IMG/VR virus record: IMGVR_UViG_3300011116_000569
Coordinates: 1-39,095 of that record
DNA from: a virus
Strand: one strand, 5' to 3'
DNA length: 39,095 nucleotides
Both the position numbers and the translations under genes were made by a program. The notes under the pieces were generated by a model that did not search any database, was not told the origin of the DNA, and saw nothing but the letters and a program-made list of their open reading frames with translations. Shown one piece after another: positions 1-39,095 of this stretch (positions are counted from its first letter, which is position 1; each line of letters begins with the position of its first letter).

Positions 1-127
1 AGGGCATCAAGTGGCGCTTCTATCAGGCCAAGGGCTTCGATTACGCCGCCCTGCAGGCCGAACATATTGATGACGTAAGCCGGACCATAAGCCGCGATGG
101 CGGGTCGGCTGTCCTCGACATGAGCCG
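1..127. repeat. Terminal direct repeat, left copy (assembly overlap of a circular genome)
   Basis: These 127 bases are identical to the last 127 bases of the window (38969-39095). The two copies lie in one continuous reading frame when the ends are joined, so the window is a circle opened inside a gene. A length of exactly 127 equals the largest k-mer of a common short-read assembler, so I read it as an assembly overlap rather than a true terminal redundancy of the virion DNA. The molecule may be circularly permuted or have ends elsewhere. Confidence 0.95.
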
Positions 128-191
128 CAAGAAATTCCCGATGTTTGTCAGCCCGGCCAATGTGCCGGATAGCGGATTCGGCAATCCCTGA
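1..191 (+). CDS. C-terminal end of head-tail adaptor/connector protein (gene continues from 38227)
   Basis: This is the 3' end of the gene that begins at 38227. The reading frame enters at base 3 and closes with TGA at 189-191. Joined across the circle the product is 310 residues. The stop overlaps the ATG of the next gene by one base (TGATG), which suggests translational coupling to the downstream tail gene. The function is discussed at the 38227 entry. The break is purely an artefact of where the circle was opened. Confidence 0.9.
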   Translation, partial: GIKWRFYQAKGFDYAALQAEHIDDVSRTISRDGGSAVLDMSRKKFPMFVSPANVPDSGFGNP

Positions 192-1825
192 TGCGCAAAA
201 CGGCGCTACTCGGCACGAAAAAGAAACAGGTTGCGGTCGGACGGTCTATTCCGTTCCCTATCGAGGGATGGGATACCGTCTCGCCTATTTCTGAAATGTC
301 GCCAAAGCGCGCCCTGATTATGGATAATTTCATCCCGCGTCAGGCGTGGGGTGAATTGCGCAGGGGATGGGCGTCTCACTCGCCTACAGGTGGGACCGGA
401 CCTGTCGAAACTATTATGGCTTATCAGGCCAACAATGCCACCAATGACGCCTTGTTTGCCATAGCATCGGACGGAACGGGCGTATCAAATATCTATGACG
501 TGACCAACACCGTTTCGACGGTTGTGGTGGCGGGTCTGGATAACTCCCGGTTTCAGCACGTCAATTTCACCACGACCGGCGGACATTTCCTTTATGCCGT
601 CAACGGCTCCGACGATCCGCAAATCTGGAACGGGACCGCATGGTCTAATCCGACCATTACGGGCGCAGCGGCGCGGGATTTTGTCGGGATCAACGTCTTC
701 AAAAAGCGCCTGTTTTTCTGCGCGAATGGTAAGATAGGCTTCTATTATCTCCCCATAGACAGCATTCAGGGCGCGGCCTCCTATTACGAACTTGGCAACG
801 TGTTCTCAATGGGCGGCTACCTGATGGCGATGGGAACATGGACCATCGACGGCGGGTCCGGCGTTGACGACCACGCGGTGTTTTATTCGTCGCGCGGTCA
901 AGTGGCGGTGTTTCAGGGAACGGACCCCGGCGATGCTACGGCGTGGAAGCTGGTCGGCGTGTTCAATATGCCGTCGCCGCTCGGTCGGCGCTGCATGTGC
1001 AAGGTCGGAGGCGATCTGTATCTGGTGAGCGTGTCCGGCGTCCTGCCATTGTCGCGCTCGCTGATCCTCGACATTGCCGCTGTCAACAATGTGGCGATTA
1101 CCCAAAACATCTCGCCCACAATGACCACGAGTGCGCAGCTTTATGGCGAGAACTTCGGCTGGCAGCTAATCGGCTATCCGAGAGGCACGCTGGCAATCCT
1201 GAACGTCCCTGTAACGGAAAGCGAACTGTCCTACCAGTACGTTATGAATACCCTGTCCGGCGCTTGGTGTCGATTTGTCGGCCAAAACGCGACATGTTGG
1301 GAATTGTTCAATGATCGGCTTTTCTTTGGGGCGGCTGACGGGCTGGTATGCGAAGCGGACGTTGCGGCGTCTGACGGCGGTGTCGCCATCACAGGCGACC
1401 TCAAGACGGCGTTCAACTATTTCGGGATGCGGGGCTATCAAAAACGCTTTCCGATGCTGCGCCCGCTCATCACGTCCGACAACCGTATCCAGCCCCAGAT
1501 CATTCTGAACGTCGATTTTCAGGACGTTGTACCGACCGGCGCGGTTCCTACCAACACAAACTCCGCAATTTACTGGAACCAGTTTAACTGGAACGCCGCA
1601 TATTGGCCGCCGTCAGAAACGACCTCTAGCAATTGGGTTTCCGTCTCCGGCATCGGCTATTGCGCGGCGGTTCGGCTTCGGGCAACGGCTTCGATTTCCG
1701 GCCTTGATGGCGTTTGGGACATTGGAACCTGGGACCAGACCTTGTGGGATACGGGCGAGAGTACGCCGGTCGTGCTCAAGATCAACGGTTTTGACATCAC
1801 CATGGAACCGGGCGGATTCATTTGA
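191..1825 (+). CDS. Putative structural tail/connector protein, beta-rich (544 aa)
   Basis: The 544-residue protein is rich in Gly, Ser, Thr and aromatic residues, with repeated strand-like blocks and many WN and WD pairs toward the C terminus (around residues 455-530). It has no signal peptide or membrane segment. It sits directly after the adaptor gene and before the ejection proteins, the place where short-tailed phages encode tail-tube or DNA-stabilising connector proteins (P22 gp10 or T7 gp12 type). That role is inferred from position and composition; I see no diagnostic motif. The ATG overlaps the previous stop by one base, and the end overlaps the next start by four bases, so it is part of a coupled operon. 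Confidence 0.6.
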   Translation: MRKTALLGTKKKQVAVGRSIPFPIEGWDTVSPISEMSPKRALIMDNFIPRQAWGELRRGWASHSPTGGTGPVETIMAYQANNATNDALFAIASDGTGVSNIYDVTNTVSTVVVAGLDNSRFQHVNFTTTGGHFLYAVNGSDDPQIWNGTAWSNPTITGAAARDFVGINVFKKRLFFCANGKIGFYYLPIDSIQGAASYYELGNVFSMGGYLMAMGTWTIDGGSGVDDHAVFYSSRGQVAVFQGTDPGDATAWKLVGVFNMPSPLGRRCMCKVGGDLYLVSVSGVLPLSRSLILDIAAVNNVAITQNISPTMTTSAQLYGENFGWQLIGYPRGTLAILNVPVTESELSYQYVMNTLSGAWCRFVGQNATCWELFNDRLFFGAADGLVCEADVAASDGGVAITGDLKTAFNYFGMRGYQKRFPMLRPLITSDNRIQPQIILNVDFQDVVPTGAVPTNTNSAIYWNQFNWNAAYWPPSETTSSNWVSVSGIGYCAAVRLRATASISGLDGVWDIGTWDQTLWDTGESTPVVLKINGFDITMEPGGFI

Positions 1826-2250
1826 GAATTGTTCTGGGCTCCGACGAAAAGGTGGCCGCGTGGGCTTCCGAACGGCTTGGGATTGCGCCGATGATCGGCC
1901 CTCTCACGGCTATCGGGGTGATCGACAGCGAGGGTTCCATCCACGGGGCCATGGTGTTTACGAATTACAATCAGTCCAACATTGACGCAACGGTCGTCGG
2001 CTTCCGTTGTTTCACAAGAAACATTATCCGGGCGGCGGCGGACTATTGCTTCAATCAGCTTAAATGCAATCGCGTGACGTTTCGGACGAAGCGTAAGAAC
2101 AAGGCGGCTTGTCGGATACTTGCCAAGCACATCGGGCCGAACGGGTTCGAGGGCGTGGCAAAATCCTATTACGGGCGGGACAAGAAAGATGACGCAATCA
2201 TTTATCGCCTAGATCGCAACGGCGCGGTCAAGTGGTGTGGAGAGTTCTAA
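1822..2250 (+). CDS. GNAT-like acetyltransferase in the virion module (142 aa)
   Basis: The length and layout fit a small GNAT fold: an N-terminal strand, a central strand segment with AMVFTNYN (residues 43-50), then a helix with R-N-I-I-R (66-70) near the acetyl-CoA loop position, and a late segment with K/R-rich turns. Similar small acetyltransferase-like genes occur in structural operons of many alphaproteobacterial phages. The start is TTG at 1822-1824, overlapping the upstream TGA; no ATG occurs before residue 24, which would remove the first strand. The target is unknown, perhaps a virion or host protein. Family assignment is by pattern only. Confidence 0.6.
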   Translation: MRIVLGSDEKVAAWASERLGIAPMIGPLTAIGVIDSEGSIHGAMVFTNYNQSNIDATVVGFRCFTRNIIRAAADYCFNQLKCNRVTFRTKRKNKAACRILAKHIGPNGFEGVAKSYYGRDKKDDAIIYRLDRNGAVKWCGEF

Positions 2251-3221
2251 TGGAAGCCCCTGCCTATCCGACGCCCCCAGATCCGGCCCAGACCGCGGCG
2301 GCACAAACGCAGTCGAACAAAGAGACGGCTGTAGCCAATGCGAACCTGAACCGAATCGACCAGTTCACTCCGCAGGGTAATACGACCTATCAGGTCACGG
2401 GCACGAATGCGGACGGGACGCCAAAATACCGTCAGGACACGTCATTCTCGCCCGGCGAGCAGCAGGTTTATAACACCAATCTGCAAGCCCGCCAGAACAT
2501 CGGGCAGATCGGCGCGGATCAGTCTCAGCGCATCGGCGGGCTTCTCTCGACGCCGTTCGACATCAATTCGGCGGCGCAGGACCAGTTTTCCGACATTGCC
2601 CGCAAGCGCCTTGATCCGCTTTGGAATCAGCGCATGGAGGCCAAAAAGACGGAACTGATGAATGCGGGCGTGACGCCGGGAACGGATGCCTATGACCGGG
2701 CCATGGGCAATCTGGATCAGTCTCGTAACGACGCCTACAATTCCATGTTCTTGCAGGGACGCGGGCAGGCGGTCAACGAGGCCATGAGCCAGCGCAACCA
2801 GCCGATTAACGAGATTTCCGCGCTTATGTCGGGATCTCAGGTCAGCAACCCTGCGGCTCCGGGCTTCCAGCCGGTCGGAATGGCGAACACCGATGTGGCT
2901 GGCATCATCAACAATGGCTACGGGCAGCAAATGCAGTACGCCAAAGCGCAAAACGACGCCAGCAACGCCACAATGAACGGTTTGTTTAGTTTGGGGGGAA
3001 CTGCGGCGCAAGCAGCGATGATGTGGTCGGATCGACGCCTGAAAACGAACATCCAGCGCATCGGGCGGGCTGACAATGGCCTCCCAATCTATTCATACCG
3101 CTACGTCTGGGGCGGCCCTGTGCAGATCGGCTTCATGGCGCAAGACGTTGAAAAGGTCAGGCCTGACGCGGTGCATGAGTTCGGCGGATTCAAGGCCGTT
3201 GACTACGAGAGGGCTGTTTAA
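2250..3221 (+). CDS. Virion/ejection-type protein ending in an S74 intramolecular chaperone domain (323 aa)
   Basis: The N-terminal 255 residues are Gln/Asn/Ala-rich and helical, like internal virion proteins. The last 65 residues match the peptidase S74 (intramolecular chaperone) family: WSDRRLK at 259-265, then YSYRY and IGFMAQDVEKV. In known members cleavage occurs just before the serine of the SDRRLK motif, here Ser260. I start at ATG 2250, which overlaps the previous stop by one base; a GTG 18 bases upstream lies inside the acetyltransferase gene. S74 domains usually end trimeric fibres or spikes, so a fusion to a helical, ejection-like body is unusual. It lies next to two other ejection candidates. 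Confidence 0.75.
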   Translation: MEAPAYPTPPDPAQTAAAQTQSNKETAVANANLNRIDQFTPQGNTTYQVTGTNADGTPKYRQDTSFSPGEQQVYNTNLQARQNIGQIGADQSQRIGGLLSTPFDINSAAQDQFSDIARKRLDPLWNQRMEAKKTELMNAGVTPGTDAYDRAMGNLDQSRNDAYNSMFLQGRGQAVNEAMSQRNQPINEISALMSGSQVSNPAAPGFQPVGMANTDVAGIINNGYGQQMQYAKAQNDASNATMNGLFSLGGTAAQAAMMWSDRRLKTNIQRIGRADNGLPIYSYRYVWGGPVQIGFMAQDVEKVRPDAVHEFGGFKAVDYERAV

Positions 3222-5191
3222 TGGCCGTCGGTTTTTTTGACACTGAAACAATCGACCCGGCTGCGCCCATGACGCCGCAGGCTATCGAGCGCAAGCGTCG
3301 TATGGCCGAACTGCTGATGAAGCAGGGTTCATCTGACGCGCCTATCCAATCATGGACGCAAGGCGCTGCAAATGTCGCCAAATCTTTGCTTGGCGCGTAC
3401 CAAATGAAAAATGTTGATTCAACCGAAGCCGCTGGTCAAAAGGCCGCCGCATCACAGAATGAACAATTAGTTCGGATGCTTTTGGGCGACACTGGCGGCG
3501 GTGATAGTTCTGCGGGAATGGCTGGCGCATCCCCCGGAATGGACCCAAGTTCGCCCGGTTCTGGCGCTTCTGGTGAATATAAAAAGGTCGTGGCTCAAAT
3601 CGAGTCTGGCGGCAACCCAAATGCACGGAACAAGGATTCTGGCGCGGCGGGCATGTATCAATTCATCCCATCCACATGGAAGGCCTATGCGCCCGCGCCT
3701 GGGGCCAGCCCCTATGACCCGCAGGCCGCAAATCAAGCTTTTGAGCGGTTCACGACCGACAACCGAAACAGCCTTGCGAAGTCTATCGGGCGCACGCCTA
3801 ACGATGCCGAAATGTACCTAGCGCATCAACAGGGCGCAGGCGGGGCGTCAAAGCTCCTAAGCAACCCGAATGCCCGTGCGGCTGATCTGGTAGGGGAACG
3901 CGCTGTCGTGTTGAACGGTGGGCGGCCCGACATGACGGCTGGCGAGTTTGCTAATCTCTGGACCGGAAAATACAATAAGTTTGCCGGAATGCCGTCTATG
4001 ACGGGTTCGCCTATGCCTTCGATGAGCGGTGCGCAACCTACGCAAACCGCATCCGTTACTGACCGGATCACAGGCCGACAAGTTCCGGTAAACCCCGACG
4101 GCACGGCGGCGGATATATTCAACCCGGAAACTGGCCAGCCCGGCGCTATGGCGTTTGCAGGTTCGCAGGGCGGCCAAGGCCCCGGACTGGCGGCAATCAA
4201 TCAGGCGGCCCCTCAAGGCCAGCCCATGCCCCTACAGGGCGCACAGGGCGGAATCCCGGCCCCGCGGGCAACTCCGAACATCGTCCGCGCTCTAGCGGCC
4301 ATAGCCTCCGACCCATGGCTTTCCGATAGCCAGAAGTCCATGGCGATGATGCTGGCGAAAGATCAGATCGCCAAGTCCAACCCGGAATACGGCTTTCAGG
4401 TTGTGGGCGATCAGCTTTATCGCACCGACAAGCGATCGGGGAATGCTGTCCCGATGGGCGTGTCTGCCGACAAGACGACCATGCAAGTCATCGGTCAGGA
4501 CGAGTACGGCAACAATATGTACGGGTTTGTTAACCCGGTCACAAAGCAGATCACGCCGGTTGCGCCACAGGGCACGGTTGCCGCTCAAATGCAGGGCCGT
4601 CAGCAGGCCCCGCAGCCACAGGCCGCACCGTCGCCCGATGGACAGCCCCCGCAGGCAGCGGCCCCGGCTGATGGCATCCCCCCGGCTCCTCCGGGCATCA
4701 ACCCGAAAATCTGGCGCGATGAAAAAACCCGCGAATTGGCGCGTGGCGAGAAGTTCACGGAATCGCAGGGGAAGGCCCTGACGTTCGGCAATCGCATGGA
4801 GAATTCGGAAGGCATCCTTCAATCGCTTGAAAACGAGGGTACCAGCCGCGCCAATCGTCTTGGTGCAAATATACCAATAATCGGCAATTCCGTTGTTTCG
4901 GAAGGCTTCCAGAAATTTCAGCAGGCCGAACGCGAATTTATTAACGCGCTTTTGCGCCGTGAATCCGGCGCGGTCATTGCCGACAGTGAATATAACAATT
5001 TCTCGAAACAGTATTTCCCGCAGCCCGGCGACAGCCCTGACGTGATTGCGCAGAAGCGCCAGTCCCGCAAGGTGGCGATTGACGCCATGAAGAAAGAGGC
5101 CGGCCCGAACTACAAGTCCCCTACGCCTGCCGCTTCGGCTGATGGCTGGCATGAGGTCGCGCCGGGCGTTCGGATTCGGGAGAAAAACTAA
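3221..5191 (+). CDS. Internal virion (ejection) protein with lytic transglycosylase domain (656 aa)
   Basis: Residues about 118-260 form a lysozyme-like SLT domain: the catalytic glutamate is Glu128 in QIESGGNPNARN, followed by GAAGMYQFIPSTW. This domain would cut peptidoglycan glycan strands locally during DNA entry. A Pro/Gln/Ala-rich linker follows (about 260-500). The C-terminal block (about 537-628), with AEREFINALLRRESGA and YFPQPGDSPDVI, is a conserved region I recognise from other phage internal virion proteins. The gene starts one base inside the previous stop (TAATG) and ends one base inside the next start. Together with its neighbours it probably builds the trans-envelope DNA conduit. 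Confidence 0.85.
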   Translation: MAVGFFDTETIDPAAPMTPQAIERKRRMAELLMKQGSSDAPIQSWTQGAANVAKSLLGAYQMKNVDSTEAAGQKAAASQNEQLVRMLLGDTGGGDSSAGMAGASPGMDPSSPGSGASGEYKKVVAQIESGGNPNARNKDSGAAGMYQFIPSTWKAYAPAPGASPYDPQAANQAFERFTTDNRNSLAKSIGRTPNDAEMYLAHQQGAGGASKLLSNPNARAADLVGERAVVLNGGRPDMTAGEFANLWTGKYNKFAGMPSMTGSPMPSMSGAQPTQTASVTDRITGRQVPVNPDGTAADIFNPETGQPGAMAFAGSQGGQGPGLAAINQAAPQGQPMPLQGAQGGIPAPRATPNIVRALAAIASDPWLSDSQKSMAMMLAKDQIAKSNPEYGFQVVGDQLYRTDKRSGNAVPMGVSADKTTMQVIGQDEYGNNMYGFVNPVTKQITPVAPQGTVAAQMQGRQQAPQPQAAPSPDGQPPQAAAPADGIPPAPPGINPKIWRDEKTRELARGEKFTESQGKALTFGNRMENSEGILQSLENEGTSRANRLGANIPIIGNSVVSEGFQKFQQAEREFINALLRRESGAVIADSEYNNFSKQYFPQPGDSPDVIAQKRQSRKVAIDAMKKEAGPNYKSPTPAASADGWHEVAPGVRIREKN

Positions 5192-7212
5192 TGCCCGTTT
5201 TCGAAGTCTCTATCGGCGGCAAAACCTTCGAAATTGACGCGCCGGATCAGGCCGCCGCTTTGAACGCCATGCGCGTTGTCGGCAAGGCTCCTCCGAAGTC
5301 CATTGACCAAGGCGACTGGCAGGGGCTTTCCGACCGTATCGGACAGGCTGAAACAAAGGCCCGCGATGCAGGCCCTATGACGCCTGAAATGGTTGCCAAC
5401 GCCCGACAGGAAGCGGCTCGCAACGAGGGCCGTCTGTATGGCTCGCAGAACGCCGCCAAGGGCGGTGGTGGGTTGTTGGGCGAAGGCGTAGGGCGCGCGG
5501 CTGACAAGTTTGCGCTTGGCCTCCCAAGGCTTGCGGAAGCCTATATGCCGTCCATGCTCGGCGGCCAATCGGCATTGCCGGGGGCGGAAGCACACGAATT
5601 TCTGAAAGCTGCCGACGAAGGCCGCGCACAGGTCAATCCCGGAACCGCTCTTGCCGGCAATGTCGGCGGCGCACTTGGTCAGGCCGTTCTCACGCCGATG
5701 AGTGCGGCGACCATCCCGGCCCGCATTGCTCAATCGTCGGCGGCGTCTGGCCTTATCGGCGCGGGCGAAGCGGCTGTTGAGTCCCGAGGCGACTTGGGAG
5801 AAATCGCCAAGGGCGGCGGGCTCGGCGTGCTGCTTGGCGGCGCAGGCGGGGCGTTGGCCGAAGGCGCTATTGCCGGCGGCCGGGCCGTTGTCGATCCGCT
5901 TCGCGGCGTCGCCAAAACAGGCCCGGCAGATGAGCAGGCTATTGCGCGCATCGCCCTAGAGGCCAAGAACGCCAAACTGTCACCGCAAGCCGTACATGGC
6001 GAACTTAAACGCCTTGGCCCTGATGCTATGTTGGGTGACGCTCTTGGCTTGCAGGGCGCGACTATGGCCCGCTCGGCGGCCAATCTGTCACCAGAAGCGC
6101 GTTCGGTACTTGAAACAACGTCCGGCGCTCGTCTGGCGTCTCAGCCCGCCCGCCTCATCAATGACATTGGGCAGGCCAGCGGCAATCCCGGCCTCAAAAC
6201 CACGTCGCAGCTAACCGAACTGCTTGACAAGGTTTCGCGCCCGAAAATCAATGAAGCATACGACGCCGCCCGTTCTGCGGGGTTCGATCTGCCCAAGACA
6301 CCATTTGACGAGCTTCTGGCCTCCCCCAAGGTGGCGGCGGCGATCAAGCAGGCCACCGACGAAATTAAGGACCGTGTTGCGGCCTATGGCGGCGATCAAG
6401 GGTCGCAGCTTGCCGTCTATGACGCGGCCAAGAAAATCCTCGACAAGCTCGGGTTCCCCGGTGGCGGCCAACAAGGCGACGATATTGCAAAAGCGCTTGC
6501 GCGTAAGTTGCGCGAAACGGTGGACCAGCATGTTCCGAACTATGCTGGCGCTCGCGATATGGCCGCAAAGGTCAAGCGGTCTGGCGAGGGCTTCGAAGTC
6601 GGAGAAATGGCCGCCGCACGCAATCCCGGACTGGACGTTTCCGACGAAATATCCCGCGCGGTCGGAAAAGGCGTTCCCCAAGGCCGTATCGCACAGGGTT
6701 ATGGCGCGCAGCGAATTGAGCAAATTGCGAACAAGGGAGCGAGCGAGGTCAATCTTAAACTGTCTCCCGCCGAAGAAATCGCGGCGCGGGCGGCGGTAGG
6801 CGACGAGAAATTCGGGGAAATCGCAAAGGCGCTGGATCGCGAACGCGCCTTTATGCGGTTCCACAAGGAATTGACGGGCGGCCCTTCGACGGCTCGCCAG
6901 TTGGCGCAACAGATGGCGGGGGCTGGCCTTTCAACGGGCGCGGGCACAGGCGCGGGCTATCTGGCAGGGTTCGATCTGCCGACTTCGGCCTCTATGGGTG
7001 CGGCTCTTGCCGCGGGCAAAAGCGGCGCAAAGGCTATCAGCACCGCCATGAAGGCCAAGACCGAACGTCAGGTCGCAGAGGAATTGGCGAAACTTTTGAC
7101 GCAGCGGGTGATGTATTCGCCCACGCGATCCATGACGACGCGCCGCGCCTTGGTTGAAGAACTTGCCCGCACAGGCTCTAGGGCAGGGGCTTTGTCACAG
7201 GGCAATAACTGA
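5191..7212 (+). CDS. Large internal virion/ejection protein (673 aa)
   Basis: The long, largely helical, Ala/Gly-rich protein has a Gly-rich hydrophobic stretch at about residues 190-235 and another near 575-615. Such segments suit membrane insertion during DNA ejection. No enzymatic motif is visible. Its N terminus (residues 1-30, FEVSIGGKTFEIDAP) looks like a small beta element that is common at the start of phage virion proteins. It follows the transglycosylase protein with a one-base overlap, so the 2250, 3221 and 5191 genes form a three-gene set resembling P22 gp7/gp20/gp16 or T7 gp14-16 in placement. That analogy is inference. Confidence 0.7.
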   Translation: MPVFEVSIGGKTFEIDAPDQAAALNAMRVVGKAPPKSIDQGDWQGLSDRIGQAETKARDAGPMTPEMVANARQEAARNEGRLYGSQNAAKGGGGLLGEGVGRAADKFALGLPRLAEAYMPSMLGGQSALPGAEAHEFLKAADEGRAQVNPGTALAGNVGGALGQAVLTPMSAATIPARIAQSSAASGLIGAGEAAVESRGDLGEIAKGGGLGVLLGGAGGALAEGAIAGGRAVVDPLRGVAKTGPADEQAIARIALEAKNAKLSPQAVHGELKRLGPDAMLGDALGLQGATMARSAANLSPEARSVLETTSGARLASQPARLINDIGQASGNPGLKTTSQLTELLDKVSRPKINEAYDAARSAGFDLPKTPFDELLASPKVAAAIKQATDEIKDRVAAYGGDQGSQLAVYDAAKKILDKLGFPGGGQQGDDIAKALARKLRETVDQHVPNYAGARDMAAKVKRSGEGFEVGEMAAARNPGLDVSDEISRAVGKGVPQGRIAQGYGAQRIEQIANKGASEVNLKLSPAEEIAARAAVGDEKFGEIAKALDRERAFMRFHKELTGGPSTARQLAQQMAGAGLSTGAGTGAGYLAGFDLPTSASMGAALAAGKSGAKAISTAMKAKTERQVAEELAKLLTQRVMYSPTRSMTTRRALVEELARTGSRAGALSQGNN

Positions 7213-7348
7213 CAAACCCGAGCGAGCACATGGCGGCTTTTGTCGTATGATCCGGTCGGGTGAAAAACATCCCGATTATCAGGAAAGCGAACAGTGGCGC
7301 TGCCATCAGAAGCCGCGTTCCCGCTTTAGCGAATAGATTTCTCAACAT
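7178..7348 (-). CDS. Possible antisense small membrane protein (56 aa)
   Basis: A short minus-strand reading frame begins ATG-TTG-AGA right after a perfect AGGAGG (7351-7356 on the complement). The hexamer is 2 bases from the ATG and 5 from the following TTG at 7345, which may be the real start. The product has a basic N terminus and one strong hydrophobic segment (about residues 13-29, LLMAAPLFAFLIIGMFF), then a short tail with two cysteines. It occupies the only sizeable gap in the virion operon (7213-7370) and overlaps the 3' end of the upstream gene by 35 bases. Nothing else supports it, so it may be chance. Confidence 0.3.
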   Translation of the reverse strand: MLRNLFAKAGTRLLMAAPLFAFLIIGMFFTRPDHTTKAAMCSLGFVSYCPVTKPLP

Positions 7349-7370
7349 CACCTCCTGAAAAGGCCCCAAC

Positions 7371-8273
7371 ATGGCACGAAACGGTAGCGGGACATATTCG
7401 ATACCTATCACGCTTGTCCCCAACACGCTCGCCACGGCGGGCGATCTCAACACAAATTTCAGCGATATTGCAACCGCGTTAACTGCATCGCTCCCCCGCG
7501 ACGGTCAGGCGGCCATGACGGGGCAGTTTCAGGCATCAGCGGGCGATACTACGGCGCCGGGCATTTCCTTTTCGGCTGAAACGGGTTCCGGCTTTTTCCG
7601 CAAATCGTCCGGCGTCATTGGCGTTGCCATTCTGGGCGTTGAAATCGGGACTATCTCGGCTTCCGGTTTTTCCGCAGCCCTAACCGGCTTTCCGGGTGAA
7701 TTGCGCGACATTGCAGGATCGTCGGTCCCGACCGGATGGCTGCTTTGCTACGGGCAGGCCATCTCCCGAACAACCTATGCGGCATTGTTTACGGCTATCG
7801 GGACCACGTTCGGCATAGGCGACGGGACCACCACGTTCAACGTCCCTGATCTGCGCGGTCTTGTTCGAGCTGGTCGCGACGACATGGGCGGATCTGCGGC
7901 TAACCGGCTGACGGCCACCACTATCACGGGCGGCGGCGCAACGGTCGGCAATTCAGGCGGTGCCCAGACGCACACCCTGACAACTGCTCAGTTAGCCTCA
8001 CATAGCCATACGGTTTTCGATCCGCAGCATAACCACGCCATCTCGGACGCGGGTCATGCTCATACTTACGACAAAACATCTTCCGGCGGGGCGGGTGCCG
8101 GCTTTGCGGGCGGCGGCGGCGGCAGCGTTACGACGCTCGGAACCGGGTCGGCCTTCGTCGGGATCAGCGTCAATAGCGCATCAACTGGCGTAACGGTTAA
8201 CGCCGCTGGTTCCGGGTCGGCTCATAACAACGTGCAGCCGACGATGATCTTCAACACCATCATCAAGTATTAA
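7371..8273 (+). CDS. Tail fibre protein with phage collar domain (300 aa)
   Basis: Residues about 105-165 match the phage tail collar domain: P-x-GWLLCYGQAISR, YAALFTAIGTTFGIGDG, FNVPDLRGLVRAG. The C-terminal third is Gly-rich with His-x-His pairs (SHSHTV, HNHAI, HAHTY), which in related fibres bind metal along a trimer, and ends in NNVQPTMIFNTIIKY, a usual fibre terminus. The N terminus (NGSGTYSIP, then DIATALTASL) resembles that of the next gene and is probably the virion anchor. It likely forms a trimeric fibre used in host binding. It begins after the 158-base gap that follows the ejection genes; an AAAAGG lies upstream of the ATG. Confidence 0.85.
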   Translation: MARNGSGTYSIPITLVPNTLATAGDLNTNFSDIATALTASLPRDGQAAMTGQFQASAGDTTAPGISFSAETGSGFFRKSSGVIGVAILGVEIGTISASGFSAALTGFPGELRDIAGSSVPTGWLLCYGQAISRTTYAALFTAIGTTFGIGDGTTTFNVPDLRGLVRAGRDDMGGSAANRLTATTITGGGATVGNSGGAQTHTLTTAQLASHSHTVFDPQHNHAISDAGHAHTYDKTSSGGAGAGFAGGGGGSVTTLGTGSAFVGISVNSASTGVTVNAAGSGSAHNNVQPTMIFNTIIKY

Positions 8274-8282
8274 GGGGCCAGA

Positions 8283-10145
8283 ATGCCGACCAATGGTAAC
8301 GGCGTTTATACGCCAGTCGTAAACTCGGCCAGCCCGGCTGTCCCTTTCACGGCGATCCAGTCTGCGCCGTTCAATGCGCTGATGCAGGATCAGGCGGACG
8401 CAATCAACTGGATATGGACCTACGCCCGGCCTTACGAGAACAAGGCCGCCGCAGAGGCCACGTCAGTCCCGTCCGGCACGAAGGCGCTACAGCTTTACGG
8501 ATACGCGACCTATGGGGATTCACGCGGGGCGCTGCTTTACAAGCGTGTATCGGCACAGCCCTCGCATCCAGGCTATCTGCGCACTACTGACAGGTATCTC
8601 CCGAACGGATCGACCGACAACACAAATGGTGGATATTGGGAAAAGGTGTCGGCGGAAGCCTACGAGGAAGACTTCGGAGCCACGGGAGGCGCTAACAATT
8701 ACACGGCGCTTTATAATGCCGACGCCTTCGCCAAGGCCAAGGGAATCCGGCTCAACCTGAAACTGTCCAGTCTGGTCGGAACAAGCCTCACATTCACGTC
8801 AGACGTATATTTCAGCACCGGCAAGCTCACCCCTTCGGCATCCGTCCGGCTTGCGTTTCGCGGAAGCGTGACCCAGCCTCCGGGCCTGTATTGTCTGAAC
8901 CTGTCTGCGGCGGGGTCAGGTATTGACTTCGACGCCGATATTGTCAGCACGGCTGACCCATTGGGCGGCTCTCTCAAATATATCGGGTTCAGCTTCCTGA
9001 CGCCGGAAAACCTTGGCGGGTCTGCGGCGGGCGTGATTGCAAATGATACCGTATTTCCGATCCTCGTCGATACATGCCTGCGCGGCTCAATCAAATGCGA
9101 TCTTCTGGCGGGCCGGTATCATTTCGACGGCCCATTGGTCATTGACCTTGCGGCAAATAAATATCGCGGGTTTTGGATGGAGGGGAAGGGGTTCGGCAAA
9201 ACCATCCTCGATTTCAAGTTTGCGACCAGCTTGGGCGGTTGCGCATGTTGGATCAAGATTGCCGGAGCTTCGGCGCTTTGCGTGTACCCGACGTTCGACA
9301 AGTTTTCGGTCTATGCCGACTTCAACGGTTGCGCGCTTCGCATCGGCAAGCAGGACTTTACCGACCAGATCAACGAAATGCGCGGATCTATCGAGGCGCT
9401 GAACTATGCCGGGGCGGACCCTGCCGAAACAAGCGCGGTCGGGATTGAAATCAATGGCGTTTACAATGCCGACATGTTCGTCATCGCCAACACTGGCGTC
9501 ACCGGCGCGGGCGCGGGACCCTTGCTGGCCTATGGTACGGCTTTCCGGCTTCGCGCTTCAAACTTCTCCACATACAAGGGTTCGTGGGGTTCCGGGGCCA
9601 TCGGCCTGCACCTGACCGGCCCGGCTGGCGCTTATGCGTCATCCTGCGCGGGTAATCATTTTGTCGGGGATAACGAAAACAACCATATCTGCCTGCAAAT
9701 TGATGACACCTCCGTCTATAGCAATACATGCGAGGCGGGTACCTGGAACTGGTACACGTCCTGCCTGTATGACTTTGCGGGGTCGTCAAACAAGGTCGAT
9801 AACCCGCACCTGAACCCGTCGATTGCCATCACGGCGGCTAACCTTGTGGTCCCGACGACCAATCGCGGGCTGCGGCTGTCATTCGCTAATCCTACCACGG
9901 CAGATTTCACCGCTCCGACCCCTGCGGCTTCTGCGGCGACGACGTACAACTATTCAGCCCGCGACCTTGAGGTCTATATCGCCAGTGCGAACGCCATGTC
10001 GCTTGTCGTACAGAAAAACGGCGGTTATTCTGCGGCCATGACCATCGTAGCCGGGCAGGGCTTCACGTTTACGCTTCCGGCTTGCAGCTCCTACAAAAAC
10101 ACCTTCACTGCGGCAGTCACAACCATATTCTCGGCGGTGTGCTAA
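8283..10145 (+). CDS. Tailspike-like receptor-binding protein, probable beta-helix (620 aa)
   Basis: The N terminus (NGNGVYTPVVNSASP, then FNALMQDQADAINWI) mirrors that of the preceding fibre and is likely the same virion-attachment domain. From about residue 130 (EDFGATGGANNYTALYNADAFAKAKG) the sequence has the hallmark start of pectate-lyase-like beta-helix spikes, followed by about 350 residues of short strands with Asn and Asp turns. Such proteins usually bind, and often cleave, surface polysaccharide; I cannot identify active-site acids. The last 70 residues look like a small beta cap. The gene starts nine bases after the collar fibre. Confidence 0.75.
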   Translation: MPTNGNGVYTPVVNSASPAVPFTAIQSAPFNALMQDQADAINWIWTYARPYENKAAAEATSVPSGTKALQLYGYATYGDSRGALLYKRVSAQPSHPGYLRTTDRYLPNGSTDNTNGGYWEKVSAEAYEEDFGATGGANNYTALYNADAFAKAKGIRLNLKLSSLVGTSLTFTSDVYFSTGKLTPSASVRLAFRGSVTQPPGLYCLNLSAAGSGIDFDADIVSTADPLGGSLKYIGFSFLTPENLGGSAAGVIANDTVFPILVDTCLRGSIKCDLLAGRYHFDGPLVIDLAANKYRGFWMEGKGFGKTILDFKFATSLGGCACWIKIAGASALCVYPTFDKFSVYADFNGCALRIGKQDFTDQINEMRGSIEALNYAGADPAETSAVGIEINGVYNADMFVIANTGVTGAGAGPLLAYGTAFRLRASNFSTYKGSWGSGAIGLHLTGPAGAYASSCAGNHFVGDNENNHICLQIDDTSVYSNTCEAGTWNWYTSCLYDFAGSSNKVDNPHLNPSIAITAANLVVPTTNRGLRLSFANPTTADFTAPTPAASAATTYNYSARDLEVYIASANAMSLVVQKNGGYSAAMTIVAGQGFTFTLPACSSYKNTFTAAVTTIFSAVC

Positions 10146-10360
10146 TGATCGACCTCGAAACGATGAAAATCCGACTGGCGGCTTTGGACGCCGACGCGCA
10201 GGCCAAGCGTCGGATTATGAAAGACCCGGACCTCCCGGCAGAGCAATATCGGGAAGCGGCCTACGCCTTCTACAATGCGTATGATGTTTACCGGGCGGCT
10301 TTGGGAGAGTGGAACAAGGCCACCCGGCACGTTCCGGGGTCTGCCGTCGTCGCTGAATAG
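10145..10360 (+). CDS. Small hypothetical protein (71 aa)
   Basis: The start ATG overlaps the tailspike stop by one base (TAATG). The product is charged, helical and soluble, with conserved-looking DLPAEQYREAAYAFYNAYDVYRAALGEW spread over residues 29-56, written here in pieces: DLPAEQYREAAY then FYNAYDVYR. No family is recognised. It lies between the receptor-binding genes and the lysis cassette, where small chaperones or unknown lysis accessories are common. Confidence 0.7.
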   Translation: MIDLETMKIRLAALDADAQAKRRIMKDPDLPAEQYREAAYAFYNAYDVYRAALGEWNKATRHVPGSAVVAE

Positions 10361-10372
10361 CGGGGGCTTCTC

Positions 10373-10579
10373 ATGTTCGCTTTGATTGTCCTGATATGCG
10401 TATCCGGCCAGCCCTGCGACATGAAGCACGCGGAGGTGGCCTATGAGGGTAATCCTGTCCCGCTGGACCAGTGCCAATGGCAGGCCATCCCGATATTGAA
10501 GGAACTGCCGTCCCTTCCAGATGACAAGATTTATGCCTCGGCATGTGTCGGCGAAAATTATAGGGGGCGAAAAGTATGA
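10373..10579 (+). CDS. Small exported or membrane-anchored hypothetical protein (68 aa)
   Basis: The N terminus is hydrophobic (MFALIVLICVSG) and resembles a short signal peptide or anchor. The remainder is polar with four cysteines in total (residues 9, 15, 34 and 59), suggesting a disulfide in the periplasm. Its stop overlaps the endolysin start by four bases (ATGA), so it is the first gene of the lysis cassette. A role in lysis is inference from position only. Confidence 0.6.
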   Translation: MFALIVLICVSGQPCDMKHAEVAYEGNPVPLDQCQWQAIPILKELPSLPDDKIYASACVGENYRGRKV

Positions 10580-11265
10580 CGTTTGAACAAATCACAGCAA
10601 AACTTGCGGCTGATCTGCGACAGGCCATCCCGCTATGGTCGAATGAGGACATTGCAGCCTGCATCGGCAACGGGGCGCACGAATCCGCAGGGTTCAAGAT
10701 ACTACAGGAAATCGCTCCGACCGTGCAAGGTTCCCGTGGCGGAACCGGATATTTTCAGTGGACAGGGCCTCGTCGGCGTGCCTTCGAGGCATGGTGCGGC
10801 AAGCGGTCCTATGATCCGTCCTCCTATATCGCCAATTCGGGCTTCCTGATTTACGAGCTACAGACCTCGGAAAAAGGCGCTGTCGGCAATACCCGCCGCG
10901 CCAAGGGTCTGGACGCCAAGGTCAAGGCGTTCGAGATGGGCTACGAGCGCGCAGGCGTCAAGCATTACGACAGCCGGATCAAATGGGCGCGCAAGGCCAT
11001 GACGGTCATCGGGCTTGAGCCGCAGCACGACGAGCCGGAAGCGGTAAGGCTCATGGAGCCTCCCCCGCCTAAGTCCATGGCAAAATCCACAACCATCTGG
11101 GCGCAGATTGCGGGCGTTCTAACGACTGTAGGAACCGCCGCAGCACAGGTGTTTGGGGCGATTGACTGGAAGGTTGCCGCCGTCATCACGGTCGGCGGTG
11201 TGGCGGCGTTTGCGATTTACACCATCAGCGAGCGGATCCGCCATGCGCGGGAGAGTGGCATTTGA
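10576..11265 (+). CDS. Endolysin, phage tail-lysozyme-like fold, with C-terminal membrane segments (229 aa)
   Basis: Residues about 1-145 match the Phage_lysozyme2 type: IGNGAHESAGF with candidate catalytic Glu36, then RGGTGYFQWTGPRRRAFEAW (residues 54-73). The enzyme would cleave peptidoglycan at the end of infection. After a Pro-rich linker (about 150-165) there are two hydrophobic stretches (about 175-190 and 194-215) before a basic tail. A membrane-tethered endolysin with a C-terminal anchor is unusual, since anchors are more often N-terminal. It overlaps the upstream gene by ATGA and the spanin gene by TTGA, and is followed by both spanin subunits and a holin candidate. Confidence 0.85.
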   Translation: MTFEQITAKLAADLRQAIPLWSNEDIAACIGNGAHESAGFKILQEIAPTVQGSRGGTGYFQWTGPRRRAFEAWCGKRSYDPSSYIANSGFLIYELQTSEKGAVGNTRRAKGLDAKVKAFEMGYERAGVKHYDSRIKWARKAMTVIGLEPQHDEPEAVRLMEPPPPKSMAKSTTIWAQIAGVLTTVGTAAAQVFGAIDWKVAAVITVGGVAAFAIYTISERIRHARESGI

Positions 11266-11525
11266 TCGCCTTTATCCTCAGCCCCATTGGCCGCTACATC
11301 GGCGGCGCTGTCGCAATCCTCGCCATTGTCGGCGGAATATACTGGAAAGGTCGGAATGATGCAGCCAACGCAATCGAGCAAGAGCTACAAGCCAAGCGCG
11401 CGTCAGAACTGGAAACGGCTCGCAAAATTGAGCGCGATGCTATTGCCTGCAACCTTGATCCTCAGTGCGTGCAACCAGACTCTTTCAGGGAACGGGTGCC
11501 AGGTGTTCGGCCCGATCCGCGCTAG
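11262..11525 (+). CDS. Inner-membrane spanin (Rz-like, 87 aa)
   Basis: The start is TTG at 11262, inside the endolysin stop (TTGA). One transmembrane helix near residues 5-27 is followed by a helical periplasmic part with charged heptads (about 30-60). This is the i-spanin plan, although the protein is shorter than lambda Rz. The outer-membrane partner starts inside it in the +1 frame. The pair would bridge the envelope and fuse the membranes after endolysin action. The assignment rests on topology and on the clear lipoprotein partner. Confidence 0.75.
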   Translation: MIAFILSPIGRYIGGAVAILAIVGGIYWKGRNDAANAIEQELQAKRASELETARKIERDAIACNLDPQCVQPDSFRERVPGVRPDPR

Positions 11526-11607
11526 TGACGCCGACACAAGATCGACAAAGAATCAGGTTGCCACTCATAACGCAAAAGGAATTTCGCTTTGTCAATGGCG
11601 GCCATAG
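11356..11607 (+). CDS. Outer-membrane spanin lipoprotein (Rz1-like, 83 aa), overlapping the i-spanin gene
   Basis: The frame runs +1 to the i-spanin gene and begins within it. A signal peptide (WKRLAKLSAMLLPATLILSAC) has the lipobox LSAC with Cys39 as the lipidated residue. The mature part carries CQVFGPI, S-D-A-D-T and HNAKG, the pattern typical of Rz1-type proteins (C..F.PI..S..DT...Q...HN). I choose ATG 11356 (another ATG follows at once) because AAAGG lies 6 bases upstream; starts closer to the signal peptide are lacking. The gene extends 82 bases past the i-spanin stop. Confidence 0.85.
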   Translation: MMQPTQSSKSYKPSARQNWKRLAKLSAMLLPATLILSACNQTLSGNGCQVFGPIRASDADTRSTKNQVATHNAKGISLCQWRP

Positions 11608-11642
11608 CGCAGAACTGCCAACTGGATTGGGAGGGGGCCGCA

Positions 11643-11951
11643 GTGGCGGAAATAATTGAACGGGTAGCCGCATTAGAAGCTCATGTGTCCAACATTAGGG
11701 ACGCGCAGGACAGGCAAGAAATCGCCACCGATCACCTGTCCGCCAAAGTCGATTGTCACCATACCCAAACAATCGACGCATTGAATGAAATCAAGATCAA
11801 GATTGCCGAACGAAACTCCGCTTCCAAAGAACGATCCCGTAATATCGCAGTAGCTGGGGCGGCGCTTGGCACCGCAGCTACGGCTATTGGAGGGTTTGTC
11901 TGGCTGAACTTGAAAGCTGTTATAGCGTTCTTTGCGGCGGTGTTTAGGTAG
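11643..11951 (+). CDS. Holin candidate, coiled coil plus C-terminal transmembrane helix (102 aa)
   Basis: Residues 1-30 form an amphipathic coiled coil (IIERVAALEAHVSNIRDAQD), more helix follows to about 70, and the last 25 residues are hydrophobic (GTAATAIGGFVWLNLKAVIA). This layout is that of XhlA-type hemolysin/holin proteins. I place the start at GTG 11643 because GGAGG sits eight bases upstream at 11630-11634; a longer form from 11589 would overlap the o-spanin gene. It closes the lysis cassette. It is the only holin-like gene next to the endolysin, though one hydrophobic segment is at the lower limit for a holin. Confidence 0.65.
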   Translation: MAEIIERVAALEAHVSNIRDAQDRQEIATDHLSAKVDCHHTQTIDALNEIKIKIAERNSASKERSRNIAVAGAALGTAATAIGGFVWLNLKAVIAFFAAVFR

Positions 11952-11988
11952 GCATTACATGATGTAGCCGCGACCTTACTCCCATTGT

Positions 11989-12018
11989 CCCGCCCGCCTC
12001 GGTTCACGCCGGGGCGGG
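11989..12018. terminator. GC-rich hairpin between converging transcription units
   Basis: CCCGCCC at 11989-11995 pairs with GGGCGGG at 12012-12018 across a 16-base loop. It lies in the 102-base gap between the end of the rightward late operon (11951) and the end of the leftward gene at 12054, the expected place for a bidirectional terminator. There is only a weak T-rich stretch after it, so function as an intrinsic terminator is uncertain. Confidence 0.4.
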
Positions 12019-12053
12019 CTGATTTGCGTTTGGGGCGGGCGTTCCTTGTTAAG

Positions 12054-12338
12054 TTAGCTTCGATCTTTGATCATGCCGATTCCGTGGCATTCGTCGCATG
12101 TCATGCCGAGAACGCCGCGCGCGTTATCCGGTACTGGTCCGGCGCAGCGATAGAGCCCCGTCGCGGCGCTTACTGCAATCTCGCCGCTCTGGTTGCATCG
12201 CTCGCATGGGACAAGCGCGGGTTCGTCTGCGTCATCTTCGCGTTCGGCAGCGTCCACGACAGACTGATCCCAATAGACGGGGCGCGGCACTGGGCTTTGG
12301 TCCAATTCCCGCTGTTGCTGTTTTGTGTAAGTCGCCAT
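12054..12338 (-). CDS. DnaJ-type zinc-finger protein (94 aa)
   Basis: Two CxxCxGxG-like motifs are visible, CERCNQSG (about residues 45-52) and CDECHGIG (80-87), the arrangement of a half DnaJ zinc domain that binds one zinc. There is no J domain, so a stand-alone chaperone role is unlikely; small phage proteins with this module are common and uncharacterised. The N terminus is Gln/Arg-rich. The start is ATG 12338, five bases-scale downstream of the 12341 gene, with an AGG at the expected distance. It forms a two-gene leftward unit from the divergent promoter near 12535. Confidence 0.75.
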   Translation of the reverse strand: MATYTKQQQRELDQSPVPRPVYWDQSVVDAAEREDDADEPALVPCERCNQSGEIAVSAATGLYRCAGPVPDNARGVLGMTCDECHGIGMIKDRS

Positions 12339-12340
12339 AG

Positions 12341-12496
12341 TTACAGGCCTTCCCACACGCGGAGAATGACAAACCCATTGATTTTAAGCGCCTGAAGTTC
12401 GGCATAAAGATCTACCTCAGAAGCCGCCCCGGTCAGAACGGTGAAGTTCGTCGTCGAGCGGTATTGGAATTTGAAGATTTGCACTTGAGCGGCCAT
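12341..12496 (-). CDS. Small hypothetical protein (51 aa)
   Basis: The start ATG at 12496 follows GGAGAGAGACG, a clear ribosome binding site. The protein is compact and mixed alpha/beta (QVQIFKFQYRS, then ELQALKINGFVILRVWEGL), with no membrane segment or cysteine. Its stop lies two bases before the start of the zinc-finger gene. It is the first gene leftward from the divergent promoter pair and may be an early moron-type gene. No family is recognised. Confidence 0.6.
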   Translation of the reverse strand: MAAQVQIFKFQYRSTTNFTVLTGAASEVDLYAELQALKINGFVILRVWEGL

Positions 12497-12521
12497 CGTC
12501 TCTCTCCGTTCTGATGATTGG

Positions 12522-12562
12522 ACCATATGCCCATTGACTTTGTTGTCAAGAACTTTTATCAT
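12522..12562. promoter_or_regulatory. Divergent sigma70-type promoters with -35 boxes in one palindrome
   Basis: Rightward: TTGACT at 12534-12539, 17-base spacer, TATCAT at 12557-12562. Leftward, on the complement: TTGACA at 12549-12544, 16-base spacer, TATGGT at 12527-12522. Both -35 boxes are arms of the palindrome TTGAC-N6-GTCAA (12534-12549), so one bound protein could block both or RNA polymerase could occupy only one at a time. The rightward start point would fall near 12569, three bases from the ATG at 12572, so that message may be leaderless. Confidence 0.6.
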
Positions 12563-12571
12563 CAAAAAACG

Positions 12572-12826
12572 ATGACAAAAGCAAGCGGCGGAACCGACAA
12601 TGCAAGAGACTGGCGTAAGGCGCTTACGAAAGATGAGCGCGCGGAACTCCGAGAAGTCGAGCGTGCCATCAAGCGCGGGGATAAGGAGCTTCGTAATCTC
12701 CGAGCGGCCCGCCGCAAAATCCAGAACCGCGCCACGCGACGGGCAGGCTACGCGGAAGCGGCGAAAGCCGGTAAGCTGAAACTGAAAAAGCGCCGTGGCG
12801 ACACTGGCGCAAAGTCGAAACCGTAG
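12572..12826 (+). CDS. Basic, coiled-coil small protein, possibly nucleic-acid binding (84 aa)
   Basis: More than a third of the residues are Lys or Arg. The central part (about 20-48, with KDERAELREVERAIKRGDKE) is a charged helix likely to form a coiled coil, and the C terminus is Lys-rich (KLKLKKRRGDTGAKSKP). This suggests binding to DNA or RNA, but no fold is recognised. No ribosome binding site precedes ATG 12572, and the predicted promoter places the start point almost at the ATG, consistent with leaderless translation. It heads the rightward cassette with the zinc ribbon, Dcm and deaminase genes. Confidence 0.65.
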   Translation: MTKASGGTDNARDWRKALTKDERAELREVERAIKRGDKELRNLRAARRKIQNRATRRAGYAEAAKAGKLKLKKRRGDTGAKSKP

Positions 12827-12837
12827 AGGAGGCCAGT

Positions 12838-13035
12838 GTGGCGGACACGAAAACGCATTTCGATTGCCACCATTGCGGGCCGGTTGAGTGGTCGAAGGTT
12901 GTCTCGATCTATGATCTCGACCTCGATTGCGTGGTGAAATACGAATGCACGCTCTGCGGTCATGAGCGCCCTCGCGATCTAGCTGCTGTGCTGGCCGTGG
13001 CCGACCCGGCTGCGTTCAAGGAACCGTCAAAGTAG
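12838..13035 (+). CDS. Zinc-ribbon protein (65 aa)
   Basis: Two CxxC knuckles are present, CHHC (residues 10-13) and CTLC (37-40), spaced as in zinc ribbons. The start is GTG 12838 with GAGGAGG just upstream. The protein is too short for a known enzyme, and small phage zinc ribbons of this type are often regulators or adaptors. It is located between the basic protein and the cytosine methyltransferase, with eight bases before the latter, so co-transcription is very likely. Confidence 0.7.
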   Translation: MADTKTHFDCHHCGPVEWSKVVSIYDLDLDCVVKYECTLCGHERPRDLAAVLAVADPAAFKEPSK

Positions 13036-13043
13036 GAGCGGCC

Positions 13044-13709
13044 GTGCGCGTTCTCGACTTATTCAGTGGGATAGGCGGTTTCTCGCTAGGTCTTGAGCGC
13101 GCGGGAATGCAGACGGTCGCGTTCTGTGAAAATCATCCATTTGCGCGGCGCGTTCTATTGAAGCATTGGCCGGAGGTTCCGATTTATGATGACGTTCGAA
13201 GCCTCTCGCCAGATGGAATTGCCGTTGATGTCATATGCGGAGGTTTCCCCTGCCAGCCATTCAGCACTGCATCAAGGGGCCGCCGGGTCGCCACCGATCT
13301 CTGGCCGGACATGCTCCGAGTTGTCAGAGAGTTTAAGCCGGGGATTGTCATTGCCGAAAACGTGCAGGAAGCGGCAATCGCCAACGCGGCTCGCGACCTC
13401 CAACGACTTGGCTACAAAACGGATCACCGCTGTATATCGGGGGCTGATGCGGGGGCGGACCATCAGAGAGACCGTTGGTGGCTCGTTGCACACCCCTACG
13501 ACGAAGGCGAATTTCGTAGCGCCCTCGATGCAGAAGTGGCCGAGTTGCAGACGCTATGTCGAGGCGTTTGGGGGGCGGGCAATTACGCCAGAGCAATTCG
13601 AGTTCCTGATGGGGTTCCCTATCGGATGGACAGACTTGGGCGACTCGGCAACGCAGTCTTGCCGATGATCCCGAATGCAATCGGTCGCGCCATCATGGCG
13701 GCGGCCTGA
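13044..13709 (+). CDS. dcm: DNA (cytosine-5-)-methyltransferase (221 aa)
   Basis: The protein has the C5-MTase motifs in order: I DLFSGIGGFSLGLE (residues 5-18), IV GGFPCQPFS with catalytic Cys70, VI ENV (105-107), VIII QRDRWWLVA (141-149) and X LGNAVLP (about 204-210). It transfers methyl from AdoMet to carbon 5 of cytosine. The target recognition region between VIII and X is only about 50 residues, which is small, but the enzyme appears intact. No restriction nuclease gene is adjacent, so it is an orphan methylase, probably shielding phage DNA or altering host or phage expression. Start is GTG 13044 with TAGGAG upstream. Confidence 0.93.
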   Translation: MRVLDLFSGIGGFSLGLERAGMQTVAFCENHPFARRVLLKHWPEVPIYDDVRSLSPDGIAVDVICGGFPCQPFSTASRGRRVATDLWPDMLRVVREFKPGIVIAENVQEAAIANAARDLQRLGYKTDHRCISGADAGADHQRDRWWLVAHPYDEGEFRSALDAEVAELQTLCRGVWGAGNYARAIRVPDGVPYRMDRLGRLGNAVLPMIPNAIGRAIMAAA

Positions 13710-13727
13710 GTCAAAAATGGAGCCGTC

Positions 13728-14201
13728 ATGTGGGCCAACAGATTTCTCGACCTCGCACGCCTTGTAGCTTCATGGTCGAAAGATCCGCGCACCAAGGTTG
13801 GGGCTGTGGCCGTGCTCGACAAGCGCACGCGCGAGACAGGCTATAACGGCTTGCCGCAAGGTGTGCTCGACCTACCTGAGCGCATGCTACCGCCGGCAAA
13901 GTACATCTGGACTGCGCACGCGGAAGCGAACATGGTGGCCACCGCAGCGCGCCCCAGGCTGGCCGGGACGACAGTCTACGTGACGCACCCATGTTGCTCA
14001 GAATGCGCCAAGCTACTCATACAGGCCGGCGTGGCTCGCGTTTGCATAGGCGCCGGAGAAACCGTCATGCAGAACGACCCTGAGCGCCAAGAAGGCTTCG
14101 AGGCTGCAATGACGATGTTCAGGGAGAAGGGTGTTGAGGTTGAGTTTGCCGCCGCCTCTATTGCCTTGTCATTTGCCACTGGTGATCTCCTGGAACATTA
14201 G
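13728..14201 (+). CDS. Deoxycytidylate (dCMP) deaminase-like enzyme (157 aa)
   Basis: Zinc and catalytic motifs are HAEAN (His64, Glu66) and PCCSEC (Cys90 and Cys93 as likely ligands), the cytidine/dCMP deaminase signature. The length suits dCMP deaminase, which makes dUMP for dTMP synthesis; no thymidylate synthase is encoded here, so the host enzyme would finish the pathway. It follows the cytosine methyltransferase by 18 bases, so this cassette deals with cytosine both in DNA and as nucleotide. Its 3' end overlaps the oppositely oriented HNH gene by 33 bases, which makes the two transcripts converge. Confidence 0.85.
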   Translation: MWANRFLDLARLVASWSKDPRTKVGAVAVLDKRTRETGYNGLPQGVLDLPERMLPPAKYIWTAHAEANMVATAARPRLAGTTVYVTHPCCSECAKLLIQAGVARVCIGAGETVMQNDPERQEGFEAAMTMFREKGVEVEFAAASIALSFATGDLLEH

Positions 14202-14543
14202 CCGCTTTGTCGTGAAGTCGATTTTTTCGGGGCGTTCTTTCTTGGGAAATCCGGCTGATTTCAGCTTTGCCTTCGGGCGGTGTGCGCCTATGTGGCGGGC
14301 TTCCTGACGTTTGATCTTCGCCGCTATCGTGGTGTCCTTCGGGTTCTTCACCGAGTAACAGGCTTCGCAGATCAGTTCAGCGTTCTCGATAACGGGCTTG
14401 CCGCCATGTGCGTCGGCTATTACGTGATCTATCTGGAACCGCTTCGCGAGCGCCCCGCATTTCTCGCAATAGGTCACTCCATCGCGAGTTGCGCGCTTGA
14501 TGACGTTGACCTTGACGGATTTGGGAAACTCGCGGCGGCTCAT
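14169..14543 (-). CDS. HNH endonuclease (124 aa)
   Basis: An HNH core is clear: CEKC (about 26-29), QIDHVIADAHGG with the first catalytic His, N-A-E-L, then C-E-A-C and K-N-P-K-D (residues 52-69). The two CxxC pairs form the structural zinc site. The C-terminal tail is Lys/Arg-rich for DNA contact. It could be a homing-type nuclease or a recombination/packaging helper. It is the last gene of the leftward early operon and overlaps its upstream gene by ATGA. Confidence 0.85.
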   Translation of the reverse strand: MSRREFPKSVKVNVIKRATRDGVTYCEKCGALAKRFQIDHVIADAHGGKPVIENAELICEACYSVKNPKDTTIAAKIKRQEARHIGAHRPKAKLKSAGFPKKERPEKIDFTTKRLMFQEITSGK

Positions 14544-15436
14544 TGAATGTTTTTGATCGGCTGCGTAATGACAAATGGAAAGCCATCCATCGAAAATGCG
14601 GTGATGCCTCTCAGATGTTTCGATATATCGACATCAATGCCTTCTTTCATCCTCCGTTTATGCTGCCGAACCCAATGGAGAATTGGGCGCTTGCGCCCCG
14701 ACTCTGTTATTGGTGCCTCGCGAGCATAGAACAGGGACTTTATCATTTCTGAATCGACGCCAAGTCTCAGGGGCGTCTTCACGCTATCAAGCGCGTTTTC
14801 CTCTGTCGTGACGACCCACATATGGCGGAAGTCCGATGTAATTTGCAGTGCCGCAGAACCATACAGGGCAACTTTTCCCGCTGGCCCCCCGTTGGGGAAA
14901 TACTGCTTTTTGCATGGCAAAATACGGTCGCCAATGACGTTAAAATACCATCCATCATAATACAGAATGTCGTCTGATAGCCGCCGCCGCGCTTCGCGCC
15001 CACCATGACCGCGATACAGGAAGCCAAGCGAGTATGCGGCATTTGCCATAGGCATGGATTGCCACCCCCTTGGAAGCTTTTGCAATCGCTTTGCAATGGC
15101 AAAATCGAACTTAAACTCTGTGTCGCCAGCTATTGGAATGGCGGCAAAGTTAGGGAGGCCATCGTTCCGCGCATCAACTTGGCCAGAAATGGCAACGCGC
15201 TCAACGCACGGAAGCCACAACCCATCCTTATATATTTCCACAAAATCGGTTATTGCCATTGGAATGTCGGGATGCGAAGCCATCCATCCCTTTGTTGATA
15301 ATGACAGATACATTCGCAACAAAGAGTCGGTCACATCTTCGCTGTCGAAAAGCTTTATGCCAGTGGTTACAAAATCACCGTGGCGCTCAAGTTCGTGCAA
15401 ATATCCTCTAGTATCAGTAAGTCCAAGCCCGACCAT
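14540..15436 (-). CDS. Hypothetical early protein (298 aa)
   Basis: No family is recognised with confidence. The C-terminal 85 residues form a distinct basic region (SLFYAREAP, then SGRKRPILHWVRQHKRRMKEG, ending KHLRGITAFSMDGFPF) that looks like a conserved DNA- or RNA-binding module. The body has mixed alpha/beta content and no membrane segment. GGAGGGG precedes the ATG at 15436. It is located between NinB and the HNH nuclease, so a role in recombination or replication is a reasonable guess from context only. Confidence 0.7.
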   Translation of the reverse strand: MVGLGLTDTRGYLHELERHGDFVTTGIKLFDSEDVTDSLLRMYLSLSTKGWMASHPDIPMAITDFVEIYKDGLWLPCVERVAISGQVDARNDGLPNFAAIPIAGDTEFKFDFAIAKRLQKLPRGWQSMPMANAAYSLGFLYRGHGGREARRRLSDDILYYDGWYFNVIGDRILPCKKQYFPNGGPAGKVALYGSAALQITSDFRHMWVVTTEENALDSVKTPLRLGVDSEMIKSLFYAREAPITESGRKRPILHWVRQHKRRMKEGIDVDISKHLRGITAFSMDGFPFVITQPIKNIQ

Positions 15437-15826
15437 TCACCCCTCCATATCCCTGAACACCACGCCGCGCTCTGAACCAAATGCGGCAATCAATTCGATA
15501 AGGTCGCCCATTTCTTCCTTGCTCAATTCCGACGATGACCGGCCCAAATTCACGAACCCGTTGCCGTCAATGTTCGGCACAATCCGCAATTCCCGTTTCA
15601 GCCCGTCCAGAAACATAAGCTTCCAATCTTCCGGCGATAGTTTCATCCCGTGCCATGCCAGTTGGTTGCTAACCTCAGTCAGCATGGCCCACATGCGGTC
15701 ATTCTGCGGGATGGTGCGGCGGGGCTTCTGGAACGTAACCCGCGTGTCTTTCGGAAGCCGTCGAACCCACTCGACGGCTTTGTTGCGGATGGCATCGTTG
15801 TGGAGGACCAAAAATGCCCTGCTCAT
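15437..15826 (-). CDS. ninB: NinB-type recombination protein (129 aa)
   Basis: The length and pattern fit the NinB family: an N-terminal strand, KPRRTIPQNDRMWAMLTEVS (residues 35-54), HGMKLSPEDWKLMFLDGLKR, then a C-terminal SSELSKEEMGDLIELIAAFG. In lambda this protein (Orf) is a recombination mediator that binds ssDNA and SSB. Here it shares an operon with an SSB-like protein whose C-terminal tip is the usual docking peptide for such partners. I use ATG 15826, which overlaps the previous stop by four bases (ATGA); a longer frame upstream is not supported. Confidence 0.85.
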   Translation of the reverse strand: MSRAFLVLHNDAIRNKAVEWVRRLPKDTRVTFQKPRRTIPQNDRMWAMLTEVSNQLAWHGMKLSPEDWKLMFLDGLKRELRIVPNIDGNGFVNLGRSSSELSKEEMGDLIELIAAFGSERGVVFRDMEG

Positions 15827-16032
15827 AGTTTGCGGAACTCTTTCCATCCATTCAGATAGCGATCCGGGTGTTGCGCGATTTCGTCCAACACCCAAACCGC
15901 CATGCGGTTGAATGTCTGCTTGGGAGCTACCTCCCAAGTCATTTTTGGATCGGCAGCGCCGCCTTCCATCCAGGCGGACCAAAGGCGAATTGCAATTTCT
16001 TGCACATTCGCCTCAATTTGTTCGCGCCCCAT
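15823..16032 (-). CDS. Hypothetical small protein (69 aa)
   Basis: The protein is helical and slightly acidic, with several Trp residues (RLWSAWMEGG, VWVLDEIAQHPDRYLNGW). No family is recognised. The start ATG shares its first base with the previous stop, and the stop overlaps the NinB start by four bases. Tight coupling on both sides supports it as a real gene of the recombination set. Confidence 0.65.
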   Translation of the reverse strand: MGREQIEANVQEIAIRLWSAWMEGGAADPKMTWEVAPKQTFNRMAVWVLDEIAQHPDRYLNGWKEFRKL

Positions 16033-16661
16033 CAAAACGGAATCCCGTCGTCGAACCCTTCACGCTGATCCGGCAGGCCGGGATCATCAGGTTGCGTGCG
16101 GGATTTAAATATCTCTTGGTATTCGGGGCTGCTGGCGATCAACTGCTTGTAGTAGTCTGACAACTGCCCATAGGCCGCCGCGTCGAAGTCGTCCGGCGTC
16201 AGCGCCAAATAGACCGCAGGATTGCACAGGGGAGCCGCCTGAGCGCCCTTCATCATCTTGCCGACGCCGCTGACGCCTGAATAGGTTTTCCCATCCTTGG
16301 CGGTGTGGCTGACAGTCAGGGTGCAGGGCTTGCCGACAATGTTCTTGATGTTGAAACGGTTCGGGCCGTCGAAGTCGTCATCCTTGAACGGCACGCCGCG
16401 CCATGCTTCCAGATGCTTGCGCAGCGTTGACTTTTCGTGCATCGACCATGTGTAACGCTTGTTGATCGTGAACGGCTTGCCGTTGTCCATGAACTCGTCG
16501 TTCAATTCCCATGACAGCATGACCTCGCGGCGCGTCTTGCGGTCGCCGTTGAACTCGCTCGTGTGCGTCCCGAGGTCGATGAAGCGGTAACAAGTGGCGA
16601 TGAAGGTGCCAGCGGGTGCCGGGGTGAAGTCGCCGCCTTCGGTGGGTTTCGGAAGATACAT
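16032..16661 (-). CDS. SSB-like single-stranded DNA-binding protein of phage type (209 aa)
   Basis: The protein ends in an acidic tail finishing FDDGIPF, the same kind of tip as bacterial SSB (DDDIPF), which recruits partner proteins. The first 130 residues are beta-rich with aromatic and basic residues (YTWSMHEKSTLRKHLEAW, then NIKNIVGKPCTLTVSH), suiting an OB fold. Sequence is unlike cellular SSB, so this is an analogue often labelled as unknown in phages. It is located between the Gp157 and NinB genes. The SD is AAGGAAAG upstream of ATG 16661. Role as ssDNA binder is inferred mainly from the tail and context. Confidence 0.7.
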   Translation of the reverse strand: MYLPKPTEGGDFTPAPAGTFIATCYRFIDLGTHTSEFNGDRKTRREVMLSWELNDEFMDNGKPFTINKRYTWSMHEKSTLRKHLEAWRGVPFKDDDFDGPNRFNIKNIVGKPCTLTVSHTAKDGKTYSGVSGVGKMMKGAQAAPLCNPAVYLALTPDDFDAAAYGQLSDYYKQLIASSPEYQEIFKSRTQPDDPGLPDQREGFDDGIPF

Positions 16662-16672
16662 CGTTGCTTTCC

Positions 16673-17179
16673 TTACTTGGTTGAAACTTTGAGAACCGGC
16701 GTCCCATTGTCGATCTGGACGCCTATCGGAACGTCGCCTTCGCCAATGGCCGCTTCGATTTTTTCGCGGTCAGGGACAAACTTGATGATTTGCTTCTGGT
16801 AATTGTGCGGAAGGCGTTCATCATCAATGATAAGCCTGCGTCGTCCGGCTGCGACCGTCACAGTCAGATCGGGGGCTTCGATCTTGCGCTCCCCGGCTTC
16901 CTGCATGGCGTGCAGCACCGTGGCGCGGATAGCCTTAGCGGCGGCTTCGTGACGGGCGCGGCGGGCTGTGTTGTCGTCAATGATGGTGTCCATAGCCTCG
17001 GCCATGGCAAGCCGCCTCTTGGCTTCCCTGATGGCCTCTGCGCACATTTCCTTGAAGTCGGAAATGCCGTCGAGGGTATCGGTAAGCGTCTGCTCGTCAT
17101 CGGTCAGGGCGAATTGTTCGCGAAGCCGGTCGCGCAGGATTGCGTGGTTGCTGGCGACAAGTTTAAGCGGCGCGTTCAT
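16673..17179 (-). CDS. Gp157-family phage protein (168 aa)
   Basis: The architecture matches the Gp157 family: a long helical N-terminal two thirds (residues 20-100, many Ala/Glu/Arg with a coiled-coil look) and a C-terminal part with TVTVAAGRRRLIIDDERLPHNY (in two pieces, TVTVAAGRRR and LIIDDERLPHNY) followed by REKIEAAIGEGD-V-P-I-GV. The family was first noted in Streptococcus phages, where it was linked to phage resistance; its molecular role is unknown, but it often lies beside ssDNA-binding and recombination genes, as here. AGGAG precedes the ATG. It overlaps its upstream gene by 17 bases. Confidence 0.85.
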   Translation of the reverse strand: MNAPLKLVASNHAILRDRLREQFALTDDEQTLTDTLDGISDFKEMCAEAIREAKRRLAMAEAMDTIIDDNTARRARHEAAAKAIRATVLHAMQEAGERKIEAPDLTVTVAAGRRRLIIDDERLPHNYQKQIIKFVPDREKIEAAIGEGDVPIGVQIDNGTPVLKVSTK

Positions 17180-17369
17180 TGCGGGCTCCTATGATCCGTT
17201 TGGCTGACTGAATGTCGCCAATGGCGTAGCGGAGTTGCTTGCGAGCTTCCCCGACATAGAACCTGGCGAATGACCCAAGCTCCGACGCCCGCGACATTCC
17301 GAAATACATGCGCGCCATGCTGCGGTGAGTGGCGGCGCTTTCCAGTTTGTATTTGGCAAACCAGTTCAT
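17163..17369 (-). CDS. Hypothetical small basic protein (68 aa)
   Basis: A helical, Arg/Lys/Ala-rich protein (MARMYFGMSRASELGSF, EARKQLRYAIGDIQSAKR). No signal, membrane segment or family is seen. It overlaps the next gene (Gp157) by 17 bases and its start overlaps the preceding stop by four bases, so it is translated as part of the early leftward operon. Confidence 0.6.
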   Translation of the reverse strand: MNWFAKYKLESAATHRSMARMYFGMSRASELGSFARFYVGEARKQLRYAIGDIQSAKRIIGARNERAA

Positions 17370-17551
17370 GCTGCTATCCTCCGGTGGCGCTTGCGGAAAT
17401 TGGTTTCGCGTTTCATGCGCTCGATGCGCAGGCCCTTAAGCCGCTCCAATGCTGCGACGTATTCCTTGGACCGAGCGCCGTAGCGTTCCCTGGTCTGGTC
17501 AATGGTGGCTTCGAGGCAAGCAATCTCACGGTCGAGAATGGCGCGCTTCAT
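17366..17551 (-). CDS. Hypothetical coiled-coil small protein (61 aa)
   Basis: Short and strongly helical with heptads (ILDREIACLEATIDQTRERYG, AALERLKGLRIERMKRE), ending in a basic RKRHRRIAA tail. It may dimerise and bind nucleic acid, but that is inference. I choose ATG 17551 because it makes an ATGA overlap with the preceding gene; a GTG/ATG further upstream would add only four residues. Confidence 0.6.
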   Translation of the reverse strand: MKRAILDREIACLEATIDQTRERYGARSKEYVAALERLKGLRIERMKRETNFRKRHRRIAA

Positions 17552-17751
17552 GGCAGAACCCAAATAATCAGGCGGGTGATGGCGGCTGCGAATATTGCAA
17601 ATCCAAGGTTCCGCAAGCCCCTATAACCATTCTCGATACTTTCTGGGCTATCATTTGTCGCTTTGTGGAGCAAAGAAATCCCCGCAATTGCAGACAAAAA
17701 AGCATATCCATACCCAATTATGCCGATAAGAATGTGAGCAATGTAATCCAT
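17548..17751 (-). CDS. Small membrane protein, two transmembrane helices (67 aa)
   Basis: Two hydrophobic segments (about residues 4-27 and 46-65) flank a polar loop (HKATNDSPESIENGYRG). An inner-membrane location is expected. The ATG overlaps the preceding stop (TGATG) and a G-rich SD lies just upstream. Early phage membrane proteins of this size are often superinfection-exclusion or host-modifying factors, but there is no specific evidence here. Confidence 0.6.
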   Translation of the reverse strand: MDYIAHILIGIIGYGYAFLSAIAGISLLHKATNDSPESIENGYRGLRNLGFAIFAAAITRLIIWVLP

Positions 17752-18218
17752 CACACTCCCCCCTTGCGCGCCCGCGTTTCCGGCGTTTCATGTTTGTCCT
17801 GCGGATCGTCATTAAGCCGCGCCGGGAACTGGAACCAGATGACGGCGGCAACCAGCCCGACCGAGATAAGCAGGCAGGACAGAAACGCCACAAAGCGCAG
17901 TCCGACCGATCCCCAATCACCGCCGTTTAGGGTGGCCGCCATGGCGTCGTCGGGTATCAGAAAGAACAATGCAAACAGGCCAGCAAACATTGCCGCGCCG
18001 GTCGCCGCGTCCCTGACAGTCTCATATCGACGCTGTACGCGGGCTGTCTCCACAATGAAGTCGAGATTGGCGTATATGTCCTTGAACGTGGTGCCGTCTG
18101 TCAGGGCAATGTTCCGAAACACGTCCAGAACAGCCCGCTCGTCGCCAAGGTCAGTCGTCAGCGGGATCATGCTGGCGATTGTGTTGATGTTGATGCCCGC
18201 AGGCTTGAAGTGTTTCAT
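17751..18218 (-). CDS. Early membrane protein, two transmembrane helices (155 aa)
   Basis: The N-terminal 65 residues are soluble (IPLTTDLGDERAVLDVFRN, then FKDIYANLDFIVETARVQ). Two hydrophobic helices follow (about 72-92 and 107-128) and a polar C-terminal tail (NDDPQDKHETPETRARKGG). With two helices both ends should face the same side, probably the cytoplasm. No family is recognised. It is coupled to the genes on both sides by TGATG overlaps, and together with the next small membrane gene it may act at the host envelope. Confidence 0.65.
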   Translation of the reverse strand: MKHFKPAGININTIASMIPLTTDLGDERAVLDVFRNIALTDGTTFKDIYANLDFIVETARVQRRYETVRDAATGAAMFAGLFALFFLIPDDAMAATLNGGDWGSVGLRFVAFLSCLLISVGLVAAVIWFQFPARLNDDPQDKHETPETRARKGGV

Positions 18219-18478
18219 CACCGAACCCCCATGGCTTCTGCCTGCTCAATCGCTGCGGCGATCTGCTCGGCAATGTGTTGTGGGAAATAAGCGGCGTTGC
18301 ACTCCATGACGGCTTCAAGCGCGTCAGCAAGGTCGCGGCACAGGCGTTCCAATTCGAACTTGTCGGTCAGCAATTGGGCTTCTCGGCGCTTGAACTGCTC
18401 CCCGAACCCCGCCGCTCCCGTTGCCGGAACCGCCATCTGATCGTTGTCTGTGTATTTGACTTCACGAATTGGATTCAT
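18218..18478 (-). CDS. Hypothetical helical protein (86 aa)
   Basis: The start ATG 18478 has GGAGGT upstream; longer frames in this phase give an Arg-rich stretch that is unlikely to be protein. The product is helical (QLLTDKFELERLCRDLADAL, HIAEQIAAAIEQAEAMG) with an acidic N-terminal segment, and no recognised family. It lies within the leftward early operon with a one-base overlap to the next gene. Confidence 0.6.
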   Translation of the reverse strand: MNPIREVKYTDNDQMAVPATGAAGFGEQFKRREAQLLTDKFELERLCRDLADALEAVMECNAAYFPQHIAEQIAAAIEQAEAMGVR

Positions 18479-18669
18479 GGCGCTACCTCCAAATCGTCGA
18501 TTTCCGCAAGAACGTCGTCGTCCAAAGAAAGTTTCAAATCCGCAATAGCCTCGGCTTCCGTCGCGCCGTAACCGTGCGGGCCTTCGCCATCGTTGTCGTC
18601 GAGCGATGCTACCCAATCAAACTTGTTGGTCGGGATTGGCTTGCGCCAGAATGAGGTTGTGATCTTCAT
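18475..18669 (-). CDS. HicB-like fold small protein (64 aa)
   Basis: The sequence MKITTSFWRKPIP, then FDWVASLDD and GYGATEAEAIADLK, fits the HicB-type strand-helix pattern in which a beta hairpin is followed by a helix beginning GATEAEAI. No HicA toxin partner is adjacent and no DNA-binding domain is fused, so this is a stand-alone member rather than a toxin-antitoxin pair. GCGGAG precedes the ATG at eight bases. It overlaps the downstream gene by four bases. Confidence 0.65.
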   Translation of the reverse strand: MKITTSFWRKPIPTNKFDWVASLDDNDGEGPHGYGATEAEAIADLKLSLDDDVLAEIDDLEVAP

Positions 18670-18674
18670 GGCGT

Positions 18675-18884
18675 TCACTCCGCTGCGATCTGTTCGGGCT
18701 GTTCAACAGGGGCGCGCTCTACAAGGTCAAAACCGAGGATGCTCGCCAAGTCGCGCAGCTCGTCCGTCATGTTCTTGTGCATGAAGTCGCGGTGGGGCTC
18801 GTCCCAATAGGCGACTGACGCATGGCCTGCGATATTTTCACCGCAAATTTTGACCCTGACATAATTCATGTGATCGAACGCCAT
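18675..18884 (-). CDS. Hypothetical small protein (69 aa)
   Basis: A mixed alpha/beta protein (YVRVKICGENIAGHASVAY, then LRDLASILGFDLVERAP) ending QIAAE. I choose ATG 18884, eight bases after GCGGAG; a GTG nine bases upstream lacks a proper SD. Its last codons share an exact 16-base sequence with the end of the upstream gene (18674-18689 and 18889-18904), so both products end in IAAE and both provide the next gene's ribosome binding site there. Confidence 0.6.
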   Translation of the reverse strand: MAFDHMNYVRVKICGENIAGHASVAYWDEPHRDFMHKNMTDELRDLASILGFDLVERAPVEQPEQIAAE

Positions 18885-18889
18885 GTGCT

Positions 18890-19219
18890 TCACTCCGCTG
18901 CGATTTTGTAATTGTGGATCGGGCCATCGGTCGAAACCGAGGCGATGAAACCCGCGTCAACCTTGACGCCGTTCCCGCGCTTCCATGCCGACATGCTGTG
19001 CGTGTGGAGAAGCTGGTCGCGAAGCTGTTCAGCGAAATACACGCGGTAGGCTTTGACCGGCGCATTGTGGAAACGGTCGCGGTTTGCTTCCTGCTTTGCC
19101 AGTAAATGAGCGTTGTGCATCACCATGCGGAAGTTGATGCGGCCTGCGTCATCCGTGGTGATCCCGACTTTGCCGGGACGAACTGTAAGCCGAATGTCGA
19201 ATGTGGGGGCGTTGCTCAT
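18890..19219 (-). CDS. First gene of the leftward early operon, hypothetical (109 aa)
   Basis: The protein is beta-rich at the N terminus (FDIRLTVRPGKVGITTDDAG) then helical (AHLLAKQEANRDRF, YFAEQLRDQLLHTHS), with no recognised family. CGGAG sits upstream of ATG 19219, about 25 bases after the predicted transcription start. Being promoter-proximal, it is likely among the first phage proteins made, where host-takeover factors are often encoded. Confidence 0.65.
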   Translation of the reverse strand: MSNAPTFDIRLTVRPGKVGITTDDAGRINFRMVMHNAHLLAKQEANRDRFHNAPVKAYRVYFAEQLRDQLLHTHSMSAWKRGNGVKVDAGFIASVSTDGPIHNYKIAAE

Positions 19220-19244
19220 GTTTCGCTCCGTTGTCTATGACTGG

Positions 19245-19273
19245 ATATTGGCACGCCATGCCGAACCATGCAA
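19245..19273 (-). promoter_or_regulatory. Leftward early promoter
   Basis: On the complement, TTGCAT (19273-19268) and CAATAT (19250-19245) are separated by 17 bases. Its -35 box is one arm of the dyad ATGCAA-N8-TTGCAT (19268-19287), and the spacer contains the inverted repeat GGCA-N5-TGCC (19250-19262). The message would have a short leader with an SD before ATG 19219. The whole early leftward operon down to 14169 has no other obvious promoter. Confidence 0.5.
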
Positions 19274-19287
19274 GCGGAAATTTGCAT
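19268..19287. promoter_or_regulatory. Candidate operator, 20-bp dyad
   Basis: ATGCAA at 19268-19273 is the exact inverse complement of TTGCAT at 19282-19287, spaced by eight bases. The total length and two-fold symmetry suit an HTH repressor dimer. It overlaps the leftward -35 box, so a bound protein would silence the early leftward operon. The HTH gene at 19341 is the obvious candidate ligand, by position only. Confidence 0.45.
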
Positions 19288-19305
19288 TCGGTGCAAAAAT
19301 AATTA

Positions 19306-19335
19306 TTGACGGCATTGGCGCGACATGCCTATATG
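19306..19335 (+). promoter_or_regulatory. Rightward promoter with a dyad in its spacer
   Basis: TTGACG (19306-19311) and TATATG (19330-19335) are spaced by 18 bases. The inverted repeat GGCAT-N9-ATGCC (19311-19329) fills the spacer, so a repressor bound there would block the promoter. The expected start point (about 19341) coincides with the ATG of the HTH gene, predicting a leaderless mRNA like lambda cI from PRM. An A/T-rich run (AATAATTATT) lies just upstream. Confidence 0.55.
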
Positions 19336-19340
19336 CTCGA

Positions 19341-19547
19341 ATGAAGCTCACAGATTATCTAAACCAGAAGACGGTCAAGGTCGCAGAGTTTGCGGCTAAA
19401 GTCGGTCGGGATCAATCGGTTGTCGCTAGGTGGAAGCGCGGCGAAGTGACGCCAGATTGGCGCATTTGGCCGAAAATCACGGCGGCCACGCGCGGCGCTG
19501 TAAAGCCCGTAGACTTTATGCCGAGCAGCAAGGATAGCGCGGCATGA
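19341..19547 (+). CDS. HTH transcriptional regulator, Cro/CI-like (68 aa)
   Basis: A helix-turn-helix of the Cro/CI or YdaS kind is visible: VAEFAAKVGRDQSVVARWKRG (residues 13-33), with Gln/Ser at the recognition helix start and WKRG at its end. The rest is short, with no dimerisation or peptidase domain, so Cro-like behaviour is more likely than a full repressor. There is no ribosome binding site, and the -10 box ends five bases before the ATG. It faces the leftward operon across a switch region with dyads, and it is followed by a terminator. Confidence 0.8.
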   Translation: MKLTDYLNQKTVKVAEFAAKVGRDQSVVARWKRGEVTPDWRIWPKITAATRGAVKPVDFMPSSKDSAA

Positions 19548-19702
19548 GCATTTCTCCCTATTCGCGTCATTTCACGGCGCGTCCTGAACCTCTGGCGTTC
19601 TCCCTGTTCGCCATTGGTGCCTCACATGAGGCGTTTCCTCCCTTAACTGGCCGGATGGCTTCGGCTGTCCGGTCTTTTTGGGCAAATAAGGGTGTTGCAT
19701 GA
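19544..19702 (+). CDS. Possible small gene between regulator and gapR (52 aa)
   Basis: This frame starts with an ATGA overlap at the end of the HTH gene and stops with an ATGA overlap at the start of gapR, with AAGGA about eight bases before its ATG. The product (MSISPYSRHFTARPEPLAF at its start) is mildly hydrophobic and basic, with no family. The strong terminator at 19651-19679 lies within it. Translation through this frame would cover the terminator hairpin, so it may be a regulatory frame as much as a protein gene. Chance cannot be excluded. Confidence 0.4.
   Translation: MSISPYSRHFTARPEPLAFSLFAIGASHEAFPPLTGRMASAVRSFWANKGVA
19651..19679 (+). terminator. Intrinsic terminator with UUCG tetraloop
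   Basis: CCGGATGGC (19651-19659) pairs with GCTGTCCGG (19664-19672) around a TTCG loop, with two G-U pairs, followed by TCTTTTT. The hairpin is very stable. It separates the HTH regulator from the rest of the rightward operon, like tR1 after lambda cro. I see no promoter between it and gapR, so genes beyond would need read-through or antitermination. Confidence 0.85.
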
Positions 19703-19935
19703 GCATCGTCAACGAACCGCAGATCAAGTCCATTGTGGAGCGCGTGGAGCGTTTGCACGAGGACCGCAAGGCCATCGCATCCGACATTTCCGAAATTTAC
19801 AAAGAGGCTCGCGGCAATGGCTTCGACCCGAAGGTTTTGAAGAAAGTCGTCGCCTATCGCGCGCAGGACCCGGACAAGCGCCAGCAGGAAGGCGAGATTT
19901 TCGATCTGTATCTGAGCGCTCTTGGGGAGGTGTGA
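19699..19935 (+). CDS. gapR: GapR family (DUF2312) nucleoid-associated protein (78 aa)
   Basis: The whole protein matches GapR: IKSIVERVERLHEDRKAIASD (residues 9-29), EIYKEARGNGFDPKVLKKVV, then RAQDPDKRQQEGE and DLYLSALG. In Caulobacter, GapR forms a clamp around overtwisted DNA ahead of replication and transcription forks and stimulates gyrase and topoisomerase IV. The phage copy may aid replication of phage DNA or affect host chromosome dynamics. It has the normal full length of the family. Presence of gapR is a strong sign of an alphaproteobacterial host. Confidence 0.92.
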   Translation: MSIVNEPQIKSIVERVERLHEDRKAIASDISEIYKEARGNGFDPKVLKKVVAYRAQDPDKRQQEGEIFDLYLSALGEV

Positions 19936-19937
19936 GC

Positions 19938-20372
19938 ATGAGCAATTTAATGAGACACGCGGAAGCTGAAATGCGGATCGCCGGGCTGTACGACGCCGAT
20001 AGCGATTACGGCGGTATGATACCGGACGCTGTGCTGAAAATGATGAGAGTGTTTGCGGAGGAGGGCCATTCAGGTTCGTCAGCGCCGCTGGTGATTTCAA
20101 TCTTTCAAAAGCTGGCACGCTTCGAGCCTTTAACGCCGTTGACTGGAGCCGATGATGAATGGGCTGAGCCGTCGCCGGGCGTCTTCCAAAATGTGCGGTG
20201 TTCTCATGTTTTCAAAGACGGCGCGGACGGGCGCGCATATGACATAAACGGCAAAATCTTCCGTTACCCAAATGGCGCTTGCTACACCGGCTCCGATAGC
20301 CGCGTGTTCGTTGATTTCCCCTATGTCCCCACGCGCGAAATCATCGACGTTCCAGATGATGAAGCTGACTGA
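19938..20372 (+). CDS. Hypothetical early protein (144 aa)
   Basis: The start ATG 19938 has GGGGAGG seven bases upstream. The N-terminal half is helical (AEAEMRIAGLYDADSDYGGM; AVLKMMRVFAEEGHSGSSAP); the C-terminal half is beta-rich with FQNVRCSHVFKD, AYDINGKIFRYPNG and VFVDFPYVP. I have seen this layout in early genes of other phages but know no function. It sits between GapR and a DUF1064 nuclease. Confidence 0.7.
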   Translation: MSNLMRHAEAEMRIAGLYDADSDYGGMIPDAVLKMMRVFAEEGHSGSSAPLVISIFQKLARFEPLTPLTGADDEWAEPSPGVFQNVRCSHVFKDGADGRAYDINGKIFRYPNGACYTGSDSRVFVDFPYVPTREIIDVPDDEAD

Positions 20373-20788
20373 TGGTTGGCACGTCGATTGCACCCCACGC
20401 GCGCGCAGGCACGGGAACGCCATCACAGCAACTAGCCGCCGCCATGAAATCGGTTCGCAAGAGCCGGTTCCAAGTCTCTGCGCCTGAGCATCGCACGGTT
20501 GACGACATTGTTTTCGACTCCAAGCGGGAAGCTGCCCGTTATGTCGAACTCAAGCGCCGTCAGGAAATGGGCTTCATTAGCCACCTGACCTTGCAGCCTG
20601 AATACCGGGTCGAGATCGACGGCAAGCCCTACTGCCGGTTCACGGCGGACTTTGGGTACTTTGAGGGCGGCCAATCGGTTGTCGAGGACGTGAAGTCATC
20701 CGGCACGGCAAAGGACGCTGCTTATCGGCTTCGCAAGAAAGCGGCGGAACTGTTTTTCAAGATCAAGGTCGTTGAGGTGTTGAAATGA
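20372..20788 (+). CDS. DUF1064 family protein, probable nuclease-fold (138 aa)
   Basis: Matches the DUF1064 pattern: IVFDSKREAARYVELKRRQ (residues 46-64), LQPEYRV, CRFTADFGYFE, then VVEDVKS (about 103-109) and a basic C-terminal helix. The acidic residues Glu52, Asp93, Glu104 and Lys107 suit a PD-(D/E)xK-type core, as proposed for this family, which is related to phage VRR/Holliday-junction type nucleases. The ATG overlaps the previous stop by one base. A second in-frame ATG at 20444 gives a shorter N terminus of more usual length. Confidence 0.8.
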   Translation: MVGTSIAPHARAGTGTPSQQLAAAMKSVRKSRFQVSAPEHRTVDDIVFDSKREAARYVELKRRQEMGFISHLTLQPEYRVEIDGKPYCRFTADFGYFEGGQSVVEDVKSSGTAKDAAYRLRKKAAELFFKIKVVEVLK

Positions 20789-21213
20789 CCGACCTCCGTT
20801 CTCCCACAGATGACGAAAAGGCATTCATCGAAGCATGGTCTGGGAAGATCACGCATGTCGAGATTCCCAAGCGGCTCGGTGTTAGCAGGCACTTATTCCG
20901 CCGTTGGGTGCGGGGTGGGTATGTTGCGGTCAAATATATGCCACGAGGGTCCGCTGAAGGCAGAAGGCGCGGGCTAGAGAAGATCGCTTCCGGCGAATTT
21001 GCAGAAGCTCGGCGTCAGTGGAGCGCGCGGGGCAGCAAGAACGCGAAGGTGGCCCGTTATGAGGCTGCGCTTTGCGAGACTGAAATTCCCGCGTGGATTC
21101 CGCCGCGCGATATGAACGAGTTTTCATCGCTATGCGTGACCATCGGCGTTCAGTACGCTCTCGACATTATGAGCGCCCGCCATCCGCGCTCCCATTTGAA
21201 GGTGGCAGCATGA
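20785..21213 (+). CDS. HTH-containing hypothetical protein (142 aa)
   Basis: Residues 18-48 look like a helix-turn-helix (KITHVEIPKRLGVSRHLFRR then WVRGGY). The middle is basic (GRRRGLEKI, EARRQWSARGSKNAK), and the C terminus (IPPRDMNEFSSLCVTIGVQY) is unlike known families. It overlaps both neighbours by ATGA. Possibly a DNA-binding regulator acting next to GcrA; function unknown. Confidence 0.65.
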   Translation: MTDLRSPTDDEKAFIEAWSGKITHVEIPKRLGVSRHLFRRWVRGGYVAVKYMPRGSAEGRRRGLEKIASGEFAEARRQWSARGSKNAKVARYEAALCETEIPAWIPPRDMNEFSSLCVTIGVQYALDIMSARHPRSHLKVAA

Positions 21214-21776
21214 ACATGCACGTGAATATCGCGAACAGCTGGACAGCAGAACGCTCAACCCTGCTTGAGCAGCTTATCGGCCAATCTATGACTGCGGCGG
21301 AAATTGGAGCCGAATTAGGGGTGACGCGCAACGCTGTTATAGGCAAGGCGCATCGCCTGGGGCTTTCGATTACAGGCGGACCCGTCAAGGCCGCAGCCGC
21401 CGCAGCCCTTCGCCCTGACAACCCGAAACCTCGCAAGAGTCGCGCCCGCGCTGCGCTCAACCCTGAGCCTGTAGAGCCCGCACCGCCCCGAGAGACCATT
21501 ACCAGACCCGAACCACACGGTATGCGCCTTCTCCCGCTGGAAGACCTTGGGACGCGCAATTGCAAATGGGTTGAAGGCGACCCGCGAGAATCGTTTTTCT
21601 ACTGCGGAAACGACGTGAAGCAGGGATCGTCTTACTGCCCCGGCCACCATGCGGTTTGCTACATGCCGCGCGCCAGCCGGGGCGGGTCGATCCCACGCAA
21701 CTTTCGGCTTCCTACTCTTTCTCGGATGACAGGTCGCACGGCGTTTGGCTCCAGCCGGATATTGGAGGCCGAATGA
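21210..21776 (+). CDS. gcrA: GcrA family cell-cycle regulator (188 aa)
   Basis: The N-terminal domain matches GcrA: W-T-A-E-R (residues 11-15), LIGQSMTAAEIGAELGVTRN (22-41) and AVIGKAHRLGL (42-52), the DNA-binding part. A basic, Pro/Ala-rich linker follows. The C-terminal part has CKWVEGDP, FFYCG, SYCPGHH and VCYMP, matching the sigma70-binding end of the family. In Caulobacter, GcrA binds RNA polymerase sigma70 and activates promoters carrying CcrM-methylated GANTC. A phage GcrA could redirect host transcription to phage promoters. It is complete and lies just upstream of a helicase and a DNA methyltransferase. Confidence 0.92.
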   Translation: MNMHVNIANSWTAERSTLLEQLIGQSMTAAEIGAELGVTRNAVIGKAHRLGLSITGGPVKAAAAAALRPDNPKPRKSRARAALNPEPVEPAPPRETITRPEPHGMRLLPLEDLGTRNCKWVEGDPRESFFYCGNDVKQGSSYCPGHHAVCYMPRASRGGSIPRNFRLPTLSRMTGRTAFGSSRILEAE

Positions 21777-21838
21777 TATTCTCTCTCATCATACCAGATC
21801 ACCTTATGGCGCTCACAAAGCCAGTGGGGGAGCAATGA
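21773..21838 (+). CDS. Tiny coupled gene (21 aa)
   Basis: The frame begins ATGA at the gcrA stop and ends ATGA at the next start, with GGAGG four bases upstream of the ATG. The peptide (MIFSLIIPDHLMALTKPVGEQ) is hydrophobic at the N terminus. Such length allows only a leader or coupling peptide; it may serve mainly to deliver ribosomes to the following genes. The strong SD and exact overlaps are the only support. Confidence 0.4.
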   Translation: MIFSLIIPDHLMALTKPVGEQ

Positions 21839-21993
21839 GCGAACGCTGGTGCAAATACATCCGCATTCCGGCTCTTGCTGATGAGTGCAGCCGTAACCCT
21901 TGGCTTCCGTCTGATGGGCTTGCAGGTACGCATCACGGCGAATGGTCTGTGCTGTGCGAATGGGTCTGCTGCTGCGGGAGGTTGCCTGTATGA
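21835..21993 (+). CDS. Cys/Trp-rich small protein (52 aa)
   Basis: The start overlaps the preceding stop and its stop overlaps the helicase start, both as ATGA. The product has seven or so cysteines and five tryptophans (RWCKYIRIPALADECSRNPW, then HHGEWSVLCEWVCCCG). A zinc site is possible. No family is recognised. Its coupling to the helicase suggests it is real and co-expressed. Confidence 0.55.
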   Translation: MSERWCKYIRIPALADECSRNPWLPSDGLAGTHHGEWSVLCEWVCCCGRLPV

Positions 21994-23390
21994 ATGAACA
22001 TTCCAAATATCTCGACTTTCTTGACCGAAAGAAAATGATGGATCCGTGCACGGGCATAGATCACGTTGCGGACCTTCCTGCATTTCTCAAGGATCATCAG
22101 CGCGACATTACGTCATGGGCTTTGCGTCGTGGCCGGGCAGCTATCTTTGCCGGAACTGGCCTTGGCAAGACGTTGATGGAGCTGGTTTGGGGCGCGCGTG
22201 TTGCTGAATATACTGGCAAGCCGGTGCTGGCTTTTGCGCCGCTTGCTGTGTCTGCGCAGCATATACGAGAGGCATCCAAGTTTGGCTTGGAAGCGGAGAT
22301 TGCGAAAGTCCAACAGGATATTCGCAACGGCGTCTTTGTGTCCAACTATCAAAAGATCGGCCACTTTGATATGTCCAAATTCGGCGGCATTGTTCTCGAC
22401 GAAAGTTCTATCCTCAAATCAACGGATGGGCATTACCGCACCCGTCTGATTGAAGAATGCGCGCAAATCCCGTTTCGACTTGCAGCTACCGCGACGCCTG
22501 CGCCGAACGATTTCATGGAGCTTGGAAACCATGCTGATTTTCTAGGTGTCATGTCATACACAGACATGCTGGCGACGTTCTTTGTCCATGACGGCGGCGA
22601 CACGCAAAAATGGCGTTTGAAGGGGCATGCAGAAAACGAGTTCTGGAAATGGATGGCTTCATGGGCGGTGATGATCCGCAAGCCGTCTGACCTTGGATAT
22701 ACGAACGATGGCTACGATCTGCCGCCGTTGCATCAGCATCAGCATACGGTCGGAGTTGAATATGCGCCGTCGATGGAAACTGGGCTTTTGTTCCCGATGG
22801 AGGCCAGGAGCATGTCAGAACGCATCAGCACCCGCCGGGGCACGATTGATGAGCGTGTGGCAATGGCTGCAAAGTTGACGCCATCAGATCGCCCGTTCGT
22901 CTGGTGGTGTAATCTCAATGCCGAGAGTGCGGCGCTCACCAAGGCGATCCCCGGCGCGGTCGAAACTCTTGGGTCTGACCCTGATGATGTGAAAGAGCGC
23001 AAGTTGACGGATTTTAGCGAAGGCAGGACGCGGGTTTTGATTACGAAGCCCGGCGTGGCTGGATTCGGGATGAACTGGCAGCATTGCTCCGACACTGGCT
23101 TCGTCGGGCTAAATGATAGCTTCGAACAGGTCTATCAGGCCATCCGCCGTTTCTGGCGCTTCGGGCAATCGAAACCTGTCAATGTTCACTTCATCGCCGC
23201 CGAGACCGAAGGCGCTGTCGTCGCTAACTTGAAGCGCAAGGAACATGACGCTGAGCGCATGGCGGCTTCGATGGTAATGCACACGGCGTCTATTTCATCG
23301 TCAATTATTCGCGGCATGGTTCGCGATACTCCTGACTATCAGCCCAAACAACCGATGATCATTCCTAGATGGATTGGAGCCGCATCATGA
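21990..23390 (+). CDS. SNF2-like DEAD/DEAH-box helicase (466 aa)
   Basis: Superfamily 2 motifs are visible: Q-type DHQRD (35-39), Walker A GTGLGKT (55-61), motif II VLDESS (135-140), motif III ATATP (166-170), and in the second lobe the motif V region KPGVAGFGMNW and motif VI QAIRRFWRFGQ (about 384-394). The DES in place of DExH and RFWRFGQ are usual in the SNF2/phage subgroup. It would translocate on DNA, probably in replication or recombination. GGGAGGT sits seven bases before ATG 21990. The next gene, a DNA methyltransferase, overlaps it by four bases, and this helicase-methylase pairing recurs in phages. Confidence 0.88.
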   Translation: MNEHSKYLDFLDRKKMMDPCTGIDHVADLPAFLKDHQRDITSWALRRGRAAIFAGTGLGKTLMELVWGARVAEYTGKPVLAFAPLAVSAQHIREASKFGLEAEIAKVQQDIRNGVFVSNYQKIGHFDMSKFGGIVLDESSILKSTDGHYRTRLIEECAQIPFRLAATATPAPNDFMELGNHADFLGVMSYTDMLATFFVHDGGDTQKWRLKGHAENEFWKWMASWAVMIRKPSDLGYTNDGYDLPPLHQHQHTVGVEYAPSMETGLLFPMEARSMSERISTRRGTIDERVAMAAKLTPSDRPFVWWCNLNAESAALTKAIPGAVETLGSDPDDVKERKLTDFSEGRTRVLITKPGVAGFGMNWQHCSDTGFVGLNDSFEQVYQAIRRFWRFGQSKPVNVHFIAAETEGAVVANLKRKEHDAERMAASMVMHTASISSSIIRGMVRDTPDYQPKQPMIIPRWIGAAS

Positions 23391-24391
23391 TTAACGCCGT
23401 CGATCAGGTCGTGACCGATCAATACGCTATCTACCAAGGAGATGCTTGCGAGCTTATTCGCGCTGTGTCGGGGGATAGTATTCATTTCGGGGTCCATTCC
23501 CCGCCGTTCGAGGGACTTTACAAGTTCTCAAATTTCGACCGCGACATTTCGAACAATGAGGGATCGGCGTTTTGGGAGCATTACGGTTTTCTGATTTCGG
23601 AGCTGCTCCGTGTCACGATGCCCGGTAGGCTTCACGCGGTCCATTGTATGCAACTCCCCACGAGTAAAACCCGGCATGGATTTATCGGAATGCGCGATTT
23701 CCGGGGGGAGATTGTTCGCGCATATGAGGATGCGGGCTGGATATTCCATTCTGAAATTTGCATCTGGAAAGACCCCGTGATAGCGCAGCAGCGCACGAAA
23801 TCAATTCGACTTCTGCACAAGCAGATCACGAAGGACAGCACCATCAGCGGGCAGGGGCTTGCCGACTATGTGGTGACGTTCCGCAAGCCGGGTGAGAATG
23901 AAGAACCTGTCTCTGGCATGTTTGATGAGTTCCACGGGACGGGCCTTGATATATCGCGGGAAGCCTATGACTTGCACGCGGCTCGCACGCGGGCCGAAGG
24001 CCGGGAACCGTGGCCGTTTGATATGTGGGTTTCGGTTCTTGTCTGGCAGCGATACGCATCGCCTGTCTGGACCGACATTGACCAGACGCGGACGCTACAA
24101 AACAGGCGTTTCAATCCGATGGCTGGCGACGAGCGCGACGAGAACGACGAGCAGCACATTTCGCCGCTACAACTGGATGTAATCGAGCGTTGCATCGACC
24201 TTTGGACTAATCCGGGGGATAGCGTCCTGACTCCGTTCCTCGGGATTGGAAGCGAAGTCTATGCTGCCGTCCAAATGGGGCGGCGCGGGGTCGGGTTTGA
24301 ATTAAAGCCGTCATATTTTGCGCAGGCGGTCAAAAACCTAGCATCCATGAAACGCGCGAACGTGGACGATCTTTTCTCCGAAGTGGCGTGA
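23387..24391 (+). CDS. Beta-class DNA methyltransferase, N4-cytosine or N6-adenine (334 aa)
   Basis: Motif IV SPPF (38-41) precedes the AdoMet-binding motif I FLGIG (284-288), the order that defines beta-class amino-methyltransferases. S-P-P-F is more usual for N4-cytosine enzymes than the D-P-P-Y of CcrM, so N4-cytosine is favoured, not proven. The region between (about 60-250) carries the target-recognition part. I start at ATG 23387, which makes an ATGA overlap with the helicase gene. There is no adjacent restriction endonuclease. It may protect phage DNA or create the methylation state read by a GcrA-type regulator. Confidence 0.85.
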   Translation: MINAVDQVVTDQYAIYQGDACELIRAVSGDSIHFGVHSPPFEGLYKFSNFDRDISNNEGSAFWEHYGFLISELLRVTMPGRLHAVHCMQLPTSKTRHGFIGMRDFRGEIVRAYEDAGWIFHSEICIWKDPVIAQQRTKSIRLLHKQITKDSTISGQGLADYVVTFRKPGENEEPVSGMFDEFHGTGLDISREAYDLHAARTRAEGREPWPFDMWVSVLVWQRYASPVWTDIDQTRTLQNRRFNPMAGDERDENDEQHISPLQLDVIERCIDLWTNPGDSVLTPFLGIGSEVYAAVQMGRRGVGFELKPSYFAQAVKNLASMKRANVDDLFSEVA

Positions 24392-24395
24392 ACTC

Positions 24396-25073
24396 ATGAG
24401 CGGCACGACTTGGACAAAGTTCTATTGGTCAGATTGGTCAAACGATCCGGCCCTGCGTCTTTGTTCGCTTGCCGCTCAAGGTCTGTGGATGCGATGCCTG
24501 TGCATCGCGGCTGAATCGCAACCTATCGGCTACGTCACCGTGAATGGAACGGCCTTGAATGCTTCCGACCTCGCAATCCTTGCTGGGTCGAATGAAGCCG
24601 AAGTGTCGAACCTTCTCGGGGAACTAGAACGAAAAGGAGTGTTCAGCCGCGACGCATCGGGCCGCATTTACAGTAGGCGCATCGTGAGGGATGCGCAGCG
24701 TTCAGCCATCGCGCAGAAGAATGGCAAGCTCGGTGGAAATCCAAGTCTCTGTAAAAACGGCGAAAATCCAAGTCCGGTTAACCCTCGCGTTAAGGGGCAG
24801 CTTAAGGGGCGACTTAACACCCATAAGCCATATGCCAATAGCCATAATAGCGCGCGAACGCGCCCGCCCGAACAGAACGGGGCGGGCGGTCCTGCGCTTG
24901 AGACAGTGTTCGTGGAGGCCGATAGCCCCGGTTGGCAGGCTTGGGTTGAGTATCGCAAGCGAAATGGACTGAAGCCGCCGATGCGGATTGTCAGCCGCTC
25001 GCTCGGCAAGACTGGCGATGCGTTCGCGTCTGAGTTTCCGCCCGACTACAAACCTCAAGAGGCTGTCGCATGA
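24396..25073 (+). CDS. Replication-type winged-helix protein (225 aa)
   Basis: The N-terminal 110 residues (WTKFYWSDWSNDPALRLCS, then GLWMRCLCIAAE, LAILAGSNEAEVSNLLGELE, GRIYSRRIVRD) look like the winged-helix front domain of phage replication initiators and helicase loaders. A low-complexity Asn/Gly/Lys linker follows (about 115-165). The C-terminal 55 residues are a short basic domain (WQAWVEYRKRNGLKPPMRI). It lies just after the helicase and methylase genes and is the best candidate for initiation of phage replication, by analogy with lambda O/P or DnaD-like proteins. No origin repeats are evident inside it. Confidence 0.65.
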   Translation: MSGTTWTKFYWSDWSNDPALRLCSLAAQGLWMRCLCIAAESQPIGYVTVNGTALNASDLAILAGSNEAEVSNLLGELERKGVFSRDASGRIYSRRIVRDAQRSAIAQKNGKLGGNPSLCKNGENPSPVNPRVKGQLKGRLNTHKPYANSHNSARTRPPEQNGAGGPALETVFVEADSPGWQAWVEYRKRNGLKPPMRIVSRSLGKTGDAFASEFPPDYKPQEAVA

Positions 25074-25116
25074 TTTCCCCCTCCCTACGGGCCTCCCTGA
25101 CGCGCGGAGAAGCAGC

Positions 25117-25326
25117 ATGACTTTGGATGAACTGGTAGCCCCGATCACCATGCAGGACGTTCGGCTATTCGCGGGGGAGGGTAAATTTGATGCGGCGGCT
25201 GTTCTAGCGGCTGTGAACGTGGTGCTGCGGCGGCGTAGCGATGCGGCGCAGATGGAGATCGACTGGGTTATTTCCAAATGGAACGAGATCAAACCGAAAT
25301 CGGAGAAGCAGCATGAAGCCGGTTGA
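25117..25326 (+). CDS. Hypothetical small protein (69 aa)
   Basis: A helical protein (MQDVRLFAGEGKFDAAAVLAA, then QMEIDWVISKWNEIKPK) without recognised family. The start ATG 25117 has GGAGAAG eight or so bases upstream. The 16-base sequence CGGAGAAGCAGCATGA spanning its SD and start (25105-25120) recurs exactly at the start of the next gene (25301-25316). It overlaps that gene by 14 bases. Confidence 0.6.
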   Translation: MTLDELVAPITMQDVRLFAGEGKFDAAAVLAAVNVVLRRRSDAAQMEIDWVISKWNEIKPKSEKQHEAG

Positions 25327-25609
25327 TGTGATTGCAGGCGATTGTGAGTTGTATGTGTCACGGAGAGAAGCCCGCAACCTATCTGAGGCAATTTTGGCTT
25401 CCCTTTCCTCCGCTGGCTATTCCATAAAGTTGGACATGTTGACGGATTCCGAAATTGACGCCGCCGCAAAGGCATTACGCGAGCACTCGATGAGTGGTCG
25501 AATAACCGTGCCGTGGGATAAAGTACCGAAATCACAACGCAAAAAATGGCTTTCCGCAGCAACTATAGTTTTGCGCGCCGCCATGATCGCCGCAGGGGAT
25601 GCCCCATGA
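25313..25609 (+). CDS. Hypothetical protein (98 aa)
   Basis: A soluble helical protein (VSRREARNLSEAILASLSSAG; DSEIDAAAKALREHSMSGR; PWDKVPKSQRKKWLSAATIV). No family is recognised. Its start reuses the same 16-base SD/start cassette as the preceding gene. Its stop overlaps the next gene by ATGA. Confidence 0.65.
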   Translation: MKPVDVIAGDCELYVSRREARNLSEAILASLSSAGYSIKLDMLTDSEIDAAAKALREHSMSGRITVPWDKVPKSQRKKWLSAATIVLRAAMIAAGDAP

Positions 25610-26406
25610 AACTCTCACGCAGACTTTTCTTCGGTCATGCAGCGGGGGCAGCAGCCGCAGCACCGTTGCTGGCGTCGAACGCGGTTTCGGCAATTAACCC
25701 GGAAAGTTATACACCGCCACCGCCATCCGCTCCCTTCTCCCCTCCGACCCATAGAGGCCGCATGACAGCCACCAAGCGAACGGGCCGGAAGGCCAAACGG
25801 AAGCCGGTCTCTCTGGCTGGCGCACAAGGCAAGATGGTTCTGGCTATCCAACAGGTCGATGACCCATACGAGGCCGGGGCGAAGTGCGATGTTCTCAGGA
25901 ACGTGACCCGAAGCCCGCTGGCAAGCATCTTCGACCGTGGGCGGCTCCGGGGCAATGACGACACGGTTGACGACGCTGCGGCGCGTCTGGTGGCCGGGGA
26001 ACGGTTCCGGGCGCTATACGAGCGAGCCGAGTTGGCCGGGGCTGGCGCTGTGGACTATTCAGCCGTCAAGGTGGACGTGAGTTTTGCCTATTCCGGTCCG
26101 GCTGACAAGATGACCGAAGCCCACATGGAGCTAGGACGCATTTGCGCGGCCTTGGGGCGGCATTACGGCATGGTCCGGGCGGTCGTAGGCGAGGAGCGGC
26201 CTTTCTTCGTCTGGCTGGCCTCCCACGTGGGCCGTGAGCCATCCCGTTCCGAGAGGATGCAAGCCTATGACGACATGCGGGCGGCGCTTGATGAATTGAT
26301 CCAGCATTTTGGCGTGGCGAAGGGCAGGGCAAAGCGGGCGGCCCCCTACATTCGGACGGTAAAACCGTGGCGTGGAAAGATCGAAATTGAGGACTTGACG
26401 GCCTGA
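25606..26406 (+). CDS. DUF6456-like protein with an N-terminal Tat-like sequence (266 aa)
   Basis: Residues 1-30 look like a twin-arginine signal (SRRLFFG, then a long Ala-rich hydrophobic run ending VSA). The rest is a soluble, basic then helical domain (LYERAELAGAGAVDYSAVKVD, MELGRICAALGRHYGMV, ALDELIQHFGVAKG) that resembles the DUF6456 family of phage and alphaproteobacterial proteins, which act in the cytoplasm. A second in-frame ATG at 25762, with AGAGG upstream, would give just the DUF6456-like domain (about 214 aa). Either two products are made or a small exported-peptide gene has merged with it. It is the last gene of the rightward early operon, where antiterminator-type late regulators are often found. 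Confidence 0.65.
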   Translation: MKLSRRLFFGHAAGAAAAAPLLASNAVSAINPESYTPPPPSAPFSPPTHRGRMTATKRTGRKAKRKPVSLAGAQGKMVLAIQQVDDPYEAGAKCDVLRNVTRSPLASIFDRGRLRGNDDTVDDAAARLVAGERFRALYERAELAGAGAVDYSAVKVDVSFAYSGPADKMTEAHMELGRICAALGRHYGMVRAVVGEERPFFVWLASHVGREPSRSERMQAYDDMRAALDELIQHFGVAKGRAKRAAPYIRTVKPWRGKIEIEDLTA

Positions 26407-26442
26407 CATTTTCGTGCGATGGGAAATGCAACATGGAATTAT

Positions 26443-26471
26443 GCGCCCTGAGCCAACGCCGGGGCGCTTTT
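26443..26471 (+). terminator. Intrinsic terminator at the end of the rightward early operon
   Basis: GCGCCC (26443-26448) pairs with GGGCGC (26462-26467) and is followed by TTTT. It lies 37 bases after the stop of the DUF6456-like gene and before the long non-coding stretch that precedes the terminase genes, so it separates early from late transcription. Confidence 0.75.
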
Positions 26472-26715
26472 GATTCGAGATAACTGCAAGGTTGGCCCCG
26501 ACTGTAGGGGTGTTCGGAACCCTCGGGCGTCCGGTCTTGATACAAAGTCCTGCGCTGCCCCGGCATCAGGCATTCAAGACCACCGCGTACCCCGCCGTCA
26601 TGCAGCGGACCGATTGACAGCCCCTCTCGCCAGTTCGAATCTGACTTGCCGCTCCAATTTCAGTATGTGCAAAAAATGCACGAACTGCCCAAGGTGATTT
26701 CCTCTAGCCCACGTT
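26472..26715. other. Non-coding, structured stretch between early and late operons
   Basis: No frame on either strand has a ribosome binding site with plausible protein composition. The sequence holds an 8-bp inverted repeat GGTCTTGA (26533-26540) / TCAAGACC (26574-26581), smaller GC hairpins, and a tRNA-like T-arm further on (26629-26656). It could be a non-coding RNA, a packaging or origin region, or a remnant. A minus-strand frame (26598-26813 region) is open but unsupported. Confidence 0.4.
26629..26656 (+). other. tRNA 3'-end-like sequence
   Basis: GCCAG-TTCGAAT-CTGAC (26629-26645) matches a tRNA T arm with one mismatched pair, and is followed by seven acceptor-like bases, a discriminator T and CCA (26654-26656). 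I cannot find the 5' acceptor strand (it should read GCGGCAA) or a normal D arm upstream, so a complete tRNA is not supported. It could be the 3' half of a host tRNA gene kept in an old attachment site, or a decayed phage tRNA. Confidence 0.3.
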
Positions 26716-26744
26716 TTGCCAACATATCGCTGCGGCTCTAGGAT
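26716..26744 (+). promoter_or_regulatory. Candidate late promoter upstream of the terminase genes
   Basis: TTGCCA (26716-26721) and TAGGAT (26739-26744) with a 17-base spacer form a plausible sigma70-type promoter. It is the best such match in the gap before the virion module. Transcription would begin near 26751, about 75 bases upstream of the first gene. Sequence match only; a GcrA- or DUF6456-assisted control is speculative. Confidence 0.45.
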
Positions 26745-26826
26745 AACATAGTGATTCCCATCCCGCCTCACGGCCAGCGAGACGGGCGCTATACCCCGCC
26801 ACCATTCACACATAGCTGGATAACCA

Positions 26827-27096
26827 ATGGCCGGAAGACCTACCGGTTCCAAGAACCCGCCCAACAGCAAATTGCGCATGGGTGAGGAGTACCGGGCGAA
26901 AATTCAAAACAGCACTATTCTCAACAGGTTAATAGGCCATGTTGACGGTAGCGTTGACCTGACGCCCTCACAGGTGACGGCAGGGCTTGGGCTGCTCAAG
27001 AAAGTGATGCCCGACCTAGCCGCTCACTCGCATGGCGGTGACGACGACGCCCCGCCCGTAAGACTGGCAGTCGGTTGGCTGACACCAAGCAAGTAA
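26827..27096 (+). CDS. Terminase small subunit candidate (89 aa)
   Basis: It opens MAGRPTGSKNPP, a basic start often found in small terminases, then has a helical core (GEEYRAKIQNSTILNRLIG) and DLTPSQVTAGLGLLKKVMPDL, a segment that matches the C-terminal part of several small phage terminase subunits. It is shorter than usual (most are 130-180 residues) and lacks an evident full HTH. Position directly before the large subunit, with a 22-base overlap, is the main support. It would recognise the phage DNA for packaging. Confidence 0.7.
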   Translation: MAGRPTGSKNPPNSKLRMGEEYRAKIQNSTILNRLIGHVDGSVDLTPSQVTAGLGLLKKVMPDLAAHSHGGDDDAPPVRLAVGWLTPSK

Positions 27097-28403
27097 CCAT
27101 ACCCTATGCCCCCCGTCGGGTGTTCCTACCATTCCACGACCGCACTGAACGCTTTGCCATAGGTGTTGCGCATCGCCGCTGCGGAAAGACCGTCGCCTGC
27201 ATCAATGACAAGGTGCGCCGGGCAATCCTGACAGATAAGGACAATTACCGGGCGGCCTATATTGCCCCGTATCTGAAACAGGCTAAGGACATTGCCTGGA
27301 CCTACCTCAAGGATTACTCCCGGCCATTATGGGGCAGGGCGCCGAACGAGAGCGAGCTTTGGGTTGAGCTGCTCAATGGGGCTCGCATCCGCATTTATGG
27401 CGCGGACAATGCGGAGGCCCTGCGCGGCGGCTACCTCGACGATGCAACGCTGGACGAATACGCCGATATGGCTCCGAGCGTATGGGGTTCGGTCATCCGA
27501 CCCATGCTGGCGGATCGTCAGGGGACGGCGACGTTTATCGGGACGCCCAAGGGCAAGAATGCGTTCTGGGAGCTATTCGAGCGCGCCCAGGCCGATGGCG
27601 ACTGGTTTACGTTCTTTCTACCGGCCAGCCAGACAGGGATACTGCCCCAGACGGAATTGGATGCAGCCCGGCTGGATATGACGCCGGAACAGTTCGAGCA
27701 AGAGTTTGAATGCTCGTTTGATGCGGCCATCCTTGGAGCGTACTACGGCAAAGAAATCGCCCAGGCCGAACGGGAAGGCCGGATCAAAGACGTGCCATAC
27801 GAGCCGACCCTGCCCGTCCATACCGCTTGGGACCTGGGCATAGGCGACAGCACTGCAATCTGGTTCTTTCAGGTGTCAGGCTCGGAAGTCAGGGTTATCG
27901 ACCACTACGAAAACCATGGGCAGGGGCTTCCGCACTATGCCGCAACACTGGCGTCCCGAGGCTATCAATACGCCGCCGACCACGTTCCGCACGATGCGCG
28001 GGTTAGGGAACTTGGCACAGGCCGGACCCGAGTTGAAACGCTTAAGGCTCTTGGCCGCGTACCTAAACTGGTCCCCGACCACAAAATTATGGACGGCATC
28101 AACGCCGGGCGAATGCTACTGTCCCGATGCTATTTCGACGCCCACAACTGCAAAGATGGGCTAGAGGCCCTTCGCCAGTACCGGACTGACTTCGACGAAA
28201 AGACGCGGGCGTTCAAAGACACGCCAAAACACGACTGGACCAGCCATACGGCTGACGCCTTCCGGTATCTGGCAATGGCATATCGGGAGATTGTCCCGGC
28301 CCCCAAGCCACCGGAGCCGCGATTGCTGTCTGCCGGCCCCGGCAATCAAGTGACCCTCAACGACCTTTGGAACGCGCAGCCCAAGCGGCGCACGAGGATT
28401 TAA
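27075..28403 (+). CDS. terL: Terminase large subunit (442 aa)
   Basis: ATPase motifs: Walker A-like HRRCGKT (33-39), Walker B ATLDE (124-128), motif III GTPKG (156-160). Nuclease part: DLGIGDST (253-260), DHVPHDA (302-308) and a late TADAFRYL, supplying the acidic metal ligands. The protein cuts concatemers and drives DNA into the prohead through the portal. The start is TTG 27075 inside the small-subunit gene; there is no in-frame ATG before the Walker A motif. The packaging type (headful or cohesive end) cannot be read from the sequence, and the circular assembly suits headful packaging. Confidence 0.93.
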   Translation: MADTKQVTIPYAPRRVFLPFHDRTERFAIGVAHRRCGKTVACINDKVRRAILTDKDNYRAAYIAPYLKQAKDIAWTYLKDYSRPLWGRAPNESELWVELLNGARIRIYGADNAEALRGGYLDDATLDEYADMAPSVWGSVIRPMLADRQGTATFIGTPKGKNAFWELFERAQADGDWFTFFLPASQTGILPQTELDAARLDMTPEQFEQEFECSFDAAILGAYYGKEIAQAEREGRIKDVPYEPTLPVHTAWDLGIGDSTAIWFFQVSGSEVRVIDHYENHGQGLPHYAATLASRGYQYAADHVPHDARVRELGTGRTRVETLKALGRVPKLVPDHKIMDGINAGRMLLSRCYFDAHNCKDGLEALRQYRTDFDEKTRAFKDTPKHDWTSHTADAFRYLAMAYREIVPAPKPPEPRLLSAGPGNQVTLNDLWNAQPKRRTRI

Positions 28404-28404
28404 C

Positions 28405-28722
28405 ATGCTCCCTCCCTTTACGATTGGCGGCGATACCGTCACATATTCCGCGACCACGACCAGCGGCACGACATCGGCGGCTGCCATCGGCATTAAGGCC
28501 ACGCCTCCCGGCTCACAAGTGATCGTGCAGGCCCCGGCAGCGAATACCGTGGCGGTGTTCATCAAGTTTGGCACGTCCTCCGTTGTCGCCACGACGGCTG
28601 GCTTTCCGATGCTTCCCGGCGCAATTCATGTGTTCAGCGTCGGGCAGGGTCAGACTCACATGGCGGCCATCACGGCGTCATCCACGGGCACCGTCTATGC
28701 CACGCCGGGACTGGGGAACTAA
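28405..28722 (+). CDS. Small beta-rich structural protein candidate (105 aa)
   Basis: Ala/Thr/Gly/Val-rich with a regular strand pattern (PPGSQVIVQAPAANTVAVFI; SSTGTVYATPG), no charge clusters or signal. Such proteins between terminase and portal or near the capsid genes are often minor head or decoration proteins; this is inference. It follows terL by one base and lies four bases before the next gene. Confidence 0.55.
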   Translation: MLPPFTIGGDTVTYSATTTSGTTSAAAIGIKATPPGSQVIVQAPAANTVAVFIKFGTSSVVATTAGFPMLPGAIHVFSVGQGQTHMAAITASSTGTVYATPGLGN

Positions 28723-28725
28723 CCG

Positions 28726-29229
28726 ATGGCTTTGCGCGCTTTAGCAACCTCAGCGTCCGGCATCACCCCCGGCACTACGCCTGTGTCTGGTGGGACGGAT
28801 ACGGCTGTTTTCTACCAAAGCGGCGGCGTTATCACCAATAGCGCCAATCTAACCTACGCTTCAACTATCCTAACTTCCGCAAACGGGTTCAATACCGGCT
28901 CCGGGGCCGTTAACCAGTACAGCATTGCTGGCACGTCATGGGTGACAAGGCCGGGTGTTGGGTCCACAATCGCCTATGCGTCTGGCGGATATTTCGATAA
29001 GCACGATTTTTACAACGCAGGAACGCTGACGTTTTCGATAACGACGCTCGGCGTCAAACTGTACCCCGTAGCACTTGCCGCCCTTGGCGCAGCTGCGGCG
29101 GGTAACGATGGCACTCTGGCCTATGTGAATGATCTTCTTAGTCTCGTCAACGGTACTACCGCAGCTTCGGGCGGGGCGCTCAAAGGTATCGTCAAGTCGA
29201 ACGGAACTAACTGGATTGTGTTGGGTTAG
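28726..29229 (+). CDS. Beta-rich virion protein candidate (167 aa)
   Basis: Low-charge, Gly/Ser/Thr/Ala-rich protein with many strand-like segments (TPVSGGTDTAVFYQSGGV, ANLTYASTILTSANGF) and a repeat-like C terminus (AASGGALKGIVKSNGTNWIV). Similar sequences are found in phage fibre or baseplate accessory proteins. No specific family is recognised. It overlaps nothing and is four bases from the preceding gene. Confidence 0.5.
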   Translation: MALRALATSASGITPGTTPVSGGTDTAVFYQSGGVITNSANLTYASTILTSANGFNTGSGAVNQYSIAGTSWVTRPGVGSTIAYASGGYFDKHDFYNAGTLTFSITTLGVKLYPVALAALGAAAAGNDGTLAYVNDLLSLVNGTTAASGGALKGIVKSNGTNWIVLG

Positions 29230-29233
29230 CGCA

Positions 29234-29629
29234 ATGCAAGTTATTCTTTTCCTCCCTCTTTTATCGGCGGGATGCGATGCGCCCAGTCTGTACGACCGCG
29301 GCGGCGTGTCGTCTGATTACATCAACGAAATGGCCGGTTCTTTCGGTAGGCAAATACGGCCAATCGAGCGTGAATGCGATAGCGCGTGCGTCGTGAAACT
29401 GGCCGGTAACTATTGCGTGCAGCGTGACGGCTCGTTCGGCGTCCACGCATCAAAATACACCGCGACGGGGCAAAAGGTTCCGCTCCACGCGGATCAGGTG
29501 AGGGCTGCGGTTCCTTCGTGCTTCCGCAATCTGGCGGATAGCAAGGGCGCTTGGCAGTCTTTTCGAATAACGCGGATCCCTGCACGGGAAGTTTTGCGCG
29601 CCTGCCCAAGGCTCAAGGTCTGTGGGTAA
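29234..29629 (+). CDS. Exported Cys-rich protein with SAC motif (131 aa)
   Basis: The N terminus is a short hydrophobic signal ending LLSAGC (Cys14); the -3 residue is not ideal for a lipobox, so either lipidation or simple export is possible. The body has ECDSACVVKLAGNYC and FGVHASK, resembling the SAC...CV...FH pattern of a group of alphaproteobacterial periplasmic proteins with a ClpP/crotonase-like fold. Six or more cysteines suggest disulfides. A catalytic Ser is in the same spot (Ser50), but a His/Asp set is not certain. A moron-type role at the host envelope is possible. Confidence 0.5.
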   Translation: MQVILFLPLLSAGCDAPSLYDRGGVSSDYINEMAGSFGRQIRPIERECDSACVVKLAGNYCVQRDGSFGVHASKYTATGQKVPLHADQVRAAVPSCFRNLADSKGAWQSFRITRIPAREVLRACPRLKVCG

Positions 29630-29689
29630 CAGGGGTTAAATGATGATTACGGCATTGACCCCGGCCACCAAGCCAAAAGGCATCCAATA

Positions 29690-32119
29690 GTGGCGCTTCC
29701 CGTCGATACCGCTTCCGTCGAAACGCTGGCTGACTTCTCGTCGCCCGCGAAGCGTTGGAAGATGGAATTACAGATTGCGCGCAAGCCGCATGACAAATGG
29801 GCCGAGCGCGTCAAAAAGATTATCCGCCGCTATATGGACGAGCGGATGGGGACGACGGAGCAGTCCGCACGCCGGTTCAATATCCTGTGGTCAAACGTCC
29901 AGACACTTATGCCCGCCATCTATGCGCGGACGCCGAAGCCCGTAGTCGAACGCCGCTACCTTGACCGGGATCAGGTCGGGCGCGTGGCGTCCATGATTGC
30001 CGAGCGGGCGCTGTCCTATGAGATGGAGACGGGATACTTTCACCCGGCTATACAGCAGGCGGTTCTCGATTATCTGCTAGGCGGACGCGGGACGGTTTGG
30101 GTTCGGTACGAGCCGACCTATTCGCACGCATCTGACAAGCTGACCGACGTTGACGCTATCGAGGACATGGGCGAAGGGTCGGAAGGCTCCGAAGGCGGTA
30201 ACGACGACGGGCAGGAATCAGCAGCCGGCGACGACGGTAGTAACCCGCAAGGTGGGGAAACTGACGGCGATACTGAGGAAGGCGACGATAACGACGGCGA
30301 TGCGGACGTAGAGGTCACGACCGAAAAGCTCTGCATCGATTACGTCAATTGGAATGATTTCCTGATCCCGCCCGCCCGTACATGGGAAGAGGTCACTTGG
30401 GTAGCCAAGAAAGCCCACCTGACGCGCGATGAGCTTTGCGACAAGTTCGGGAAAGAGCAGGGCGACACAATCCCGCTTGACCATGTTCCGGCTGAAATCG
30501 AGAAAGACGCCAATGCACCCGGCGCTGTAGCGTTCAAAAAAGCGACCATCTGGGAAATCTGGGATAAGACGACCAGAAAAGTCTACTTTGTTTCGGAACA
30601 GTACGAGGGCGAATGCCTTGGTGAGCCGGACGGGTACGATGATCCGCTGAAACTGGCGGGCTTCTGGCCTTGCCCCAAACCGCTGTTGGCGACGACCAGC
30701 AATGAAAGCCTCATCCCGGTTCCCGATTATGCGGAATACCAGGATCAGGCCGAACAGCTTGACGAACTAACTGCCCGCATTAACAAGCTGCAAGAGGCCA
30801 TCAAGGCCATCGGCGTCTATGACGCATCGGTCCCTGAATTGCGCCGGTTGTTCGAGGAAGGCGAGGAAAACAAGCTCTACCCGGTCGATAGTTGGGCGGC
30901 GTTTGCGGAAAAGGGCGGGACGGCTGGCGCGGTGTCGCTATTGCCGATCAAGGAATTGGCTGAGGTTCTCGGCAAACTGTATGAATCCCGTCAGCAAGCC
31001 AAGCAGGACTTGTATGAAATCACCGGCATATCGGACATTGTGCGCGGCCAGTCCAACGCCAATGAGACGGCTACTGCCCAGAACATTAAAAGCAACTTCG
31101 CCACACTTCGGCTGGATAGCCGCAAGGCTGACGTGGCGAATTTCTGCCGTGACACCATCCGCATTATGGGCGAGATGGTTGCGGAACATTTCAGCCCGAA
31201 AACGCTTTACGAAGTGTCGGGCTATGAGCAATACGCGAAAGAACAATTCGCACCGGACGTGCAGGGAGCCCCGCAACAGGCCCCTCAAACCCCACAGATG
31301 GGCCACAATGGCGGCCCGCCGCTAAATCAGCCTGCAATGCCCCCGCAAGGCATGATGGCTCCGCAGCCCATGCAGCCCAGTCCGGAACAGTTGGCGGCGC
31401 TCAAGGCGTCCGACACGTTCGACAAGGCCGTTGCGTTGCTTCGGGATGAAAAGCAGCGCGGGTTCCGTATTGAGATCGAGACGGATAGCACCGTTGAGCC
31501 GAACCGCTCGCAGGAGAAAAGGGATCGCACGGAGTTCCTGACGGCGGCCACGCGATTCATCGCGCAGGCCGAGCAGATCGCCATGATGGACCCCACGATT
31601 GTCCCGGTTCTGGGAAAGATGCTTTTGTTTGGGGTGCGGGCGTTCCCGACGGCGCGTGACCTCGAAACCAGCTTCGAGGAATGGATCGCCAAAGCCGAGC
31701 AGAAGGCCACTCAGCCCCGTCCGCCGAAGCCTGATCCTGAAATGATAAAGGCGCAGACCGAACAGCAGCGGACCCAGATGGACATGCAGATTGCGCAACA
31801 GAAGGCGCAGTTGGAAGCTCAGACGGTCGGGGCGAAGCTACAGGCCGATCAACAGTCGGCAGAACATGATTTGCAGATCAAGCGGCAGATTGCCGAGATT
31901 GATTTGCAGATGAAGCAGATAGACCTTCAAATCAAGATGAAAGAACTTGAAATGAAGGGGCAGGCCATGGCGATGGACCATCAGGCCAAGGCGGCTGATA
32001 TGGCAATGAAGTCGCAGCAGATGGGCATGGAATCCGAGGCAAGCCAGCGGGAGCACGCCTTGGGGCTTGAGATGATGGCCGAGAAGGCCAGACAGGCAGA
32101 GCCGGAGGCGCTGGCATAA
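29690..32119 (+). CDS. Portal protein (809 aa)
   Basis: The length, position after the terminase, and the helical N-terminal region with RFNILWSNVQTLMPAIYARTP (residues about 63-83) identify a podovirus-type portal. A Glu/Asp/Gly-rich acidic loop lies near residues 155-200. The last 130 residues (from about 680) are a very long Gln/Met-rich amphipathic helix with repeated MQ and IQ units, which would extend the barrel into the head. The start is GTG 29690 with AAAAGG nine bases upstream; a 16-codon frame (29640-29690) just before it ends TAGTG and may couple to it. The protein is the dodecameric channel for DNA. Confidence 0.88.
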   Translation: MALPVDTASVETLADFSSPAKRWKMELQIARKPHDKWAERVKKIIRRYMDERMGTTEQSARRFNILWSNVQTLMPAIYARTPKPVVERRYLDRDQVGRVASMIAERALSYEMETGYFHPAIQQAVLDYLLGGRGTVWVRYEPTYSHASDKLTDVDAIEDMGEGSEGSEGGNDDGQESAAGDDGSNPQGGETDGDTEEGDDNDGDADVEVTTEKLCIDYVNWNDFLIPPARTWEEVTWVAKKAHLTRDELCDKFGKEQGDTIPLDHVPAEIEKDANAPGAVAFKKATIWEIWDKTTRKVYFVSEQYEGECLGEPDGYDDPLKLAGFWPCPKPLLATTSNESLIPVPDYAEYQDQAEQLDELTARINKLQEAIKAIGVYDASVPELRRLFEEGEENKLYPVDSWAAFAEKGGTAGAVSLLPIKELAEVLGKLYESRQQAKQDLYEITGISDIVRGQSNANETATAQNIKSNFATLRLDSRKADVANFCRDTIRIMGEMVAEHFSPKTLYEVSGYEQYAKEQFAPDVQGAPQQAPQTPQMGHNGGPPLNQPAMPPQGMMAPQPMQPSPEQLAALKASDTFDKAVALLRDEKQRGFRIEIETDSTVEPNRSQEKRDRTEFLTAATRFIAQAEQIAMMDPTIVPVLGKMLLFGVRAFPTARDLETSFEEWIAKAEQKATQPRPPKPDPEMIKAQTEQQRTQMDMQIAQQKAQLEAQTVGAKLQADQQSAEHDLQIKRQIAEIDLQMKQIDLQIKMKELEMKGQAMAMDHQAKAADMAMKSQQMGMESEASQREHALGLEMMAEKARQAEPEALA

Positions 32120-32346
32120 TGGCGAACGAGGCGCGCGACTTCTGGCGGGCGACGATCTCCAAGGCTTGCAATGCCCATATCGCCATTCACGGAAATTATA
32201 TCGGCGACGTGGCCAAATTTGCCGCCGCGACTACTGAGAAGGTGCTTGCGCTACCCTATGGATCGCCCCGCAGTAGAATGTTCGACGTAATCGAATCCTC
32301 CATGGAAATGCAAAAGCGTAAAATGGAAAAAAGCAATGCCGCGTGA
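32119..32346 (+). CDS. Small hypothetical virion-module protein (75 aa)
   Basis: Helical and soluble (EARDFWRATISKACNAHIA; KFAAATTEKVLALPYG; ESSMEMQKRKMEKSNAA). The start shares one base with the portal stop and the end overlaps the next gene by 11 bases. No family is recognised. Confidence 0.6.
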   Translation: MANEARDFWRATISKACNAHIAIHGNYIGDVAKFAAATTEKVLALPYGSPRSRMFDVIESSMEMQKRKMEKSNAA

Positions 32347-32620
32347 AACCTACGTCCTGCGCAATGGCGAGCTAGTTCCGAAGTCCGAAGCCGCCCCGCT
32401 CAATACGCATTACGTCGTCTCTGACACCATGACCCCGTTGCGCCATCCGATTACCGGCAAGATGATGGACAGCAAGTCGGCATTCCGGGCTGTCACCCGC
32501 GCCCACGGCTGCACGGAAATCGGTAACGACCAGATGACCGACCGGCGACCGCAGACCACGCATTTACCCCGCGTTGGGGCAGACATTGCCCGCGCTTGGG
32601 ATCAGTTGAGCAGGCGATAG
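32336..32620 (+). CDS. Hypothetical phage protein, possible virion maturation factor (94 aa)
   Basis: The sequence has a pattern that recurs in phage head regions: RETYVLRNGELVPK, then PLRHPITGKMMDSKSAFRAV (47-66 approximately) and CTEIGNDQ. No function is known to me. It starts inside the previous gene (11-base overlap) and ends directly before a GTG-started gene. Confidence 0.6.
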   Translation: MPRETYVLRNGELVPKSEAAPLNTHYVVSDTMTPLRHPITGKMMDSKSAFRAVTRAHGCTEIGNDQMTDRRPQTTHLPRVGADIARAWDQLSRR

Positions 32621-32827
32621 GTGTTTCGCGTTCCCAAAATTGAATCCATCCCGTGCAAAACGGACGACGGCCACCATTACGCTGAACGCATCACCACCGG
32701 CATGAAGGACGACGGATCGTTCTGGTCGCGTTGGGAATGCGCCATCTGCCGGGAAAAGGTTCTGGAAACGCAAGCGATGGATAGGCCGTCGCAACCGCAA
32801 TACGTAGCTCTGACAGAGCAAGTATAG
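32621..32827 (+). CDS. Small hypothetical protein (68 aa)
   Basis: A GTG start immediately after the previous stop (TAGGTG) gives a polar protein with a CAIC pair (residues 45-48) and one more Cys at 12, perhaps a zinc site. SD is weak. It may be co-translated from the upstream gene. No family is recognised. Confidence 0.5.
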   Translation: MFRVPKIESIPCKTDDGHHYAERITTGMKDDGSFWSRWECAICREKVLETQAMDRPSQPQYVALTEQV

Positions 32828-32842
32828 CAAGAGGGTTTATGG

Positions 32843-33832
32843 ATGGACGAGCTTCGCCCATATAACCCGTCTTGGCGGGATCGCATGGCTGCGGCGCTGA
32901 TGGGCGATGAAAAAGCTTCGCCTGCACGACGTAATTTCGTGCAGGGCATATTTGGCTCTACGGGCCTCGGGACGACGGGTCTTGGCGTTCTGGACGCTAC
33001 CCCTGCGGGCGGCGTGTTCGGTGCGCAGGAGGCGGCGCGGGAGGGGGATTACAAGGGCGCTGCGATGGCGATGTTCCTTGGGCCTTCGGCGCGGACTGCG
33101 GATCAGGTGGCGCTGGCGGCGGCCAAGAGCATGGCGGCAAAGGGTGCGGAACGGGCTGCTATCTTGAAGGAAACCGGGTGGTTTACCGGGGCTGATGGGA
33201 AATGGCGGTTTGAAATCCCGGACCACAATTCAAAAATAACCGATACGGTTTTTGACGACATAAGTGCAACAGGCGCACATCGAGGGAATTACCCGTCTGC
33301 TTTAGAACACCCTGATTTGTATCAGGCTTATCCCGAATTCGCCGATGTTTCTATGACCATGCATGCCAAGCGCGAACCGGGCGGGAATTTCCACAACGGG
33401 ACTAATTCTGTTCAAGTGTTTGGCCCCTCTACGGGGGCGCAACGGTCCGTAGCGCTGCACGAGGGGCAGCATGTCATTCAAGGCATAGAAGGTTTTGAGC
33501 GGGGCGGAACGCCCGAAGGCCTTTACGTTGACGCACCTGATAAGTTTTCGCGCGCAAAAGAGCTGGCTACGTCGCGAAATGTCGATTGGGGCAATCTGAG
33601 CGGGCAGGATCGCCAAAAGATTGCGATGGAAGTCATGATGGACGATTACCGCCGTCTTGCTGGTGAGGTGGAAGCCCGCAACGTGCAAAGTCGTCGCCAA
33701 ATGACACCTGAACAACGGCGTGCAATCCCCCCTTGGGAGACGCAAGACGTGCCGTACGAACAGCAAATCGTCCGAAAACCAACACAGCAGCCCCAAGCAA
33801 CTGGATTACTCGGCGTCCCGCCGAATATGTAA
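32843..33832 (+). CDS. Polyvalent-type protein with HExxH metallopeptidase-like motif (329 aa)
   Basis: HEGQH at residues 206-210 followed by VIQGIEGFERGG and, 64 residues later, RLAGEVEARNVQSR (271-284) match the LPD-type domains of large polyvalent phage proteins, which have HExxH and a downstream GExEAR glutamate (Glu275 or Glu277) as the third zinc ligand. The first 100 residues are Ala/Gly-rich with weak hydrophobicity. GAGG lies eight bases before ATG 32843. Its place between portal and scaffold suggests virion maturation or a factor injected with the DNA; the substrate is unknown. Confidence 0.75.
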   Translation: MDELRPYNPSWRDRMAAALMGDEKASPARRNFVQGIFGSTGLGTTGLGVLDATPAGGVFGAQEAAREGDYKGAAMAMFLGPSARTADQVALAAAKSMAAKGAERAAILKETGWFTGADGKWRFEIPDHNSKITDTVFDDISATGAHRGNYPSALEHPDLYQAYPEFADVSMTMHAKREPGGNFHNGTNSVQVFGPSTGAQRSVALHEGQHVIQGIEGFERGGTPEGLYVDAPDKFSRAKELATSRNVDWGNLSGQDRQKIAMEVMMDDYRRLAGEVEARNVQSRRQMTPEQRRAIPPWETQDVPYEQQIVRKPTQQPQATGLLGVPPNM

Positions 33833-33844
33833 TCGGGAGTTTTA

Positions 33845-34966
33845 ATGACAATCGAGAACGAGGGTAACGCGCCGGTCGAAACACCGGAAGCGTCCGACGA
33901 TCTGCGCTCCATGCTGACCGATGCTTTCGACAAGGCGGAAGCCTCTGTTGAAACCAAAGCGCCCGAAACAGCGCCCGAAGTCACCGACGACAAGCCACAG
34001 GACACACGCGCCCGCGATGCGTCTGGACGTTTCATCAAGGCGGATGGGTCGATTGACCCTGACCAGTCAGAGCGCCCCGGCGAAAAGCCGAAGGTTGCCG
34101 CTCCTGCCGCCAAAATAGAATTAACCGCCCCGGACAAGCCCGGAGAGCAACCCGCTCCTGCATCAACGCAGGCCAGTGGACCTCCCCCGAGTTGGGCGGC
34201 TGACGCGAAGGCCGCATGGGCTTCACTCCCTCCCGCTGCTCAACAGGCGGTCCTCAAGAGGGAAATGGAAGCATCCAACGGCATTCGTCAGTGGTCCGAA
34301 CGAGCCAAAGCCTTGGACGAAACCATCACGCCGTTGCGTGTGCTGGCATCACAAAAGGGACTGGACGAACGCGAGGCCGTCAACCGCCTTGCGAACGCAC
34401 AGCAGTTCCTCGACCGCGATCCGCATTCCGCAATCAAGTGGCTGGCGCAGTCCTACGGCTTGGATATTCGCGCAATTGCAGACGGTTCGGCTCCCTCACA
34501 GCAGCCAAGCCCGCAGCAATTCATTCAGCCCATCGAGCAACGCTTGATGACGCTCGAACAACGCATACAGATGCAGCAGGAAGCCGAACAGGCGCAGCGT
34601 CTCACGTCTCTACAGTCTGAGGTCGATAAGTTCGCCGCAGACAAGCCGCACTTTGCGGCTGTCGAGAATGAAATGATGGCAGCCATTCCGGCTATCAAAC
34701 AGATGAATCCGGGGCTATCGCCTCAGCAGATACTGGACAAAGCATATCGCATGGCTGTTGCAGCCAATGACGACGTGTCGGCTCTTGTGCGCGCTGACGA
34801 GACGGCCAAGGCAGACGCAGAACGCAAGACGGCGGCTCAAACCAAAGTCTCGCAAGCCCGCGCTGCATCGGTTTCAATTCGTGGCGCTCCGGTCAATACG
34901 GCTGGCGCGGCGGCTGCATCGAAAGGCACTGTTCGGGACGATCTGATGGCGGCGTTCGGGGGCTAA
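33845..34966 (+). CDS. Scaffolding protein (373 aa)
   Basis: The protein is acidic to neutral and mostly helical, with a disordered Pro/Glu/Thr-rich first 120 residues, a coiled-coil segment (QFIQPIEQRLMTLEQRIQ, then QEAEQAQRLTSLQSE, about 230-262) and a short basic C-terminal segment, the part that usually binds the coat. Position right before the major capsid gene is classic. It would direct prohead assembly and then leave. No protease gene for its removal is apparent, unless the HExxH protein is involved. Confidence 0.8.
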   Translation: MTIENEGNAPVETPEASDDLRSMLTDAFDKAEASVETKAPETAPEVTDDKPQDTRARDASGRFIKADGSIDPDQSERPGEKPKVAAPAAKIELTAPDKPGEQPAPASTQASGPPPSWAADAKAAWASLPPAAQQAVLKREMEASNGIRQWSERAKALDETITPLRVLASQKGLDEREAVNRLANAQQFLDRDPHSAIKWLAQSYGLDIRAIADGSAPSQQPSPQQFIQPIEQRLMTLEQRIQMQQEAEQAQRLTSLQSEVDKFAADKPHFAAVENEMMAAIPAIKQMNPGLSPQQILDKAYRMAVAANDDVSALVRADETAKADAERKTAAQTKVSQARAASVSIRGAPVNTAGAAAASKGTVRDDLMAAFGG

Positions 34967-34989
34967 TCACCCTTGAATAGGAGCCGATC

Positions 34990-36012
34990 ATGGCATCCCC
35001 CAATCTTTCGGAAATCGTCACCACGACCCTGCGCAATCGCAGCGGAAAACTCGCAGACAGCGTATCGCGTAACAACGCCGTACTGACCCGCCTCAATTCC
35101 AAGGGCAAAGTCAAGACGTTCGGCGGTGGTCGTACCATCGTGCAGGAAATCGAGTACGCCAACAACTCGACGTACAAGCGTTATTCGGGCTACGAAGTCC
35201 TGAACATCGCCCCGTCGGACGTGTTCACGGCGGCTGAATACCCGATCCGTCAGGCGGCTGTCGCCGTTTCCATGTCGGGTCTGGAAATGTTGCAGAACAG
35301 CGGCAAGGAAGCTGTGATCGACCTTCTCGAAGGCCGCATCCAGAACGCCGAGCGCACGTTCAAGAACGGCCTGTCCTACGATATTTATTCGGACGGCACG
35401 CAGACCGGACAGATCACCGGCTTGCAGGCGCTCATTTCGACCACGCCCACTTCCGGAACGGTCGGCGGCATCGACCGTGCGTCGTGGACCTTCTGGCAGA
35501 ACCAGAAATACTCGGCAGTCACGGATGGCGGCGCGGCTCTCTCCGCAGCCAACGTCTATGGCTACATGCTGGCGCTGTACCAGAAGCTCGTTCGCGGTTC
35601 AGATCGTCCTGACCTGATCGTGGCCGACAACGTGTCATGGGGCCTCTACAACCAGAGCCTCCACGCCATTCAGCGCATCACCAACGAGTCCACCGACGTG
35701 GGCAAGTCGGGCTTCCTGAACCTCAAGTTCATGGATTGCGACGTTGTGATGGACGGCGGCTATCAGGGCACCACCACTGACGGCAACACGTTCGGCACTG
35801 CCGGCGCGGGTGCGGTCGGCGGCGCTCCGGCCTCGACGATGTTCTTCATCAACTCCGATTACCTGTTCTTCCGGCCTCACCGTGACCGCAACATGGTCCC
35901 GCTGGACCCGGATCGGTTCTCGGTCAATCAGGACGCGATGGTCAAGCTCATGGGCTGGGCGGGCAACATGACCCTATCCAACGCATTTCTTCAGGGGGTT
36001 TTGACCACCTAA
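34990..36012 (+). CDS. Major capsid protein (340 aa)
   Basis: Length and composition suit an HK97-fold coat protein without long N-terminal scaffold: SPNLSEIVTTTLRNRS at the start, FTAAEYPIRQAAVAVSMSG (about 78-96), a helical spine (EAVIDLLEGRIQNAERTF) and a C-terminal FSVNQDAMVKLMGWAGNMTL. Flanked by the scaffold gene and, after an intervening homing endonuclease, by head proteins. AGGAG is upstream of the ATG. Codon use is cleaner than in neighbouring genes, as usual for a highly expressed protein. Confidence 0.88.
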   Translation: MASPNLSEIVTTTLRNRSGKLADSVSRNNAVLTRLNSKGKVKTFGGGRTIVQEIEYANNSTYKRYSGYEVLNIAPSDVFTAAEYPIRQAAVAVSMSGLEMLQNSGKEAVIDLLEGRIQNAERTFKNGLSYDIYSDGTQTGQITGLQALISTTPTSGTVGGIDRASWTFWQNQKYSAVTDGGAALSAANVYGYMLALYQKLVRGSDRPDLIVADNVSWGLYNQSLHAIQRITNESTDVGKSGFLNLKFMDCDVVMDGGYQGTTTDGNTFGTAGAGAVGGAPASTMFFINSDYLFFRPHRDRNMVPLDPDRFSVNQDAMVKLMGWAGNMTLSNAFLQGVLTT

Positions 36013-36021
36013 GATAATGTG

Positions 36022-36056
36022 TTATCATAGCCTCCTTCAATAGGAGGCTATGATGG
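36022..36056 (+). promoter_or_regulatory. Perfect hairpin hiding the SD and start codon of the homing endonuclease
   Basis: Bases 36024-36036 pair perfectly with 36042-36054 (13 Watson-Crick pairs, loop TCAAT at 36037-36041), extended by two G-U pairs. The 3' arm contains AGGAGG (36042-36047) and both possible ATG codons (36050 and 36053). In RNA from the capsid operon this structure would block ribosome access and so keep the nuclease low while capsid is made. It could also slow or end transcription, but no T-run follows. Confidence 0.8.
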
Positions 36057-36685
36057 TATCGACTAAGCTTGATCTAATAGGGCGTAAATTCGGGCGACTT
36101 TCCGTCTTAAACCGGGACTTCAACGAAAACCATCGCGTTCGGTACGTTTGCCAATGTGATTGTGGTGAGGTGTTTTCCGCTTTTCAGGCCAACTTGTTAA
36201 GCGGGAACACGACATCTTGTGGTTGCGCCAGAGTTAAGCACGGCATGTCGGGGACCAAGGTTTATAGCGTGTGGCGTCAAATGCGCCAAAGGTGTGAAAA
36301 CCCAAATGATGCGGCATACCAGAACTACGGTGGCCGAGGAATTAAGGTTGATGACCGATGGCAATCATTTGATATGTTCTTCGATGATATGGGAAGCCCG
36401 CCGCGTGGCTGGACCCTAGACCGCGTTAACAACGATGGGCCTTATTCTAAGGCAAATTGTAAATGGTCGTCGTGGAATGAGCAGGCTTCTAACCGTAGGT
36501 CTAATCGCGTCCTAAAAGCTTTTGGTCGAGTCCAAACAATTCAACAATGGGCGACGGAATACAATCTGCCGCTCTCGACCCTCAAAAATCGCATTGATCG
36601 AGCGCACCTAGAAATAGAAGCGGCGCTGACAATGCCAATCGCAAGGAATAAGCCATGTATATCGAAGGCATTAACCCGCTTCTGA
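36053..36685 (+). CDS. HNH-type homing endonuclease inserted in the capsid operon (210 aa)
   Basis: A Cys-rich N-terminal zinc module (YVCQCDCGEVF, then TTSCGCARVKHG) precedes KVYSVWRQMRQRCENP and NYGGRGIKVDDRWQSF, with DRVNNDGPYSKANCKWSSW, the pattern of phage free-standing HNH/AP2-like nucleases. It sits alone between the coat gene and the decoration gene, with codon use less biased than in its neighbours and its own 3' end overlapping the next gene by 31 bases, which supports a mobile insertion. ATG 36053 or 36050 may serve as start; both lie in a hairpin that hides the SD. Confidence 0.85.
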   Translation: MVSTKLDLIGRKFGRLSVLNRDFNENHRVRYVCQCDCGEVFSAFQANLLSGNTTSCGCARVKHGMSGTKVYSVWRQMRQRCENPNDAAYQNYGGRGIKVDDRWQSFDMFFDDMGSPPRGWTLDRVNNDGPYSKANCKWSSWNEQASNRRSNRVLKAFGRVQTIQQWATEYNLPLSTLKNRIDRAHLEIEAALTMPIARNKPCISKALTRF

Positions 36686-37164
36686 CCTACGCCATCACGA
36701 CGGCAACCCCGGAGCTTCCGGGCGCGCCGTTCGCGGTAGGCACGCGCGGTCTGGATAACACCGGCAAGGAATACGTCTTCTGCTCCAACACCACCACGGC
36801 GGCTCTCGTCGCTGGTGACGTTGTGCAGACGACCGCCGCCTATGCCGCATCGCAGATGACTACCACTGTCGGCGCTCGCGGAAATCCCGTGGGCGTTGTT
36901 CCTGTGGCGGTTTCGGCCAGCACTTCGACCATCACCTATTACTTCTGGGCTCAGGTGTACGGCATTTGCTCGGCCATCCACGTCCTTTCATCCTGTGCGG
37001 CTAACGTGCGCCTCAACACTGTGGCGACCGCTGCGGCTCTCGATGACGACGGTACGGCCAGCACCAAACAGGTGCAGGGCATTTACCTGACGACCGCCCG
37101 TGCGGCTTCGGAAGGCACTGCGGCTGGCATCCTGCGCTATCCGTTCGTTGACGCCACGCTCTAA
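36655..37164 (+). CDS. Head decoration protein candidate (169 aa)
   Basis: Ala/Thr/Val-rich, low-charge, beta-type protein (TATPELPGAPFAVGTRGLD, then SASTSTITYYFWAQVYGI) following the coat gene. Such proteins often bind the capsid surface or act as head fibres. AAGGAA is six bases before its ATG, inside the homing endonuclease gene, so its own expression was preserved after the insertion. A strong terminator lies after it. Confidence 0.6.
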   Translation: MYIEGINPLLTYAITTATPELPGAPFAVGTRGLDNTGKEYVFCSNTTTAALVAGDVVQTTAAYAASQMTTTVGARGNPVGVVPVAVSASTSTITYYFWAQVYGICSAIHVLSSCAANVRLNTVATAAALDDDGTASTKQVQGIYLTTARAASEGTAAGILRYPFVDATL

Positions 37165-37172
37165 CGCAATCG

Positions 37173-37202
37173 GGGACGGCGGATAGTCTGCCGTCCCTTT
37201 TT
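37173..37202 (+). terminator. Intrinsic terminator after the capsid genes
   Basis: GGGACGGC (37173-37180) pairs perfectly with GCCGTCCC (37190-37197) over a nine-base loop, followed by TTTTT. It divides the capsid genes from the tail genes within the late operon. A partial stop here would give more capsid than tail message, as many phages do. Confidence 0.88.
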
Positions 37203-37216
37203 CACAAGGGAACCAT

Positions 37217-37843
37217 ATGTCCGATATTCCGTCGCTGCCTCAGACCTTCGACCCCAATGGCGGGCTCGTTGCGTTCGGAACAGACGAAAAGCTGTTTGTC
37301 CGGTTTTTCAAAAAGCCGGAACTGAATGGCTACAAATCCCGCGAAGCTGGCGCTCCGATCTATGATGACGTGGATTACGTCAGCATTCAGCAGCCCGGCG
37401 AGCGTGACGTGACGGTTCGGCCCGTTACGAACGAGCATCGTCAACGCTTTCCGCGTCAGTGGATGGCGTTTCAACAGGGACAGGAACAACGACCCGAAGG
37501 TACGCTCGTTGAAATCCTGTTCCCGACTAACCCCGGCACTGTCGAGACGTTGAAGTTTCTCAAAATCTTCACCGTGCAGCAGCTTGCTGGCGCTTCCGAT
37601 ACCGCGATCCAGAACTTGGGCCTCGGCGGATCACAGTGGCGTGAGATGGCTAAGGCGTTTCTGGACAAGGCGGAAAATGGAAAAGACTTCCAAGCTGTCC
37701 TGTCCCGGCTGACCGCGCTCGAAAACGAGAACGCGGCGCTCAAATCTAAGGTTTCGTCTTTGACTGATGAGCTATCGGCCATCGACGAAGAAGAACAGGC
37801 CCCCGCGCCCCGGCGTCGTGGTCGGCCTCCCCGTGCAGCTTAA
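37217..37843 (+). CDS. Head-completion type hypothetical protein (208 aa)
   Basis: The first 120 residues are globular (FGTDEKLFVRFFKKPELNGY), then a coiled coil (SRLTALENENAALKSKVSSL) and an acidic stretch with a basic C terminus, RRRGRPPRAA, an AT-hook-like element that could bind DNA. No family is recognised. Placement after the terminator and before the adaptor suggests a neck or head-completion role. Confidence 0.65.
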   Translation: MSDIPSLPQTFDPNGGLVAFGTDEKLFVRFFKKPELNGYKSREAGAPIYDDVDYVSIQQPGERDVTVRPVTNEHRQRFPRQWMAFQQGQEQRPEGTLVEILFPTNPGTVETLKFLKIFTVQQLAGASDTAIQNLGLGGSQWREMAKAFLDKAENGKDFQAVLSRLTALENENAALKSKVSSLTDELSAIDEEEQAPAPRRRGRPPRAA

Positions 37844-37856
37844 AGGAGCATAAAGC

Positions 37857-38225
37857 ATGTCTCAGCAAGATTTGGTAGGCGTCGGCATTCCTGCGGAAGC
37901 AGCCCGTCGCCTTGGTCAAACGTGGACGACCGTTGCGGGTGTGGGTACTGCGCAGACGGGCGCGGCGTCACTTCCCGCGCAAGTCAAGGCCGTTGCCGCT
38001 ACGACGACAGGCGGCGCGACAGCTTTCGTTTTGTCCGGTTCGCTTGGCCTTGGGGAGCCGTATTGGTTCCACAACACAAGCGCCACGACCGCGCTTGTTT
38101 ACCCCCCGTCGGGCGGCGCAATTGACGGCGGTTCAACCGACGCCAGCGTGTCGGTCGCACAGAACAAGACGCGCATTTTCAACCGTCGATCCTCGACGGC
38201 CTGGGTCTCGGTTCTGACGGCCTGA
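37857..38225 (+). CDS. Small beta-rich virion protein candidate (122 aa)
   Basis: Ala/Thr/Gly-rich with a strand pattern (ATTTGGATAFVLSGSLGLG; TSATTALVYPPSGGAI), and a C-terminal NRRSSTAWVSV motif often found in phage head and fibre proteins. AAAGGAG is upstream of the ATG. It is one base from the next gene. Function unknown. Confidence 0.55.
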   Translation: MSQQDLVGVGIPAEAARRLGQTWTTVAGVGTAQTGAASLPAQVKAVAATTTGGATAFVLSGSLGLGEPYWFHNTSATTALVYPPSGGAIDGGSTDASVSVAQNKTRIFNRRSSTAWVSVLTA

Positions 38226-38226
38226 T

Positions 38227-39095
38227 ATGTCCTCGACATGGCTTGAACTCGTTCAGATCGCTTGCGATGAGCTAGGGCTAGATCGCCCCACGGCCATCGC
38301 AACCGCGACGGATTTGCAGACCCGCCAGCTTGGCGCGCTTGCCAATCGTCAGGGCGATGCGCTCCAGAAGCAGCATGGCTGGACCATGTTGCAGACCGAG
38401 TGGATTGTGAACGTGATCGGGCCTGTCATCACGACCGGCAATTCGACGCTAGGTTCTGCGGTTATCACCAATATCCCAAGCACGTCAGGGATTGCGGCGG
38501 GAACCTATTACGTCAACGCGGACGTTGCCCCGCAGGCGGCCCGTGTGGCGTCGGTCGATAGCGCCACACAGATCACCATGACGGAACTTGCCACGGCGAC
38601 CTCTACTGGCGGCGTGTTTACGTTCTCGAAAGACACTTACGCCATCCCGACAGACTTTGATCGGTATATCGGACGCACCTTTTGGGACCGGACAAACCAT
38701 TGGGAATTGATCGGCCCGCAAAGCCCTCAATTCGACCAGTGGCAACGCTCAGGCGTGGTCACTACGGGGCCGCGTCGTAGGTTCCGGCAGATCGGCCACT
38801 TCTACAACGTGTTCCGCCTATGGCCCCCGCCGCAGGCTCAGGACGCCCCGGCTACCCTTGTTTTTGAATACATCTCAAAGCATTGGGTCGAATCGTCTGG
38901 CGGCGTCTATCAATCGTCATTCACCGCAGACACAGATGTTTGCGTGTTCGATGACGAATTGATGGTCAAGGGCATCAAGTGGCGCTTCTATCAGGCCAAG
39001 GGCTTCGATTACGCCGCCCTGCAGGCCGAACATATTGATGACGTAAGCCGGACCATAAGCCGCGATGGCGGGTCGGCTGTCCTCGACATGAGCCG
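38227..39095 (+). CDS. Head-tail adaptor/connector protein, N-terminal part (310 aa in full, continues at 1-191)
   Basis: The first 289 or so codons lie here and the rest at the window start, giving 310 residues. A helical start (SSTWLELVQIACDELGL, then QTRQLGALANRQGDAL) is followed by a beta-rich centre and a helical end. The region SKDTYAIPTDFDRYIGRTFW and the segment SPQFDQWQRSGVV with GPRRRFRQIG are of a type I recognise from the connector gene of short-tailed phages (T7 gp11 or P22 gp4 position). It would seal the portal and attach the tail. Function by position and pattern. Confidence 0.65.
   Translation, partial: MSSTWLELVQIACDELGLDRPTAIATATDLQTRQLGALANRQGDALQKQHGWTMLQTEWIVNVIGPVITTGNSTLGSAVITNIPSTSGIAAGTYYVNADVAPQAARVASVDSATQITMTELATATSTGGVFTFSKDTYAIPTDFDRYIGRTFWDRTNHWELIGPQSPQFDQWQRSGVVTTGPRRRFRQIGHFYNVFRLWPPPQAQDAPATLVFEYISKHWVESSGGVYQSSFTADTDVCVFDDELMVKGIKWRFYQAKGFDYAALQAEHIDDVSRTISRDGGSAVLDMS
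38969..39095. repeat. Terminal direct repeat, right copy (assembly overlap of a circular genome)
   Basis: Identical to bases 1-127. Joining the two copies restores one open gene, so this copy should be removed when the genome is closed to 38,968 bp. Confidence 0.95.

Follow-up and report, generated by a model that had tools for sequence, protein, structure and literature searches.

Control of homing endonuclease genes by an RNA hairpin combined with a promoter has been described for I-TevI, I-TevII, I-TevIII, segB and Aeh1 mobE (reviewed in PMC2988022). In I-TevI, I-TevII and I-TevIII of T4, the ribosome binding site is sequestered in a stable RNA structure when transcription comes from far upstream, and a promoter located just upstream of the gene produces an RNA that is devoid of the 5' part of this structure; the endonuclease-specific promoters of T4 are middle or late, never early (PMC2988022). 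The review also describes segB and Aeh1 mobE as free-standing genes in which a hairpin spans the ribosome binding site and a promoter is adjacent (PMC2988022; Gibb and Edgell 2009 as cited there). HNH genes are known to be present or absent beside essential genes, including the capsid gene (PMC10448857; Cluster J mycobacteriophages, PMC3706429), and the word 'hairpin' does not occur in the main text of either of these two papers.

Here we describe a locus in the window, defined as the complete 39,095-nucleotide viral record IMGVR_UViG_3300011116_000569, where the initial annotation had likened a hairpin at a nuclease start to the shielding of T4 nuclease genes. The likeness is apt, as the same logic is reported for all five systems above (PMC2988022). 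The hairpin-plus-promoter logic is known from T4 I-TevI, segB and Aeh1 mobE; new here are the setting, the recurrence and the predicted host-type promoter.

A start-covering hairpin behind the capsid gene

The major capsid (head) protein gene (34990-36012, 340 aa; phrog_9953 major head protein, E 8.8e-110) is directly followed by an HNH-family endonuclease gene (36050-36685; phrog_374, E 2.7e-60), in agreement with the initial placement of the nuclease gene within the capsid operon. The next head-operon gene (36655-37164), preceded by AAGGA at 36643-36647, overlaps the nuclease 3' end by 31 nt. All three genes are on the + strand and the endonuclease is embedded in another transcription unit. 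The rest of the record is that of a tailed phage with portal, terminase, helicase, methyltransferase, Gam-like protein, fibres and amidase, and no phage RNA polymerase was seen among its scanned ORFs.

The nuclease (211 aa from the ATG at 36050, 210 aa from the ATG at 36053) combines a zinc-ribbon-like Cys4 N-terminal part, a strand-strand-helix HNH-like core and C-terminal helices. Its AlphaFold model has a mean pLDDT of 90 and places the strand-strand-helix at residues 122-147. Additional PHROGs matches include phrog_3377 and others, and relatives are present in 1080 phage records. Since the protein matched nothing in Pfam, NCBIfam, PDB sequences or PDB folds, the HNH name rests on PHROGs, the motif and the predicted strand-strand-helix; a match to Pfam or to a solved structure is no strict requirement for membership in the HNH family.

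At the junction of the two genes, an inverted-repeat search identified arms that are complementary at 13 of 13 positions, ATCATAGCCTCCT at 36024-36036 and AGGAGGCTATGAT at 36042-36054 (+ strand), separated by the 5-nt loop TCAAT (36037-36041), which is also found in the predicted fold. Outer G-U pairs (36022/36056 and 36023/36055) bring the total span to exactly 36022-36056. The 5' arm, recovered by both fold and inverted-repeat search, contains the anti-Shine-Dalgarno CCTCCT (36031-36036), and the 3' arm contains AGGAGG (36042-36047), the ATG at 36050-36052 and the AT of the ATG at 36053-36055. The perfect 13-bp stem enclosing AGGAGG and ATG that had been proposed earlier is thus borne out. 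The ATG at 36050 lies entirely within the stem, 2 nt from AGGAGG; the second ATG directly follows, is paired too and is located 5 nt from AGGAGG. This better Shine-Dalgarno spacing makes 36053 the likelier start.

The region 35990-36090 has a predicted folding energy of -32.0 kcal/mol compared to -22.4 (sd 3.2) for shuffled sequences, with none of 200 shuffles equally stable. This hairpin is the only perfect stem of at least 13 bp with a loop of 3-8 nt in the 39-kb record, and eight shuffles of the window yielded no such stem, even at 11 bp. Intrinsic terminators consist of a GC-rich stem and a T-run; no T-run is found 3' of the stem, and the hairpin is therefore not an intrinsic terminator. 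A search of the window against Rfam gave no match.

Recurrence of the hairpin among relatives

Scans with capsid proteins yielded 464 viral capsid loci with a stop codon, some of which are overlapping fetches of a single contig. Directly behind the capsid gene we found 14 distinct HNH genes, each preceded by its own leader, plus two shorter genes that start at the capsid stop. A fifteenth, near-blind case (L217) was pointed to by the hairpin ranking and the HNH tree; it is the sister of one clade, follows a distant homologue of the capsid gene (E 1e-79) and carries a hairpin together with TTGACA-16-tgaTATGGT. A hairpin locking the start is present in 15 of the 15 leader-type HNH genes behind homologous capsids.

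For the first ten cases, pairing of the start region with the leader has a mean of 0.75 compared to 0.45 for shuffled leaders (sd 0.05, maximum 0.58 in 200 sets), and genes found after the capsid at other sites have a median start pairing of 0.20. Four held-out cases, found later and evaluated with the same rule, show a pairing of 0.74 versus 0.47, with 0 of 200 shuffle sets reaching it. Capsid-site genes have a mean z of 1.79, compared to -0.01 for HNH genes at other sites (n = 89; p 4e-7) and -0.15 for control genes (n = 300; p 2e-8). Pairing is thus kept in the relatives, including the held-out four, and the initial idea, which had been staked on such conservation, survives.

The hairpin sequences are mostly unrelated between capsid-site relatives. 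Where near relatives can be aligned, changes are paired and no pair is broken (one paired change in L201/L301, two in L538/L540). A chance palindrome without function would leave the 15 of 15 recurrence, the held-out confirmation and the paired substitutions unexplained, and we give it practically no credence.

The hairpin was also searched for before related nucleases as the initial annotation had suggested, with a positive outcome for the structure at the capsid site and a negative one for the literal sequence and for HNH genes elsewhere. The literal pattern AGCCTCCT-N3-15-AGGAGGCT gave at least 120 matches in viral contigs, mostly terminator-type repeats before other genes; among the matches listed, only the window has it before an HNH gene. 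The structure, rather than the sequence, is therefore what is conserved. There is likewise no excess of start hairpins across the whole HNH family, so that the hairpin does not characterise this nuclease family as such. The window protein matches phage HNH endonucleases of the phrog_374 type, whose relatives at other sites usually have no start hairpin.

In L201 (6000-6092), L301 (1180-1271), L169 and L397, leader pairing reaches deep into the coding region, as early HNH codons can pair with the -35 region of the promoter, resulting in near-palindromic leaders of 70-80 nt. In L013, L023, L048 and L116, AGCCTCCTTCTG...AGAAGGAGGCTTTT is found right before the start of another gene, apparently a different phage structural gene, and the 3' arm of these terminator-like hairpins also serves as Shine-Dalgarno.

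The stem could instead be a 3'-end element of the capsid mRNA that protects, terminates or is processed, by RNase III for example, in which case the overlap with the nuclease start would be secondary. Some empty-site relatives do have GC-rich hairpins after the capsid gene, some of them with T-runs. But the stem in the window has no T-run, such a hairpin is missing from the closest empty relatives of the window, which mostly show a Shine-Dalgarno followed by the next gene, and across cases the position of the stem is set by the nuclease start, while its distance from the capsid stop varies (37-80 nt). We regard a 3'-end role as very improbable, and retain start sequestration as the reading of the structure.

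A candidate promoter at the hairpin

A -35-like TTGACC (36001-36006, + strand) lies within the final capsid codons, and a -10-like TATCAT (36023-36028, + strand), preceded by TGT (36020-36022) as an extended TG, overlaps the 5' arm. Scored against the sigma70 consensus, TTGACC-16-TATCAT (36001-36028) is the best candidate on both strands of the record (13.4, the runner-up having 12.4); hosts may use other promoter consensus sequences. It resembles sigma70 promoters and not the late promoters of T4. Elsewhere in the window, strong sigma70-like promoters are found close to each other on opposite strands (12557 on +, 12527 on -), and 12527-12557 is perhaps the main phage regulatory region.

Counting 7 nt from the end of the -10, transcription would start within 36034-36040 on the + strand. 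The best guess is 36036, where the 5' arm ends, and the zone spans the end of this arm and the loop. From the sequence scan, the promoter position in the window gives a predicted transcript without the 5' arm, and an RNA begun at the loop would free the Shine-Dalgarno.

To what extent is this arrangement shared? L201 has TTGACC-17-TATAAT at the same position as the window promoter. Averaged over the first ten cases, the promoters score 9.3 bits compared to 4.6 (sd 0.65; maximum 6.6 in 1000 shuffled sets). The held-out four have no consensus promoter (6.0 versus 5.0 bits, with 182 of 1000 shuffle sets equally good), and we no longer consider the promoter a general feature of capsid-site cassettes. 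The proposed transcript starting inside the stem accordingly finds its promoter in the window, but does not extend to these four.

The location of the start at the loop was also evaluated as evidence in its own right and set aside: it is found in 13 of 15 cases (P 1e-4 against a uniform null), but with a common window the count is 11 of 15 against about 50 % in hairpin-bearing controls. Because the geometry by itself discriminates weakly from these controls, only the joint test was used. A hairpin, a promoter score above 8 and a start at the loop occur together in 7 of the 15 cases; among control genes with a hairpin 1 of 137 combines them, and among HNH genes at other sites 0 of 16 (p 7e-8).

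We propose that the HNH gene and its leader form a mobile cassette, lodged behind the capsid stop codon and ahead of the next head gene, that carries its own switch. On the long late mRNA, the leader would cover the Shine-Dalgarno and the start codon, and the nuclease would hardly be translated when the capsid message peaks. From the sigma70-type promoter, located where the capsid gene ends, a short transcript would begin at the hairpin loop; this RNA would be devoid of the 5' arm, expose AGGAGG near its extreme 5' end and be translated. Nuclease expression would then follow the promoter of the cassette and not the late operon. Given a host-type promoter, expression would probably occur early after entry or in a lysogen.

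The predicted energetics are consistent with this proposal. On the long transcript a stable structure is predicted over the ribosome binding site, and opening the start would cost on average 16.5 kcal/mol on the long RNA compared to 3.2 on the short RNA for the ten cases. For the window the predicted costs are 20.8 kcal/mol and, for an RNA begun at the loop, about 3. Sequence, predicted fold, recurrence, promoter match and geometry form the computed basis of the switch. We infer from them the repression, the short transcript and its timing, as well as nuclease activity and homing.

We consider the complete switch, silent on the long capsid message and on from the short transcript, to be probable. 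Taken by parts, silencing of the nuclease by the leader on the capsid message is the most likely function and is well supported by the predicted structures; a short transcript of its own that permits nuclease expression is also most likely, with sequence support in the window and in roughly half of the cases. The hairpin might alternatively act as a silencer that only keeps the nuclease off the capsid message, with no working internal promoter, leaky initiation or degraded or processed RNA being sufficient for expression. Such a role would agree with a hairpin in 15 of 15 leader-type cases, a good promoter in about half and none in the held-out set. It fits poorly with the window promoter being the best of both strands and sited to free the Shine-Dalgarno, and with similar promoters in L201, L301, L136, L169 and the near-blind L217; in addition, promoters of another consensus may be in use in these hosts. 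We judge it unlikely, although less so than the other alternatives.

The inverted repeat over the -10 might also be a DNA operator bound by the nuclease or a phage regulator for autorepression, with RNA sequestration as a by-product. Repeat and promoter do overlap, in relatives as well as in the window, and I-TevI autorepresses at its operator (PMC2988022). However, repeat sequences differ widely among the HNH relatives, the stems contain G-U pairs, and in every case the 3' arm coincides with the Shine-Dalgarno/start, which an operator would not need. An operator is improbable, and the RNA switch remains our preferred reading.

The capsid site and comparison with known systems

Comparison with empty-site relatives, whose flanks are up to 92 percent identical, places the insertion just after the capsid stop. 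Occupied and empty versions of the same site are found in otherwise similar genomes, namely L301 and L307, L201 and L291, L136 and L168 (the occupied one first in each pair), and others. These sequence comparisons show that the leader and the nuclease gene arrived together as one cassette. By parsimony, the capsid-site HNHs occupy about five places on the HNH tree (five label changes, of which well-supported branches alone force at least two), and the design is therefore recurrent. That the lock returns, in versions of unrelated sequence, in 14 or more relatives points to a switch that selection has favoured repeatedly. Among cellular genomes, 0 of 79 capsid homologues are followed by an HNH gene.

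The two shorter HNH genes (L537:3532-3912 and L566:3520-3981) do not have the N-terminal zinc-ribbon part, and their ATG overlaps the capsid stop (ATGA). Neither a leader hairpin nor a promoter is found in them, and from the overlap they are apparently coupled to capsid translation, which indicates that late coupled expression can be tolerated. The overlap is similar to the other habit of T4, where the endonuclease AUG overlaps the upstream stop codon.

In some larger phage contigs (about 21-95 kb; L593, L602, L603 and L604, also L594 and L605, around 1000-4600), the same capsid gene is interrupted and divided into several parts; four of these contigs contain group I introns according to Rfam, and related HNH genes lie inside or nearby. 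The capsid gene seems to be a hot spot for homing elements. In the empty-site L291, L307, L357 and L178-L185, a GGGGC-loop-GCCCC hairpin, in some with a T-run, is often present between capsid and next gene. These hairpins are probably partial terminators and are missing from the occupied relatives compared.

It is conceivable that the 3' flank of this capsid gene family is a landing site taken several times by different HNH lineages, with the same loop-start switch selected each time. The nuclease would be made from a host-type RNA before the late programme, or in the prophage, and shut off by the capsid message, a timing opposite to that of T4 I-TevI. We advance this wider scenario tentatively and would not yet favor it.

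The few examples known so far of homing endonucleases controlled by a hairpin and an internal promoter are of the T4 type. The present cases add unrelated phages and several nuclease lineages, with hairpins that share no sequence, behind a gene that is normally among the most strongly expressed. How homing nucleases can be tolerated inside essential phage operons thereby becomes a testable question. The leader, of about 40-80 nt, is portable and predicts a clear on/off rule from transcript length.

The presence or absence of HNH genes next to essential genes is shared with the systems of PMC10448857 and PMC3706429. With segB and Aeh1 mobE the locus shares the free-standing endonuclease gene, but those genes belong to other nuclease families or hosts, are located in tRNA or nrd regions instead of behind the capsid, and have late promoters (predicted in the case of segB) where the promoter here is sigma70-like. 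With I-TevI, I-TevII and I-TevIII, the window shares a predicted structure covering the start and a promoter that drops its 5' part. Those three genes are intron-encoded, while the genes described here are free-standing HNH genes behind the capsid from several HNH lineages, and with a sigma70-like promoter in place of the T4 late promoter of I-TevI, the timing of expression is probably opposite.
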